Shown one piece after another: positions 1-64,000 of a stretch of DNA of 64,000 bases. Each line of letters opens with the position of its first letter. The stretch's first letter is position 1. The DNA comes from Spinacia oleracea. Taxonomy: Eukaryota > Streptophyta > Magnoliopsida > Caryophyllales > Amaranthaceae. The notes below the pieces were generated by a model. It saw only the letters and a list, made by a program, of their open reading frames with translations, searched no databases and was not told the DNA's origin. A program made the translations under genes and the position numbers. The stretch covers positions 105,124,141 through 105,188,140 of the forward strand of contig NC_079487.1 in the NCBI RefSeq assembly GCF_020520425.1, written 5' to 3'.

Positions 1-738
1 AAATTTGTCACTTTTGACCTTCTCTTGGGTATATATCTAAGAAACATAACACAGAAATGGGAAAAAAACAAATGAAAAAAAAGATAGGGAAATATAATAA
101 AATAACAAGGCATCCCACAACAATACATAAGTAAAAAAAAATACAAGCCCAAAAGTTCCACTCATTAAGATGGCACAGAAAATCCTTAATTGCAATAGCA
201 TTTAAATAAATGCAACTTGAAGAATATAAGAAAATAGGAAGCTTGTAATCGGGAGATGGGAAAATTCAGGATCGCAAAATAAGGGGGGGTTAAAGGGATT
301 AAAGACTATGCAGACAATCGGACAATTTCAGGTTTACACCATCCTGAGGATGATGATCAACAGACTAATCACTAGAAAAGCACATTCACAAAACAAAAGC
401 TCATTATCATTACCCCATTGCCTCAAAGAGGCTCCCGCAAGAAGCAGGGTAAGGGGGGGGTCGGGTGTACGCAACCTTACCCCTACAATTGCAGAGAGGT
501 TGTTTCCAGTTGACCCAAAAGCGATAACGGGACGACCATCTTCTACTTCATGGAAAGGAAGCGAAGAGGCTTTAAGAGCCATTTTGATTTAGTCTATTAC
601 ATCCCACAACCAAAAGAACAAATGAAGCCAAAAGAACAAATGCATGAAGGACTTGTCACACTGATGGAAACTATTATCCAAAATATGGCTCAACATAGAA
701 GTGGATAGAACAAAAATATTCACAATCTAAGGACAAAC
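1..738 (-). other. Intron 3' of the first NRPD2/NRPE2 coding exon (runs off the window)
   Basis: This stretch follows the splice donor at 738-737 (minus strand) of the NRPD2-like exon. I see no further NRPD2 coding sequence in it, so the next exon must lie outside the window. It is A/T-rich and contains one SINE-like repeat near 405-560. Open frames across the repeat on both strands are not credible genes. Confidence 0.6.
405..560 (-). repeat. Au-type SINE-related repeat
   Basis: The segment holds the words GGCTCCCGCAAGAAGCAGGG, GTACGCAACCTTACCCCTAC and AGAGAGGTTGTTTCCAG in the order typical of the body of Au-like tRNA-derived SINEs of many angiosperms. On that comparison the element reads on the minus strand. 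No clear target-site duplication was found. Family assignment is from memory of the consensus. Confidence 0.55.
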
Positions 739-1257
739 CTGAAGGCGGGTCTCAACTTTCAACCTTGCAGAATACGTCATGTTCTGAAGACGAGCATGTC
801 GAGGAAGCAACTTCATATAGTCTTTCCCTCCTTCTGCGTGAAACTTTTCACCCGTCCAAAACATCGGATACTCAAGCTCAACCTTCCCGAATTTCACAGA
901 GGCATATCTCCATCCCCCTTCACCTTTCTTCGAGGGATCATACCCTGGATTCACAGAAATTTCCTCAATGGCGTCAAACACTCGTTGAATCCCATTGGTA
1001 ACAAAGTTGTTGTACGAGTTGATTTGGTGACTGATAAGACCATGTTGCTTGAAGAAGGCTGCTGAAGCTTTCTTGCAAAAGCTCATTACGGAAGCTTCAC
1101 CAAGGTCGTGTAGGTCCAAGTCCATGAGATCACCATCTTCGTCTGATTCCATATCCACGTCATCCCACAGCATCTCTAAGTCAATACCATCAAACGGCTC
1201 TTTATCATTTCTAGACTTGCTACTGGTGCCCTGGCCATCTTTCCCCCCAAGTCCCAT
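739..1257 (-). CDS. NRPD2: First coding exon of the second-largest subunit of RNA polymerases IV and V (NRPD2/NRPE2-like), partial
   Basis: The encoded 173 residues start with an acidic leader (about residues 1-55, with DDVDMESDEDGDLMDLD). They then show the family's conserved N-terminus: SFCKKASAAFF, then HGLISHQINSYNNFV, WRYASVKFGKVELE and LLPRHARLQNMTYSARLKV. These match the NRPD2/NRPE2 branch of RNA polymerase beta-like subunits, the catalytic partner shared by the nuclear enzymes of RNA-directed DNA methylation. The exon ends at CAG|GTTTGT (739/738). The ATG at 1257 follows directly on a pyrimidine-rich TTTCTGTAG acceptor, so the upstream exon is 5' UTR. The remaining ~1000 codons lie outside the window to the left. 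The acidic leader is the least conserved part and could shift if another start is used. The alternatives, RPB2 or RPA2, fit the motif wording less well. Confidence 0.9.
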
Positions 1258-2801
1258 CTACAGAAATCAACAAACATCAAGGACAATACACATAAACATC
1301 TATGGAGTACATGATAAAAATAATAATAATTTAGCACCTAAACCATGAAGGCTAAGAACCGCAAAATCCGCAAGACCAAAACATAAACTGTCATATGCAA
1401 CCTAATAATTTACAACTTCGAATTTACACAAGGAATGGAACAATACCAGAGGACAAGGAAGACTAGTTTGAAAGGAATTGAAACAGAAAAGATCACAGGA
1501 TACCATTTTTTCGATATGAATATTTTGATTGCTATTCACTGCGCATGTTGTTGGAGATGAGCAGACTTATTATTGGATAAAATAAAAACGAGTAAGCATA
1601 ATATACAAAAATGTTATTCCTAATGTCAACAGTTCAATATGTCCATTCACAATCAGCGTCTCCGAATGGACAATCTGTAGTAAACTGAATAAGACGTGTC
1701 TTTAAAACCTACAGTTATTCCCCACTACAACATCATGTATCCTTAGCATATTTCTTGAAGAAGAACGATATTGTTAATACAGATGGAAACTAAAAGCACC
1801 CAAAAGCTAATATGATATGAAACAGAAGGAATTGTCAGAAACAATAAATAAAAAAGGCCATTTGAAAGACAGCAGTAACACCTTTTCTAGGCACTCAAAT
1901 TTGTATAAAATCATAATCTTAGAAAACTTAAAACGAATAAAAGAGGGAACAGCATGGTTCCTGTCTTATTGTACAAGGGAGGACAATTTCAAATTCTCAA
2001 AACAATATATGGATTCCCCCCATACATCAAAACTCTATCGAAAATTCAATGCGGCAAATCAAGCAGCTTTACATTACCCAAGAGGCTCGAAGGATCCACG
2101 GGTTACAACTTACAGACGATGTTAAAGTCTTTTATTTGCTCCATTAGACAACAGATTAGAAAACTACAATAAATCCAAACTCTCCTTCGGGCTTCAGCTA
2201 AAAATACAACTACAACGACACTTAAACCCCTCACAGAAATTCCAAGTACACAGAAATTCCTTGGAAATAATCAGCAAACAAAGAACATGCAACACCATAA
2301 AATACACCCTCAACAAATGTCACCATACTATATGTCTATATGTAACAAAACCATTCCTATTTCACAAAGTTACACCCATTTTGTACTTTCATCACCCAAT
2401 AAATAAATAAAGCATACCCATTGCATTCAACTTATTCATGATTTTGCCCTGAATAATATAAACCATTAAATGAGAAGCAAACAGATCAATTTTTCGCCAA
2501 GAACTTCTAGGTTGAAAGATGAGTGATGACATAACAAAATGGGGAAAATTTGCCACACAAGAAAACCAGATTCCCAGTAGAAAAGAACAATGTTAAACCC
2601 TAAAAAACAAAACTCATGTTTCTCTTCGCATTTACCCCAACAAAGAATTCCAAACAATAATGATATAAAATGGGGAGAAATAACCAACACAAAATTACAT
2701 GCATTTCAGAAAACAAAAATACACCCACTTTCACAAATTTCAACATTCAAATACCAAAATTCCGGATTAACAAGAAATAAGAAAAGAGGAGAGAGAAGTA
2801 C
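1258..2801 (-). other. Probable 5'-UTR intron of the NRPD2-like gene
   Basis: The intron runs from a donor (GAAG|GTAC at 2802/2801) to the TTTCTGTAG acceptor at 1258. A/T-rich, with only short random open frames. An alternative donor from the second copy of the first exon lies near 3154. No TE ends were recognised inside it. Confidence 0.5.
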
Positions 2802-3260
2802 CTTCAAAGATTAGACCCACAACTGAGGAGAGAGTAAGTCTCGCAAAGTGGAGAGTGAAAGATGCTGATTCTGCAAGGATGAGAGAAAGATCAAAAAAAA
2901 TTCGCCAAAACCTTCTAGGTTGAAGCTAATTACAAACCAAAAGGAGGAAAAAGTACCCCAAAAATCTACGGATTTCCAATCAAAAGCAAGCTATGTTAAA
3001 CCCCATCAAACAAATAACATGCATTTCAAAACAAAAATAAAATTAACACCAAATTTCACATTTTTTCAACATTTGACCACATACCCAGATGCACAAACTC
3101 CTAAATTTCAAAAAGTTAACCCCAAAAATAACTATAAATGAGAGGGAGAAATACCTTCAAAGCTTAAACCCAGAATGAGGAGATAGAAAATAGGGATTAT
3201 TTTTCTTTCAACTTTCTCAGTGTAACAGAAGTACACACAGTGGAGAGAGAATGCTGCCGA
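2493..3260 (-). repeat. Diverged tandem duplication covering first exon and promoter of the NRPD2-like gene
   Basis: Landmarks occur twice in the same order. TTCGCC-A-GAAC/ACC-TTCTAGGTTGAA is at 2493 and 2901. ATGTTAAACCC is at 2590 and 2993. TACCTTCAAAG followed by ACCCA is at 2800 and 3153. AGTGGAGAGWGAA-GATGCTG is near 2850 and 3240. Each copy reads on the minus strand as a CT-rich leader ending in CTTTGAAG|GTA, i.e. a first exon with splice donor. Spacing differs (about 408 to 353 bp), so indels have accumulated. Confidence 0.65.
2802..2890 (-). promoter_or_regulatory. Proximal non-coding first exon (5' UTR) of the NRPD2-like gene
   Basis: On the minus strand this is a C/T-rich leader that ends with CTTTGAAG followed by GTACTTCTCTC, a good donor. 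It has no credible coding frame. The transcription start is not visible; the right limit is approximate. Confidence 0.45.
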
Positions 3261-3262
3261 TT
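3154..3262 (-). promoter_or_regulatory. Distal duplicate of the non-coding first exon
   Basis: Second copy of the leader exon, ending at CTTTGAAG|GTATTTCTCCC on the minus strand. If transcribed it would be an alternative first exon for the NRPD2-like gene. The copies are clearly related but not identical. Confidence 0.4.
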
Positions 3263-3655
3263 CAGCGTGGAGGAGAGAGAAAAAGGGGTGGTTGAGGGTG
3301 TCAGACTGTCAGAAGAGAGCATAAAACACCATTGATGAGTGAAAAATGAAGCTCCGTCTCGTTTGGGGGGTTTTCCGTCTTTGGGTGTGGCAAAAATGAA
3401 GGAATTGTTATCCTGTGTGTTCAAGTGTATGCTTATTACCATGTACTTTTTTTTTGAGTATTTGATAGATGTTATTCTATGATTGATGATGATAAACGGT
3501 CCAAAATTACTAAATGAGTTCTTTAAGATATGGTCGAATGTGGCATATATTTTTTCTAGTGGTGGATTCCCTCTCTTTTTTTCTTTTTTTTGAAGAACGG
3601 AAAATTTTGGATGTGTTTATGTTCATATTGGTGTAGTTTACTAGTGTTTGTGTAT

Positions 3656-3902
3656 ATTCAGAAAGTTCTTTACAGTTACTATTTGCACGAACTCTAATAC
3701 AATATTTAACTATTAATATATCCAATTTCGTATGTGGAAAAATTATAAAACTTGATATTTTGAAAATACATACCGAGACCAATCTAACAAGACCTTACAT
3801 GTAACGTTTTAATGTATATAAAAGTGAGAATTTACGGTCAAACTTTTCATATTTTGAACACATATTTCAAAGCGTAAAGAACTTTCAGAAACGGAGGAAG
3901 TA
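3656..3902. mobile_element. Degenerate Stowaway-like MITE
   Basis: The right end ...GTAAAGAACTTTCAGAAACGGAGGAAG-TA pairs with GAAAGTTCTTTAC near 3660 on the left. The interior phrase GAGACCAATCTAACAAGACC recurs in the clearer copies at 26470 and 37941. The left terminus has decayed. The flanks 3263-3655 and 3903-4152 hold nothing else recognised. Confidence 0.5.
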
Positions 3903-4589
3903 ATTAACTTTTGTGAAATGTTTAAAATGAATATATTTATGAGTAGCGGGATGATAAAGTTTATAGATGTAAATGAGCCGATATAAATTGTAAGATATAT
4001 GTGTTTGAATTGGCCAAAGTTTTGTTAATGCTCGATTCACCTTCAAAGTATAGATTTCAAATAATATAATAAATGTGCCTTAAATACTCAATTTCAAATA
4101 ATGCAATAAATGTGTCATAAACATTCAATTTCAACCTTACCACGTGTAAAAACTAGTCTTATATGCACGCGATGCGTGCGAGTATTAAAAAAAACTAAAA
4201 ATTGTGCTATATAAGTATATAATATACCAAGAAATATTTTGCAATCTAAGGGACATTTCTTCTGATCTTATAAAGTAAAATATAAACTCAGTCTACTTAT
4301 AAGAACTGTGTTCTAAAACAGAAGCTGAGGAATACAGATTAATTATTTAATTCTAGCTCAAAGTAATGGTCTAAAATGAAATCAGGGTGGTTGCTTTCTT
4401 AACATTTGAGAACTCAGAGCTTAACCCCCCTACAACAGGTAATCCTAGCTGTAAGAACTCTTTTTCTTGTTCCTCTTTTGACTTGGATTCCTCCGGGTTT
4501 GGGTTTGGGTTTGAGGTTGAGTTTATGTGACTGTTAGTTCTGGCTAAGATGTTGTTCCTGTTCATAACACACCGTCACCCCTCGTTCCT

Positions 4590-5283
4590 GACAACCTCAT
4601 GAACCACAAAGTGAAGTAGAGTTGTCTTCCCATCACTGCTTTTGTAATCAGAGAGCTTCCTCTAGGTGCACCAAGTGCTTTCAAACACTTCCCACGCGCT
4701 TTCTCCGACATTTTCGCACCAAAGTACCCAAACATGCAAAATCCACAAAATAGATTCATCATAACAAATCATTACAACAACACAATCCTAATTAATCCAA
4801 TCAAATGACAAAGGCGGCATCTTTACAGTATATAATGTTAACTTTGTAAAATAGGCTTGGCCGGAATCCAAGTCAGAACACTTGTATCCCTGTTCATCCC
4901 ATAATCAATTGGCTATATAGGTGGAGTAATTTTGCGATCACTCTATTAGTCTCCAACCCGAGACAACTCACTCTAATAGATTTCAGTATGACAAATACTG
5001 ATCTAACCCCAAAATGGGTCACAAAAAATTCAATTTTCGTACAACAATAATCAAAATAACATATTACAATTCCAAAAATTCCAAAAAATACACATCTAGA
5101 TACTACTAAAATTGGGGAGAAATACAGAAATGGCTCATCAAATTTGAGGAAGACGATGAACTTACGGAGAAGTGTCAAATAAGTTGATACCCTGATTAAA
5201 AGCTTCAATAACAGTCGCAATTGATTGTTCCTCAGAAACATCACCGAAAACCTTGCCAAGGGGAGTGCCAACAATATGGTCAA
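4590..5283 (-). pseudogene. Captured L-galactose dehydrogenase fragment, two exons
   Basis: Exon A (about 5283-5166, minus) encodes GTPLGKVFGDVSEEQSIATV, followed by IEAFNQGINLFDTSP and then a GTAAGT donor. Exon B (about 4745-4590) encodes YFGAKMSEKARGKCLKALGA followed by PRG. Together they match the start of plant L-galactose dehydrogenase, an aldo/keto-reductase fold enzyme of ascorbate synthesis (family pattern: FGPVAEDDAV...INFFDTSP-YYGG-LSE-LGK-LKAL). Exon B has no clean AG acceptor and the rest of the enzyme is missing, including the active-site Lys and His regions. A functional enzyme is therefore excluded. Confidence 0.75.
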
Positions 5284-6059
5284 AGCACAATTATGAGCAA
5301 GTCAAAGGCATTTAGATTTTACCATAAATATCTAGCATTTTTTTTAGTACAACCAATCAATCCACAACTTATAACCACAACTTTTTAGTAGACAAGAGAC
5401 ACCAGGTTGCTCCCTAGCATAGACCCGGCCTAATTGAACCTAACGGACTACGGAAGACAGAAGATAACCACTCGTTGCTAGAACCAAAACAACAAATAAG
5501 GGATGGGGCACTACACTAGTACGTCAGTACCTATACATTTCACAGTATGCAAGGGAACTATGAGTTTTCTACTATTAGAGTAGGTTTTGGATCATGTTAC
5601 AGTAAAATAGTTCTATGAGCAGACTTAAGTTTAATCAATCTTATAAGTTGCTGTCAATTTCAAACAGCAGTAAAATCTAACAAATTTGGTAGGATTAAAT
5701 AACCAGTAACCACATCAATTCACAGAATTAGAATGTCATAATAATCCTTGGAGATTCTTTTGCCTTGTGTAGTAAGTATGGGTTTAGAGAAATCATATAA
5801 AATATAAGTATATGTTCAAAAATCTCCACATTAAACCACCCATTAGTTCTTTTTTCATTTCAACACCCTCTTTTGTTCTGTACCGTCTTGTTAGTTACCG
5901 AAAAAAATTATAAAAATGGTTGTGCATATTCTGAAGCGAAAATGGTACACAATTCGGACAGTTTTGTGGTAAAAGCATGTGTTCCTTCCTATATATGATA
6001 CCTAGTCAAAATTGGCACATAAAAACCAAGTATAAGATATAATTTGGTGGAAACAACCT

Positions 6060-6170
6060 GCTTGGAAAGCGTTGAAGATCATCTACAGCATGAAGAAATA
6101 TCAACTTCTGCAACCTCCATGGCATTGCAGACCCATTCAGGTAGATCGCCTTTGGGAAACTGCATAAACA
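6060..6170 (-). pseudogene. Captured exon-like fragment of unknown origin
   Basis: On the minus strand this segment reads without stop in at least one frame (FPKGDLPEWVCNAMEVAEV, or in another frame MPWRLQKLIFLHAVDDLQRF). It ends near a GCAG|GTTG junction. A similar short piece sits at about 6367-6420. I do not recognise the parent gene. It lies inside the Helitron between the GalDH and CKS1 fragments. Confidence 0.35.
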
Positions 6171-6503
6171 TCATATAAAAAGGTCATTTGAATTACACTC
6201 CGTACCAAAAAAAAAAAAGGGAATGTATTTCAGTTGAGTTACCATTTTCTGTAAAATAATAACAAACCTGCAGAATTGAAAGTCGTAAAAGTGATGATAG
6301 GACTCAAAACAACAGTAAGATTGGTGAAGTAAATACAGTATGAATCATAAAAGTTTAGTTACGTACAATGGAAAGCGTTGCTCAACAATAGATGTATGAA
6401 GATCTCTGCTTAACTGGACAAAATTTCCACAACAAAATCATGGATATGAGCTTAAACTGTTAAAACTAATCAAGTATACTAACACACTAATAAAAATCAA
6501 TAC

Positions 6504-6556
6504 CTGTATTCGTAAGTATCATCAAAGTACTTCTCAGAGTACTGGATCTGACCCAT
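6504..6556 (-). pseudogene. Captured first exon of CKS1 (cyclin-dependent kinase regulatory subunit)
   Basis: The minus strand from the ATG at 6556 encodes MGQIQYSEKYFDDTYEYR up to the split codon, followed by AG|GTATTG. This is the nearly invariant N-terminus of plant CKS1/SUC1 proteins, which bind CDKs. The intron position after EY(R) is consistent with the parent gene structure as I recall it. The following sequence does not encode the expected HVVLPPEV exon, so only the first exon was taken. The match is short but very specific. Confidence 0.8.
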
Positions 6557-6633
6557 TTTCGCCTTCAATCGCACAAATAAATAAAATGAAGAACAATAAA
6601 AATAAGCAATCATGAATTACCTTGGGCCTGGAA

Positions 6634-6728
6634 CTGGTATTTTTCTAACTAAGAGAGTTCCACCTTCGGTCCCAATTGTAGGAGCCATCTCCTGTCCTTT
6701 ATTCCAATGTAAAAAGGTTACTTTGCCC
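6634..6728 (-). pseudogene. Captured exon of unidentified gene
   Basis: The minus strand reads open through VTFLHWNKGQEMAPTIGTEG and GTLLVRKIPVPGP. It is bounded by a TTTTTTTCAG acceptor (about 6729) and a CCAAG|GTAATTC donor. Exon-like borders and codon structure suggest a true captured exon. I cannot name the parent protein. Confidence 0.45.
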
Positions 6729-7024
6729 TGAAAAAAATTCAAGAACAAATCAATTCATTAAGTATAATCATGATTCATGATAGTAACTCAATCAACCCGA
6801 TTCACAAAATCACAACTACCAGCAACCACCATCTATGTAATGCAAAAAGCTGTTAATTTTGTACCCTAAATTGGATATAGTATTAAGCTATTAATGCAAA
6901 AAGCACTTAATTTTGCAATTAGTTAAGTTGCAAAATCCCAATCTTAAACTCTTAACTGACAAATCTAAAATTAGACTAACATTCAAAATTGAAAGAGGAC
7001 AAAAATGGAAACTTTATTATTACC

Positions 7025-7082
7025 TGGAGTAGCTGGAGTTGATCCAGTGGAAGCCGAAGAAGATGGAGATTGTGCTACATCT
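7025..7082 (-). pseudogene. Captured Ser/Thr/Pro-rich exon fragment
   Basis: The minus strand encodes VAQSPSSSASTGSTPATP between a TTCAG-type acceptor and CCAG|GTAATA. Low complexity prevents identification. A further small exon-like piece (VRKVFDQMTTPFHV, donor GTG|GTATGT) lies at about 7305-7350. Confidence 0.35.
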
Positions 7083-7399
7083 GAACAATAGGGTAAAAGT
7101 TTAATTGAAGTTCAGATTTATGTGTATTAACCATTAATGTATACTTTATACAAAAAAAAAAAAACTAATTTAGTTTTTTAAAGTAATTGAACAATACTAT
7201 TCTGTACTACTTGAATTATCAAATGCAAATTAAGAAAACCACCATGGTTGATTTATCCATTCTAAAAGGCTGAAATGAAATGAAAGAAAGCAACATACCA
7301 CATGAAATGGTGTTGTCATTTGATCAAACACCTTACGGACAGAACCAAACAACAGAATTGAGAGTCAATGAAGGAGAAAAAATGGCTTACAATAGCATT

Positions 7400-7535
7400 G
7401 AAAAGAAATCGTCAACATTAGGGAGACCAACACTGCCAGCTCTCAAGTACTGATCTTCCCCTACTACCGTGAATGAGTGGTTTGCAACTAAGAAGAAGAG
7501 CTCTTGGTTTAAGGCCGCGTTGATCACTCGTATTA
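7400..7535 (-). pseudogene. Captured laccase exon fragment
   Basis: The minus strand encodes LIRVINAALNQELFFLVANH then SFTVVGEDQYL. This matches the second cupredoxin domain of plant laccases (pattern LLR-INAALN-ELFF-IA-H-FTVV-VDA-Y). The reading frame then continues into non-laccase residues and stops near 7387. Only about 30 residues of a ~570-residue copper oxidase are present, without the type-1 or trinuclear copper ligands. Confidence 0.75.
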
Positions 7536-7959
7536 ATCATCAATTCATTAAAGTTTCTTATTTACTAAGTTTAAATTAATGGTTACAATTTGAATAAGAA
7601 GATAATTTAAATAAACATTAAAATAAAAACAAAAAACCAAAATCCAAAATCCAAAACCCAAAACCCAAAACAGGAAGAAAATATTGAATGACATGAAGAT
7701 CCGATTTTAGAGATAACCTAATTGATTGACCATGAATTGTAAACAACGATTTTTGGTAATGCTAAACTACCCACCCTAAATTAATCATTTCTAGACTAAA
7801 CACTATACAATCACATCAACAATATCCAATCAAAACAAATTTATCCAAAAATCATAAATTCGCCTCTGCAAAAACTTCACCCAAAAAAAATTCTAAATTC
7901 ACATACGACCAAATTGACATAAGTAAAGCAAAATTGAAACAGTAATTAAACGAAAATAA

Positions 7960-8245
7960 GAAATTGGGAAACTCAACTGGTTAGATGATGATGAAGGTTT
8001 TGATTTTTGAAGAGATTCAACGTGAAAAGGGCCGATCGATGCAACCTCCTTATCCATCCCCACCAATTGATGATTAAAAAACCTCAATAACACAAAGATG
8101 AAACAAATAAGAAAAATGAGTTATAATCTGTTTCTTGAGAAATGAATAGAACTGGAAAAGCAGCGAGTGAGAACTCAATAACACAAATCAAATACCGATC
8201 TATCTGCAACATTCGACGAAGATGACGAACCCATCTCAAAATCTG
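7960..8245 (-). other. Exon-like segments near the Helitron 5' end, unassigned
   Basis: The minus strand has an ATG-led segment GSSSSSNVADRS followed by GTATTTG (about 8235-8195) and a second open piece MDKEVASIGPFHVESLQKSK (about 8060-7985) with a possible GTTGAG donor. They could be the first exons of a captured gene. The region 8246-8594 is purine-rich Helitron 5' sequence with long GGAGAGAG runs. Confidence 0.3.
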
Positions 8246-10049
8246 ACCCAAACCCCACTTCAATTCGCATTCCAATTTTCCCAAAGTTAACGAATCGAAT
8301 TGGGGATGAACAAAGATTAGGTCTCATATCTTTTAATTAGATCTCGATTTTTTATAAAAAAAATTTATGGATTTTTTCGAGCTGAGATGAACATCGAAGG
8401 AGAGGATGGGAGGGAGGAGAGAGAGAAGACGGGGGAGGAGAGGGGGGAGGAGAGAGAGAAGACTCCCAGGGAGGAGAGCAGGAAGCCATGAAGGGTTGAA
8501 TGTGAATATGTGGGGGTATTTTGGTCAATTCAAAGGTGGACACCAAAAGTTAATTTACAAAACTAACCTCAGCTCTTGGCTTATATAATAGAGATATTTA
8601 ATCTTAATGTGAGTTCAATCACCGACCGAATCAAGACTCGAGTTTAAAACTCAACTTGAACGAGTTAAACTCCCCTTGCACTCGATTCTAATCGTGCACG
8701 GGCCTAACTTATGTCCGATCAATAAACACTAGTTAAAGGTACTTAGTACTCCGTATATCACAATTCACAAGTAAACATTTCAATAACTTAACCTAGTTCT
8801 TGTCTTAATTTTATATGTTGATATTTTATAAGTAAATTATAACAAACTCTAAAACAATTCACATAATCACTGTAATACCCCGAAGTTTTTAAATTTGATT
8901 AATCATGCTTAGTTATTTTTATTTAGCTTAAAATCGTTTTAAATATTAATTTCAAACTTTATTTTAATTAACGAAGTTTTATTTCGCTTGAATTTTTAAT
9001 ATTATTACACGATTTATTAATTTTCAGATTCTATGATTAAATTTCAAATTTTACGAGCTTAAGCTACTTTTTAAAAAATCTAAATTATTCCGTGATTTAT
9101 TTCGGATTTTTAATAATTTCGGAACGTTCTCATTCGAAAATTTATTTTTCGTTAACGATATTTTTATAAATAATTATTTCGAAACTTAGTTTTAATTAAC
9201 CATTTCTATTCTAATTAATTTCCTAATAATATAAATCAATTTTCTGAATTTTGGCCTAATATTGTGAAATTACGAAAATGCCCTTGAAGAGCAAAATTCC
9301 ATTTCACTTCCTCTCCTTGCTCTCCACGTACAAAGCAAGAAGGAGCATTTTTCTTCCTTTCTTCCTTTCCCTTGAAATCAGTCCATGTTCATGCCTTGGC
9401 CTCCAAGGTCTTCACTCTTCTTCTTCACTCTACTTTTCATTATAAACAACCATTTTCTTTCCATTTTTCTAAATCAAAAATCAGTTAACCAAAAATGGAA
9501 ATCACCCCTCCCTTGCTTCCTTTGTTCGAACCGCCACCACCACCAACGACCACTGCAACCACCGACTACCACCACCTCTGCCTGCTGTCTATCACCACCC
9601 AACCACGCAGCCCCATTCACAGCCACCCTCACCACCATCTCCGGCGCAACACCCGACCCAAACACCTCCCTTATTTCTTCTCCTCCTTCGTCGTGACCTC
9701 CCCTGCCCCTCCCCTGCTTTTCGGTTCAACTCACCTCCCCTGACTTTTCTCTTCTTCACGCCCAGCCGCGGGCACCGCCTTTAGGCCGCGCACCACCCTC
9801 CATCTCCTCTGTGCGCAAGCCGCAACCACCGCACCCCCCAGAACCACCCACGTCACGCACAAACTCCCCTGTTTTTGCGTGACCACCCTCTCCCTTTTTC
9901 CTTACGGTTCCGCCGCCGCAGAACCAACCACCATCACCAGCACGAATACGCGCCTCCGTGACGCCCAGACCCCGGTCACCGCCTCCCATCTCTCTTCCCT
10001 CCCCTTCGTGCTTCCGCCTCCCCTGTTCCTCTGCTTCCCCTGTTCTTCG

Positions 10050-11457
10050 TGTTAGGTTATGATACATATGACAATTCATAAATCATGCGGAAAAACCATA
10101 AAGCCAGGAAAACATATTATTTACACATAATCATTTAGCATAGTTTAGATGCATACTCTTTGTTGCGTGCCTTCCCTAGCTGCGCCCGAACCGAACAAGA
10201 ACAAGTCTTTAGGACTCCAAGTGTCGTCCCTCCGTAGATAGTCCACAGCACGTCCGGATCCGCCTTAAGATTGACCAACTAGAATCGCCCTTAAGGTACT
10301 ATTATTTTCGGCACTTTATAGGCAAATGTATGACTGAATTTTTCTCTCAAAAACTCACTTTGAATACTTTAAAACTTGTTATAAATTGTGAGCCCTAGCC
10401 TCATATTTATAGGGGTATGGAAAGGGAATCGAAATCCTATTCAGATACAAATTAATTAAACCTAGAATCCTACAAGAACTCTAATTCAATTAATTTATCA
10501 AATAGAATTAGGAATTTAATCATTAACCGAACTCTGCATGTTTTAGGAAACGTGCACGAACACAAACACTTGCACACACACGCACGGCAGCCACGATGGG
10601 CCCCCATGCGTGCGCGCGAGCAGCAGCCCACGCAGCGCCCGCGCGCGCTGCGCGCTGCGCGTGCTGTGCGCGCTGTGCGCGCTGCGCAGCCTGCTGGGCC
10701 TGGCCTTGCGCTGGGCCTGGCGAGGCTGTTTGTGCGGCGCGCTTGGCTTGCTGGGCGATGGCCTGGCTTCGTGCTGGGCCTCGTCCGGCAGGCCTCGTCC
10801 GATGCTTATTCGTACGATGCGCTTCCGATTAAATTTTCCGATTCCGGAATTCATTTCCGATACGAACAATATTTAATATTTCCGATTCCGGAATTAATTT
10901 CCGTTTCGAACAAATATTTAATATTTCCGTTTCCGGAATTATTTTCCGATTCTGGTAATATTTCCGATTCTGACAATATTTCCGTTTCCGGCAATATTTC
11001 CGATTCTGGCAATATTTCCATTTCCGATAATATTTTCCGATACGTACCATGTTTCCGTTTCCGGCAACATCTACGACTTGGATAATATTTATATTTCCGA
11101 TACGATCCATATTTCCGTTTCCGGCAATATCATCGTTTCCGGAGTATTCATTTCTTGCCTGTGACGATCTTAGCTCCCACTGAAACCAAGATCCGTTGGT
11201 TCCGAATATTCATAGATGGAGTATTTAATGCCATTAAATACTTGATCCGTTTACGTACTATTTGTGTGACCCTACGGGTTCAGTCAAGAGTAAGCTGTGG
11301 ATTAATATCATTAATTCCACTTGAACTGAAGCGGCCTCTAGCTAGGCATTCAGCTCACTTGATCTCACTGAATTATTAACTTGTTAATTAATACTGAACC
11401 GCATTTATTAGACTTAACATAGAATGCATACTTGGACCAAGGGCATTATTTCCTTCA
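10050..11457 (-). repeat. 3' LTR of the Copia element
   Basis: 1408 bp, TGTTAGG...CCTTCA on the plus strand. It contains a GC-rich stretch (about 10560-10800) and a run of TTTCCG-based degenerate repeats (10845-11150). Frames across it on both strands are not genes. The other LTR is 6 bp longer because of an extra CTGCGC near 19612. Confidence 0.92.
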
Positions 11458-12320
11458 GTCTCCCACTTGTCCTTAGGGACAAGTGTGCATTTCCTAATTC
11501 CTTTGTCGCTCGATGCTTGCTCTTGAACATAAGGTAAGAGTTGTCATCCTTATTACGTCCAGAGGTGTTCCTCGGTTTCAGAGTTCAACTGATCAAATAA
11601 ACAGATAATCATAGCCTATGATTCATCCGAGCACGGCCATGCATTTCACAGTTTCTAGCTCTCCGAGTGGCCTTGTACAACTTTTAAGCATCTCATCCCG
11701 ATTTATGGGAGGACAATCCCAATCTTGCGATCTTGAGATTAGACTTCGTTTGATAGGTGATTACCTGAGCGTTGCCTTTATAGCCTCCTTTTACGGTGCG
11801 ACGGTTGGTCAACGTCAAAGCAACCAGTTCTCAAACAAGTAATCTCAAATCACTCAGGTATTGAGGATTTAGTGTCTAATAATTTAATGAAATTTACTTA
11901 TGACAGATTTTCATCTCTTACAGTAAAGTTTCATAGGTCTTGTCCGATACTATTCTTCTCAAAGTAAGTATCTATGCAAATGATTATGACATTGCCATGT
12001 CCACATAGTTCAAGAAACAGAACTACTAGTCATCTTGCATTCTAATCGTCTAACGTTTTCTATGCGTCCAATTTTATAGAAAACTCCGATTAGGGACCAT
12101 TTTCAACCTTTGACATTCAATTTCACTTGATAGACATTTCTTAGTCACAGGACTGGTCCTGACAGTCTATCTTGAATATATCGTCAAATTGAAGGGACTC
12201 ATCATTTAAAAAACCATAAATTAAATGGAAAAATGAATTCATTTCATTTATTGTGAATGTTTAACCAATAATGTTTTACAAAGATTTAAACTCTAAACTT
12301 TAAAACATTAAACAGAGACA
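11458..12320 (-). other. 3' internal non-coding region of the Copia element, with purine tract
   Basis: On the minus strand the bases just before the 3' LTR read GGACAAGTGGGAGAC, a polypurine-rich tract that would prime plus-strand synthesis. The ~850 bp between the RNase H stop and the LTR hold no convincing frame. Confidence 0.6.
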
Positions 12321-13079
12321 TCAAAGCCATTCTCCAATATGCTTGATTCCCATAGCTGCAGTGTGCGAGTTGTGCTTCGCCTGCGGCAGAGGTTTAGTTA
12401 ATGGATCTGATATGTTGTCATCAGTTCCAATTTTGCTTATCTCGACTTCTTTTCTTTCAACGAACTCTCGTAGAAGGTGAAATCTACGAAGTACATGCTT
12501 GACTCTCTGGTGGTGTCTAGGCTCTTTTGCCTGTGCAATAGCTCCGTTATTATCACAATACAGGGCTATTGGTCCTTTAATGGAGGGGACTACACCAAGT
12601 TCTCCTATGAACTTCCTTAGCCATATAGCTTCCTTTGCTGCTTCATGTGCAGCAATGTACTCCGCTTCAGTTGTAGAATCCGCAATGGTGCTTTGCTTAG
12701 CACTTTTCCAGCTTACTGCTCCTCCGTTGAGGCAGAAGACAAACCCAGACTGTGATCTAAAATCATCTTTGTCGGTTTGGAAACTTGCGTCCGTATAGCC
12801 TTTAACAATTAATTCATCATCTCCACCATAGACCAGGAAGTCATCTTTGTGCCTTTTCAGGTACTTCAGAATGTTCTTGGCAGCAGTCCAATGCGCCTCT
12901 CCTGGGTCTGACTGGTATCTGCTCGTAGCACTGAGTGCGTACGCAACATCCGGGCGTGTACATATCATAGCATACATTATTGAACCAATCAATGATGCAT
13001 ATGGAATCCCATTCATTCGTCTACGCTCATCAAGTGTTTTTGGGCACTGAGTCTTGCTTAGAGTCATTCCATGAGACAT
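12321..13079 (-). pseudogene. Copia RNase H and C-terminus of RT
   Basis: 252 codons continue the polyprotein after a stop. They include the end of RT (MYAMICTRPDVAYALSATSR) and RNase H, with STTEAEYIAAHEAAKEAIWL and DNNGAIAQAKEPRHHQRVKH. It ends at a normal polyprotein terminus. The MSHG at its head is internal to the family's usual RT, so the piece is separated from RT only by a TGA where the family normally has a sense codon (SK-stop-GYLPMSHG, about 13090). Confidence 0.85.
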
Positions 13080-13091
13080 GGGTAGGTAGCC

Positions 13092-14471
13092 TCACTTGGA
13101 GTCCGCCATCTTGAACCTATCAAGCACCTTATTGATATAAGTGCTTTGACTAAGTCCAATCATCTTTTTAGATCTATCTCTGTAAATCTTGATGCCCAAT
13201 ATGTACTGTGCTTCTCCTAGATCCTTCATCGAAAAACATTTCCCAAGCCAAATCTTGACAGAGTTCAACATAGGAATGTCATTTCCGATAAGAAATATGT
13301 CGTCGACATATAATACTAGGAAAGCAATTTTGCTCCCACTGACCTTCTTGTATACACAAGATTCGTCCGCGTTCTTGATGAAACCAAAGTCACTGACTGC
13401 TTCATCAAAACGTATATTCCAGCTCCTAGATGCCTGCTTCAATCCGTAGATTGACTTCTTTAGCTTGCATACCTTTTTAGCATTCTTTGGATCCTCAAAA
13501 CCTTCAGGCTGTGTCATAAACACAGTTTCTGTTAAAACGCCATTTAAGAAAGCAGTTTTGACATCCATCTGCCATATTTCGTAATCGTAATATGCAGCGA
13601 TTGCTAACATTATTCGAATAGACTTTAGCATTGCAACTGGTGAAAAGGTTTCATCATAATCCACACCGTGGACTTGCCTGTAACCTTTTGCGACCAATCT
13701 AGCTTTGAAAACTTCAAGTTTCCCATCCTTGTCCTTTTTCAGTTTGAAAACCCATTTGCTTCCAATGGCTTGGTAGCCATCTGGCAAATCGACCAAATCC
13801 CATACTTGGTTTTCAGACATGGAGTCTAATTCAGATTGCATGGCTTCTTGCCACTGCTTGGAGCTAGGGCTCGTCATAGCTTGCTTGTAAGTCGCAGGTT
13901 CATCACTTTCAAGTAATAGAACGTCATAGCTCTCGTTCGTCAAAATACCTAAGTATCTTTCCGGTTGAGATCTATATCTTTGCGATCTACGCGGGGTAAC
14001 ATTTCTAGATTGACCATGATTCTCACCAGATTCTTCTAAAGATCTCTGAGTTTCATCCTGAATGTCATCTTGAGCATTCTCTAGAGTTTGTTGTTCGACT
14101 CGAATTTCTTCGAGGTCTACTTTTCTCCCACTTGTCATTTTGGAAATGTGATCCTTCTCCAAAAAGACACCATCTCGAGCAACAAACACTTTGTTCTCAG
14201 ATGTATTGTAGAAGTAATACCCCTTTGTTTCCTTTGGATAGCCCACAAGGATACATTTGTCAGATTTTGGATGAAGTTTTTCTGAAATTAATCGTTTGAC
14301 GTATACTTCACATCCCCAAATCTTAAGAAAAGACACATTTGGAGGCTTTCCAAACCATAATTCGTATGGAGTCTTTTCGACAGCTTTAGACGGAGCTCTA
14401 TTTATAGTGAGTGCAGCTGTATTTAGTGCATGTCCCCAAAATTCTAATGGAAGTTCGGCCTGACCCATCAT
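13092..14471 (-). pseudogene. Copia integrase C-terminus and reverse transcriptase
   Basis: 459 codons. The first ~200 residues are the end of integrase (LPLEFWGHALNTAALTINRA; ETKGYYFYNTSENKVFVARD). Then comes RT with WVFKLKKDKDGKLEVFKARL, MDVKTAFLNGVL and the catalytic YVDD box (LYVDDIFLIGND). The frame ends in a TGA just before the RNase H part. The upstream boundary is a junction with an integrase deletion, not a true start. Confidence 0.88.
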
Positions 14472-15477
14472 TGACCTGACCCATCAATTCTGATAGAATT
14501 CCACATTCTTTCAGATGGTCATCAAATTCATAGCTCAGATATTCACCGCCTCTATCAGACCGCAGTGCCTTAATCTTCTTGCCTAATTGATTCTCTACTT
14601 GACTCTGAAATTCCTTGAATTTGTCAAAGGATTCAGACTTATGCTTCATTAGGTGGACATAACCATACCTACTGAAGTCATCAGTGAAAGTGATAAAGTA
14701 GCTGAAACCACCTCTAGCATTTGTACTCATTGGTCCACATACATCTGTATGGATTAAACCCAATAGTTCATTTGCTCTTTCTCCAACTTTAGAGAAAGGT
14801 TGCTTTGTCATTTTGCCAAGTAAACATGATTCGCATTTACCATAATCCTCTAAGTCAAATGGTTCTAGAATTCCTTCTCTTTGAAGTCTTTCTAAGCGTT
14901 TCAAGTTTATATGGCCTAATCGACAATGCCACAGATAGGTGAGATCTGAATCATCCTTTTTGGCCTTTTTGGTATTTATGTTATATACTTGTTTGTCGTG
15001 ATCTAATAAATAAAGTCCATTGACTAATCTAGCAGATCCATAAAACATCTCTTTAAAATAAAACGAACAACTATTGTCTTTTATTAAAAAGGAAAATCCC
15101 TTAGCATCCAAGCAAGAAACTGAAATGATGTTTTTAGTAAGACTTGGAACATGGAAACATTCTTCCAGTTCCAAAACTAGCCCGGAGGGCAACGACAAAT
15201 AGTAAGTTCCTACGGCTAATGCAGCAATCCGTGCTCCATTTCCCACTCGTAGGTCGACTTCACCCTTGCTTAACTTTCTACTTCTTCTTAGTCCCTGTGG
15301 ATTGGAACATAAGTGTGAGCCACAACCTGTATCTAATACCCAAGAAGTTGAATTAGCAAGTATACAGTCTATAACGAAAATACCTGAAGATGGAACGACT
15401 GTTCCGTTCTTCTGATCTTCCTTTAGCTTTGGACATTCTCTTTTGTAATGGCCTATTCCATCACAATAAAGACAGCT
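14472..15477 (-). pseudogene. Copia zinc knuckle, protease and integrase N-terminal part, deleted at the catalytic Glu
   Basis: Reading from 15477 downward: zinc knuckle CLYCDGIGHYKREC; protease motif WVLDTGCGSH; and integrase with the H-H-C-C finger (HCRLGHINLKRL...CESCLLGK) and the first two catalytic Asp (HTDVCGP, LRSDRGGEY). After HLKECGILSEL the sequence jumps, between two copies of GATGGGTCAGG, to the MMGQAELPLEFW region. Roughly 25 residues that would carry the third catalytic residue (the Glu of the ERRNRT segment) are lost and the frame shifts. Confidence 0.85.
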
Positions 15478-16245
15478 TTATGTGGACTTGTCCTGCTTTG
15501 ATTTAGCATTGCCCTTGGACTTTCCACCTTTCTTGAATGGTCTCTTTCTAGCCTTGAGTAAATCTTTGGCTTCACAGTCCAGTACTATTTCAGCCTTTCT
15601 GACAAGGTGAATAAATTCTGCAACTGTTTCTTCTCTTGGTTCACTTAGGTATAGTTGCTTGAAGCGACCAAACCCACTGTGTAGTGAATTGAGCAAGACA
15701 GAGACTGCCATCCTTTCGCTTATTGGTGTTCCTAGTAGACTTAGGCGATCAAAATATGAACACATAAGATCCACATGGAACCTCAGTGGGACGCCTACCC
15801 TCTGTTTAGTGCGAAGGAGCTGAACATGTGTTTCTTGGACCTCCATCCTATAACACCTGTTGGGAGAACTAACCTTTAGACCAGACATTGATTCAATCAA
15901 CTCATGGACGTTCAGGTCCCTGTCCTCCGTACTTCCACGACAGATATCCCTCAGATTCTTGATGAGCGTAAAAGGTTCATAGGCTACAAACCTTTTAGCC
16001 CAATCATCAGGGATATTGTTCAGCATGAGACTCATAACCTTTTTGAGATCCGCATCCCAGGCGTAAAATCTCTCAGGGGTCATGTCTCTGGTATAGTAGC
16101 TTGGCATGGGATGTGACAGTACATACTCAAGTCCATTGAGTTTGACTATTTCAACTAGCTTAGCTTCCCATTCAAGAAAATTTGTCAGGTTCAGCTTGAC
16201 CATAAGCTCAGAACCCATGATGATGTTTTGATTGTTGTTTGCCAT
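15478..16245 (-). pseudogene. Copia gag
   Basis: 255 codons from MANNNQNIIMGSEL (16245), which I prefer over an upstream in-frame ATG at 16287 because Copia gag proteins usually start with such a motif. Contains the UBN2-type gag core (FLEWEAKLVEIVKL; WAKRFVAYEPFTLIKNLRDI; FIHLVRKAEIVLDCEA) and a basic tail. It terminates at TAA (15478-15480) immediately before the zinc knuckle, in the same frame, so the gag-pol fusion is interrupted. Confidence 0.85.
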
Positions 16246-17864
16246 ATTAAAACTACAATTGAAAAGAATAAACAAATAAATAACCATTCACAGTTTCTCT
16301 TAATAAACTTAAATTCTAGCATACATGCATAATTCAATGTTTATTAAGCATTTTATTCAAATTATGTGTTCCGACAGGTGTGAATAAAATGATTCCAAGA
16401 TCCTAAAATCATTGAAGAACTAAGCACAGTTTGTCGACTTAATCCTAGAACATCTTAGGTAAGCAAAAGCCTTTTGCTAATAGTCTAGAAACTATTCTTG
16501 GTTGATAGGTACGTCTAAGAACTTATTAGGTAAACCTATCGAATTTGCCACGACATAAAAGGACTCCTTACTTATATCGTTGAGTTTCACCAAAACTAAC
16601 ATGTACTCACAATTATTTGTGTACCTTGCCCCTTTAGGACCAATAAGTAACACCTCGCTGAGCGAAAACTATTACTAGATTGATGTAAAGGATATCCAAG
16701 CAAGTGTATATTTTGGCATGGCACCTTTTAACTCAATTTTTAAGTTTGGAACTTAAGGCTCTTACTATGTTGGTTAGATTTTAAGTGAACTAAAATCCTT
16801 AATCATGCAACATAATCAAGCTTTTGATCTCATGCATTTTAAGACATATTTAAAACAATAAATAACTTAAAACATGCATAAGATATTTGTGATCTAGTAT
16901 GGCCCGACTTCATCTTGAAGCTTTGACTTCAAAGTCCGTCTTGAAAATCTCCGTGGGAGGCACCATTTTCTTCAAATAGGATAAGCTATAACTAATTACA
17001 ACTATTTGATGGTTCGCAGACCATATTTGAATTGAAAAATAACTTTGGTACTTTAGACCAATTACATTCAAATTAATGGTACGCAGACCATATTTTCTAT
17101 CCTATTTGGGCCATACTAGTCACTTCATAACCTGCAAAACAGTACATATACAATATATACCATTCACCCATTCATTATCATGAATGGCCCACATAGCTGG
17201 TTAGTAAAACACATTATGCATCACGTAAACATTTGCAGCAATTAATCAAGGACACCAATAATCTACCAATTATTCAGTCCTTATTAATTCTAATCAAGTT
17301 GTTTTAACCTTAAGGATTTGTAGACCTAATCAAGAGTTTATGACTAAAAATCGCTCCCACTTAAACCAATAAATTTATATGCTTTACTAATTTTAAACAT
17401 AAAAATGTATTTCTAGTTCAACCGGAAACATACAAATTTAATTAAAATTTAAAGCTCATATAAACTTATAATTGAATCCAAAAAGTTTAATTTAATTTCA
17501 GTCGCATTTAAATTAATTCATGATTTTAATTTTAGTAAAATAATTAGAATAAATAAAATTTATTATAATTACAATATTCAAAATTAAAATCCAAGAAAAT
17601 AATTTAAATTATTAATTTTAAAATTAATTAAAATTACGTGAACTGGAATTTTCAAATTAAACATTCAAAACGATCTTTAATCGTAACGCAAACACCCTAC
17701 GCGTTGCACGCCCATGGGCCGCACGCACACAGCCATTGCTGGCCATGTGCGCGCAGCCCATGCGCTCGTCGCATAGCTGCTGCATTCCCATCGCAAGCCT
17801 CCGCACGCATTGGTGCTCGCTGCGCGCGCCAGCGCTCATCGCACGCGAGCTATCGCTCGCAGTG

Positions 17865-18040
17865 CGCGCGCGACATCGCTCGCTGGGCGCGCGACATCGC
17901 TCGCTGGTCGCGCGAGCCATCGCTCGCTGGGCGCGCGAGCCATCGCTCGCTGGGCGCGCGAGCCATCGCTCGCTTGGCGCGCGACATCGCTCGCTGGGCG
18001 GGCGACATCGCTCGCTGTGCGCGCGAGCAATGCTGGGCGC
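17865..18040. repeat. GC-rich minisatellite in the Copia leader
   Basis: About seven units of 21 or 23 bp built on ATCGCTCGCTGGGCGCGCGA, alternating CGACATCGC and CGAGCCATCGC forms. Surrounding sequence to 18350 has degenerate related words. It gives long open frames in several frames at once, which is a composition effect. Confidence 0.85.
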
Positions 18041-18984
18041 AGCGCTCGTGGCACGCGAGCTTGCGTTCGCTGCGCGCGAGGCTGCGCGCGTTGTGGCGCA
18101 GCTCGCTTGTTGCCCACACGCGACTGCCTTGGCTCGCCCTTCGCCCATGCCCATTCGTCCATTGCTCGTGGCACACGACACAAGGCAGGGCTGCTGCCTT
18201 GTGCTCGTGCACTACGCCCTTGCTCATTGCATTCGTGCCGCACGGGCGACGAGCTCCCTTGCTAGTCGTCGCATGCCCGCATTATACAACACCCCTTAAG
18301 GGTAACACGAAGCGTCCATTGCTTCGTGCGTGCAAGTTTTATGAACGAATCGCATAAAAAATTTAAAATTTATATTTAAAATTAATGACAAATTAATAAA
18401 TAATATTAATTTCATAATTTTAGGGCGAAAAAATCGAAAATTTATTATCCAATTGATTTCCGATTGTTATGGATTCAAGTCTAGGTCATAAAAATTTAAA
18501 ATTTATCATAAATTTACAATTTTTATGGTGGTTTTTAATCATATGTTTCTAATTAAATTACAATTAATTATTAAAATCAAATTAATTCTAAATTATTCTA
18601 ATTTTCAACAAATTAATCATAATTACAAATTAGATTGCATAATTAACAAGACTAGGCATTCAAACTTGTTAAACATATGCAGTAGGTCAATCAAAAATTC
18701 AAGATTTATCAACAAGAATCGCAAATATTTAATTTAACATCTTAAATTTACGAAATTTTGCATTCGAAAAACTAAAATTTTAGAATGCCTTTTACATGCG
18801 GAATTGACACAAAAATCACTCAATTCGGATGAGTAACGAAGAAACTGCCGAAAAACTGCGTACGTATAATTAAATAAACGCAATTTGCAATTAATTAACA
18901 ATTACGAAAATTAATCACCCCTTTTAATTCTTGCAAATTTGTAATATTTAACCATGTTCATGCAATTTAGATTATGAAAATAAT

Positions 18985-19003
18985 AAGGGGCTCGTGATAC
19001 CAC
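18985..19003 (-). other. Primer-binding site of the Copia element
   Basis: Directly after the 5' LTR terminus (minus strand ...CCTAACA) the sequence reads GTGGTATCACGAGCCCC. This resembles the initiator-Met tRNA site TGGTATCAGAGCC with one extra C. Confidence 0.65.
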
Positions 19004-20417
19004 TGTTAGGTTATGATACATATGACAATTCATAAATCATGCGGAAAAACCATAAAGCCAGGAAAACATATTATTTACACATAATCATTTAGCATAGTTT
19101 AGATGCATACTCTTTGTTGCGTGCCTTCCCTAGCTGCGCCCGAACCGAACAAGAACACGTCTTTAGGACTCCAAGTGTCGTCCCTCCGTAGATAGTCCAC
19201 AGCACGTCCGGATCCGCCTTAAGATTGACCAACTAGAATCGCCCTTAAGGTACTATTATTTTCGGCACTTTATAGGCAAATGTATGACTGAATTTTTCTC
19301 TCAAAAACTCACTTTGAATACTTTAAAACTTGTTATAAATTGTGAGCCCTAGCCTCATATTTATAGGGGTATGGAAAGGGAATCGAAATCCTATTCAGAT
19401 ACAAATTAATTAAACCTAGAATCCTACAAGAACTCTAATTCAATTAATTTATCAAATAGAATTAGGAATTTAATCATTAACCGAACTCTGCATGTTTTAG
19501 GAAACGTGCACGAACACAAACACTTGCACACACACGCACGGCAGCCACGATGGGCCCCCATGCGTGCGCGCGAGCAGCAGCCCACGCAGCGCCCGCGCGC
19601 GCTGCGCGCTGCGCCTGCGCGTGCTGTGCGCGCTGTGCGCGCTGCGCAGCCTGCTGGGCCTGGCCTTGCGCTGGGCCTGGCGAGGCTGTTTGTGCGGCGC
19701 GCTTGGCTTGCTGGGCGATGGCCTGGCTTCGTGCTGGGCCTCGTCCGGCAGGCCTCGTCCGATGCTTATTCGTACGATGCGCTTCCGATTAAATTTTCCG
19801 ATTCCGGAATTCATTTCCGATACGAACAATATTTAATATTTCCGATTCCGGAATTAATTTCCGTTTCGAACAAATATTTAATATTTCCGTTTCCGGAATT
19901 ATTTTCCGATTCTGGTAATATTTCCGATTCTGACAATATTTCCGTTTCCGGCAATATTTCCGATTCTGGCAATATTTCCATTTCCGATAATATTTTCCGA
20001 TACGTACCATATTTCCGTTTCCGGCAACATCTACGACTTGGATAATATTTATATTTCCGATACGATCCATATTTCCGTTTCCGGCAATATCATCGTTTCC
20101 GGAGTATTCATTTCTTGCCTGTGACGATCTTAGCTCCCACTGAAACCAAGATCCGTTGGTTCCGAATATTCATAGATGGAGTATTTAATGCCATTAAATA
20201 CTTGATCCGTTTACGTACTATTTGTGTGACCCTACGTGTTCAGTCAAGAGTAAGCTGTGGATTAATATCATTAATTCCACTTGAACTGAAGCGGCCTCTA
20301 GCTAGGCATTCAGCTCACTTGATCTCACTGAATTATTAACTTGTTAATTAATACTGAACCGCATTTATTAGACTTAACATAGAATGCATACTTGGACCAA
20401 GGGCATTATTTCCTTCA
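19004..20417 (-). repeat. 5' LTR of the Copia element
   Basis: 1414 bp, near-identical to 10050-11457. Visible differences: A/C near 10213/19157, the CTGCGC insertion, G/A near 11050/20010 and G/T near 11276/20236. The promoter for the element is expected here; I did not resolve a TATA box. Confidence 0.92.
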
Positions 20418-21242
20418 CTTCGTACCCAACTTTAAAAAAAAAAGGGGACGAGTTCCAGACTCCAGTGATTTGGAACTTTGTTCTTTATTTATGAAATTAA
20501 GCCCAACCTCTTTGTTTTGGCCCAATATCCCAAAGTAAGAGCCCTATTCCTTTATTTAAACCCTTATGTTAATATTTCATAAAAATCAATTATTATTTAT
20601 TTTAATCATCTAAATTTAAATGATAATTTCAGATTTACATTTTTGACTGAAATTTTGGTGTAAATAATAATATTTTCATTAATGAAATTAAATAATATTC
20701 TTGTAAATCGATTTATGAAATGTTGATTGAAATTTCGTTTAATAATATTTCCAATAAATTATAAAAATTATATTAAATTCATTATTTCAAAATTCACTAT
20801 CTATGAATTTATTATTTATAAAATATCGATTTTTGCTTATTATCATTTTAATAACTAATTCAATGATTTAATATTCAAAAAGATCGGACGTGGAGCTCAG
20901 GAAGAACGACCCATCGAACAGGAACATATAAACTACGGTTGAGGTAACGGTTATTGCTAGTACCCGCATTCCCTTCGAAATGTATTTATGAATGATGTTA
21001 TGAATGATTGATGTTTTATAATGATGTTTTATGAATTGCGGGATTACAAGTATGATTTGATTGAATTGTTTTACGATAATGCAGCTTTATGCAAAGTATT
21101 GATTTAATGAATTATTATTCCTGAAAGAAATGATTTTATGAAATAACGAGATTTAATGGTTTATTGAACCACCCTGAATGATTGAGTTTTTCCTGATTAA
21201 TGTTTAACTAAAAGAAATGTAAACATGATAAATGAAAGTGTA

Positions 21243-21495
21243 AGAACTGGTCAAGTTCCCCTGATATGGAGCCCAGGCTCCCCCTGATAAGAAGCACTGG
21301 TTTCCCTTGATATGGAACCAAGGTTCCCCCTGATAAGAAGCACTGGCTTCCCCTGATATCGAACCAAGGTTCCCCCTGATAAGAAGCATTGGCTTCCCCT
21401 GATATGGAACCAAGGTTCCCCCTGAAATGAAGCACTGGCTTCCCCTGTTATGGAGCACTGGCTCCCCCTGTTATGAAGCACTGGCTTCCCCTGTT
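21243..21495. repeat. Minisatellite in the Ty3-type solo LTR
   Basis: About ten half-units of ~23 bp alternate between a form reading GATATGGAACCAAGG-TTCCCCCT and one reading GATAAGAAGCACTGG-CTTCCCCT, giving a ~46-bp full unit. Reading frames through it are repetitive artefacts. Confidence 0.85.
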
Positions 21496-22061
21496 TGTAG
21501 GAGACGTCCTACCATGTTTTCCTGTAAAGTCCTGACGACCAGAATTATACTGTTAAAAGGAAAAAGGATTAATGAAATGATATTCCTGAAATGATATTAC
21601 TGAAATGATATTTCGAAATGATGCTTTTGAAATGATGATTTATTAAATGTTTTACTATATTCTATTCTCCCTGTGTTGTTAAATAAAATGAATTGAAATG
21701 ATGTTACAATGCTAGGGTAACTCGTTACCGAGTCTTCGGCTCACCGTTTTGTTTCCCGTTTTAGGTACTGTTGGGGACCACGGAAACGAGTAGTGGCGAG
21801 GATTTCACTATTACAAAGTTCACCTAAGTTAATGTTAAGTTGTAACAAGTTTAAGTACAGATTCTTGATTAAGTTACGTACTTTTATTAAGGAAACAAAA
21901 AGGATTATTATGTTAATTTTGGAATTTAATAGCTTATGATAGATGGTTTCCTTGTAATTCCCAAAAGGGAGTTACGGCAGTAATGTCCCGACCAAATTAG
22001 GTTAATTCCGCTGCTAAGTATGCTTTAATAAGTGATTTAGAGGTCGGGGTGTTACAATCAC

Positions 22062-22857
22062 CTACTTTAACAATCAACCAACACTATCACTCCCTAAGTC
22101 AAAGAATTAAACCTGATAATCCGAGTCTCTGAAACTGGAAGAAATTAAGAAACCTCAAAATTAACTTTGAGCAAGTGAGTCAATCATCAATCGACTGCTA
22201 CTGAACTGATGCATATTAATTAACATTGACATTGTGTAGTTAAGAACTTGAGATATTGTAATTTGGGCGAGTTTAGTACTTTAAACTGTAAAGTGTTTAA
22301 GGAAAGACAAATTTGATTTTTTGGAGATATTGTTCGATAAAAAGTTGGGGTTTTGAATTTGGAGAATTTTCGACTTGGTAATCAATTCATACCAATTAGG
22401 TTTCCGCATAGCTTATTAGATACGATTGTGATAGATTTAACTTAAACAAGTCGAAACTTTTAGTTCTTGAAGTTTGATTTGTTGTATTATTGGGGAGTTT
22501 GACATTTATTCGTGAATATTTGGGGGGTTTATTAACAAATGTGCCATTTATTATGCATATGAACTACACTTGTTTTGTTCTTATGCCCCAAGTGAGCTAG
22601 CTATTTATTTGTTTTAAAATGGCAATTAATAATGGTGTAGATTGGAAGCGTGCAGGAAAACATCTAGCATTAATTTTCAAAGATAGAACAATCTATATAC
22701 GAGCATTTATATTTATATACTAATTCAATGAAGACACATCCTTTATGAATCTAATAACAAATGAAAGATTGCTTTTGAGAGTGTTAAACTTTCATCAGTA
22801 CAAGTGAATCATGCATTCTGAGTTGCATGAAGCTAAAATACAGACTCGAAAATCAGA
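22062..22857. other. 3' flank of the chorismate mutase gene
   Basis: A/T-rich. It must contain the 3' UTR and poly(A) signals of the chorismate mutase gene in its right part. No other gene or TE was recognised. Confidence 0.4.
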
Positions 22858-25429
22858 TCAATCTAGACGCCGGAGAAGGTATTCAACTTCAATATCTTTC
22901 GTCAAAGGAATCACCCATTCATTGTAAAGACGAGACACCAACGAAGGATCAACCTTGTAGTTGTTGCTATTGCTAGTTGCATTCAGGGTAACTTCCTGTC
23001 CGAAAACTGTGGCTTTCTTCGCAACTCTTTGCATCACCATGGCTTCCACTTTACTATCTGTCAATAGGTTCATCAGAGTATTTTTGTCCTGAATTTCACA
23101 AGTTAGGAGTACAATTAAGTTAGAGAAAACGAACTTGATCCAAACTATACAATATATACTTGATCAGAATCAGATAAAAAAAACCAACCTTTGCGCGAAT
23201 TGCAGCAGTATATGCTTCAGTTTCGTTTCTGAACTTTACTTCAGCAACATACTTACCGAAATGTATTCTCCTTGATATCACCTGAAAGATAATATCTTCA
23301 ATCAATCCCTTATCATTTATCAACCAAGTTCTAATTCAAAGTTCAATTTAGAACTAAAATAAGTTGTTCAGAAATTTGTTTTTTTTTTTTTTGATGTGAA
23401 AAGACTTACGAACCTGTAAGCAAGCAAGATCAGAAGCTACACTTAACGCGTAATTTCCATCATCACCCTTAGCAGCCAGTAGAGGTAGAAATTGGTTAAC
23501 ATAGAAGTCCCAAATGTTCTTACTTACATTCACAGATGCAGCAGCAGGAGGCAAACCCTGCAAATACACACAATGCAGCAATCATAAAACCCAATGAGTC
23601 TTCTAAATTTTCAGTAAGGATTTGGGGAGAAATACAAGTAAGTTTCCTAGGAAAATGTAAAGGTAAATTACCTGCCAACAATTTACAGGGCGGTGTACGA
23701 ATGGAGGTGGTAAATTATCAGGGAAGAATGGAACTTCTTCAGGACTTTGATATCTTCCACCCTGAAACACATAGCAATATACGTTCTTAAGAAGACTCCA
23801 TAAAGAAATGGTTGAATATAACAGAACAGGAAGCAAATATTTCATCGATTACCATGCTACATTGTTCCAACTAAAGCTTCGTTTTCTTTTTTTTTAATTT
23901 TTTTTTTACTACGAGGAGTTCCCACCGTCTTGGGCGAGTGGACTAATCTCTCTCGGGAGTTTGAATGGATATCTCGATGGGCAGTATCCCTCCCACTTAA
24001 AGTTTTTTCCATATCTAAGACTCGAACCCGTGACCTTGGTTACGGAGCAAGAGACCCTTAAACACTCATGCCAACTTCAATTGGTAACTATAGCTTAGTT
24101 GTAAACACAAAGTCTTATTTAAAGGTGGTGTACAATAAACATTTTATATCAAAGTAAAAGTAAAATCAAAATGTTTAAATGTTAACTTGACATGTGGAAA
24201 CATTATCTATTTTTAGTGATCAGTTTTTTATTTTAATAAAAAATATTCTTTTAAAATCACTAATAATGTACAAAAGTAATCAACTAACCCATTAAAATGT
24301 TTATCAATGGAATGTTTTTCTTATAATATAAAAGTAATCAAAATTTGTTAAAAGTTATCTCGATTGCGTACAAGATGATGGAGTAGCATAAATTGTGGCA
24401 TTACAATTGGGCTATCCCAGCACATAATTAAATTAGTAAATTATTTTCCTAATTGTTGTTTGGTAGTTGCTTCTTTCTCCACCTACCAAAACCAGCTACT
24501 AATCAAGTAATCAGGAATGTTCTATTGTTCTGTACAATTTGGTCAAACTACAAAGTCTTTCTAAAACTTATTATGTCAATGACTGATTTCAAAAAGGTGA
24601 AATCCTCGCCCACCCACGACCCGACCACTAAAGCATCGTAGAGGAGGTAAGTCGAAGCTAAGGAGCCTAAAATAGTCCAAACCTTTACAAGCATGCATAT
24701 GCATTTCATGACATGAGCCTAATAAACCAAATTACCATTTCTACATAAACTAATCAATCTATATACATAAGCATTACTTGCACTAATGATGATCAATAAT
24801 ACAAATTCTATAAAAACACATGTTAACATCCTAAACGGTTATTAGGTTGTCCGTCTTATTTCCTTTCCAAAACGAAATAAAAAGGCATGTGAAAACCCAC
24901 TTTTTTCCCCCCACAAAGTTCATGGCAATACGCATAAACAAAGACAAAGATTTGTTCCATTGCTAAAAACCATAATCACTTTTGAATTAAAATACAATTA
25001 AACCGTTGCTTGATCATTATCCAATGTAGGTCCCACCATAATCACTTTCTCCTAAGCTCAACAAAAACCCAGGAAGAATTCCTAACAAATCCATCGATAA
25101 CTATGTCCGGATTTAGTTGTCACGTTAAAACTACGCTATCAACGTGACTACTATTAACTCGAAAACTTACAAAACAAAAAAAGAGAGAATTAAAACAAGA
25201 AGAAATAAAAAAAAAAACTAACCTGGGCTTGAACAGATTCAGTACCCTTAACAAGAAACTCCATCAAGGAGCCATGAAACCCCCCAGGAAAAGGAGAAGA
25301 CTGATAAGCAAGGGAATTGAGGGGTAGTTTGGACCTTTCAATCAAGCTGTAAACGATGGTATCTTCAAGCCCAATTAAAGTCTTCCTAATTGAGTCCAAT
25401 GATAGACTATCATTTCCGTCGCTGCCCAT
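22858..25429 (-). CDS. CM2: Chorismate mutase, cytosolic CM2 type, five exons
   Basis: Exons (minus): 25429-25223, 23761-23672, 23557-23414, 23281-23189, 23088-22858, each with GT/AG borders, joining in frame to 254 residues. The protein begins MGSDGNDSLSLDSIRKTLIG then LEDTIVYSLIERSK. It continues through NIWDFYVNQFLPLLA, GDDGNYALSVASDLACLQ and SRRIHFGKYVAEVKF, and ends KDIEVEYLLRRLD, the AroQ-eukaryotic chorismate mutase pattern. The enzyme converts chorismate to prephenate for Phe/Tyr synthesis. There is no plastid transit peptide when starting at 25429, as in cytosolic CM2. An in-frame ATG at 25588 lies upstream of the likely TATA box, so I reject it. Allosteric Trp/Tyr control is typical of plastid CM1/3, not of this type. 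Intron 1 carries a SINE. Confidence 0.93.
23885..24090 (-). mobile_element. tRNA-derived SINE in intron 1 of chorismate mutase
   Basis: The minus strand has an A-box-like GTTGGCATGAGTG, a B box GGTTCGAGTC (about 24018-24028), and ends in an A-rich tail (run of A at 23885-23915). Total about 200 bp. The rest of intron 1 (24091-25222) shows nothing further recognisable. Confidence 0.65.
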
Positions 25430-25561
25430 TTTGATAACAAATTTAGAATGCAAATAATTGTAATTAGGATGAAAATTATGCAGATTAAGGGGGGAAAACA
25501 GAGGATTTAATGTTGGGAGTTTTATAAAATGTTTGGTTAAAAATAGAGGAAGAGGAGAGAG

Positions 25562-25570
25562 AATATATAG
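25562..25570 (-). promoter_or_regulatory. Probable TATA box of the chorismate mutase gene
   Basis: CTATATATT on the minus strand, about 135 bp upstream of the chosen ATG. It is followed by a C/T-rich leader. It lies downstream of the alternative ATG at 25588, supporting the shorter protein. Confidence 0.45.
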
Positions 25571-25599
25571 ATGTACAAAAGAAGGCATATATTTAGGAC

Positions 25600-28253
25600 T
25601 AATGTCTAAAGGTGCGCACTTACTTACGGGGGTTGATTTATGATTTGTAAATTTTGTATGGTTGTGGATTGCAAACGAATCAATTGTAAAGCGTAGTGGA
25701 CACGGTCTGTCTTAACTTGCTTACCATGTCTTGGTGGGTGCAAATGAGCATATAATTATATAAGGACAATATAAATTATAAATTGTGGAGCAGAAATTTG
25801 ATTATTAGTTTGTTACGGAGTATGTGCTTGTTTAGTTACTTATATTAGGAATTATAAAAAAAAAAGTTGCTTAAATTTAAGGATTTACCTTTGTTTTAGT
25901 TCCTCTAATCTTGCCTTGTAACCAATGTTGGAATATATAAGGTCTTAAGTAAGCATGGTTGGTTGAGCTCTCAAACGGGTAGGTTGAGTCGGTTCTGGTT
26001 CTTCAATATGGATTTTTTTTAATAATCATTTTTATCAATCTATCATTTACGGAGTATGAGTTATTTTTACGGGGTTTTATTATTGAAAATTTAAGTGAAA
26101 ATGTGTGATAAAAACCTTAAATATTTTGATAGAAAATTATTAGTCATACATAGCCTACATGACAAAGTTTTAGATAGGCAGGCAAAACAGGTAAAGGATT
26201 GGTGTAAGCTTGTTAGTTTTCTATTGATTTGAAGTGTGGTTCACTAAATGTATAAAAAGTAGGATAATTGCAAAATATTATAATCATGTCAGGTTGAAAA
26301 TGCCAACTCTATTTCGCATAAAAATATCAAATCTTAGTTTATGACGCTATTAAAAGTACTCGTTGCTGCTTATAGTTTAACGTAGCATAAAAAAACATAT
26401 CCGTTATTGATGTGTTTCTCTCAATCGTATAAAATGCTTTAACGGTTTGATATATATACTTAATTATTACTTCATCCGTCTTTTAATACTCGCAACGTTT
26501 GTTAGTTTCACGCATGCCGATGCACAACTTTGATCATTTATATCTTAAATTCTCTTTATGTAAAAATTATAAAAAATTGATATTTTGAAAATACACATTG
26601 AGACGAATCTAACAAGATCCCACATGACTATGTTTTATCTTATATAAAAAACACTACGAATAGTCAAAGTAGATTATATGAATAGTGGCAAAAGTCCAAA
26701 CGTTGCGAGTATTAAAAGACGGAGGAAGTATGGCATTTGAGAGTTTGAGTCGAGTGTAGGCTCTTAAGAAAGTTCCAAAGTTGCAATAATACGCAAGTTG
26801 CAGTTCTCTGGAGTACAAGCTAAGGGTCACAAAGTCACGAAGAGGCCTGAAGTGGGCCAAACGCGACATTTTCAACTTAGGTCTAGAACTCTAGACGTCG
26901 ACTTGGACAAACATCATCCAAACCCACGAAATTTCTTGGCATTTTTATTTGTCCTTTTTTATTTCTCCATTACTTTCCCCACAAAACAAAATCATCGCCC
27001 CACAATACTTAAGTAGCCACCCAACCCAATGTGTTTAATGATACTTGTGGGTCGGGTCGAGCCGGGTTTCTGTCTGGGCCTGTTGGTCATGGGACTAAAA
27101 GAGTCTGGCTCACATCAAGCCCGACTCACTTGTAAAGGGTAGCGCGGGTCTGTTTGTAAATTTAAAAAATGTGGCTCAGAGGCCAGACCCACGTGATATC
27201 GTGCCTAAGCCTAATGTTACTAAATTTTGCATTATTTCTCGTGCCGGGTTGGGTCGTGCCTTGATGTGCTTTCCTAAACAAGTAACAATCCAGTCTCAGC
27301 CCACGGCCCACAACTCCTCGTCCCTGTCGGATCGTGCTGGGTTGGGTCCGATATACCAAAAAACGTCTAATACGGTCCATTCTTACCACACCTCTATAGA
27401 CGCAAAAAAATCATATATAGCAATACTTTATTCACTCACAATTATCTAGATACACAACCAACACTGTCTCTCTAAACCTCTAACTCTAATACACACTTAC
27501 TTGATCATCGAAGATGGTTTTCTCATTATTCTCCTCAAGATAGCTCACTAATCCCTATTCCTTTTCTTGTACCAAATTCCTTTTAATTTGTCGCAAAAAT
27601 AATTGTCCTATATAATTTATAGACTGTATAAAAGGTGATAGAATATGAGTTGTGTATGTTTTTTTTAGCTAAATTAGAGCCTAAAATATAGCATGCGATC
27701 GTGCATAAAATGTTCATTAATTATGCAACTATAGCTCTTTCATATTCATGCAAGATCACAAAAGATCAATTACTTATTATCTATCTCTATTCTATTGAAC
27801 ATTTGATATTCCCTTTTGAAATTCCTATTGAGCCTTTATTAACGTGTCAAATTTATTTAAATAAAATAATTAATAGAAAAAATCTATGTATATTTCCATT
27901 CTAAGAAACTAAGTAATCATCATAAAAAAATATTGATTACATCTCAAGAATTTGAGAGTTCAAAGCCTACTCTTCCCCCCAACCAAACTTGCAAAACACA
28001 AAACTTATCCGATAATCCAAGCTGGGTTGATTTATGTAAAGTTCGTACTTCATGTCGGACATAAAATGTCCACCCCTCCTTCCACTTTGGACAATTATTA
28101 TTAGAGAACGAATACGGACATCAACAACCACATGAACGCTATAAGTATGTACTAGTGCACAAATGTAACATATGATTCACAAATCACAATTATTTGATGA
28201 CCATGTGTATCATTCAATTCACAACAATGCAACTGCGAAAATTCAATAGAACA
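25600..28253. other. Intergenic region with MITE and GC-rich repeat
   Basis: Contains the Stowaway MITE at 26470-26728 and a GGGTCGGG/GGGCC-rich stretch (27040-27370) that resembles hAT-type MITE interiors but lacks recognisable termini. No supported gene; open frames here are short and not family-like. Confidence 0.4.
26470..26728. mobile_element. Stowaway MITE with long inverted repeats
   Basis: Left CTTCATCCGTCTTTTAATAC and right ...TATTAAAAGACGGAGGAAG form ~32-bp near-perfect inverted repeats (paired through CGCAACGTTTG), flanked by TA duplications (26468-69, 26729-30). Confidence 0.85.
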
Positions 28254-28261
28254 CCTACAAA

Positions 28262-28785
28262 TAGACCTGTTAAAAATCGACCTGACCCGAAAATACTGGG
28301 TCCTGTACAAGATTTTGTGACCCGTAACCCGATTTTATCCGAACCCGAGCAACACGAAAAGTAATGGGTCAAAACCCGACCGAACCCATTTTGGACCCGA
28401 CCGATTGAAAATCATTGTATTTATACTAAAACATGAGATTATGAGAAAATTTAAGCATAATAAACACGTTTTTTTTACTATTATTGTGTGTAGTATGATT
28501 TTAAATTGAATTATACGTCATTTTATATTTGAATTTGACTAAATATAAACTTGTGTAGGAAAATTTGTTAATTTCTGCTCATATGTATATTTATCACCTA
28601 AATTAATGAAAATATAATGCGCGTTTTGAAATCTCTCAACCCGTTGGGTCGACCCGAACCCGAAAGTTTTGGGTCTTGAACAAGCATTTGTAAACCCGAA
28701 CCCGAAAGTGACCGACCCGATTCAACCCGAACCCGAAAATAATTTTTTTTACAACCCGACCCGACCGACCCGTTTGACAGGTCTA
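28262..28785. mobile_element. Non-autonomous hAT element
   Basis: TAGACCTGTTAAA at the left and TTTGACAGGTCTA at the right are imperfect inverted repeats. The 8-bp duplication CCTACAAA (28254-28261, 28786-28793) identifies a hAT. The interior is rich in ACCCGACCC words and has no transposase. Confidence 0.85.
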
Positions 28786-29279
28786 CCTACAAATTATCAT
28801 ATTGCCTAACACGAAACAAGAATTATGCAACAAATTAAACTTCCAAATTTATATTTACATTGGCTAAATTTGCTTAAACTTACACTTGCCGCTATAATGC
28901 TAAATAATAATAATATATATATTAATAAAAGATACAATTAAGAGTTGATCTATAAAAGCTTCAAAATTAAATTAGGGTTAGCAATATATTTTGGCCTACC
29001 ACCCTTAACGATCAATTAATATGGGTAAAAATCAAAATCATATTATGCCACGAGAAATGATCGATTTATCTCAAAGATACGTAGATTGCCTAAGGTATGG
29101 TAAGACATACGTAGCATACAATTAAGGTTAATTACGAGTACAAATTTGAAGGTCTAATTCTCTTACTTTCCCAGCTAACTGGATAGAGTTATGATAAAGT
29201 TTGATTGCATTAACGTTAATGTTGAGTATTTATAAAAGTCTAAGAATATTACAAAGTCAATAATTTCCTAAATAAAAAT

Positions 29280-29540
29280 CACTATAAGAAATTATACTAT
29301 TAACGACGGAAAATCCCGTCGCTAAAGGTCAATAATTGTTGATTAACGACGGGATTTTCCGTCGCGAACCCGTCATAAAAGGGGGCCGTTGTTAATGGAA
29401 AATCCCGTCGTTAACCCGTCATAAAAAACATTTGCGACGGTTGTTCCCGTTGGGTTGTTATCCCCGTTAAAATCCCTTTTACAACGGGATTTTTACCCGT
29501 CGTTATAAGGTTGTCATAAAAGATACAAATATTTGTAGTG
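29280..29540. mobile_element. CACTA-type MITE
   Basis: The ends are CACTATAAGAAA and ATATTTGTAGTG, with the 3-bp duplication AAT on both sides. The interior repeats AACGACGGGATTTTCCGTCG-type words in both orientations. The intervening 28794-29279 and 29541-29849 hold no recognised gene. Confidence 0.8.
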
Positions 29541-29849
29541 AATATACCCTGTGATAATATTTATACAAATATAAAGGATTGTGTTTGATTATAATTAATC
29601 ACTTACTACGATCAAGTAGATTATATCTCCCTGATATATTATCCTTAATACTATATTCATCTAAATATTCAATTAATTTAAATTTGAAGCTAAAACCAGA
29701 CGTCTCAAAACTCTCACATATTACATATATGCCCTACAAAATTCAATGTCGAGCTCCAACAAGAAACGGAGTAGTTATTTACTATCTTTATTTTACTACG
29801 TATTTATTAAAAAAAATGTCATATATCATATATGACTCGTATTACTAGT

Positions 29850-30196
29850 TTAAGCACCAATTAGTTTATTAACCTCCACCTCCCTAAAAACAAGATTAAC
29901 CTTGAAAAATGGGATGATGCATGAGATAGTGTCAAAATTATAGGTTAAGAAATGAGGATTATTGTAATTACGTGGGGATATGAAAATAAAATAACAAAAC
30001 ATAATAAGATAAATAAAATAAAGAAATAATAATAAACATACTTTGGACAATGGAAGGAGCCATTATTATTGACGGTAGCAAGCAATCTTGGAGCTTCACG
30101 GGAAGGAAGTTGACGAGCATATCCTGATCTAATTAATACAAATAACACCATTAATATTGAGATAATTGCTCCATTTTCGACGCCACGCCATGACAT
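29850..30196 (-). CDS. Predicted small secreted peptide, two exons
   Basis: Exon 1 (30196-30042) and exon 2 (29883-29850) join in frame across GTATGT...TTTTTAG to give 62 residues. The N-terminus MSWRGVENGAIISILMVLFV then LIRSGYA is a convincing signal peptide, with cleavage likely near residue 27. The mature part is short and polar: RQLPSREAPRLLATVNNNGS, then FHCPKEVEVNKLIGA. It holds a single Cys, which argues against disulfide-rich peptide families. A C/T-rich leader and a TATA box lie just upstream. I do not recognise the family; a processed signalling peptide is possible but unproven. The unspliced reading gives 83 aa with a hydrophobic, Tyr/Phe-rich intron translation, which I consider wrong. 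Confidence 0.65.
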
Positions 30197-30325
30197 TGTT
30201 GAAGCTATATATGATTAGAGAGAAAGATAGAGAGAGAAGAAGAAGAAGAAGAAGAAGAAAAGGAGGGATAGATAGATGAGAAGATTGGGGATTGATTTTG
30301 TATGGCCTTCTTTGCTAGCTGCTTC

Positions 30326-30334
30326 TTATATAAC
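30326..30334 (-). promoter_or_regulatory. TATA box of the small secreted peptide gene
   Basis: TTATATAAG on the minus strand, about 130 bp upstream of the ATG. Downstream of it is a (CTT)n/CT-rich leader at 30215-30265, common in plant 5' UTRs. Confidence 0.6.
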
Positions 30335-30855
30335 ATGATTGATCAACATCTTAATTATATAAGAAAAGGTCAACTCTTTGTCACTAATTAAAATGGTCAA
30401 ACATATTATGTAAAATGTCAATGTTCAAACATACGGCTAACTAAGTCACTTTTGATACCATATTCTAAATTTGTCAAAACGTGGGATTATTGTATATATA
30501 GATAAAGGAGATCCGATTTCATAGCTTTTTTTTTTTGGATATATTATGAATATGAAAAATAGAAGATTTTAAAATCAATGACATATTGTATGTAAAAAAA
30601 AAAAAAAATTATCACATAAAAAAGAGTTATGACATAGTGGTTGATTATTTATGTTTTGAAAAGCTAGATAGCAAAATTTAATTTGATTTGATATAAAAAC
30701 TACTCTAAAGGAAAAATATACGAGTATGGTAGACCACCTTGAAATTAATGTGAACCAATAAAGGGGATTGGTAGGAGTATGTACTAAGTAAAGAATGTGA
30801 CTACTTTCAAAAAATTTATTCACTGTACAAGCTGTGCATGTTAGATTGTTATCTA

Positions 30856-31183
30856 CTCCCTCCGTCCCGGAATACTCGACCCGGTTTGACCGGCACAGAG
30901 TTTAAGGGACTTGAATTGACTTATTTAATTTAATAGGTAGTAGTTGATAGTGGGGTATTATTTTAATGTAGTTAGTGGGAGGTGGGTTAAGAGGTGGGGT
31001 TGGGGGAGAGTAGGGGTTGAATTTTTAATTATTTTTTGTATGGAGTAGATGGTAGGTGGGTTAATAGGGGTGGAGTGAGAAATAATATAATATTGTTAGA
31101 ATATTTTCATTTTTAGAAACAGGTCAAGTATTAAGGGACGGCCCGATAAGGAAAACAGGTCAAGTATTCCGGGACGGAGGGAG
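30856..31183. mobile_element. Stowaway MITE (canonical termini)
   Basis: CTCCCTCCGTCCCGGAATAC at the left and GTATTCCGGGACGGAGGGAG at the right are perfect inverted repeats flanked by TA. The internal repeat GACCGG/AGGTCAAGTATT extends the pairing. Confidence 0.9.
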
Positions 31184-31209
31184 TACAAAGTACTCCGTAT
31201 GTCAATATA

Positions 31210-31445
31210 CTTCCTCCATTTTTTGTAATTGCATCATCTGAGATTTCACGCTTGTTATATTTTAACTACTAATATCTCTCATTATACATTTAAAAAAATT
31301 ATAAAAATTTGATAATTTGAAAGTATATTTCGAGACGAATTTAACAAGATCCACATGAATATATTTTTCCTTATATATAAATCACAAAAATAACTATATA
31401 AGAATATGGGAATAGACGAATAGTGCTAAAACCAAGATGGTTATA
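31210..31445. mobile_element. Degenerate Stowaway-like MITE
   Basis: The left end CTTCCTCCATTTTTTG follows TA. The interior GAGACGAATTTAACAAGATCC matches the copies at 26470 and 37941. The right terminus is not conserved. It lies immediately beside the canonical MITE. The stretch 31446-31689 holds only ACTCCGTA-type words. Confidence 0.5.
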
Positions 31446-31689
31446 TTGCTGGAAATTTAAAGGAGTATTTTTATGGAGTTTATGATGATTTTTAACCACT
31501 AATGTAGTAATTATTATGCTAGGAGGTTTAATAATCAACTTTTTATATTGGGGAAGGTTCTAAGGGGTACGAAGTACTCCGTATATCTACAAAGTACTCC
31601 GTATATCAATACACAACTTAACTACGTAATACTACGGAGTACGAAGTAGTGGAGTACGTATTATCTTATCTCTATCGCCTGACTTATTT

Positions 31690-32091
31690 TAGTGTGAACT
31701 AAATTAGATCTCGTACACGCACGGATATTCAGAAAAAGAAAAAAAATATCATCCTTTTTTGTAAGATATCTGAGTAACAAAATAATAGTTCAAAAATAAA
31801 TTAGTATGAAGTACAAATGATTTTGCAGATTTTCAATAGATTAATAAAGTTATGATATATTTTATGATTTTACAAATATTAATTTTGAGAAACAAATTAA
31901 TAACAGTTGAATTTTTTTATTGACGATCAAATAAATAGGGAATGACAAAATTTTAATCAAAATACTAAATCTTTTCCATAAAAGTTAATTGAAATAAATA
32001 AATGAATAAAAAAGGAAAAAAATCTTTTGGATGGAAAAATTTTAACCAGGAGGTGACACGTGTCACTCTTGGTGTCTGTTTTAATACAATA
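31690..32091 (-). mobile_element. Degenerate Helitron, head to tail with the next one
   Basis: On the minus strand the 5' end reads TAGTATTGTATTAAAACAG, then ACACCAAGAGTGACACGTGTCA, the same opening as the neighbour (TATTACTATATACTAAAAGAGACACCAGG). The 3' end near 31700 (CCGTGCG...TACGAGATCTAATT) is decayed and only loosely Helitron-like. Confidence 0.45.
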
Positions 32092-32859
32092 CTAGTTTAG
32101 GGTCCGTGCAACGCACGGCTACTACTACAATAATTTATTATTTTAATAGTCACTAAAAGACTTGTGATATTAGGAAAACATGAAAGTAAAAAGATTATAT
32201 GAAAAAGTATAAATTTAAAGTTGTGTAAAAAAAATATTCAAATGAACTAAATTTGCATATTACTATACAAAGTTAAAAATTATAGTCGTTTACTTGTATG
32301 TAGAACGATCTAACAACATTAAACAAACCCGAATGACTCAAGACTAATTTTCAAAAAGACCCGAGCATAACCGAGTTAGTCAAATACAACATATTTTGAA
32401 TTGAGTAAAATCTTGATAAACTTGTATGTTAGTCTACTTACCATGTTTTTTTTTGTTTTTTTTGTTTTTTGAGGGAAGTCTACTTACCATGTATAAATAT
32501 TTTAATTAACATTCTTACTTACCAGTTACCATGTATTATATTATTAATAGTAGACTAACATTAGAAATTCATTTATCAATATTTTTATATTTCTTATCAG
32601 ATTAAAAAGTTATATACATAAATAAAATTATATCATAAAGGAAAAAAGAATATTGATTTAGCTTTCCTCCAATAATATATTATGCAGTACATATCTATGG
32701 TATTTAAAATATATTTTTATCTTAGTTTCTTAAAAAAGCGTAATGTAATTTATTTATTTTAAAGTAAAAAAAATAAAAAAAAACATTTTGGCGGGAAAAA
32801 ATCGCACCAGGACATGACACGTGTCATTCCTGGTGTCTCTTTTAGTATATAGTAATAGA
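32092..32859 (-). mobile_element. Small non-autonomous Helitron
   Basis: On the minus strand: A|TCTATTACTATATACTAAAAG at 32859. At 32092 it ends with the hairpin CCGTGCGTTGCACGG followed by ACCCTAAACTAG|T. 768 bp, no coding. Confidence 0.8.
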
Positions 32860-33359
32860 TAATAGATATCTCAATATCTATTTAGTTCAACTTATTTTAA
32901 CTATTTCATGGAAAAAAAAAGTTTGAATAAGGTTAAGATAAATTCAGATAAAAGTAAGTTCATACAAAATAATTTTTTTCAGGCAAAATTTATATAGATA
33001 CTTCACCATCTTTGCTATAATCCAAAGAGGGCGAGATACTTCGCCTTCCTTTATCTGAACCAAACAGGGCGACTTTTTTAAAGATGTCCTTAGCAACTAA
33101 TTATACAACGAGCCCAAGAGGGCAAGATGAGTGGTTTAAAATTTCCCTCGTAGGCTAATAGGACGATAATTTTATCAAAGAGGGTGATTTATTTTGCCCT
33201 CTTTGATCGTATGTGTTATAGTGGACACAACAGATTGTATTAATTAGACAAAAGAAGTGTCCATACACAACGGGTGGATCTAAGAAGTACAAAGGGTAGA
33301 CACCTATCTATCCTTTTTTTGAGGGAAAGACAACTATCTATCCTCTTTAATTTAAAATA
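32860..33359. other. Intergenic, no gene seen
   Basis: A/T-rich. It contains a partial copy of the TTCAACTTATTTTAAC MITE-like end (about 32885) and repeated GAGGGCGA/GGGCGA words (33020-33210). Nothing codes convincingly. Confidence 0.35.
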
Positions 33360-35260
33360 TCATTTTTTGGTAAGTATGAAAATTTATTAGAATCGAACAA
33401 GCACAAACACACACAAGCAACACAAAGAACTTGAGGAAGGGAAAACCTTCTCCTCTTCTAGGAAGGACTCCTCCAAGGCTCCAACCTCAAGCCTCAAAAG
33501 AACAAAAAGCCAACAAAGCCAACGGGCCTAACAAAAATCAACAAAAAGGGAACAAAAGCTAAACACTCAAATTACAAAGAACCAAATCAATCCTTGTCAC
33601 GATGAGTGACCTTCTTACTCATTATAATTCTTATCCTGGCTCTCACGACCCCCTTAACCCTTTTAGCTACCGTGTTTACACTAGCCATCGTAGACTCCCA
33701 TAAGGCTTAATTCCTAGCACACCAAATCTCGTACACAATGGCAGCAACTACAGTAGTAGCTACAAGCTTCCAAAATTGAGATTTTGTAGTTCTCTTGTTT
33801 ATCCATCAAAGAAGAACAAAAAAGTCAGTAGTTACAACATTAATATGCAGCCAACCTTTAAGTTTTTGAATGATTTGCTTGTTGTATTCACAGTTAAAAA
33901 AAAGGTGCTTGTGTGACTCCACCTATTTATCACAAATAGTACATAGATCACAGTCGCTAACCTGGAGGTGGTGCAGTCGTTATCATGTCGATCAGCAACC
34001 TTCCAAGCATAGCCAGCCACAAAATAAACCGGTGTTTAGGAACTTAAAATCTGCACCACACCATTTTATACCATTGTACTATTTGTCGTTGCCCATTTAG
34101 CTTAGAGTATATGATGCTTATGTTATATGTAGGCCCTTATATCCAACCATCACCTGATAACATCAAGCTCAAATCATGTTTAGCCTTGCAAATACACTTC
34201 CGAGCCCAACTAGAGCTACTAGGAGTTTAGTAGTCATTCCAATCTTTTCCTTTGATGTAAATTTCACTGACTCATCTCACCCTTAAATTTTTAGCTTTCT
34301 TCGCAATGTTCTAGAATTGTTTACCCAAGGATGCTCTATTCCAAAGCATCACATTTCGAATACCTAAACCACCAAATTTCTTAGGCTTACACATGTTATC
34401 TCATGCCACATACCCAGGCTTCGAAGTATCATGATTTCCAGACCATAAGAAAGATCTGCACATAGCATTAATTTTTTTTTTTTGTAAACTGACTTGGGCA
34501 AGATTTTTTTTTTAAGTCCAGTACACATTGATAATAATCAAAATCGAGTTAACAAGTTGAAACCTTCCTGCAAATGAAAGGTGCCTAGAGCTCCAAACTC
34601 TAATCCTGCCAACATTTTTTCCACCAAAATTTCACAATCAGCCGCCGTTAACTTCTTTGTACTAACCAGCACTCCCAAATATTTGAAAGGGAGAGCACCC
34701 ACCTTGAAACCACAAATATCAGAAATTCCAGCAACGTACTTCATATGATTCATGCCACAAGTGTAAACTTCTGACCTATTCTTATTAGCACACAGACCAG
34801 AGGTGTCTGAGAAGAGGTGAAGCCCTCGAAGGATCATATCTACATAAGTAGAATCTTCCTTAGAAAACAGGATCAGACCGTCAGCAAAACAAAGATGATT
34901 CAAATTTAGAGTCTTGCACCTAGAATGGAACTTGAACTCTTTGTGAGCTCCTATTTAAGCCATGATTATTCTAAGGTACTCCATGCACGCCACAAAAAGC
35001 AAGGGAGGCATCGGGTCACCTTGCCTCAAACCTCTCTTGGACTAAAAAAAAAAACCCGTCGGCACACCATTAATCGTCAAGGTGAAACTAGGGCTCTAAA
35101 CACAAGTCGTAATTAACCCCGTGAAAAAATCTGGAAAAGCCAAGTGCCACAAGCATTTCTTGTAAAAAAACCCACTTGATTGTATCATAAGATTTTTGGA
35201 TATCTACCTTAAACATGCAACATTTGGTTCTCTGGCACTTTCGTTACTCGTTACATCTTA
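33360..35260 (-). mobile_element. Degenerate LINE (non-LTR retrotransposon)
   Basis: On the minus strand, 34903-34538 encodes NHLCFADGLILFSKEDSTYV then MILRGLHLFSDTSGLCANKN and FKYLGVLVSTKKL. This is the palm region of plant LINE reverse transcriptase, with the catalytic FADD changed to FADG. Further down (34000-33560) lie zf-RVT-like remnants (HKHLFFNCEYNKQ, YEIWCARN) with stops and frameshifts. Upstream (35120-34930) MEYLRIIMA-type residues continue the RT. The ends are not defined. Confidence 0.75.
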
Positions 35261-35359
35261 ACCAAGTCTTGACAATGCCTTAATTAATATCAAAAATAAA
35301 GTTGTAACTTGGTGGTATTTGGTGTTGCATACTTCGTATAATTATAAAGCTTTGTTTAG

Positions 35360-35714
35360 GTATATATATATATATGGATGATCCTTATGACTAACAGTAA
35401 TGTGTCATTTCAGCTTTGATTCTACAAAAATTTCCCTTAAAATCTTTGATTTTCTTATTTGGAGAATCATTTTGTTTTCGTCTACACTAATATTTTAAAA
35501 CATGAAATTTTGCTTGGCATTATGCGGCTATGCCACATGTCCATGGCTATTTAATATTTATTTCTTTCTTTTACTTTTTTAAATAACCATGTATTTTCAT
35601 CAATTTTTCAATGTTTCATTCTTCTTCTCTTTTTGTTACATAGATAAATTCACAGTTAATTGTAAAAGTTAAGGTAAACTCATACGTAATACATCGTACG
35701 GGCCAAAGTACTAG
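35360..35714 (+). mobile_element. Probable Helitron 3' end
   Basis: Plus strand ACATCGTACGGGCCAAAGTA then CTAG|T resembles the 3' ends of the Helitrons at 47949 and 48602. The 5' end is uncertain; TATATATATATATATGGATG near 35360 is a candidate but lacks a clean TC. Confidence 0.4.
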
Positions 35715-36050
35715 TATTGTCTATTTTCTAAAAAATATTAGGTGGTAAAATACAAGTTTTGTTTTTTTTTAAAAACAAATTTTCGATTTTTTTAGGTGAT
35801 AAAAAACAATTTGTTATTTTAGTTTTGACTTTTTCCCCTTAGCCCACAAGGCCTACAATGGTTTAAATACCGTGACGACCTTTGATCTTTGAACTTGTTT
35901 GGTTGATTAATGAATGAAGTTTTTGCCTTCGTAACTAAGGGGGCGTTTGGTTGGGGAATTTCAACAAAGGGAAATGCAATCAACTACCTTGATTCCCTTT
36001 GTTGTTGTTTGATATACCAATTCAATCATTCCCTTAGCTTTACCCTTGTG

Positions 36051-36442
36051 TAGACCTGGTTATCGGGCGGGTCGGGTCAGGGTCGGGGCGGGTCAAAAGA
36101 GGGTCGGGTATTAAAAGAGTCATTTTTAACGGGTCGATAATGGACGGGTCAAAAGCGGGTTGCGGGTCAATAGCGGGTCATTAGTGGGCGGGTCAATAAA
36201 CGAGCAATGAAAAATGAAAAACAAAAGAGCCATGTGCAAGTACAAGTGAATACGAAGCTATACACGTAATTTTTTGTATCATTACTATTTTAATTTTTAA
36301 AATAATTGTAGTATAAGTTTGACCCTATAATGACCCTGTCCAATAAAGGCCCTGTCCAATAAGAGCCCTGACCAATAAAAGCCCTATTAACTTGACCCTA
36401 ACCCTATATCCATTGGACTACCCTGTCCAATAACCAGGTATA
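36051..36442. mobile_element. Nested non-autonomous hAT element
   Basis: The TAGACCTGGTTAT...ATAACCAGGTATA inverted repeats are flanked by the identical 8-bp duplication CCCTTGTG (36043-36050, 36443-36450). The interior is full of GGGTCGGG/CGGGTCAA words, like the hAT at 28262. Confidence 0.85.
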
Positions 36443-36639
36443 CCCTTGTGATTCCCCCATTTCCCTCTACTCTGATTCTTCACCCTACCCCAAGGAATCA
36501 TGCTAACCCCCCAAACTCTTCTTCATCCAACCAACTTAACTACCACTTTGACCATCTTTGACCAACATCTCCACCAAAACACCATTAGACCCACCGCTCC
36601 AACCACCTACGCAGCCCCCAACAAACCTACTCAATCACC

Positions 36640-37160
36640 CAACCACCACCGAAATCACCCTACTTCCCACCGGAATCACCTAACCACCACCGAAACCATC
36701 CTACTTCCCACCGAAATCACCCAACCACCACCGAAACCACCCTACTCCTCGCCGAAATCATCCAACCACCACCAAAACCACCCTGCCCGCCACGAAACAA
36801 CCACCCTACCCCCGAAATTCATCCCAACCACCCCCCAAAAAAAGCTCTAAACTTGCCGGAAACCACCAAGTCACCCAAAAAACAATTCTAACCACTTGAA
36901 ATCACATAACTACCCAAAAAATAACCTCAATCATCAAGAAAATCCAATAAAATAACTAGATCTAAAAACAAAATAAATAGATCTGATGAAGTCGGGCCGC
37001 GAGGAGAGCCGAAGAGTGCAGCGACGCGAGGAGAGCAACGATGTCGGAGGGGAGAGGAGAGCCGAAGAGTGCAGCGGCGCGAGGAGAGCGGGTACACGAG
37101 GAGAGCAGCGATGTCGGAGGGGAGAGGAGAGCCGAAGAGTGTAGCGGTGAAGGCCGAAGA
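36640..37160. repeat. Two short tandem-repeat blocks inside the Harbinger-like element
   Basis: Block 1 (36640-36800) repeats ACCACCGAAACCACCCTACT-type units of ~40 bp. Block 2 (36990-37160) repeats GATGTCGGAGGGGAGAGGAG followed by AGCCGAAGAGTG, unit ~80 bp. Both give repetitive open frames on either strand. Confidence 0.6.
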
Positions 37161-37596
37161 GGCAGCGGTGCCGCGGTAAAGACTGAAGAGGCCGCATCAG
37201 AGGGGAGGAAAGTAGCCGAAGGTAGAGGGGGTTGTGGTTGTTGTAGATTGGCGGTGGTTGTTGTGTATTGAAGAAAAGGGATGGTTGGTGGTGGTTGAGA
37301 ACTCAGTATTGGATTGATTCCCTTATTGTGTCAAAACAAACAACATAACACATTTGAGGGTTTTCCTTTCTTTTCCCTTCCAAACCCTTTCTTGATTCCA
37401 TTTCCTTTACCTCCTTTGAACCAAACGCCCCCTTAAAAAATAAAAATAAGTTGTAGTTATAAGCTTAAAAAATTAGCTAAATGTTAGACTAGTTTAGGTA
37501 GTTAAAAAATTGATACTGCGAATCTGCTATACTTCATACTCAATATGTGCTTTTTATGATTCATAATCAATACGTACTAGCCTGTTAATTAAAGTA

Positions 37597-37798
37597 AGCT
37601 TTTTGTTCTATTCGACTTATTTTGACTTATTTTAGATAAAATACAGCTAAGTTAAATAAGTTCAGTTAAGTTCAGATAACATAAGTTCAGAAAAAATAAG
37701 ATTTTTCAGATATTTTCACACACAAATAAGTTTATTTCGGACAAAATAAGTTCATATCATATAAATTCAGTCAAAATAAGTCGAATAAAACGGAGGCT
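37597..37798. mobile_element. MITE with GTTCTATTCGACTTATTTTG termini
   Basis: GTTCTATTCGACTTATTTTG at the left pairs with AAAATAAGTCGAATAAAACG at the right. Related elements lie at 49302-49475, 52184-52374 and, more distantly, 52714-52884. Superfamily not determined. Confidence 0.6.
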
Positions 37799-37940
37799 AA
37801 ATACAAATTTTCTTTGTCCTACTAATTTTCGAATTTATGGAATTCTTAAAGTCAACCGTTTGACGAAAACGGTTGTAGGTCTTTTTTTTTCTTTTTTTTT
37901 TTTACGGTTGTAGGTTTAATATATACGGAGTAGCATATAT

Positions 37941-38194
37941 TTCCTCCGTTCCGCAATAGATGCATTGTTTCTCTTTTGGACACTATTCATTAACTAACTG
38001 TGACAATTATTCTTTCACATTATGTAAAAACAAACCTAATCAAGTGAGATCTTGTTAAATTCGTATCAATGTGAGGATTCCAAATATCAATTTTTTATAA
38101 ATTTTACTTACACACAATTAGAGATATTAATGTTCAAAGACGTATGTTGGGATACGTGAAAAAAGAAATGATGCAAGTATTGTGAAACGGAGGT
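37941..38194. mobile_element. Stowaway-like MITE
   Basis: TTCCTCCGTTCCGCAATAGA and ...GCAAGTATTGTGAAACGGAGG form imperfect inverted ends. The interior AAGTGAGATCTTGTTAAATTCG is shared (reverse-complement sense) with the other Stowaway copies in this window. Confidence 0.7.
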
Positions 38195-39296
38195 AGTGTC
38201 AACCTGACCCGAACGGTAATTGTTACCATATATTTTTAATAAAAATGGAGACAAAACGTTGAATAATTTAAAAACAATAAAATAAAGAACTCATATTTGA
38301 CGAGTTACTCAAATAAAACCCTTAAAATTGTAGTTGGCGAGTAGTAGTAGACTAGTACTCCGTAGTGCAGTATTGTAGTCACAAAAGAAGCAATATGTCA
38401 CCAAGATGTTAATGACAACCTCCATGGCTCCATCTAGATTCTAGAATCGTTGACATTGTGTTAGTTATTAACGGCTAACGATATGATTCTTTTCATTCTA
38501 TCAACTATCACTAGTAGAAAAAACCCCTGTTGCAACCCCCTTGTTGCAGCGTACATGTAATAATACGCTTCAACAACCAGTAGGTCAACGCGGGTCAAAC
38601 TTTATAAAGGGTTGTTGCAGCGTACAAATTAATTGCCCGCAGCAAGAGAGTTTTTTGCAGCGTACAAAGTAAAAGCCCCCTGCAATAGCCCATTTATTTT
38701 GCAGCGTACAGATAAAAGCCCGCTGCAATAAAAAAATTTCGCTGCAAATAAGCTAATTAAGAAAAACATTTCAATTCGGATCTCAAACCTAAGGACGCTC
38801 GATCAGTACTCCCTCTTCTTCCCTCAGCTTTCCCTGCGTACTCTCTCACCTCCTCATTCTTCTTCTTCTTCATCTGCTCTCTTTCTCTCTCCTAAATCCC
38901 TTCTTTCTCCGCCATATTCCCCCAATTCTGAGGTCCTTTTCGTGAATTCTCCCCCGTTTTCTCGCCGCGGTTTCTTCCCCAGGTAACTCCCATTTCGACG
39001 CTTTTTTCTGAATCCCCCCTTTTTTGTTCTAAGTTTTCTCTAATTCGTGGTTTTTTTGGGTTATGATTAGTTCAACCAAAAGGGTTATGATTTTCTTATT
39101 TTTCTTCTGTGGGGTTTGTTGAAATATATGTTTGTGGATCTTAGCCTTCGTTGTTGCACTCTGCTTAAACAGGATATGGTTCGCTGGGTTGCTTAATTGT
39201 GCTTAGGCTCAAGTATCATCGACTCGGTGCTTGCTGCTCAGATTTTAGGTTTAAAATTTGACCACCTTTCTCAATATGACCTTGTGATTTTTTTTT

Positions 39297-40631
39297 CGGA
39301 TTTTTCATGAAATGCCCCTGAGGTTTGCGTTAATGCACCAAATACCCCTAATGTTTCCAGAATGCACCAAATACCCCCGAGGTTTAAAACAATATCATCA
39401 AATACCCTTATTGACTGTTTTCCGTCTATTCTGTTAACTTTTCCGTTAACTTAACTCTAATTTTTTTTTTCTATTTCCCTTTTCTTTCTTCTCTTCCTTT
39501 CTCTTTCTTTTTCTTTATTCTTTCCTCTTCCCATGGAAGTCTCTCTCCTCTTCTTCACCATTACCATTATATGAGAATCACCCCCACCATCACCACCACC
39601 GCTACCCTCTTCCACTATTCACCATTGAAATTGCTTCTTCATAGAGGCCCAATTATCAACCTCATCAGCCCTCGAAATCTCATCTTTTCTGTCTCCTATC
39701 ATCATCGAACCCACGACGTTGGTTTCTCCGACATTGGCTTCTCCGATAAGCTCTAGGTGTTTGTTCTGGCGGAGGTCGCGGTGGCTGGATTTTCTCTCTC
39801 CTTCTTGAAGTCTCGATCTCCCAGCCGTGAATACGCAATCCTCGCCGCCCATCGGTCAAAGCTTCTCCGCCGGCGGATTTGATCTCTTTCTCGTCGATCT
39901 CCACCTCCATTGCTATTTCTGTTCCCGGTGTGATTTGGGGAAGAACTGTGACTTTCAAGTCCTCTCCTTCTTCTTGTTCGGCTGCCCAAGAGTCGACACC
40001 ACCCCAAGGATTCGGTGACCCAAGAATCGACACCACCCCCAACGCCCAAGAGCCACCATCTCCTTCAAATCTACAGACCAGGTTTTGGTGATTGGGTAAT
40101 ATCAATTAAATCGTTTATGAGGGATTTGGAGAGTTGGGTATTATTTGAATTCAATTGATTTCAGAAGAATTGGGGCAAAATCACAACATCAATCAATAAT
40201 AATCTGAAGAGGATTATAAAAGCTTTAGAATTTTGAAGATGAAGAACAACTTCCATGGATGTGAGAGAAATTAAGAGTGAAGGCCAAGGGAAAGGAGGAG
40301 AGAAAAGGGCAGCCATGGTGCTGCTGCCGTTGAAGATCCAAAGAAAAGAGGAAAAGGGAATTGGGTTTTTTTTAAAAAAAATAGTAGTTAATTTTTTTGG
40401 GTTTAAATAATATAATTAAGGGTTAATATTAGGATTAGTAGAGATAATGGTTGAGTAAGGACAAAAAAATAAATTCACGATAACGGAGACTTAACGGAAT
40501 GGACGGAAAATGCTCATTAAGGGTATTTTGTGTTATTGTTTTAAACCTCAGGGGTATTTGGTGCATTCTGGAAACATTAGGGGTATTTGGTGCATTAACG
40601 CAAACCTCAGGGGCATTTCATGAAAAATCCG
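39297..40631. mobile_element. Mutator-like element nested in the CACTA
   Basis: Inverted ends CGGATTTTTCATGAAATGCC pair for over 100 bp (words CACCAAATACCCC and GAATGCACC on both sides). It is flanked by a 9-bp T run on each side (39288-39296, 40632-40640), the size of a MULE target duplication. The interior (39530-40320) has Pro/Ser-rich frames on both strands and a splice-like structure, perhaps a captured gene fragment, but I cannot identify it. Confidence 0.8.
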
Positions 40632-40789
40632 TTTTTTTTTCCGTTCTTTTTTAGCATGGCTCCTTTGTATCAGCAGCATCGGTGTTTATAATATTATAAG
40701 GTGGAATTAATCCAGGCGTTGTTAATGCATATCTTGTGATATATGGATTGTGAATGTAATGTAACACATTGATAGTTCACATTTTCCAG

Positions 40790-41064
40790 ACAGCATTTAC
40801 TTTTCTGGTTTACCCTTGTTTGGTTTTGGCTTATATGGGTGAGGCTGCCTTCCTGTCTTGTCATAATGAAGATATTCAGAGGAGCTTCTACAAAGCTATT
40901 ACAGGTTAAATTTACTTACTGTTCCTGTTCAAGTCTCACAGATTTGAAACTTTGTTTTATTAAAGTTATATTCCATCTTGTTTTGCAATAGAACCAGTAT
41001 TCTGGCCGGTTTTCATAGTGGCTACATTTGCGGCGGTAGTAGAACCAGTATTCGGTCTGGAAAG
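40790..41064 (+). pseudogene. Captured HAK/KUP potassium transporter exons
   Basis: Exon 40790-40904 encodes [20 protein letters not shown] followed by FLSCHNEDIQRSFYKAIT, flanked by TTTTCCAG and G|GTTAAA. Exon 40992-41064 continues in frame with [17 protein letters not shown]. This is the well-conserved central region of plant HAK/KUP/KT transporters (family pattern [49 protein letters not shown]). After AAVV the sequence repeats EPVF instead of the expected GSQA and leaves the family. Only ~55 of ~780 residues are present. Confidence 0.85.
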
Positions 41065-42180
41065 GTAACCTTTCTTACTGTGATATTTTGCATTCTTGTC
41101 TCCAAAAACAAACTATAAATAACTATTTTGTAGTGGAGCATTCAGATCTCTTGGGAATTTTTTAGCAAGTCCTTCATGTTGGCTTTAATAAGTTCCCTCT
41201 TGTGCCTTGTCTAGCCTATTTTATATCCAAAATGGTGAGAAACTCTTGCAATACTGCGTAGGGTATGCCTTGTTGCTTTACTGTTGTGACTTGTGAGCAA
41301 TGGGTGGAACCCATCTCCTACATTTTGCACGCTAAAAACATTTCCGATTTTGATTGTTAGGGTTTGATTTTTTTCCGATTTTGATTGTTAATTTAACTGG
41401 GGGACATTTATATGACGGTTTATTAATATAATGGGGAATGCCTTCATTATTGCATTTTAGACTTCAGAGATTCATATTTTGGTAAATGTATCAGTTTACT
41501 TGACTCAAGCTTGGTATGAAATGTGTGTGGATTATGATTGTATTGGACCATTGGTGTTTAATGTTTATGCTTCATGGTAATACATTGGGTTATAATGGTT
41601 TATGTTATTCAAGATTATATTCATTGACTGAAATAGGTGTTGTTGTTTAGCCTTGTTTTTCATTAAGAGATAAGCATGCTATGATTCGCTTTTCTGTTGT
41701 TGCTGCAAATTTCCCTACCTTTTTTCTTTAATAATCGACATGTGTTGGTTATGAAGCCTATTACAGATCTTAATTACTGTTTTATTTATTATTTTTGTGC
41801 AATTTTGGCTAATTCTTTCAATTGGGTTGCTGTGGATTGATCTGCAGCAACACCTTGACTTCAATGTTGATCTGGATTGATCTGCAGCAACACCTGAACT
41901 TCAATGTTGTTTATGGTAGAGTGAGCAGGCGCAAGGTCCCAATCTCAAAGTTGTGGCAGCTAAGCTGGCTACTGATCTGCACGTACTGATCTGCACATCA
42001 GTTACTTGCATTTTCCATAATGAGATACAACTAGGATAGCCAACAATTTGGGCTGTTGTCTGACCGGTTTTCCTCCTCACGCGAAAATCGAATACTGGTG
42101 AGCATGTCCATCAGTCTCTAAATATTTTCTCAGAGTATTACACTTATTACATGTTTAATATGAATAGTTTTAACTTTCTA
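41065..42180 (+). other. CACTA interior without recognised genes
   Basis: Intron-like T-rich sequence. It includes a short direct repeat of GATTGATCTGCAGCAACACC at 41855 and 41878, and a possible exon-like piece at 41900-41990. No assignment is possible. Confidence 0.35.
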
Positions 42181-43965
42181 ACACTCATTCCAATCTACTT
42201 ATGCAAATTTAAGGCTTGTTTGGTCGTTATAGGTCATATTAGGCTAAAATGAGGCTTTTTTGCTCCCAAATATGAAATAAAGAACCTTAGGACTCATTTT
42301 AAACATACTAAATGTTTTATATGATTAGTTTTAACTTTACAAGACTTAATCCAATCTATTTATGCACATTCATGACTTCTTTGGCCGTTATAGGTCATAT
42401 TTAGGCTAAAATGACATTTTCGCTCCCAACTTTGATCTAACGAACTTAAAAACTAATTTCAAACTTATTACATGATTCATATGATTATTTTTAACTTTTC
42501 AAGACTCAATCCTATCTATTATGCACATTTGAGACTTGTTTGGTCGTTATAGGTCATATTTAAGCTAAAATGAGACATTTTCGCTCCTAACCTTGAACTA
42601 AAGAACCTAAAGACTCATTTTAAACCCTTTACATGATTAATATGCTTAGTTTTAACTTTCTAAGACTCATTTCAATCTATTTATTCACATTTAAGGTTTA
42701 TTGGGTCGTTATAGGTCATATTAAAGCTAAAATGAAGCATTTTCGCTCCCAACTTTGAACTAAAGAACCTAATGACTCATTTTAAACTTTTTACATGTTT
42801 AATATGCATAGTTTTAACTTTCTAACACTCATTCCAATCTATTAATGCACATTTAAGGCTCATTGGTTCGTTATAGGTCATATTTAGGCTAAAATGATAT
42901 TTTCGCTCCCAAATTTGAACTCAAGAACCTATAAGGACTTATTTTAAACTTTGTACATGATTAATATGCTTAGTTTGAAGTTTCCAAGACTTATTCCAAT
43001 CTATTTATGCACATTTAAGGTTTGTTTGGTGGTTATTGGCCATATTTAGGCTAAAATGAGCATTTTCTCTCCCAAATTTGAAATAAAGAACCTAAGGACT
43101 CATTTTAAACCTTTTAAATGATTAATATACTTAGCTTTAAGTTTCCAAGACTCGTTCCAATCTATTTATGCACATTTAAGGTTCATTGGGTCGTTATAGG
43201 TCTTATTTAGGCTGGATTGACATTTTCGCTCCCAACTTTGAACTAAAGAACCTAATGACTCATTTTAAACTTTTTACATGTTTAATATGCATAGTTTTAA
43301 CTTTCTAAGACTCATTCGAATCTATTAATGCACATTTAAGGCTCATTGGTTCGTTATAGGTCATATTTAGGCTACAATGATATTTTCGCTCCCAAATTTG
43401 AACTCAAGAACCTAAGGACTTATTTTAAACTTTGTACATGATTAATATGCTTAGTTTGAAGTTTCCAAGACTTATTCCAATCTATTTATGCACATTTAAG
43501 GTTTGTTTGGTGGTTATTGGCCATATTTAGGCTAAAATGAGCATTTTCTCTCCCAATTTTGAAATAAAGAACCTAAGAACTCATTTTAAACCTTTTAAAT
43601 GATTAATATACTTAGCTTTAAGTTTCCAAGACTCGTTCCAATCTATTTATGCACATTTAAGGTTCATTGGGTCGTTATAGGTCTTATTTAGGCTGGATTG
43701 ACATTTTCGCTCCCAACTTTGAACTAAAGAACCTAATGACTCATTTTAAACTTTTTACATGTTTAATATGCATAGTTTTAACTTTCTAAGACTCATTCCA
43801 ATCTATTTACGCACATTTAAGGCTCATTGGGTCGTTATAGGTTTTATTTAGGCTAAAATGACATTTTCGCTCCCAAATTTGAGCTACATAACCTAAGAAT
43901 TCATTTTATACCTTTTATATGATTAATATGCTTAGCTTTAAGTTTCCAAGACTATTAGGACATTG
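42180..43965. repeat. Tandem array of ~160-bp units inside the CACTA
   Basis: The marker TCGTTATAGGTCATATT (or GGTTATTGGCCATATT) recurs at about 42225, 42386, 42545, 42706, 42869, 43031, 43191, 43351, 43512, 43672 and 43832, a period of 159-163 bp over about 11 units. Units around 42869-43190 are more like those at 43351-43670 than like their neighbours, so there is a three-unit (~481 bp) higher-order period in the second half. Confidence 0.9.
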
Positions 43966-44044
43966 TTATTAGTTGCTTGAATGTTAAAGTGTGATATTTA
44001 ATTTGAATTTAATCTAATGCTTAGTTGAAATTTCTGTTTTTGTA

Positions 44045-44140
44045 AAGGTCTACACTCCGAGGAATGCGCCTATACTAGTGAGGAAATTGATGTGGTTCGT
44101 GAGCAACGGGCTAAGTGTTTTACCCGCAAGTATTTACTAT
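44045..44140 (+). other. Possible captured exon near the CACTA right end
   Basis: After a TTTTTGTAAAG-type junction the plus strand reads YTPRNAPILVRKLMWFVSNG then LSVLPASIYYWLERA before a stop. Length and codon use look exon-like, but I do not recognise the parent gene. Confidence 0.25.
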
Positions 44141-44454
44141 TGGCTTGAGCGCGCTTGATCGAGGTGGTTTAGTCGTTATAGAACAATCGTTTACATTAAA
44201 ATGTATGCGTACATTGAAATTGGAACGTATATTTGAATGTAGTACGTGCACTTTGGTTTTGGGATATATATATATATGTATACAAAACACCAGTTATTAT
44301 TTTTTATATTTGTTCTACAGGTTGCGATATTTTATTTATTGTTGTTGACAGGTTCCTATATTTGGTGCAAGACACCCTAGGTATAGATAAATAAAACTAA
44401 AATTTTCCCGCCAAAAGCACAGCTTTGTTGCAGGGGGCATATACTTGTTCGCTG

Positions 44455-44690
44455 CAACAAGGGTGTAAAATTAGGCAAAAATCAAGACTTGTTGCAGCGT
44501 ACAAAATGATGTACGCTGCAACAGACTGGTTTGTTGCAGCGAACAAAATGATGTACGCTGCAACAGACTGGTTTGTTGCAGCGTACAAATAAAAGCCCGC
44601 TGCAACAAACCAGTCTGTTGCAGCGTACATCATTTTGTACGCTGCAACAAGTCTTGATTTTTGCCTAATTTTACACACTTGTTGCAGAGT
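44455..44690. repeat. Inverted repeat in the CACTA right subterminal region
   Basis: GTGTAAAATTAGGCAAAAAT then CAAGACTTGTTGCAGCGTAC (from 44462) is repeated in reverse complement ending near 44680, with CAACAGACTGG/CCAGTCTGTTG and CATCATTTTGTACGCTGC between them. Arms are about 100 bp and near perfect. Confidence 0.8.
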
Positions 44691-45016
44691 ACATGCAAAT
44701 GTACGCTGCAAAAAAGTACTTTTCGCAGCGTACATTGTACGTTGCAACAAGTCAATACTTGTTGCAGGCCCCCCAGTTGCAGCATACGATGTACGCTGCA
44801 ACAGGGGTCTAAAAGCCCGCTGCAACAAGGGTTTTTTCTACTAGTGTATTAATCAATAATCATATACAGGACCGTCTCAGGAAATTTAGAGGTCCTGTGC
44901 TAAATGCAAATATTAGGTCCTAAATATTAGGTCCTATAAAATTTTGAGGATAATTATTTAAGGTAAAATGCATAATTATTATAGTATTAATATTGTTTTG
45001 TGTATAAAAAAATATA

Positions 45017-46330
45017 CGGATTTTTCATGAAATGCCCATGAGGTTTAACTAAATGCACCAAATACCACTAAACTTTTCAGAATGTACCAAATACCCCCGA
45101 GGTTTTATAAAAATACACAAAATGCCCCTAATGTTTGTAAAAATGTATCAAACACCCCTATTGACTAACGGACGTTAACGCCGTTAGTCATTAAGCTCTA
45201 ACTATCTAGTCAACCTTTAATTAACAATTAATTATCCTCTAATAATCTCTAATTAACCCGATTATCCCCTAATTAATTTAGAATTTCTTTTTTTAGAATT
45301 TATTTTCTTTTTCTTTTCTCTCTACCCCTTCTGTTCTCTCTCCTCCATTGCATCCAGCTTGTTCTCTCTTCTTCGGAGGAACCTTGCTGTGGTTGTTACT
45401 ATTCTGCTCTGCTTCTGTTGCTCCAGCTTCTCTTTCCTTTTGCTATGCCATCACCATCATCATCTTCTTCATGTACTCCGTATATCAGTACTAGCTTCCT
45501 CCGAAGTTTTGATACATCAAACCGTTGAAATTAGTCGATTTCTTTTTATTGGGGTTTTGAGAAGGGGGTGTATTTAATTTGTTTACCCATTTGGCTTGGA
45601 AGAAACATCTGTTTTGATTTTCATCCATGGTTGTTCTTTTATTTTTCTTTTGATATTCTCTAACCAAATTATTTTTTATGAAACGAAAATCTGGGTCTCC
45701 TCATTCGCACCCAAATCCAGTTGTTTTTAAAGGTTAAGTTAGGATTTTTGGATGATTTAATAACTTAAACCCAACAATAATTAACCCCGCAAACATTCGC
45801 ACAAGAGTCTGGAAAAAAAGCTCCTGGTGGTCTTGCGTTTGGTTCGATTTTCGCAAATATTAGGATTTGGTTCCGATTTTCGTGATTTGGTTCAGATTGG
45901 AGGAGGGGACGTGGGGATTTGGGTGGGGAGAGAGAATTGGGGAGGACTAGATTGGTGTTAGCTCCTCCTTCAGCAAGGAACAGAGTTGGGCTTGCGTTTA
46001 TGGCATTCAACGATGATGTCTTCGGGGGTGGAGAAAGAGAAGAGGTGGGTGGAGATGGAACATGGTGGTGGGGCACGGTGGTGATATGGGTGGTAGAAGA
46101 AAGACTCCTGGGAAGGAGAAAGAGTATAAAGAAAAGAATAAAGAAAAAAAGAAAGAAAAAAAAAATTAGAGCTAAAAGTTAACATAAAAGTTAACGGTAT
46201 AGACGGAAAAGCTCATGAAGGGCATTTTGTATATTTTTATAAAACCTCGGGGGTATTTGGTGCATTCTAGAAAGTTTAGGGGTATTTGGTGCATTTAGTT
46301 AAATCTCAGGGGCATTTCATGAAAAATCCG
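45017..46330. mobile_element. Second copy of the Mutator-like element
   Basis: Same CGGATTTTTCATGAAATGCC termini as 39297-40631, with the 9-bp duplication AAAAATATA at 45008-45016 and 46331-46339. The interior differs from the first copy: 45300-45600 and 45740-46180 have C/T-rich and Gly/Glu-rich frames of no recognised family. Confidence 0.85.
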
Positions 46331-46424
46331 AAAAATATATGTTATGATGTAATATTTATGTGGGCTGTTTTAAAAAAATGAATTGAAAGGTTTGATAGAC
46401 ATAAAAATGGCTAATTCTTTTCAT

Positions 46425-46530
46425 CATCCCAAAAACAGGGGGAGTACATGGGCAGGAAATCAGGAATCAAACTCGGGTGTCATATCCCAAATACATATCT
46501 CCCTGCCAACTAAGACAAGTGCATTTATTG
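46425..46530 (-). repeat. tRNA-derived SINE head
   Basis: The minus strand has a box-A-like TTAGTTGGCAGGGAG and a box-B-like GAGTTTGATTCC about 35 bp apart, followed by CTGATTTCCTGCCCATGTAC. No clear tail or duplication. Confidence 0.45.
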
Positions 46531-47255
46531 TTTTAACTAAGAAACTGAAAATATATTAGAGATAAAAATATTGAGGTTCAACTAGCAAAATTTCTTTTGG
46601 GCCCCAAAATTTTGTGGCTCGGTTGGACCGTCCCAAAGCCGGGTCTGATCATATACTCCATAATGAGTTTAAATTATATAAGGTATGATAAATCTAATCG
46701 ATTAATATTATACTGACTTGCAAGAACTACTGGTGATACTTAGGGAGCAGGAGAGAAGGAACGTGGAGCTACACTGGACAATAGAGAAAATTCGAGCAGT
46801 AGGTAAGGGTTTTTATTGGTGTTGTGTCACTAATGTCAACAGAGATGTGGTTCTACCGGCACATCACCTTGCTACTAATGCGGCAGCCTCTCTAATTTTT
46901 TTTACTACCAGTTTGTAATTTTTCCTTAAGCTCATGTAAAAAAAAAAAAAAAAATCAAATCATACAAGGTAAAAGCGATTGATACAGCTAAAGCTAGTAT
47001 TTTATTTGCTCATTTGGAGGTTGTATATGTAAATGAGCAAATAAATAGTTTTGGTTGTACATAGCATCTTGTAACTTTCAACTGATTGCATTATACACGT
47101 ACAATTATCCAGTAAAGTAGGCTAATTTATATTCTAACATTATAGACGACCATAAGTAGGAAATGTTTAAGGATTTAAAATACTTATATTATACTTGTAT
47201 CGAACAACATGTATCTTTGTTCACTTGTATCTCACTTTATTTCCAGAAAATTAAA
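46531..47255. other. Intergenic, no supported gene
   Basis: A short open stretch at 46718-46918 (plus) is vaguely like the C-terminal tail of LINE RNase H proteins (HHLATNAAASL) but too short to call. A 16-A run occurs near 46938. Confidence 0.3.
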
Positions 47256-47313
<58 letters not shown>

Positions 47314-47949
47314 TATATAAAGGAGGCATATTTGCTGAAATATTAGAGCGCCACCTAGGATTACTAACGGTTTCGGCCAATGAAAAATAAGATTTCTAAT
47401 TTATTTTTGAATTAAAAAAATCGATTGCCACGTAGATAATTAATTAGGTGCCACGTAGATATTTTAATTAATTAATTACTAATATATACAACTCCATCTA
47501 AAATCAAACACTATAATAATTAAAAAAATTTAAATAAAATTCATTCAAAATCAAACACTAATCTAAAATAAAATAAATAAAATTCAATTTAAAACCAAAC
47601 ATTATCCAATTTTAGAGCGCCATATAGGAAATCTAATAGTTTCGGCCAAAGAAAAATAAGATTTCAAAATTAATTTTGAATTCAAAAAGTCGAGTGCCAT
47701 GTAGATAAATAATGAAACGCCACATAGATATTTTTATTAATTAATTAATAATATTACGCATATACAATTTTATCCAAAAACAAACACTCTAATAATTTAT
47801 TTATTTTAAAAAATCTAAAATGAAATTCAATGCAAAATCAAAAACTAATTTAATCTAATACGAAGTATATAAAGTTGGTATATACATAAGAGTTTTATTT
47901 AAACATAACAATTTAATAAAATTCGTGCATCACACGGGCTAAAATCTAG
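47256..47949 (+). mobile_element. Helitron 1 of a head-to-tail pair
   Basis: 5' TCTAATATATATA expands into a ~50-bp (AT)n tract, followed by AAAGGAGGCATATTTGCTGA. The 3' end reads CGTGCATCACACGGGCTAAAAT then CTAG|T. A/T-rich, no coding; contains repeated GCCACGTAGATA words. Confidence 0.75.
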
Positions 47950-48602
47950 TATACATATATAAAGGAGGCATATTTGCTGAAATATTAGAGCGCCACCTAG
48001 GATTACTAATGGTTTCGGCCAATGAAAAATAAGATTTCTAATTTATTTTTGAATTAAAAAAATCAAGCGCCACGTAGATAATTAATTAGGTGCCACGTAG
48101 ATATTTTAATTAATTAATTACTAATATATTCCGTATACAACTCCATCCAAAATCAAACACTCTAATAGTTAAAAAATAAATCTAAAATAAAATTCATCCA
48201 AAATCGAACACGAATCTAAAATAAAATTCATCCAAAATCAAACACTAATCTAAAATAAAATTCAATCTAAAATCAAATACTAATACAATATTAGAGCGCC
48301 ACGTAGGAAATCTAATGTTTTCGGCCAATTAAAAACAATATTTTGAAATTATTTAGTGCCACGTAGACAAATAATTAGGCGCCACGTAGATGTTTTTATT
48401 AATTAATTATTAATATTACGTATACACAATTTCATTCAAAATCAAACACTCTAATAATTAAAAAATAATTTAAAATGAAATTCAATCCAAAATAAAAAAT
48501 AATATAATCTAATATATAAATATAGCAGTTGGTGTATATATAAGTTTTATTTTAACTTAACAATTTATTAGAATCCGGTGCATCGTACGGGCTAAAATCT
48601 AG
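47950..48602 (+). mobile_element. Helitron 2 of a head-to-tail pair
   Basis: Starts at the CTAG|T end of the first copy with TATACATATATAAAGGAGGC and the same following sequence. Ends CCGGTGCATCGTACGGGCTA then AAATCTAG|T. The two copies are clearly the same family, with scattered indels. Confidence 0.75.
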
Positions 48603-48956
48603 TTCAACAAATATAAAAGGCAGCGAGACGGCCTAAACATAACATGTTTTTGATTTACCAAATCAACAAAAGTACAACCCATTATTAGAAAGGCGAATAT
48701 GGACATCCCTCATCAGAAAAAACACAGAGCTGTTGCAAACAGTAGATAGAATTTACATGAAGTAAAGCTAAGGGATTTTAAACAGCTAAAATCCCATTGC
48801 TAAGCAAAATTTAAGCCAGATGTCGAATTCTTCGGTTCTTCAACAGTTGATCAATCAACACAAACTAGTTTTGTAAAGCTACCTGCTAAGCAAAAATATA
48901 TATACTGCTAAGAATATGAGTTATGTCAAAAGATGGAAATGTAGGTTAGTGCAGGA

Positions 48957-51765
48957 CTACCTGAAGGAACGGGAAGATTCAGGGACTTGCTTAGAGATAA
49001 GTTTAGCAGTGTCTTTCCACCAAGTAACTTCTACCTCCTTCTTCTCAAGCCTTTTCTTCATACGTTCTAGATTAGCTTCTAGTTCTTTTATCCGTTGTTC
49101 TTGTCTTGCTTCAAGTACCTCATGCAACCGTCTCTCTAGTTCTATTGGTGGAACACCACTAAACTCTGGACTCTCAACATACTGTGGATCAATCACCTCC
49201 CCTGAGCTCATATTCACACTTCCATTAGCTGTGTTTTCAGAAGCCATCTGCCAAAATCAGTGTTCAAACAAGATTATGGGACCAAATAAAGACTGTGAGT
49301 AAGGCTCCGTTCTATTGAACTTATTTTGACTGAACTTATATTATCTGAACTTATCTGAACTTATCAAACTTACTTTTGTTGAACTTATATATTTGAATTT
49401 AACTGAACTTATCAGAAGTTATCAAAATTATCTGAACTTATTTTGTCTGAAATAAGTCCAACATAGCAGAACCTAAATAATAAGAAACATGAAGCATACA
49501 AAGTTGTAGTATACCTCGTTAACTTCCTCCTGAATTTCAGATGATTCTGCAGTTTCTATATAACCTCCAGCCTCTACATCAAGCTGCAGTCGATCCAATT
49601 CAGCTGCTAATTCTGCCTCAAGATGGTTTATACCTTCCACAGACTCCTCTTTCTGATACAAGTTACAGTGTGTATCACATGAATAAGTGTTTCCATATCC
49701 TTGTTGGCTGAGTGAGGGAGCATGATCCTCCATGGAGTAATTACTAAGGCCATCGAGGGTAGTGCTAACAGCGTATGCAATTTCAGAATCGGGTGGTTTT
49801 GTGGTTGTTCTTCCTTTGTTCTCTTTCAAACTTTCTAAAAACACTTCCATTTGCTTGCGCAGTTCCATTGTTTTGTCGAGTTCTGTTTTGCTAGCAGCAA
49901 TGAGGGATAGCAACCCAAGCCCCGCGGCCAGATTGAAACTCATCTCCTGACTTTGAAGTCCTAATGGAGAATGGAATAATATTACTTAGCTTTCAGCAAT
50001 ATCACAGTGGAGTAGTATATAACAAGGACCTCATATTCAACTTTACATTACATTTTGCAGAACCAGTTAATTAACCAAGTCTTTTACATGAATAGGAATC
50101 CCTCTACACTTGAACATGTATTTTAGGATTAATATCATCATGACTTTGAAAAGAAAAAAAAAAAATCAGGGATCATGGCAACGGTAAATTCAAGTACCCC
50201 TTAGGCTAATTTCCATAATATTTAGGATGATGGAGCTTTTAGACAACGCAAGCACAACACCTTTTATAGTATGGAGTACGGAGTATAAGACTTGCACGGC
50301 TGCACCTAACTTCCCCAGGGTGGTACTCCCTCCGTCCTTTAATATTAGTCACGCTTTCCTTGTAAAGTCGTCACGTAAACTGTGCGTCATCCGAATATAT
50401 TTACTATCAATGCAATATTTTTACTATGAAAATATATAAATAAGGTAGTCGATATAAAGAAGGAAACAAATTAAAATATTAAGATTTTTCTACCTTTATT
50501 TAAAACATGTATAATAGATTATATAAGTTAAATATTATAATTTCCAATTATAATCATGACACATAATCATGCCATATCATTATTGTGACACGGCTTAAAG
50601 GTCGCATGTTGCGATCTTTATCATTTTCGTAATATTAATACAATTTCTCCCATTGTGTTTGAGAATTCAATTAGTGCCGACTGATGAAGAAATATATTTA
50701 AAATCGAAACTATAGAAACATGTGGATCGTGATACTGGAAAAACAAAAATAAAGGAATTACTGTATTGGTTTTCACTCGTTTGATCGTTTAATGAGAATA
50801 ACTATTGAAAAATAAAATATTTTACCAAGTTATTAATAAGAGAATGTTAGATCACTAACTATATCTACAATGGTTTTCCCTTATTTCCACGCATATTCTT
50901 TTCCATACTTATCCTCCTATAAAAATATGATAAAATTGAATAATTCATACATTTTTCATTTTTTTGCACCTGTTTTGGCTGTCTATTCATATTTTTGTAC
51001 TAGATTACCCCATAGTACAAAACATAGAATCAAGATCTACTTCCTAATATAGCTGTCGCGTACCCGAGTCTGTAACATTTGATTGAAAACATACGAGCAA
51101 AGTGCATACGGTATCATACAAAGTACGTGTATATGACAGCCAATTAGAGAATAATAACATTGCCATGAATACTCAATAGAAAGCCCCATTTTTAAAACAA
51201 AACAGAGAAGCACCTGATAATCTGTTAACAACATGATTTTAGCGGTACTCGACACCCACCGTACAAGTATTAGAAGTACAAAATCGTCAATTCTACAGTA
51301 ATTTGTTTTTGTTTTTTGAAAAAACAAGTTTCCATAATTCCATTCGTTCAAAATACACAGGACTCGGTAATTATTAATTTTGTATTTAACGGAACGTTAC
51401 TAAACAGTAAATTTCCCAATAATTAAATTCAACGGAAAATTTTAATTCAACTTTTGCTTAATTTGAAATTCACCTGAAACATTGATTCTCCGGCGATCTT
51501 CGGACTTCTGCCGCATAATTCCCGGCGAAAATTCCTCACTCTCTTTAACCTGAACCTGAACTTTCTCTCTTCTCCCACCACTTCGACATTTTCGGGCAAT
51601 TGCAAGCAACCGATAAACCACCACCCGTGCTGGAGAGTAACACACTGTTCTACAATCTTCTTCATCATCTCCGGCAGTCATTATTATACAACCACCTCGC
51701 CGGAGTTTTGCTTCCTCCCGGTGATCCGCTGCTCCGTTGCTTTTACCGGTGTTTATTAGCCGCAT
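48957..51765 (-). CDS. POLAR-like coiled-coil protein, three exons
   Basis: Exons (minus) 51765-51474, 49960-49515 and 49247-48957 join in frame (292+446+291 nt) to 342 residues. Exon 2 begins GLQSQEMSFNLAAGLGLLSL-IAASKTEL and ends with the acidic helix EAELAAELDRLQLD. Exon 3 carries PEFSGVPPIELERRLHEVLE, ARQEQRIKELEANLERMKKR and EVTWWKDTAKLISKQVPE. These blocks are typical of plant POLAR (polar localization during asymmetric division and redistribution)-like proteins, scaffold-type coiled-coil proteins at the cell cortex. The exon-1 product is basic and poorly conserved. Its ATG (51765) is 50 bp below a TATA-like box. Function in stomatal asymmetric division is known for Arabidopsis POLAR; for this paralogue it is inference. 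Confidence 0.8.
49302..49475. mobile_element. MITE in intron 2 of the POLAR-like gene
   Basis: GGCTCCGTTCTATTGAACTT at the left and AAGTCCAACATAGCAGAACC at the right are imperfect inverted ends. The interior repeats GAACTTATCTGAACTTATC. Same broad family as 52184-52374. Confidence 0.5.
50326..50460. mobile_element. Solitary Stowaway end in intron 1 of the POLAR-like gene
   Basis: TA-CTCCCTCCGTCCTTTAATAT is a canonical left end, but no matching right end was found. The rest of intron 1 (50461-51473) is A/T-rich without recognisable elements. Confidence 0.45.
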
Positions 51766-51816
51766 TTTTCGCGAGGGATTTTACTGAATCAATTATTTTT
51801 GCTTCAGAAGTAGCTG

Positions 51817-51827
51817 CCCTTTTATAT
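51817..51827 (-). promoter_or_regulatory. TATA box of the POLAR-like gene
   Basis: CATATAAAAGG on the minus strand, about 55 bp before the ATG, so the 5' UTR would be short (about 25-30 nt). Confidence 0.45.
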
Positions 51828-52183
51828 GGAGGAGCAAGAGGGGGGAATTTGGAAGTTACCGAGGAATTTTGAAAAAATTAAATGGAAATGGGAAATTTAT
51901 TTATTTAGTTGATTGATTTCTATTTGTGGGAAGTGGTTTGGGGTTTTGGGCCTTGGGAAATGGGGTGGGTGAAGATCCGAACCCGATGGGGATTTTCGAA
52001 GCATTGAATTTTGAACTCGAGATGGGAATTTGAAAAGTTCTAAATTCTAATCATTCAATATTGTAATTTCAAAATAAATGGGGAATTCTTTTTAAAAAAT
52101 ATATGAAAAATATCATAGAATTTGAAATTTTAATTATATATACGGCTTTGTTTTGTTCAACTTATTTTGTCTGAAATTATCTT

Positions 52184-52374
52184 AGGCTCTGTTCTATTCG
52201 ACTTATTTTGACTTATTTATGATAAAAATAAGTTCAGATAGTACAAGTTTAGAAAAAATAAGTTTCATCATATATTTTTATACATAAATAAATTTATTCA
52301 GACAAAATAAGTTTTTCAGATAAAATAAGTTCAGATAACATAAATACAAACAAAATAAGTCGAATAGAATGGAG
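52184..52374. mobile_element. MITE with GGCTCTGTTCTATTCGACTT termini
   Basis: Inverted ends GTTCTATTCGACTTATTTTG / AAAATAAGTCGAATAGAATG. Interior of AAATAAGTTCAGATA repeats. Sister of 37597-37798. Confidence 0.65.
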
Positions 52375-52713
52375 TTTTACTTTTGTGAAAAGTTGTATAA
52401 ATAAAAACTTATTTTGTTTTGATTTATTTGATAGACTTATTTGTGTGAATTTATCTCAACTTATCATTTTTTCATAAAATAAATCAATGTTTTTTTTTTT
52501 TTGACATTGAATAAATCAAAAATAGTTGAACCAAACTTCTTTAAACTCAAGTGGAATTGGTTATTTGGGTTGAAAAGAAAAAATTTACTTTCACATTGCT
52601 TGCAACAAGGTAAGTGGGCAAAAAAATATTCAGTAAAATCGTGGTGTTCTGCAACTAATTATCAATCAACAAATCTATTGATTAATTTTAGATTTTTTTT
52701 CTTCGATCTTTAG

Positions 52714-52884
52714 TGTCCTGTTTAGTTCACCTTATTTTAATACCTCGTTACTTATTTCAGATTTAATCATACAGATCAAAAAAATAAGTTCAGATCAGAT
52801 TAGATAAAAAAAAAATAAGTTCATATCATATCATATTAGATCAGATCAGATAAGGATAAATAAGGTGAACTAAACGGGGCCTTA
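52714..52884. mobile_element. Related MITE with TTTAGTTCACCTTATTTTAA termini
   Basis: TCCTGTTTAGTTCACCTTAT at the left pairs with ATAAGGTGAACTAAACGGGG at the right. Interior repeats of AGATCAGATTAGAT. Distinct subfamily from the CTATTCGACTT copies. Confidence 0.6.
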
Positions 52885-52981
52885 AGGGTCGCCAATTGGT
52901 AAAACCTTTGTATACAAATTTTCATATTTTTCTATTCAAGTACATGTCATACAACCATTTGTCAATGTTTTAAATAGTAAA

Positions 52982-53478
52982 CTAGTATGTAACCCGGGCG
53001 TTGCCCCGGGTTTTGACTTTTATTCGGGGTTTTTTTTTAAAAAAAATGTGTACGTAGAGATGATATCATCATCAAATTACGGTGGTGACATAAGATTAGT
53101 GGCCGATCAACAACCTCCCCGATTAAACCCCACATCCAAAAATCTAAACAAAGCCGGATCATTTTCTTCAAAGTAATAATTGTACATTTGTGAATTAAGT
53201 AATCATTCCTTTTTTGGCATTCACTTTTATTCAATGTATTTGTTTATTGTAAAAATAATATATAGGCTTATATGGAAAGATATTACATAAGTTGTAGTTG
53301 GTTAAGATGGTAAGAAGTGTAACTTTTAACAAAGAGGTTTGGTGTTCGATCCTTGTTAGATGTTTTTTGGTTGTAATGACGTGTCATGATGCTAATTAGT
53401 GGTAACGTGGCGTGATAAGGAGAGGTCTACGTGACACGTATACGTTCTTCAAAGCGCCTTTTAATATATTAGTATAGA
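52982..53478 (-). mobile_element. Small Helitron carrying a SINE-like head
   Basis: On the minus strand A|TCTATACTAATATATTAAAAG at 53478. The 3' hairpin CCCGGGGCAACGCCCGGG is followed by TTACATA-CTAG|T at 52982. Inside, the plus strand 53290-53375 shows a tRNA-like pair (TTGGTTAAGATGG; GGTGTTCGATCC), suggesting a SINE insertion. Confidence 0.85.
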
Positions 53479-53569
53479 TTACTCATTTCACATATTAAAC
53501 AGGTAACAACTAATTTACCAAAATACTTTTCCACAAACAACTAATTAAACCAACTAGTCAAACTAGCTA

Positions 53570-53650
53570 AAATAAACCGCTGGATTTGAACCTGAGACCT
53601 ATTGTACACAGGCCCTCAGTTTTAACCACTAGGCCAAGAAATCATTGGTA
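53570..53650 (-). repeat. tRNA-related SINE head
   Basis: The minus strand reads TTGGCCTAGTGGTTAAAACT (box A region) and GGTCTCAGGTTCAAATCC (box B) about 30 bp apart. No acceptor stem fold is visible, so this is not called a tRNA gene. The stretch 53651-54650 holds no supported gene. Confidence 0.5.
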
Positions 53651-54656
53651 CTAACAACTAAAAATTAATAGGTGAATAATGATTATGATTAAGTTTTTAT
53701 ATGAATCTTAACTAGTGTAGTTAGTTAGAACTAAGTCTTAAAATATGATATTTGCTCAAAACTTGATATCTCGTTTACGCCATTACATTTTTTTTTTTTG
53801 GCTCTCTTTACCCTTTGGAAAAAACAGTCGATATTTTGGCGGGAGACATTGAGTTGGGGTTGTACACTTGTACCAACATAATTTGCAAGGAAGTGGCACA
53901 GCTCAGCAAAATCTAGCAAAGTGAATGATTTGGATCAGACTTATGATTTTGTAATGGGGGACCTTTTTCCCATACATTCCCTCTTGACAAAGCAAGTAAA
54001 TTTGGCTGCACTTCTAACCAATTTGTACTTATAAATATGAATCATAAAAACATTATTATAAGCTTCATTTCTTCTTCGTGATTATAATAAATTACCAGGG
54101 ACATTCTAAGGTATACACTATTTATTATGCTTTGCCAGAGAGACAGATACTTCTACTTAATATGTTCTCATCTTTTTGTATCAAATTGTACATTGTAACT
54201 CAAATTCAAAATTGTTGAGCTACGATAAATCAATCATCGAGAATATTATTTTTTTAAAAGGAGAACAAATCATTAAACCAATAAGGTTGAGAGAAAATAA
54301 TAAAAGTGAGGGTAGAGTTTTTTTTAGAATAAAAAAAATGAAAGGAAAAAGGGTTGCGCCAAGTAAAATCAGGTTGCGTATAGTACTTCCCTTTTTAAAT
54401 ACTAGGTATTGATTGATTTGAATAATACATATTACGTTGGAGTACTTGAATTTTCCAACATAAGGGGAGAATCCACGTGAATCGTGATAGCCTTCGGTTA
54501 GTAATAAAAAAGTCATTGGTCATTGTAAGGCCTCCAAAACCCAAATCCAGCAATCTCATGCACTCCCGCCAAATCCACTTAAAACAACACAATCTTCAAA
54601 TTTTAAATGGATTTCCTAATTAAAAAAAGAAAAGAAAAAACACACAAAATAAGTAA

Positions 54657-54835
54657 GACCGCCTACCGCTAACCACCGCGCATTGAAGTAAAACCACCCA
54701 TTAACCCCATGCACTATTGGACTCCTAAATTAAGGATTATAAAAACCAGATAAAACTGCCTACCGCTAACCACCATTGAAGAAAAACGACCCATTAACCC
54801 ATGCACTATTGGTCTATTACTCCTAATTATGGATT
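54657..54835. repeat. Short tandem duplication (~105-bp unit)
   Basis: CTGCCTACCGCTAACCACC, AACGACCCATTAACC and CATGCACTATTGG occur twice in the same order (54660-54735 and 54758-54815). Not coding. The following 54836-55415 also holds no gene. Confidence 0.7.
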
Positions 54836-55415
54836 AATATCTTTGGAAAGATATCAAACGCAGTAAAGGATCATATACTCATGCTTCGTAACCACATTTC
54901 ATGTTCTTAAGAGGTTGTTGGGGTAGACAACGGCAAGGCGACGGATATCTAAAGGACGACCTTTTGATATTCTGTTGGCTTCGGTGGGTTTGTTTTATCA
55001 GAATTTGATAAGTATGGAGTGATTAAATTAACTAATGATGTAAAATGTTGACTAAGAATGTATTACATATATTTATATGGTAGCTTTTCATTTTGGTAGC
55101 CTGATTTTGGTCATCTGGTGGTGAGTAATTTGTGGGGTTTTACAAGATTCGATGGTGTTAATAAATCAGAAATTCGGTACAGGAATCTTAATCTACACTA
55201 CTTTGTCGCTACAAGCCTCCATCCATCCACCGACTCGGCCGCCTACCCCTGCGCTCCCAAACTCTTATAAATTTTTTGAACCAACATTATACTTTCACTT
55301 TTCCGGGAATTTCAATTCTATGGTTACCACTTACCAACTTATTATTGGAAAAAAAGAGAGTTAATTTTGCTTTTTTATGAAAGTAGAGAGAAAGAGAGAG
55401 AGGGAGAGAGAAACT

Positions 55416-55527
55416 GTATTTCGGTTATTCCCTTATTTCATTAGGCATCCATAATATATACATATACATAGTATTATATAGGGGTAAGGGTATAATGGGC
55501 ATCCACCCTAATATATATTTTATAACA
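55416..55527 (-). repeat. 3' LTR of the short-LTR Copia
   Basis: 112 bp. Virtually the same as 57890-58002. The minus-strand reading starts TGTTATAAAATATATATTAG and ends CCGAAATACA. Confidence 0.85.
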
Positions 55528-55686
55528 CTCCCCCTTGGATGTCCATTATCGAAAACAATACAATGCCTTATAATGCGCATGAAATGCTGCCTCATTAAAA
55601 ACCTTACCAGGAAAACCCAGTGGGAAAAACCATGGTTAAGGGAAAAAGAATGCAGCGCGCATTTACTCCCCCTAATTACAACATTA

Positions 55687-56109
55687 CTAAAGATCTTTGA
55701 GACGGCGCAAACCAATGAGGTGAATCAACTTTTTAAATGTAGCAGTAGGAAGCGCCTTAGTAAACAAATCTGCCAAATTTTCACTTGAACGAATCTGCAA
55801 GACATTTATATCGCCATTCTTCTGAAGTTCATGAGTGAAAAAGAATTTTGGTGATATGTGCTTTGTTCTATCACCTTTGATGTATCCTTCCTTAAGTTGT
55901 GCAATACATGCTGCATTATCCTCATATAAAATTATTGGTGCCTCTTTCCCGGAAGATAAACCACAATCTTCTCTTATATGCCGAATCACAGACCTTAGCC
56001 ATACACATTCACGACTAGCCTCGTGAATTGCTAAAATCTCAGAATGGTTAAGGAAGTAGCTGCAATAGTTTGCTTCATAGAACGCCAAGAAATGGCAGTA
56101 CCTCCACAT
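55687..56109 (-). pseudogene. Copia RNase H, frameshifted from RT
   Basis: Encodes HEASRECVWLRSVIRHIRED, then EDNAACIAQLKEGYIKGDRT and TKALPTATFKKLIHLIG, a typical Copia RNase H end. The join to the RT frame (...TIAATS / NHSEILAIHEA) is frameshifted near 56040. Confidence 0.85.
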
Positions 56110-57137
56110 GTGAATAGATATCCAGTTTGTGATCGGCCATTATGAGGATCTGATAAATACCCTGCATCTGCAAAACCAACTAAACCTTCTTTTGATAAAT
56201 TAGGAAAGAACAACCCCATATCTTTCGTACCTTGTAGATAACGAAGTACATGTTTAATCCCATTCCAGTGCCTGCGGGTTGGGCATGAGCTAAACCTTGC
56301 TAACAAATTCACAGAAAATGATATGTCAGGTCTTGTATGACTAGCAAGATACATCAGTGCTCCAATTGCACTTAAGTATGGTACTTCGGGACCAAGAATT
56401 TCTTCATCATTTTCCCGAGGACGGAAATGATCCTTATCCACTTCAAGTGATCTTACAACCATAGGGCTACTCAATGGATGTGCTTGATTCATAGAGAACC
56501 TTTTTAGCACCTTTTCTGTATATGTTGTTTGATGCACAAGGATTCCATTCTTTAGGTGCTCAATTTGTAACCCCAAGCAAAATTTTGTCTTTCCAAGATC
56601 TTTCATTTCAAATTCTTTCTTTAAACATTCCACGGTCATGGAAATCTCTTCAGGAGTTCCAACAATGTTTAGATCATCAACATACACTGCAATTATAACA
56701 AATCCTGATCCAAATCTCTTTATAAAAATACATGGGCTAATAGGATCATTCTTATAGCCTTCTTTCAATAAGTACTCACTAAGGCGATTATACCACATAC
56801 GCCCAGATTGTTTCAATCCATATAGAAATCTATTCAATTTGATAGAGAAATGTTCTCGGGAACTTGATTTTATTGCTTCTGGCAACTTAAATCCTTCTGG
56901 GAGTTTCATATAGATATCATTATCCAGTGGGCCATACAAATAAGCCGTGATTACATCCATTAAGCGTAAGTCAAGTCCCTCTCTCATTGCCAGACTGATT
57001 ATATATCTAAAAGTTGTTGCATCCACCACAGGAGAATATGTCTCCTCATAATCAATTCCAGGTCTTTGTGAGAATCCTTGTGCAACTAATCTTGCTTTAT
57101 ATCTTTCAATATCACCATTTTCATTTTTCTTTCGCAC
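56031..57137 (-). pseudogene. Copia reverse transcriptase
   Basis: 368 codons with MDVITAYLYGPLDNDIYMKL, the catalytic box AVYVDDLNIVG and IGALMYLASHTRPDISFSVN. An in-frame TGA replaces the Trp of the usual HKWVF just upstream (about 57147), so the ATG used here is internal. RT motifs are otherwise preserved. Confidence 0.88.
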
Positions 57138-57149
57138 AAAAACTCATTT

Positions 57150-57889
57150 ATGTCCCACTGGCTTTACATCTTCAGGTGTACGGACTACAGGTCCAAATAC
57201 TTCTCTTTTTGCAAGAGATTTCAATTCTGATTCAATTGCTTCCTTCCACTTTGGCCAATCATCTCTATGTCTACAATCTTCGATAGACTTTGTTCATGAT
57301 CCTCATCATCATCCATAACATCTAATGCTACATTGCATGCAAAAACATCATCGACGTCGATTTGGTTTCGGTTCCATGTAATTCCAGACATGATATAATT
57401 TATCGAAATTTCTTCATTATCAGGTACCTGAATTTCATCTTCTATCATGTCTAAAGTCTCTTCAGGAGATCCTTTAAAATTGTTTGTATCCTCGATTTGA
57501 CCATCATCAACTATTGCTCCTTTTCTTTTTCGAGGATTCTTGTCTTTGGAACCTATTGGCCTCCCGCACTTCTGGCGTGCCTTAGACTCATTAGCAACAT
57601 CATTTTGTCCTTCTGGGACCTCAATCTTAATTGGAGCATTCACAGCTGGTACATGTGACTTAGTCACTCTGTTTGGGTCAGTAAAAGCGTCTGGCAACTG
57701 ATTTGCTAAACTTTGTAAATGAATTATCTTTTGAACTTCTAGTTCACATTGCTTAGTACGAGGATCAAGATGAGACAATGATAATTCCTTCCAACTAATT
57801 TCTTTATCCAGCTGTTTGTTTTCTCCCCCTAAACCTGAGAAAACTGACTCATTAAAATGACAATCAGCAAAACGAGCCTTAAATAAAAC
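57150..57889 (-). pseudogene. Copia integrase C-terminal linker, truncated at its 5' end
   Basis: The minus strand reads ARFADCHFNESVFSGLGGEN then KQLDKEISWKELSLSHLDPR and a polar linker with KCGRPIGSKDKNPRKRKGA, normally found between integrase and RT. The frame begins abruptly at the LTR, showing a deletion of gag, protease and catalytic integrase. Confidence 0.8.
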
Positions 57890-58002
57890 TGTATTTCGGT
57901 TATTCCCTTATTTCATTAGGCATCCATAATATATACATATACATAGTATTATATAGGGGTAAGGGTATAATGGGCATCCACCCTAATATATATTTTATAA
58001 CA
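57890..58002 (-). repeat. 5' LTR of the short-LTR Copia
   Basis: 113 bp, TGTATTTCGG...TTATAACA. The sequence immediately inside (57889 downward) is coding, not a primer-binding site. Confidence 0.85.
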
Positions 58003-58344
58003 GCTTTCTTATTTTGGTTGTTTTTTAGTTTAAAAGTATTAAATTTTGCATATTATATTGATAATGTTTGTCGAACAATTTCTACATAATTGTTGTATTT
58101 TTTTCGCAGAAAAATGGGACGATATTTCGAGAATAATGTAAACTCTTATAATGTAACTTACTTATATATACATGATTGTGTCATTAACATTTTTCTCAAT
58201 TGGGTTCGTATGTCTATTTTTATGTTGAACTTTGATTGGTAGTTTCATATGCAGTCTTGACCTAACAGTGTATGCCTGTTTTTTCTCATTCATACATTTC
58301 CGGAACTCTAATGCCCATTTATAAGTGCCTTGACACAATATATA

Positions 58345-58380
58345 CTAGTCTTATATGCACGCGATGCGTGCAAAATATAT
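58345..58380 (-). mobile_element. Helitron 3' terminus, same family as the 4.4-kb element
   Basis: CTAG at 58345-58348 with the hairpin GCACGCGATGCGTGC. The first ~30 bp are identical to 4153-4182. The matching 5' end was not found to the right, so only the terminus is called. A more degenerate CTAG-type end lies near 58772. Confidence 0.65.
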
Positions 58381-58425
58381 AAACTTTATTTCTAATAAGC
58401 CACACCATCAAGTTGATTTAATCTA

Positions 58426-58659
58426 GTGATTTGTTGGAGGGTGAGAAGGCGGTCGAGTTCAAGAAGAAGGTCGAGGCGGCGACCAAGTTTCTATTGTCTA
58501 AGCTTAGTGAGCTTCAGTTTTTTGTGGGTGAGAGTATGCACGATGATGGTGCTACGGTTATGGCTTACTAGTTACTACAAGGATGGTGCTTCTGACCCTG
58601 CTTTCTTCTACTTTGCTTTCTTCTACTTTGCTCATGGCCTTAAGGGTGTTGAGCACTAA
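58426..58659 (+). pseudogene. Broken C-terminal part of TCTP (translationally controlled tumour protein homologue)
   Basis: The plus strand encodes [40 protein letters not shown] and ATVMAY. After a 7-bp insertion that shifts the frame it continues YYKDGASDPAFFYFA and FAHGLKGVEH-stop. This matches the conserved C-terminal half of plant TCTP, a small cytosolic growth-related protein. Two defects are visible: the frameshift with an in-frame TAG at about 58569, and a 15-bp tandem duplication giving FFYFA twice. It may be cargo of the Helitron whose 3' end lies just upstream, or a retrocopy. Residues before the LLEGEK block are missing. Confidence 0.8.
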
Positions 58660-58901
58660 TTCCACTAAGCAATCCAATCATTTTGGAAACATATTATCGT
58701 TATTCTTATTTGTTTGGTTTTAAGTTTTAATTTGTTTTCATGTACTTTGGTTAAATATACTATCTATTAACTAGTATTGATCTCGTGTTATACACAACTT
58801 TTATTATGTTTTAAAAGTGAGTATAATTTTTCAGTTCATTATAATAAAGCTAGTAAATGAACTATTGACGCCAATCTTTTTATTTTTTTCATAATAACTT
58901 T
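58660..58901. other. Spacer between TCTP fragment and palindrome
   Basis: A/T-rich, no gene seen. Contains a possible degenerate Helitron 3' end (CTAGTATTGATCTCGTG near 58772). Confidence 0.3.
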
Positions 58902-59132
58902 AATAAATATGCCAAATACATCAGAACTAATTTGCTAACTTTTTCTTAGACATAGTCCATAATAAATTTAGAGTGATCCATGTCAATGGTTAATGCTAAA
59001 TTCTTTCCTACCAAGGTACCTTGTATTAAAGAATTTAGCATTAACCATTGACATGGATCACTCTAAATTTATTATGGACTATGTCTAAGAAAAAGTTAGC
59101 AAATTAGTTATGATGTATTTGACATATTTATT
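58902..59132. repeat. Near-perfect loopless palindrome at the CACTA truncation point
   Basis: Arms of about 115 bp (58902-59017 and 59018-59132) pair with only a few mismatches around the centre CAAGGTACCTTG. Examples: ATTTGCTAACTTTTTCTTAG / CTAAGAAAAAGTTAGCAAAT and GATCCATGTCAATGGTTAAT / ATTAACCATTGACATGGATC. The right arm runs straight into transposase coding sequence (VFDIFIPNKTKDTLKARKDL). Confidence 0.9.
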
Positions 59133-61061
59133 CCTAATAAGACAAAAGACACCTTGAAAGCTCGAAAGGATTTGAAGGAGATGAATGTGCATCATAATTT
59201 AATTCCTATTAAGATAGGTGATAAATATGCCATCCCTAGAGCACCATATCAGTTGACATCTATAGAGAGGCGTAAAGTATTGGAGTTCTTGTCCAAGGTT
59301 AAAGTGCCAGATGGTTACTCTTCTAACATAGCTCGATGTGCAAGTATGGAAGATGGAAAAATCTCAAACATGAAAAGTCATGATTGTCATGTGTTCTTGC
59401 AAGATTTGCTTAAACCGGCATTTCAAGGTATCTTACCTAAGGAGGTGCTAGAACCTTTGGTTGAGCTTAGCTTATTTTTTAAGCAATTGTGTTCTAAAAC
59501 TCTAAAAATTGATGTGTTGGAGAAGATGGAAAAGAGTATTGCAATTACTCTTTGCAAGCTTGAAAAGGTATTTGTTCCGGCTTTCTTTGATATTATGGTC
59601 CACCTTCCAATCCACTTGGCCAATGAGGCCAAGATAGCTGGCCCAGTGCAATACCGTTGGCAATATAGGTTTGAAAGGTAACAAGCTATTCCTTTTATAT
59701 TAACATGTGAAGTTATTTTTTTTATTACAACATGTTATATAATGGTTACCGCTTGTAGGGAAATGCACACAATGAAACCTACTGTGAGTAACAAAGCACA
59801 ACCAGAAGGCTCGATAGCTAATGCACGCATAATGGAAGAATGTCTTGCCTTTATATCTAGATATCTAAATGGGATTGAGACTAAGTTCAATCGCATGAGT
59901 AGAAATGACATGGATATGCAAGAATCTCTATTGTTCAAGTTATCAGTTTTCCAAAAGAAGGGGAATCCATTAGGCAAAAGAACATTTAAGCAATTGAGCT
60001 TTTTGGATTGGAAGCAAGCTCAATTGTATGTTCTAATGAATTGTCAAGAAGTACAACCATTTATAGGGTAAGCTATCATCTTTTCTATAACTATTTTATT
60101 AGAAGTGTCAAGAAGTGCACTAACACTTGTATGTCGTACAGAGAGTATGCCACTATACATGGGCCAAAACCAAGTCTAGTTGATTGGTTTCAATCTCAAG
60201 TAAGTGAAACGAGTGTAGTTGATTAATTTCCACTTTATATATTTTGATTTAAGATACTTGATTTTTTTAATTAATTCATTTTCATAGATTTGGAAGCTTT
60301 ACAAGGAGGGAGATCCAAGAGTAACAGCTGAGTTATTGTCATTGTCACGAGGCCCGAGTAAGAGTGTGAGAAGTTATCAGGGATACTATGTAAATGGGTA
60401 TCGCTTTCACACTAAGAAGCGCCAAAGAAGGCGAAAGACACAAAATAGTGGAGTAGTTGTCAAAGGAGATGAAGAGAGCGGAGAAAAAGACTTCTTTGGG
60501 GTTTTGAAAGAAGTCATAGAACTTGAATATGATGCTCCAAATAGTGGTGACAAAGAACCTATTGTGGTGTTGTTTAGATGCGTTTGGTTTGATGTCTATA
60601 GGGAGGGGCGAGGGATTAAAAGGGACAAGTTTGGTGGCATAAGCCTAAATTTCAAAAAGTTTTTAGGGACCAATGAGCCATTTGCTATGGCATCTCAAGT
60701 AGGGCAAGTTTATTATGTTAGGGTACATAATGAGCCGGATTGGAGAACTCCTATTAAGACGGTCCCTCGTAATTTCTATAATTTTCCAATAGTTGAGGCA
60801 GATGACTCTGATGATGAGCATGATGATGTGGACGTTGGAATACCAAACGCAGTGGCAGATGATGGAGATGATGTTGTGATCTTACCTAGAAATGATGTTC
60901 CGCCGGAATTAGTGAATGCAACTGAATTTGAGTCGGGGGAGGACGAGATTTTGAATGAGGAAGAAGAAGAAGACAGTGAGCAAGATGAGGAAAGTGAGCT
61001 AGATGATGATGAAGAAGATATTCCAGAGGGTTTATATGACTTGGACTCAAGCAGCGAATGA
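59110..61061 (+). CDS. CACTA (En/Spm) TNP2-like transposase, 5'-truncated, DUF4218 and DUF4216
   Basis: Exons about 59110-59677, 59759-60067, 60142-60199 and 60288-61061 join in frame with GT/AG borders. The first encodes DUF4218: NKTKDTLKARKDLKEM, KVPDGYSSNIARC, MKSHDCHVFLQDLL, FFDIMVHLPIHLANEA, GPVQYRWQYRFER. It continues with REMHTMKPTVSNKAQPEGSI and EYATIHGPKPSLVDWFQSQ. The last exon is DUF4216 (GYYVNGYRFHTKKRQRR, VVLFRCVWFDVYREGRG, FAMASQVGQVYYVRVHNEPD) with a long acidic tail. The N-terminal half with the DDE-type nuclease domain is absent; the frame is cut by the palindrome. It cannot be an autonomous transposase, though the remaining exons are undamaged. Confidence 0.85.
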
Positions 61062-61121
61062 TCAGATTCAAACTTATTTCTAATGCTTTTTTTGTTTTGT
61101 TATTGTTCTGTTTATTGTTGA

Positions 61122-61424
61122 TCATCTTTGTGTGTCAGAATATTCATTTTCCCTCTTTGCAAAATAGTAACAATCCATTACAAGATTGCAATACTTTGAT
61201 ACCTTTCTGAAGTTGATGAGTGATTTCACAGGCACATAGACCAAAACTTCACTTGCTACATCTTCATTGTTGCCAATAGTTTCAGCAGACTTTATGGAGT
61301 TTGGTAGTTTAGAATTGGTATTAGTTGTTTGAGACATTTCAGAACTTGAAAGGGTCGAAAAGGGTTGCAATCCCAGCCTTTTCAAGATTACTGAATCCTG
61401 ATTTATATCCTGAATCATGCTCAT
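61122..61424 (-). pseudogene. F-box-like fragment in antisense between the CACTA genes
   Basis: A 100-codon frame contains EDVASEVLVYVPVKSLINFR then KVSKYCNLVMD, which resembles the F-box motif of plant F-box proteins (LPVKSLLRFRCVSKSW). It ends soon after, without kelch or FBA repeats. It may be a captured 5' piece of an F-box gene, or coincidence. The opposite strand here is the spacer between the two transposon genes. Confidence 0.4.
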
Positions 61425-61468
61425 TTTTTCTAAATTATTAAATCATTTTGCAACCCTTACTCCAAGGG

Positions 61469-61676
61469 ACTTTATGACAGTTCAACCTATCTAAAGTCAC
61501 TGCATGTAGTGACTTTTTTAGAAAGCAAAACAGAGACTTTTTTAAGAATTGTGTTCAAGAGTTTAGAATTGTCAGGCAGGCTGTGATTGTGTTTTCACCA
61601 GGTATTATTATGACAGTTCAACCTATCTAAAGTCACTGCATGTAGTGACTTTTTTAGAAAGCAAAACAGAGAAGGC
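61469..61676. repeat. Direct repeat with an internal palindrome in the CACTA intergenic spacer
   Basis: ATGACAGTTCAACCTATCTA then AAGTCACTGCATGTAGTGAC and TTTTTTAGAAAGCAAAACAG occurs at about 61470-61535 and 61611-61675, ~65 bp each and nearly identical. AGTCACTGCATGTAGTGACT is itself an imperfect palindrome. Confidence 0.8.
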
Positions 61677-61938
61677 ACTTCTGCAACTTGACATTCTGAC
61701 CCCTCTGAAATTCCGACTCTTTAGGTTGCAACTTCCAGTGATGGTAAAGATAAATGTGGTTTGGGTACAATAGATCACATGTCATATCTTAGATGCTTCC
61801 CCTGATATTGTATCTTCCGTATTCTAGAATGCCTGAAGTAGATTAATGTTGAATCTGTTGATATGTTTGCTTATAAATATGAAACAGTATTTTACTTTCT
61901 GCATTCCTTATCTCAGATTCTAAGGCATATTCTAAGAA

Positions 61939-63882
61939 ATGTCTTCTGATTTTATAGGAGAAAGAACAATTAATCCGGAGACTCAATCATCGTTATCGCA
62001 ATTAGAATCTAACAACAGTAATCACCTCGTAGAGTCTACCACTCAACAACCAAAGAAAAAAAGACAAGGTAGAAATACGTCAAGACATCAAGGCATAACT
62101 AATACATACTACACTGAACTTTACTTGTTTTGTTTATATTCTTTTGTTTTCAGGTCCCTTTCGAGGTCCAAGCAGAGCACTTAAATATAAAAAGTTGAGA
62201 AGTGTGCAACCAGGAAAGGTCAAAGTTCGTATTCCAACAGCTTTGGGAGCTATTATGGGCGATCGTGCAAATCAATTTGTGGCTGAATGTGCTGATTGGG
62301 TGAAAGAAATATGCCCTCTTAATGTTACAAGTTGGAATGACATGCCTGAAGAAGCAATAGATCGATTGTATAGTAGGATTAAGGTATGGCTTATGATTCA
62401 ACTGCTCATATGTGTCGCTTCTAGATTTGGACAAATATGTTCCATATTAAGATAGAACAGTTGACAAATATAGTCTGGTGTTTTTGTTTGTTAATGCGTT
62501 AATTTTGAGGTGTTCTGATTATCACAAATTAGTCTGAGATTGTGATATATCTTTGAAGTTTATATACTCTTAAATGTGGGAGTTTTTGTTTGAACTCTGT
62601 AAAAGCTTGAACACATTTGCTACTGCTTCTTTCTACTAGCTTTTGTTTTACTTATTTGTAGCTTCCATTCTGCATTTGATGTTTCTGGACAGTGAATGGG
62701 ATTTGATGGTATAACATTAGATGTGGACATACTACATACATTTTCAGAACATGTAACATACATTTAAACATAATATAACAAGTTGCCGTCTTCAATTTTT
62801 TGTAGGCTAAGTATGACTTCAGTGAAGATGACGGTGCACACATTGAGAAAGCATTAAGGATTCAATGTTCTACCCTTTACAGGCATCGGAGAGAAAGGCT
62901 GAAGAAGGCCTATTTTTCAAAGAGCAGAAATTTGAAAGAGGTGGAGCGTGCCTGCCCAGCAACAATAGATCTTGCTCAATGGAGGTGGCTTATATATAGC
63001 TATTGGAACATTCCTAAACAGAGGGCAAGTATTAATTACGAATACTAATATTTATTTGCATTGTCATCGTTTTAGTAATCTAATATATAGTGTTGTAAAT
63101 AATGGGAAAGAAGTGAAAAGAATCGGGCGAATGCTCTTTCAAAGAAGATTCGGTCAGCTTGTGGTGCCAAATCAATAGCTAGGACAATTTATGAATTGGT
63201 GAGCTTCTTGTCAAACTTCTTGTCAATCTTTACTGTTTATTAATGAATAACTTCACTGTTTATATATTTCCTAGGAACTTGAGGCAGAGGCAGGTAGTAA
63301 TGAGCGTGAAGAGGAGAACGAGACCACAAATGCATCTAGTTCAAATGCAACTACATCAACAACACAAGCTAATGGCGAACCTATGTATTTGAAGCTATGG
63401 GACAAGACAAAGAGGTATCAATTTGTCCAGTGCATTGCAATTGCTTAGCCTGTCCATTATTGCATACTTTCTCTCTTCTTACTTTTATAATTGATAGGCA
63501 CAAAAATGGGAAGTTTGATGACGAGGCTGAAATTAAGTACAAAGAGTTCAAACAGTTGCATGAGAAAGAAGTTGGAGAGAAAGGTGCAGACAATGTTTCC
63601 TTAGATGTGGCCTATGAAAAAGTTCTTGGATATCGTCCAGGTTATGCACGGGGGTTAGGTAATGGTCACCCGGTGTTGTCCAAGGACGGGAAGAAAGGAA
63701 GGGCTGAGTTGGAAGTTAATGTAGTGCAACTCCAGAACAAGAACAACACGATGCAAGCTGAATTTGAGCATCATAAAGCTGAAACTTTGAGAAAGGAAAA
63801 TGAAGCTAAGAAGAAACAAGAAGAACTGGAACAGAAGCTTAAGTTAATCATGGAGAAAATTGGCCTTGAATCCTTGACATAA
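61939..63882 (+). CDS. CACTA second gene, Transposase_24 (Ptta/En/Spm) family
   Basis: Exons supported: 61939-62068, 62154-62383, 62806-~63026, ~63111-63198, 63275-63414 and 63498-63882. Conserved pieces: KVRIPTALGAIMGDRANQFV, WNDMPEEAIDRLYSRIK, AKYDFSEDDGAHIEKALR, then LAQWRWLIYSYWNIPKQ, SEKNRANALSKKIRSACGAK and SIARTIYELE. This is the Ptta/En/Spm plant transposase family seen as the second gene of CACTA elements, probably DNA-binding. The last exon has a C-terminal coiled coil (LQNKNNTMQAEFEHHKAETL). The exon 3/4 junction does not close cleanly in frame; a GC donor (AGG|GCAAGT) is possible. Other junctions are in frame. Probably intact or nearly so. Confidence 0.75.
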
Positions 63883-64000
63883 AAAGGTAATATTTAATAT
63901 TTGAAGTGAAATCAAAATTATTTTTAATACATACTTGTGGGGGTGGGGTAAATACAAGCTTTTTATGGGGAGATGCTGCCGAAATGAATGATGAAATTTG
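63883..64000. other. Right edge of the window, inside the CACTA element
   Basis: A/T-rich sequence after the second transposon gene. No CACTA terminus is reached. Confidence 0.4.

Follow-up and report, generated by a model that had tools for sequence, protein, structure and literature searches.

A 4,442-bp element within the window, the 64,000-nucleotide stretch of spinach DNA analysed here, is very probably a non-autonomous Helitron whose lineage has taken up, by copying DNA, short segments of eight host genes between its termini. The eight pieces cover 3,023 of the 4,442 bp and all lie in the sense orientation relative to the Helitron (8/8; two-sided p 0.008), while 1,419 bp are without a named source (Table 1). 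An earlier note on this DNA had recognised exons from at least three unrelated host genes and so understated the cargo. Its three names, L-galactose dehydrogenase (GalDH), CKS1 and laccase, all match genes in the genome. Of the further pieces that it left unlabelled (“at least three more”), five can now be named, but a piece of ~109 bp and the ~1-kb 5' part remain nameless. The shared orientation that it described holds for the whole set, and the intron sequence kept in the cargo points to capture from DNA, not cDNA.

Table 1. Features of the element in window coordinates
Feature	Position	Strand	Remark
Whole non-autonomous Helitron, 4,442 bp	4153..8594	-	inserted between A and T
5' terminus TCTCTATTATATAAG	8580..8594	-	common to 3 copies and 10 related elements
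5' part without named source	7533..8594	-	common to several sister Helitrons, 87-91%
Laccase exon piece, 80 bp, sense	7453..7532	-	Pfam Cu-oxidase 1.5e-5
YchF/Obg-like GTPase piece, 137 bp, sense	7311..7447	-	88.7% to C1:100043928
Lipid-transfer-protein (LTP) gene piece, 573 bp, sense, internally deleted	6731..7303	-	
S26-peptidase-like exon piece and sequence beyond its donor, 156 bp, sense	6578..6733	-	
CKS1 exon 1, from a short upstream stretch and the start codon into the start of the intron, 95 bp, sense	6493..6587	-	
tRNA-guanine transglycosylase (TGT) gene 3' part, 1,117 bp, sense	5380..6496	-	exon content read by eye
Nameless 109-bp piece	5269..5377	-	in 13 other listed places besides sister elements
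L-galactose dehydrogenase (GalDH), one intron with parts of its two flanking exons, 606 bp, sense	4660..5265	-	
Formin FH2 exon piece, 278 bp, sense	4384..4661	-	Pfam FH2 1.4e-8
3' terminus: hairpin GCACGC-ATC-GCGTGC (4165-4179), then ATATAAGACTAG	4153..4179	-	

Borders, copies and insertion sites

The borders given in the earlier note are exact: on the minus strand, the TCTCTATTATATAAG start at 8594 follows an A and the CTAG end at 4153 precedes a T. Twelve nucleotides upstream of the CTAG end lies a hairpin with a 6-bp stem and a 3-nt loop, whose stability when folded as DNA (-6.9 kcal/mol) was equalled by 4 of 200 shuffles. The last 27 nt with the target T occur exactly at 790 places genome-wide (394+396; reversed-pattern control 0), and the target A with the first 28 nt, searched as a partly degenerate pattern, at 154 (74+80; control 0). 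The element thus has the hallmarks of a plant-type Helitron: a 5' TC start, a 3' CTRR end with a short hairpin upstream, A/T insertion, and a defined unit present in several copies with identical borders. Pack-MULEs and CACTA elements are bounded by terminal inverted repeats and duplicate their target site. A Pack-type TIR transposon, whether Pack-MULE or CACTA, was rejected on both counts: neither end is an inverted copy of the other, and the sequence flanking the C1 and C4 copies shows no target-site duplication. At the C5 copy a short duplication cannot be judged because TA repeats lie on both sides.

A search of the 894-Mb genome recovered three full-length copies, on C1 (the window), C5 and C4, at p-distances of 0.43-0.54%; since each DNA search scored only the best ~40 candidates, copy counts are lower bounds. 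All three have identical borders, unrelated flanks, and an A before and a T after, and the presence of two further full-length copies on other chromosomes indicates that the unit moved after the captures. Private changes number 11, 13 and 8, but with three copies each two-state difference is private by construction, so all that these counts show is that no pair stands out as much closer. Judged by the divergence of ~0.5%, the element appears to have spread as a unit only recently.

The earlier note had also placed the insertion between A and T, and the wider sample agrees. A..T flanks are found in 13/13 full-length elements as paired by hand: the three copies and ten relatives with both ends inside 20 fetched regions, other loci having one end only. 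In addition, the C4 copy splits an LTR ten bases from the LTR end, and six LTR copies run continuously across the A^T where it sits, providing a paralogous empty site for this copy.

Host-gene pieces and their joints

Each of the eight pieces has a candidate source gene, on C1, C2, C4, C5 or C6, so that five of the six large contigs are represented. Some matches are short or diverged, the laccase match being short and the LTP and GalDH sources diverged. The earlier note had staked its reading on parent alignments that extend past short coding words, and they do so: the TGT piece matches C2:111992229 at 84% over 1,117 bp, the GalDH piece matches the gene at C4:179566273-179568803 at 79% and 85% across the intron, and the S26-like piece matches C5:1559484 at 95.5% over 156 bp. 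The TGT source takes its name from an exon ~2.7 kb upstream in the C2 locus (TGT 8e-21), outside the captured stretch, the piece's own frames having no Pfam match. The GalDH piece matches PDB 7smi, which we take to be the spinach enzyme, at 8.7e-27, and the first two exons of the genome's GalDH gene are identical to it in 136/136 residues; this identity and the six large contigs suit the chenopod origin implied in the earlier note. The S26-like piece has no Pfam or PDB match, and its peptidase name is tentative. By itself the short CKS1 exon 1 piece resembles its family weakly (Pfam 0.0054, below cut-off; PDB 0.033) but is 94.7% identical over 95 bp to C4:182848513, a locus that also holds the other CKS1 exons (together CKS 1.7e-37); the piece recurs in nine other places among those listed. 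The formin piece has its match, 95.3% identical, at C1:125421317 in an open frame of 457 aa.

The laccase piece, 80 bp long, shares 85% DNA identity with a gene at C1:109205938 whose open frame spans 360 aa. The reading frame behind the laccase of the earlier note is a fusion: its C-terminal part (YLRAGSVGLPNV...) belongs to the GTPase piece. A frame at the GTPase source matches MMR_HSR1 at 2.6e-6, and the label YchF is presumptive, combining this general GTPase model with a motif. The LTP piece joins a start region to a later exon and intron; its three parts are 83-96% identical to the region of C6:150776195 (L039), where LTP_2 matches at 3.7e-15, and the same deleted form, 93% alike, is present at C6:22056879 and C2:26830272.

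Several other loci were considered as sources and set aside. The pieces are present in L048 and L049 just as fragments; in L028 a GalDH/formin fragment lies next to a long frame with a LINE-like look by eye. In L027 and L038 the LTP piece, in its deleted form, sits beside Helitron-like ends, which makes these loci relatives rather than the source gene. L047 and two similar places bear the laccase piece, with no laccase gene shown there. The nameless 109-bp piece has no significant match to the GalDH and TGT loci, and in four sister elements ~76 extra bp separate it from the GalDH match.

Neighbouring pieces overlap at 4/7 joints, by 2-10 bp (LTP/S26 3, S26/CKS1 10 and inexact, CKS1/TGT 4, GalDH/formin 2). 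At the other three, a gap of 5 bp separates laccase from GTPase and one of 7 bp GTPase from LTP, and between TGT and GalDH lies a 114-bp stretch that holds the nameless piece.

Assembly of the element and competing explanations

The ten related elements have the same termini but different cargo (ends paired by hand). Counting from the 5' end of the present element (h, 8595 minus the window coordinate), the left part is found in L011 and L012 (h1-1705) and in L014-L016 and L019 (h1-1254); the right part, from h2731-3275 up to h4442, is found in L013, L017, L018 and L020-L023. Left and right parts thus occur in separate sister Helitrons, and in the present element the S26 and CKS1 pieces separate the two. 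A left lineage would have contributed the 5' end with the laccase, GTPase and LTP pieces, and a right lineage the TGT, GalDH and formin pieces with the 3' end, the two being joined around the S26-like and CKS1 pieces. Capture would have been stepwise, over several rounds, with short matches allowing strand switches or end-joining. Movement would be by rolling-circle replication, as suggested by the family, with Rep/helicase made elsewhere. The genome contains at least 154 Helitron_like_N matches, but no autonomous partner emerged among those checked: this exact 3' end lay within 240 kb downstream of 0/17 Rep matches listed for C1:1-109 Mb, a check that covered the listed part of C1 and 100 of the 790 ends.

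Could the pieces instead form a cluster of processed or segmental pseudogenes that came to lie between Helitron-like ends by chance and never moved as a unit? All of them are fragmentary, and the same genes are represented by pieces elsewhere in the genome. However, retained intron sequence excludes a cDNA origin, and three full-length copies with identical borders and A^T flanks, on three chromosomes in unrelated surroundings, refute a cluster that never moved, leaving this explanation highly implausible. In a variant of Helitron capture, which we rate below an even chance, most pieces would have come from other Helitrons, through Helitron-in-Helitron insertion followed by read-through to a second 3' end. 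The laccase, GTPase, LTP, TGT, GalDH, formin and CKS1 pieces all occur at other loci, several with Helitron ends, and L011 and L012 each have a further Helitron 5' end directly adjoining the shared part. Nested Helitrons have been proposed as such a route in maize, as the account in PMC3288121 has it. The CKS1 piece, present in other Helitron-like loci (L041, L042), may derive from one of these rather than from the gene. On the other hand, comparing the element with the window revealed no internal 5' or 3' Helitron terminus, and the S26-like piece was found solely in the three copies and the source locus (best 40 of 85 candidates), so at least this piece looks like a direct capture.

Within the reading as a gene-capturing Helitron, the element could tentatively record a single Helitron-by-Helitron recombination, an idea that we regard as less likely than not. 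Copying would have left the first lineage within its LTP piece, taken up 156 bp of S26 and 95 bp of CKS1, and re-entered the TGT piece of a second lineage. A rolling-circle or repair event changing templates via 3-10 bp matches would thereby have made a new mobile unit. The identity contrast between the S26 and CKS1 pieces and the TGT piece (Fisher p 9e-7) is confounded by their share of constrained exon sequence.

That the element is expressed, giving a spliced chimeric RNA or a protein that matters to the plant, seems improbable. Sense orientation of all eight pieces (p 0.008) would favour it, some splice donors look retained by eye, and the LTP/S26 joint sets a T-rich stretch before a CAG, a possible acceptor. 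Against it, the element has no long open frame; its longest stop-free stretch, 135 aa, overlaps the GalDH piece out of the GalDH frame. Gene pieces across the family were likewise sense in 13/15 counted, an excess that is indicative only because frames were chosen unevenly by strand. The scan took single frames of >=32 aa (28/86 sense, 22/96 antisense), the first 20 chosen by eye (18 sense, 2 antisense) and nearly all others by length; Skp1 was the only sister-cargo match above the Pfam cut-off.

Relation to known systems

Gene-carrying CACTA elements have reportedly been described in soybean (PMC1947982) and Chenopodium (PMC8978399). Like these and the Pack-MULEs, the spinach element mobilises host-gene fragments into chimeras, but it inserts at A^T and lacks terminal inverted repeats. 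The closer likeness is to maize helA/helB, which on the account in PMC3288121 also end in CTAG and bring together several unrelated gene fragments in one element; related elements there share their ends but not their cargo, and stepwise capture was argued from them. Maize helA Helitrons carry 0-12 gene fragments each, with a mean of 3 (Dong et al. 2011, PMC3288121); the spinach element, which has eight named pieces within 4.4 kb, lies in the upper part of that range. As the earlier note said, multi-gene capture is well described in maize; it is not exceptional among Helitrons generally (PMC3288121), and the spinach element is a well-resolved instance of a known phenomenon. It differs from helA/helB in the plant that carries it and in having candidate source loci for all eight pieces together with joint positions. 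A spinach repeat survey counted 1,297 Helitrons, 0.91% of the genome; its main text uses the stem “captur” once, about images, and does not report Helitron capture under that word (PMC6337768). A literature search found no earlier report of such a multi-gene Helitron for spinach.

The element offers a largely attributed multi-gene Helitron outside the grasses, with sister elements as partial intermediates and joints resolved to a few bases. For annotators it is a warning, in that the “laccase” frame and its like are fragment fusions, not genes. If transcription is where captures arise, or the means by which they are selected, a sense bias such as that indicated for the family's pieces would follow, and with 790 exact 3' ends and several cargoes the spinach genome could serve as a test bed for the uptake of gene pieces by Helitrons.

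Borders, copies and an empty site

The earlier note had placed a Helitron at 4153-8594, and its borders, read on both strands, bear this out. The element starts at 8594 and ends at 4153 on the minus strand, so the Helitron 5' side is the right-hand end of the interval. These ends recur throughout the spinach genome: the last 27 nt plus the following T at 394 forward and 396 reverse places, and the 5' pattern at 74 and 80, with controls of 0 in both cases. The 3' hairpin (GCACGC/GCGTGC), folded as single-stranded DNA, gives -6.9 kcal/mol (z -2.67). A second Helitron 3' end at window 58345-58371 is identical to the element's over 27 bp; no 5' end matching it was found within the window. At least 154 Helitron_like_N matches occur in the genome, several within open frames >1,000 aa, and the genome thus contains putative autonomous Helitrons.

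A search of the 894-Mb genome, which has six large contigs (the window is C1:105124141-105188140), a step proposed in the earlier note, found two more full-length copies with the cargo, on C5 and C4. Between any two of the three copies there are 19-24 substitutions (p-distance 0.43-0.54%) and 5-38 columns of length change, several of these changes falling in simple repeats, and private changes are roughly equal among the copies (11, 13 and 8). Assuming about 7e-9 substitutions per site per year, this divergence would correspond, as a rough guide, to a few hundred thousand years. The flanks of the copies are unrelated, and all three copies are preceded by A and followed by T.

An empty site between A and T, whose absence from a population the note would have taken as a refutation, exists for the C4 copy in the form of uninterrupted LTR paralogues. 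Its joined flanks match an LTR family without a break across the joint, the interrupted LTR beginning TGTTAGGTTA^TGATACA (^, insertion point), and six LTR copies run through without the insert (window 10050, window 19002, and genome loci L013, L016, L022 and L027). The short-side overlap is about ten bases, the LTR length remaining there. One more locus (present under L004, L011 and L033) aligns up to the insertion site only and is uninformative, and the joined flanks of nine other copies had no uninterrupted match among the window and the loci compared.

Features of the window, candidate sources of the gene pieces, and full-length copies
Feature	Position (window unless contig given)	Orientation	Source or description	Joint to next piece
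Element 5' end	8594	minus	TCTCTATTATATAAGCCAAGAGCTGAGG, preceded by A	
Laccase	7453-7532	Helitron sense	85% DNA to C1:109205938 gene, 360-aa open frame	5-bp gap, no overlap
YchF/Obg-like GTPase	7311-7447	Helitron sense	88.7% to C1:100043928	7-bp gap, no overlap
Lipid-transfer protein (LTP)	6731-7303	Helitron sense	three pieces, 83-96% to L039 (C6:150776195)	overlap three bases
S26-peptidase-like (S26)	6578-6733	Helitron sense	95.5% to C5:1559484	overlap ten inexact bases
CKS1	6493-6587	Helitron sense	94.7% to C4:182848513	overlap four T
tRNA-guanine transglycosylase (TGT)	5380-6496	Helitron sense	84% to C2:111992229	114 bp between, containing unnamed piece; no overlap
L-galactose dehydrogenase (GalDH)	4660-5265	Helitron sense	79% and 85% to C4:179566273-179568803	overlap two bases
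Formin	4384-4661	Helitron sense	95.3% to C1:125421317, inside 457-aa frame	
Element 3' end	4153	minus	GCACGCATCGCGTGCATATAAGACTAG, T next	
Full-length copy	C5:66011018-66015498		genome search	
Full-length copy	C4:95697067-95701493		genome search	
LTR retrotransposon, full-length	10050-20417		copia-type by eye; two ~1.4-kb LTRs 99.4% alike; 5-bp duplication CTTCG both sides	
Satellite array	42138-43953		160-bp unit, ~11 copies	
Palindromic inverted repeat	44423-44716		86.5% over 296 columns	
Palindromic inverted repeat	58902-59132		95.7% over 232 columns	

Gene pieces and their sources

The fragments named from sequence as laccase, CKS1 and GalDH each align to a candidate source locus in the genome, and source alignments extend the claim of at least three unrelated host genes from three to eight. 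Together the eight named pieces make up 3,023 of the element's 4,442 bp. The combined exons of the CKS1 source match Pfam CKS (1.7e-37), exons 1 and 2 of the GalDH gene are identical to PDB 7smi (136/136 residues), and the TGT source is named from a TGT exon (8e-21) lying ~2.7 kb upstream of the aligned stretch. The YchF label is putative, taken from a match to a general GTPase model and from motif order. The LTP piece, whose source gene may encode a GPI-anchored protein, lacks the central portion of that gene and joins its start region to a later exon plus intron. The piece at 6578-6733, presumably S26-peptidase-like, has no Pfam or PDB match. Searched alone in Pfam, the pieces give Cu-oxidase above the cut-off (1.5e-5), FH2 at it (1.4e-8, two frames joined end to end), and CKS (0.0054) and Aldo_ket_red (0.015) below it; the remaining pieces, including frames within the captured TGT piece, had no Pfam match.

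The retained intron sequence indicates capture at the DNA level. The common orientation with intron remnants that the note described is borne out: all eight are in Helitron sense (two-sided p 0.008), GalDH reaches across an intron, LTP continues into intronic sequence, and both S26 and CKS1 extend beyond apparent splice donors. In the central parts of five sisters, where Skp1 alone passes its Pfam cut-off and the others fall below theirs, sense matches are PARG (1.4e-5), GT47 (2.1e-7), PPR (4.1e-5), Skp1 (6.8e-30) and pyridine-nucleotide oxidoreductase (2.8e-4), and antisense matches are DUF1191 (1.3e-4) and cystatin (0.0012). Excluding EDRF1, a weaker sister match (0.009, sense), 13 of 15 are sense for element and sisters combined (p 0.007, strands scanned unevenly).

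Sister elements and assembly

BLAST of the element against 20 genome regions, with an all-against-all comparison of eleven elements, delineates a family whose members share their ends and differ in between: H14, H15, H16 and H19 (3.9 kb, 99% alike), H24 and H26 (3.0 kb), H21 and H22 (about 4.0 kb), H17 (3.8 kb) and H18a (4.7 kb). A precedes and T follows in 10/10 relatives, their ends having been paired into elements by the analyst. Counted from the Helitron 5' end (h, equal to 8595 minus the window coordinate), some sisters carry left parts (h1-964 to h1-1705) and others right parts (starting at h2731-3275 and running to h4442). At two loci the similarity to the element stops at its base 1705, and a further Helitron 5' end (L011 3067-3147; L012 3013-3093) adjoins exactly that point, which suggests a nested or fused Helitron there. 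Another locus (L018, C4:6115000-6124999) contains the right halves of two related Helitrons, oppositely oriented and ~3 kb apart.

How did this cargo come together? The S26 piece occurs only in the three copies and its source locus (best 40 of 85 candidates). CKS1 pieces occur, among the matches listed, at nine further places beyond the gene; the two examined are close to Helitron ends, and their CKS1 stretches are longer. Because of these distributions and the separation of left and right parts among sisters, the preferred reading is that two Helitron lineages were probably joined with small gene pieces between them, in what may have been one event or several. Four of the seven joints between named pieces overlap, a raw count uncorrected for chance matches.

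In maize, Dong et al. (2011, PMC3288121) give 1,649 Helitrons, with 0-12 gene fragments per helA (mean 3), and argue for stepwise capture from related Helitrons with shared ends. The spinach element agrees with this account in its multiple fragments and its relatives with shared ends. A spinach repeat survey counts 1,297 Helitrons, and its main text does not apply the stem 'captur' to them (PMC6337768); no report of gene-capturing Helitrons in spinach was found in the literature searched, subscription papers lying mostly outside it.

Together, these results confirm the original observation and support and extend its interpretation. The element is ordinary in kind and unusually complete in detail. 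Its putative chimeric transcription is possible, and by inference the element most likely has no function beyond its own spread.
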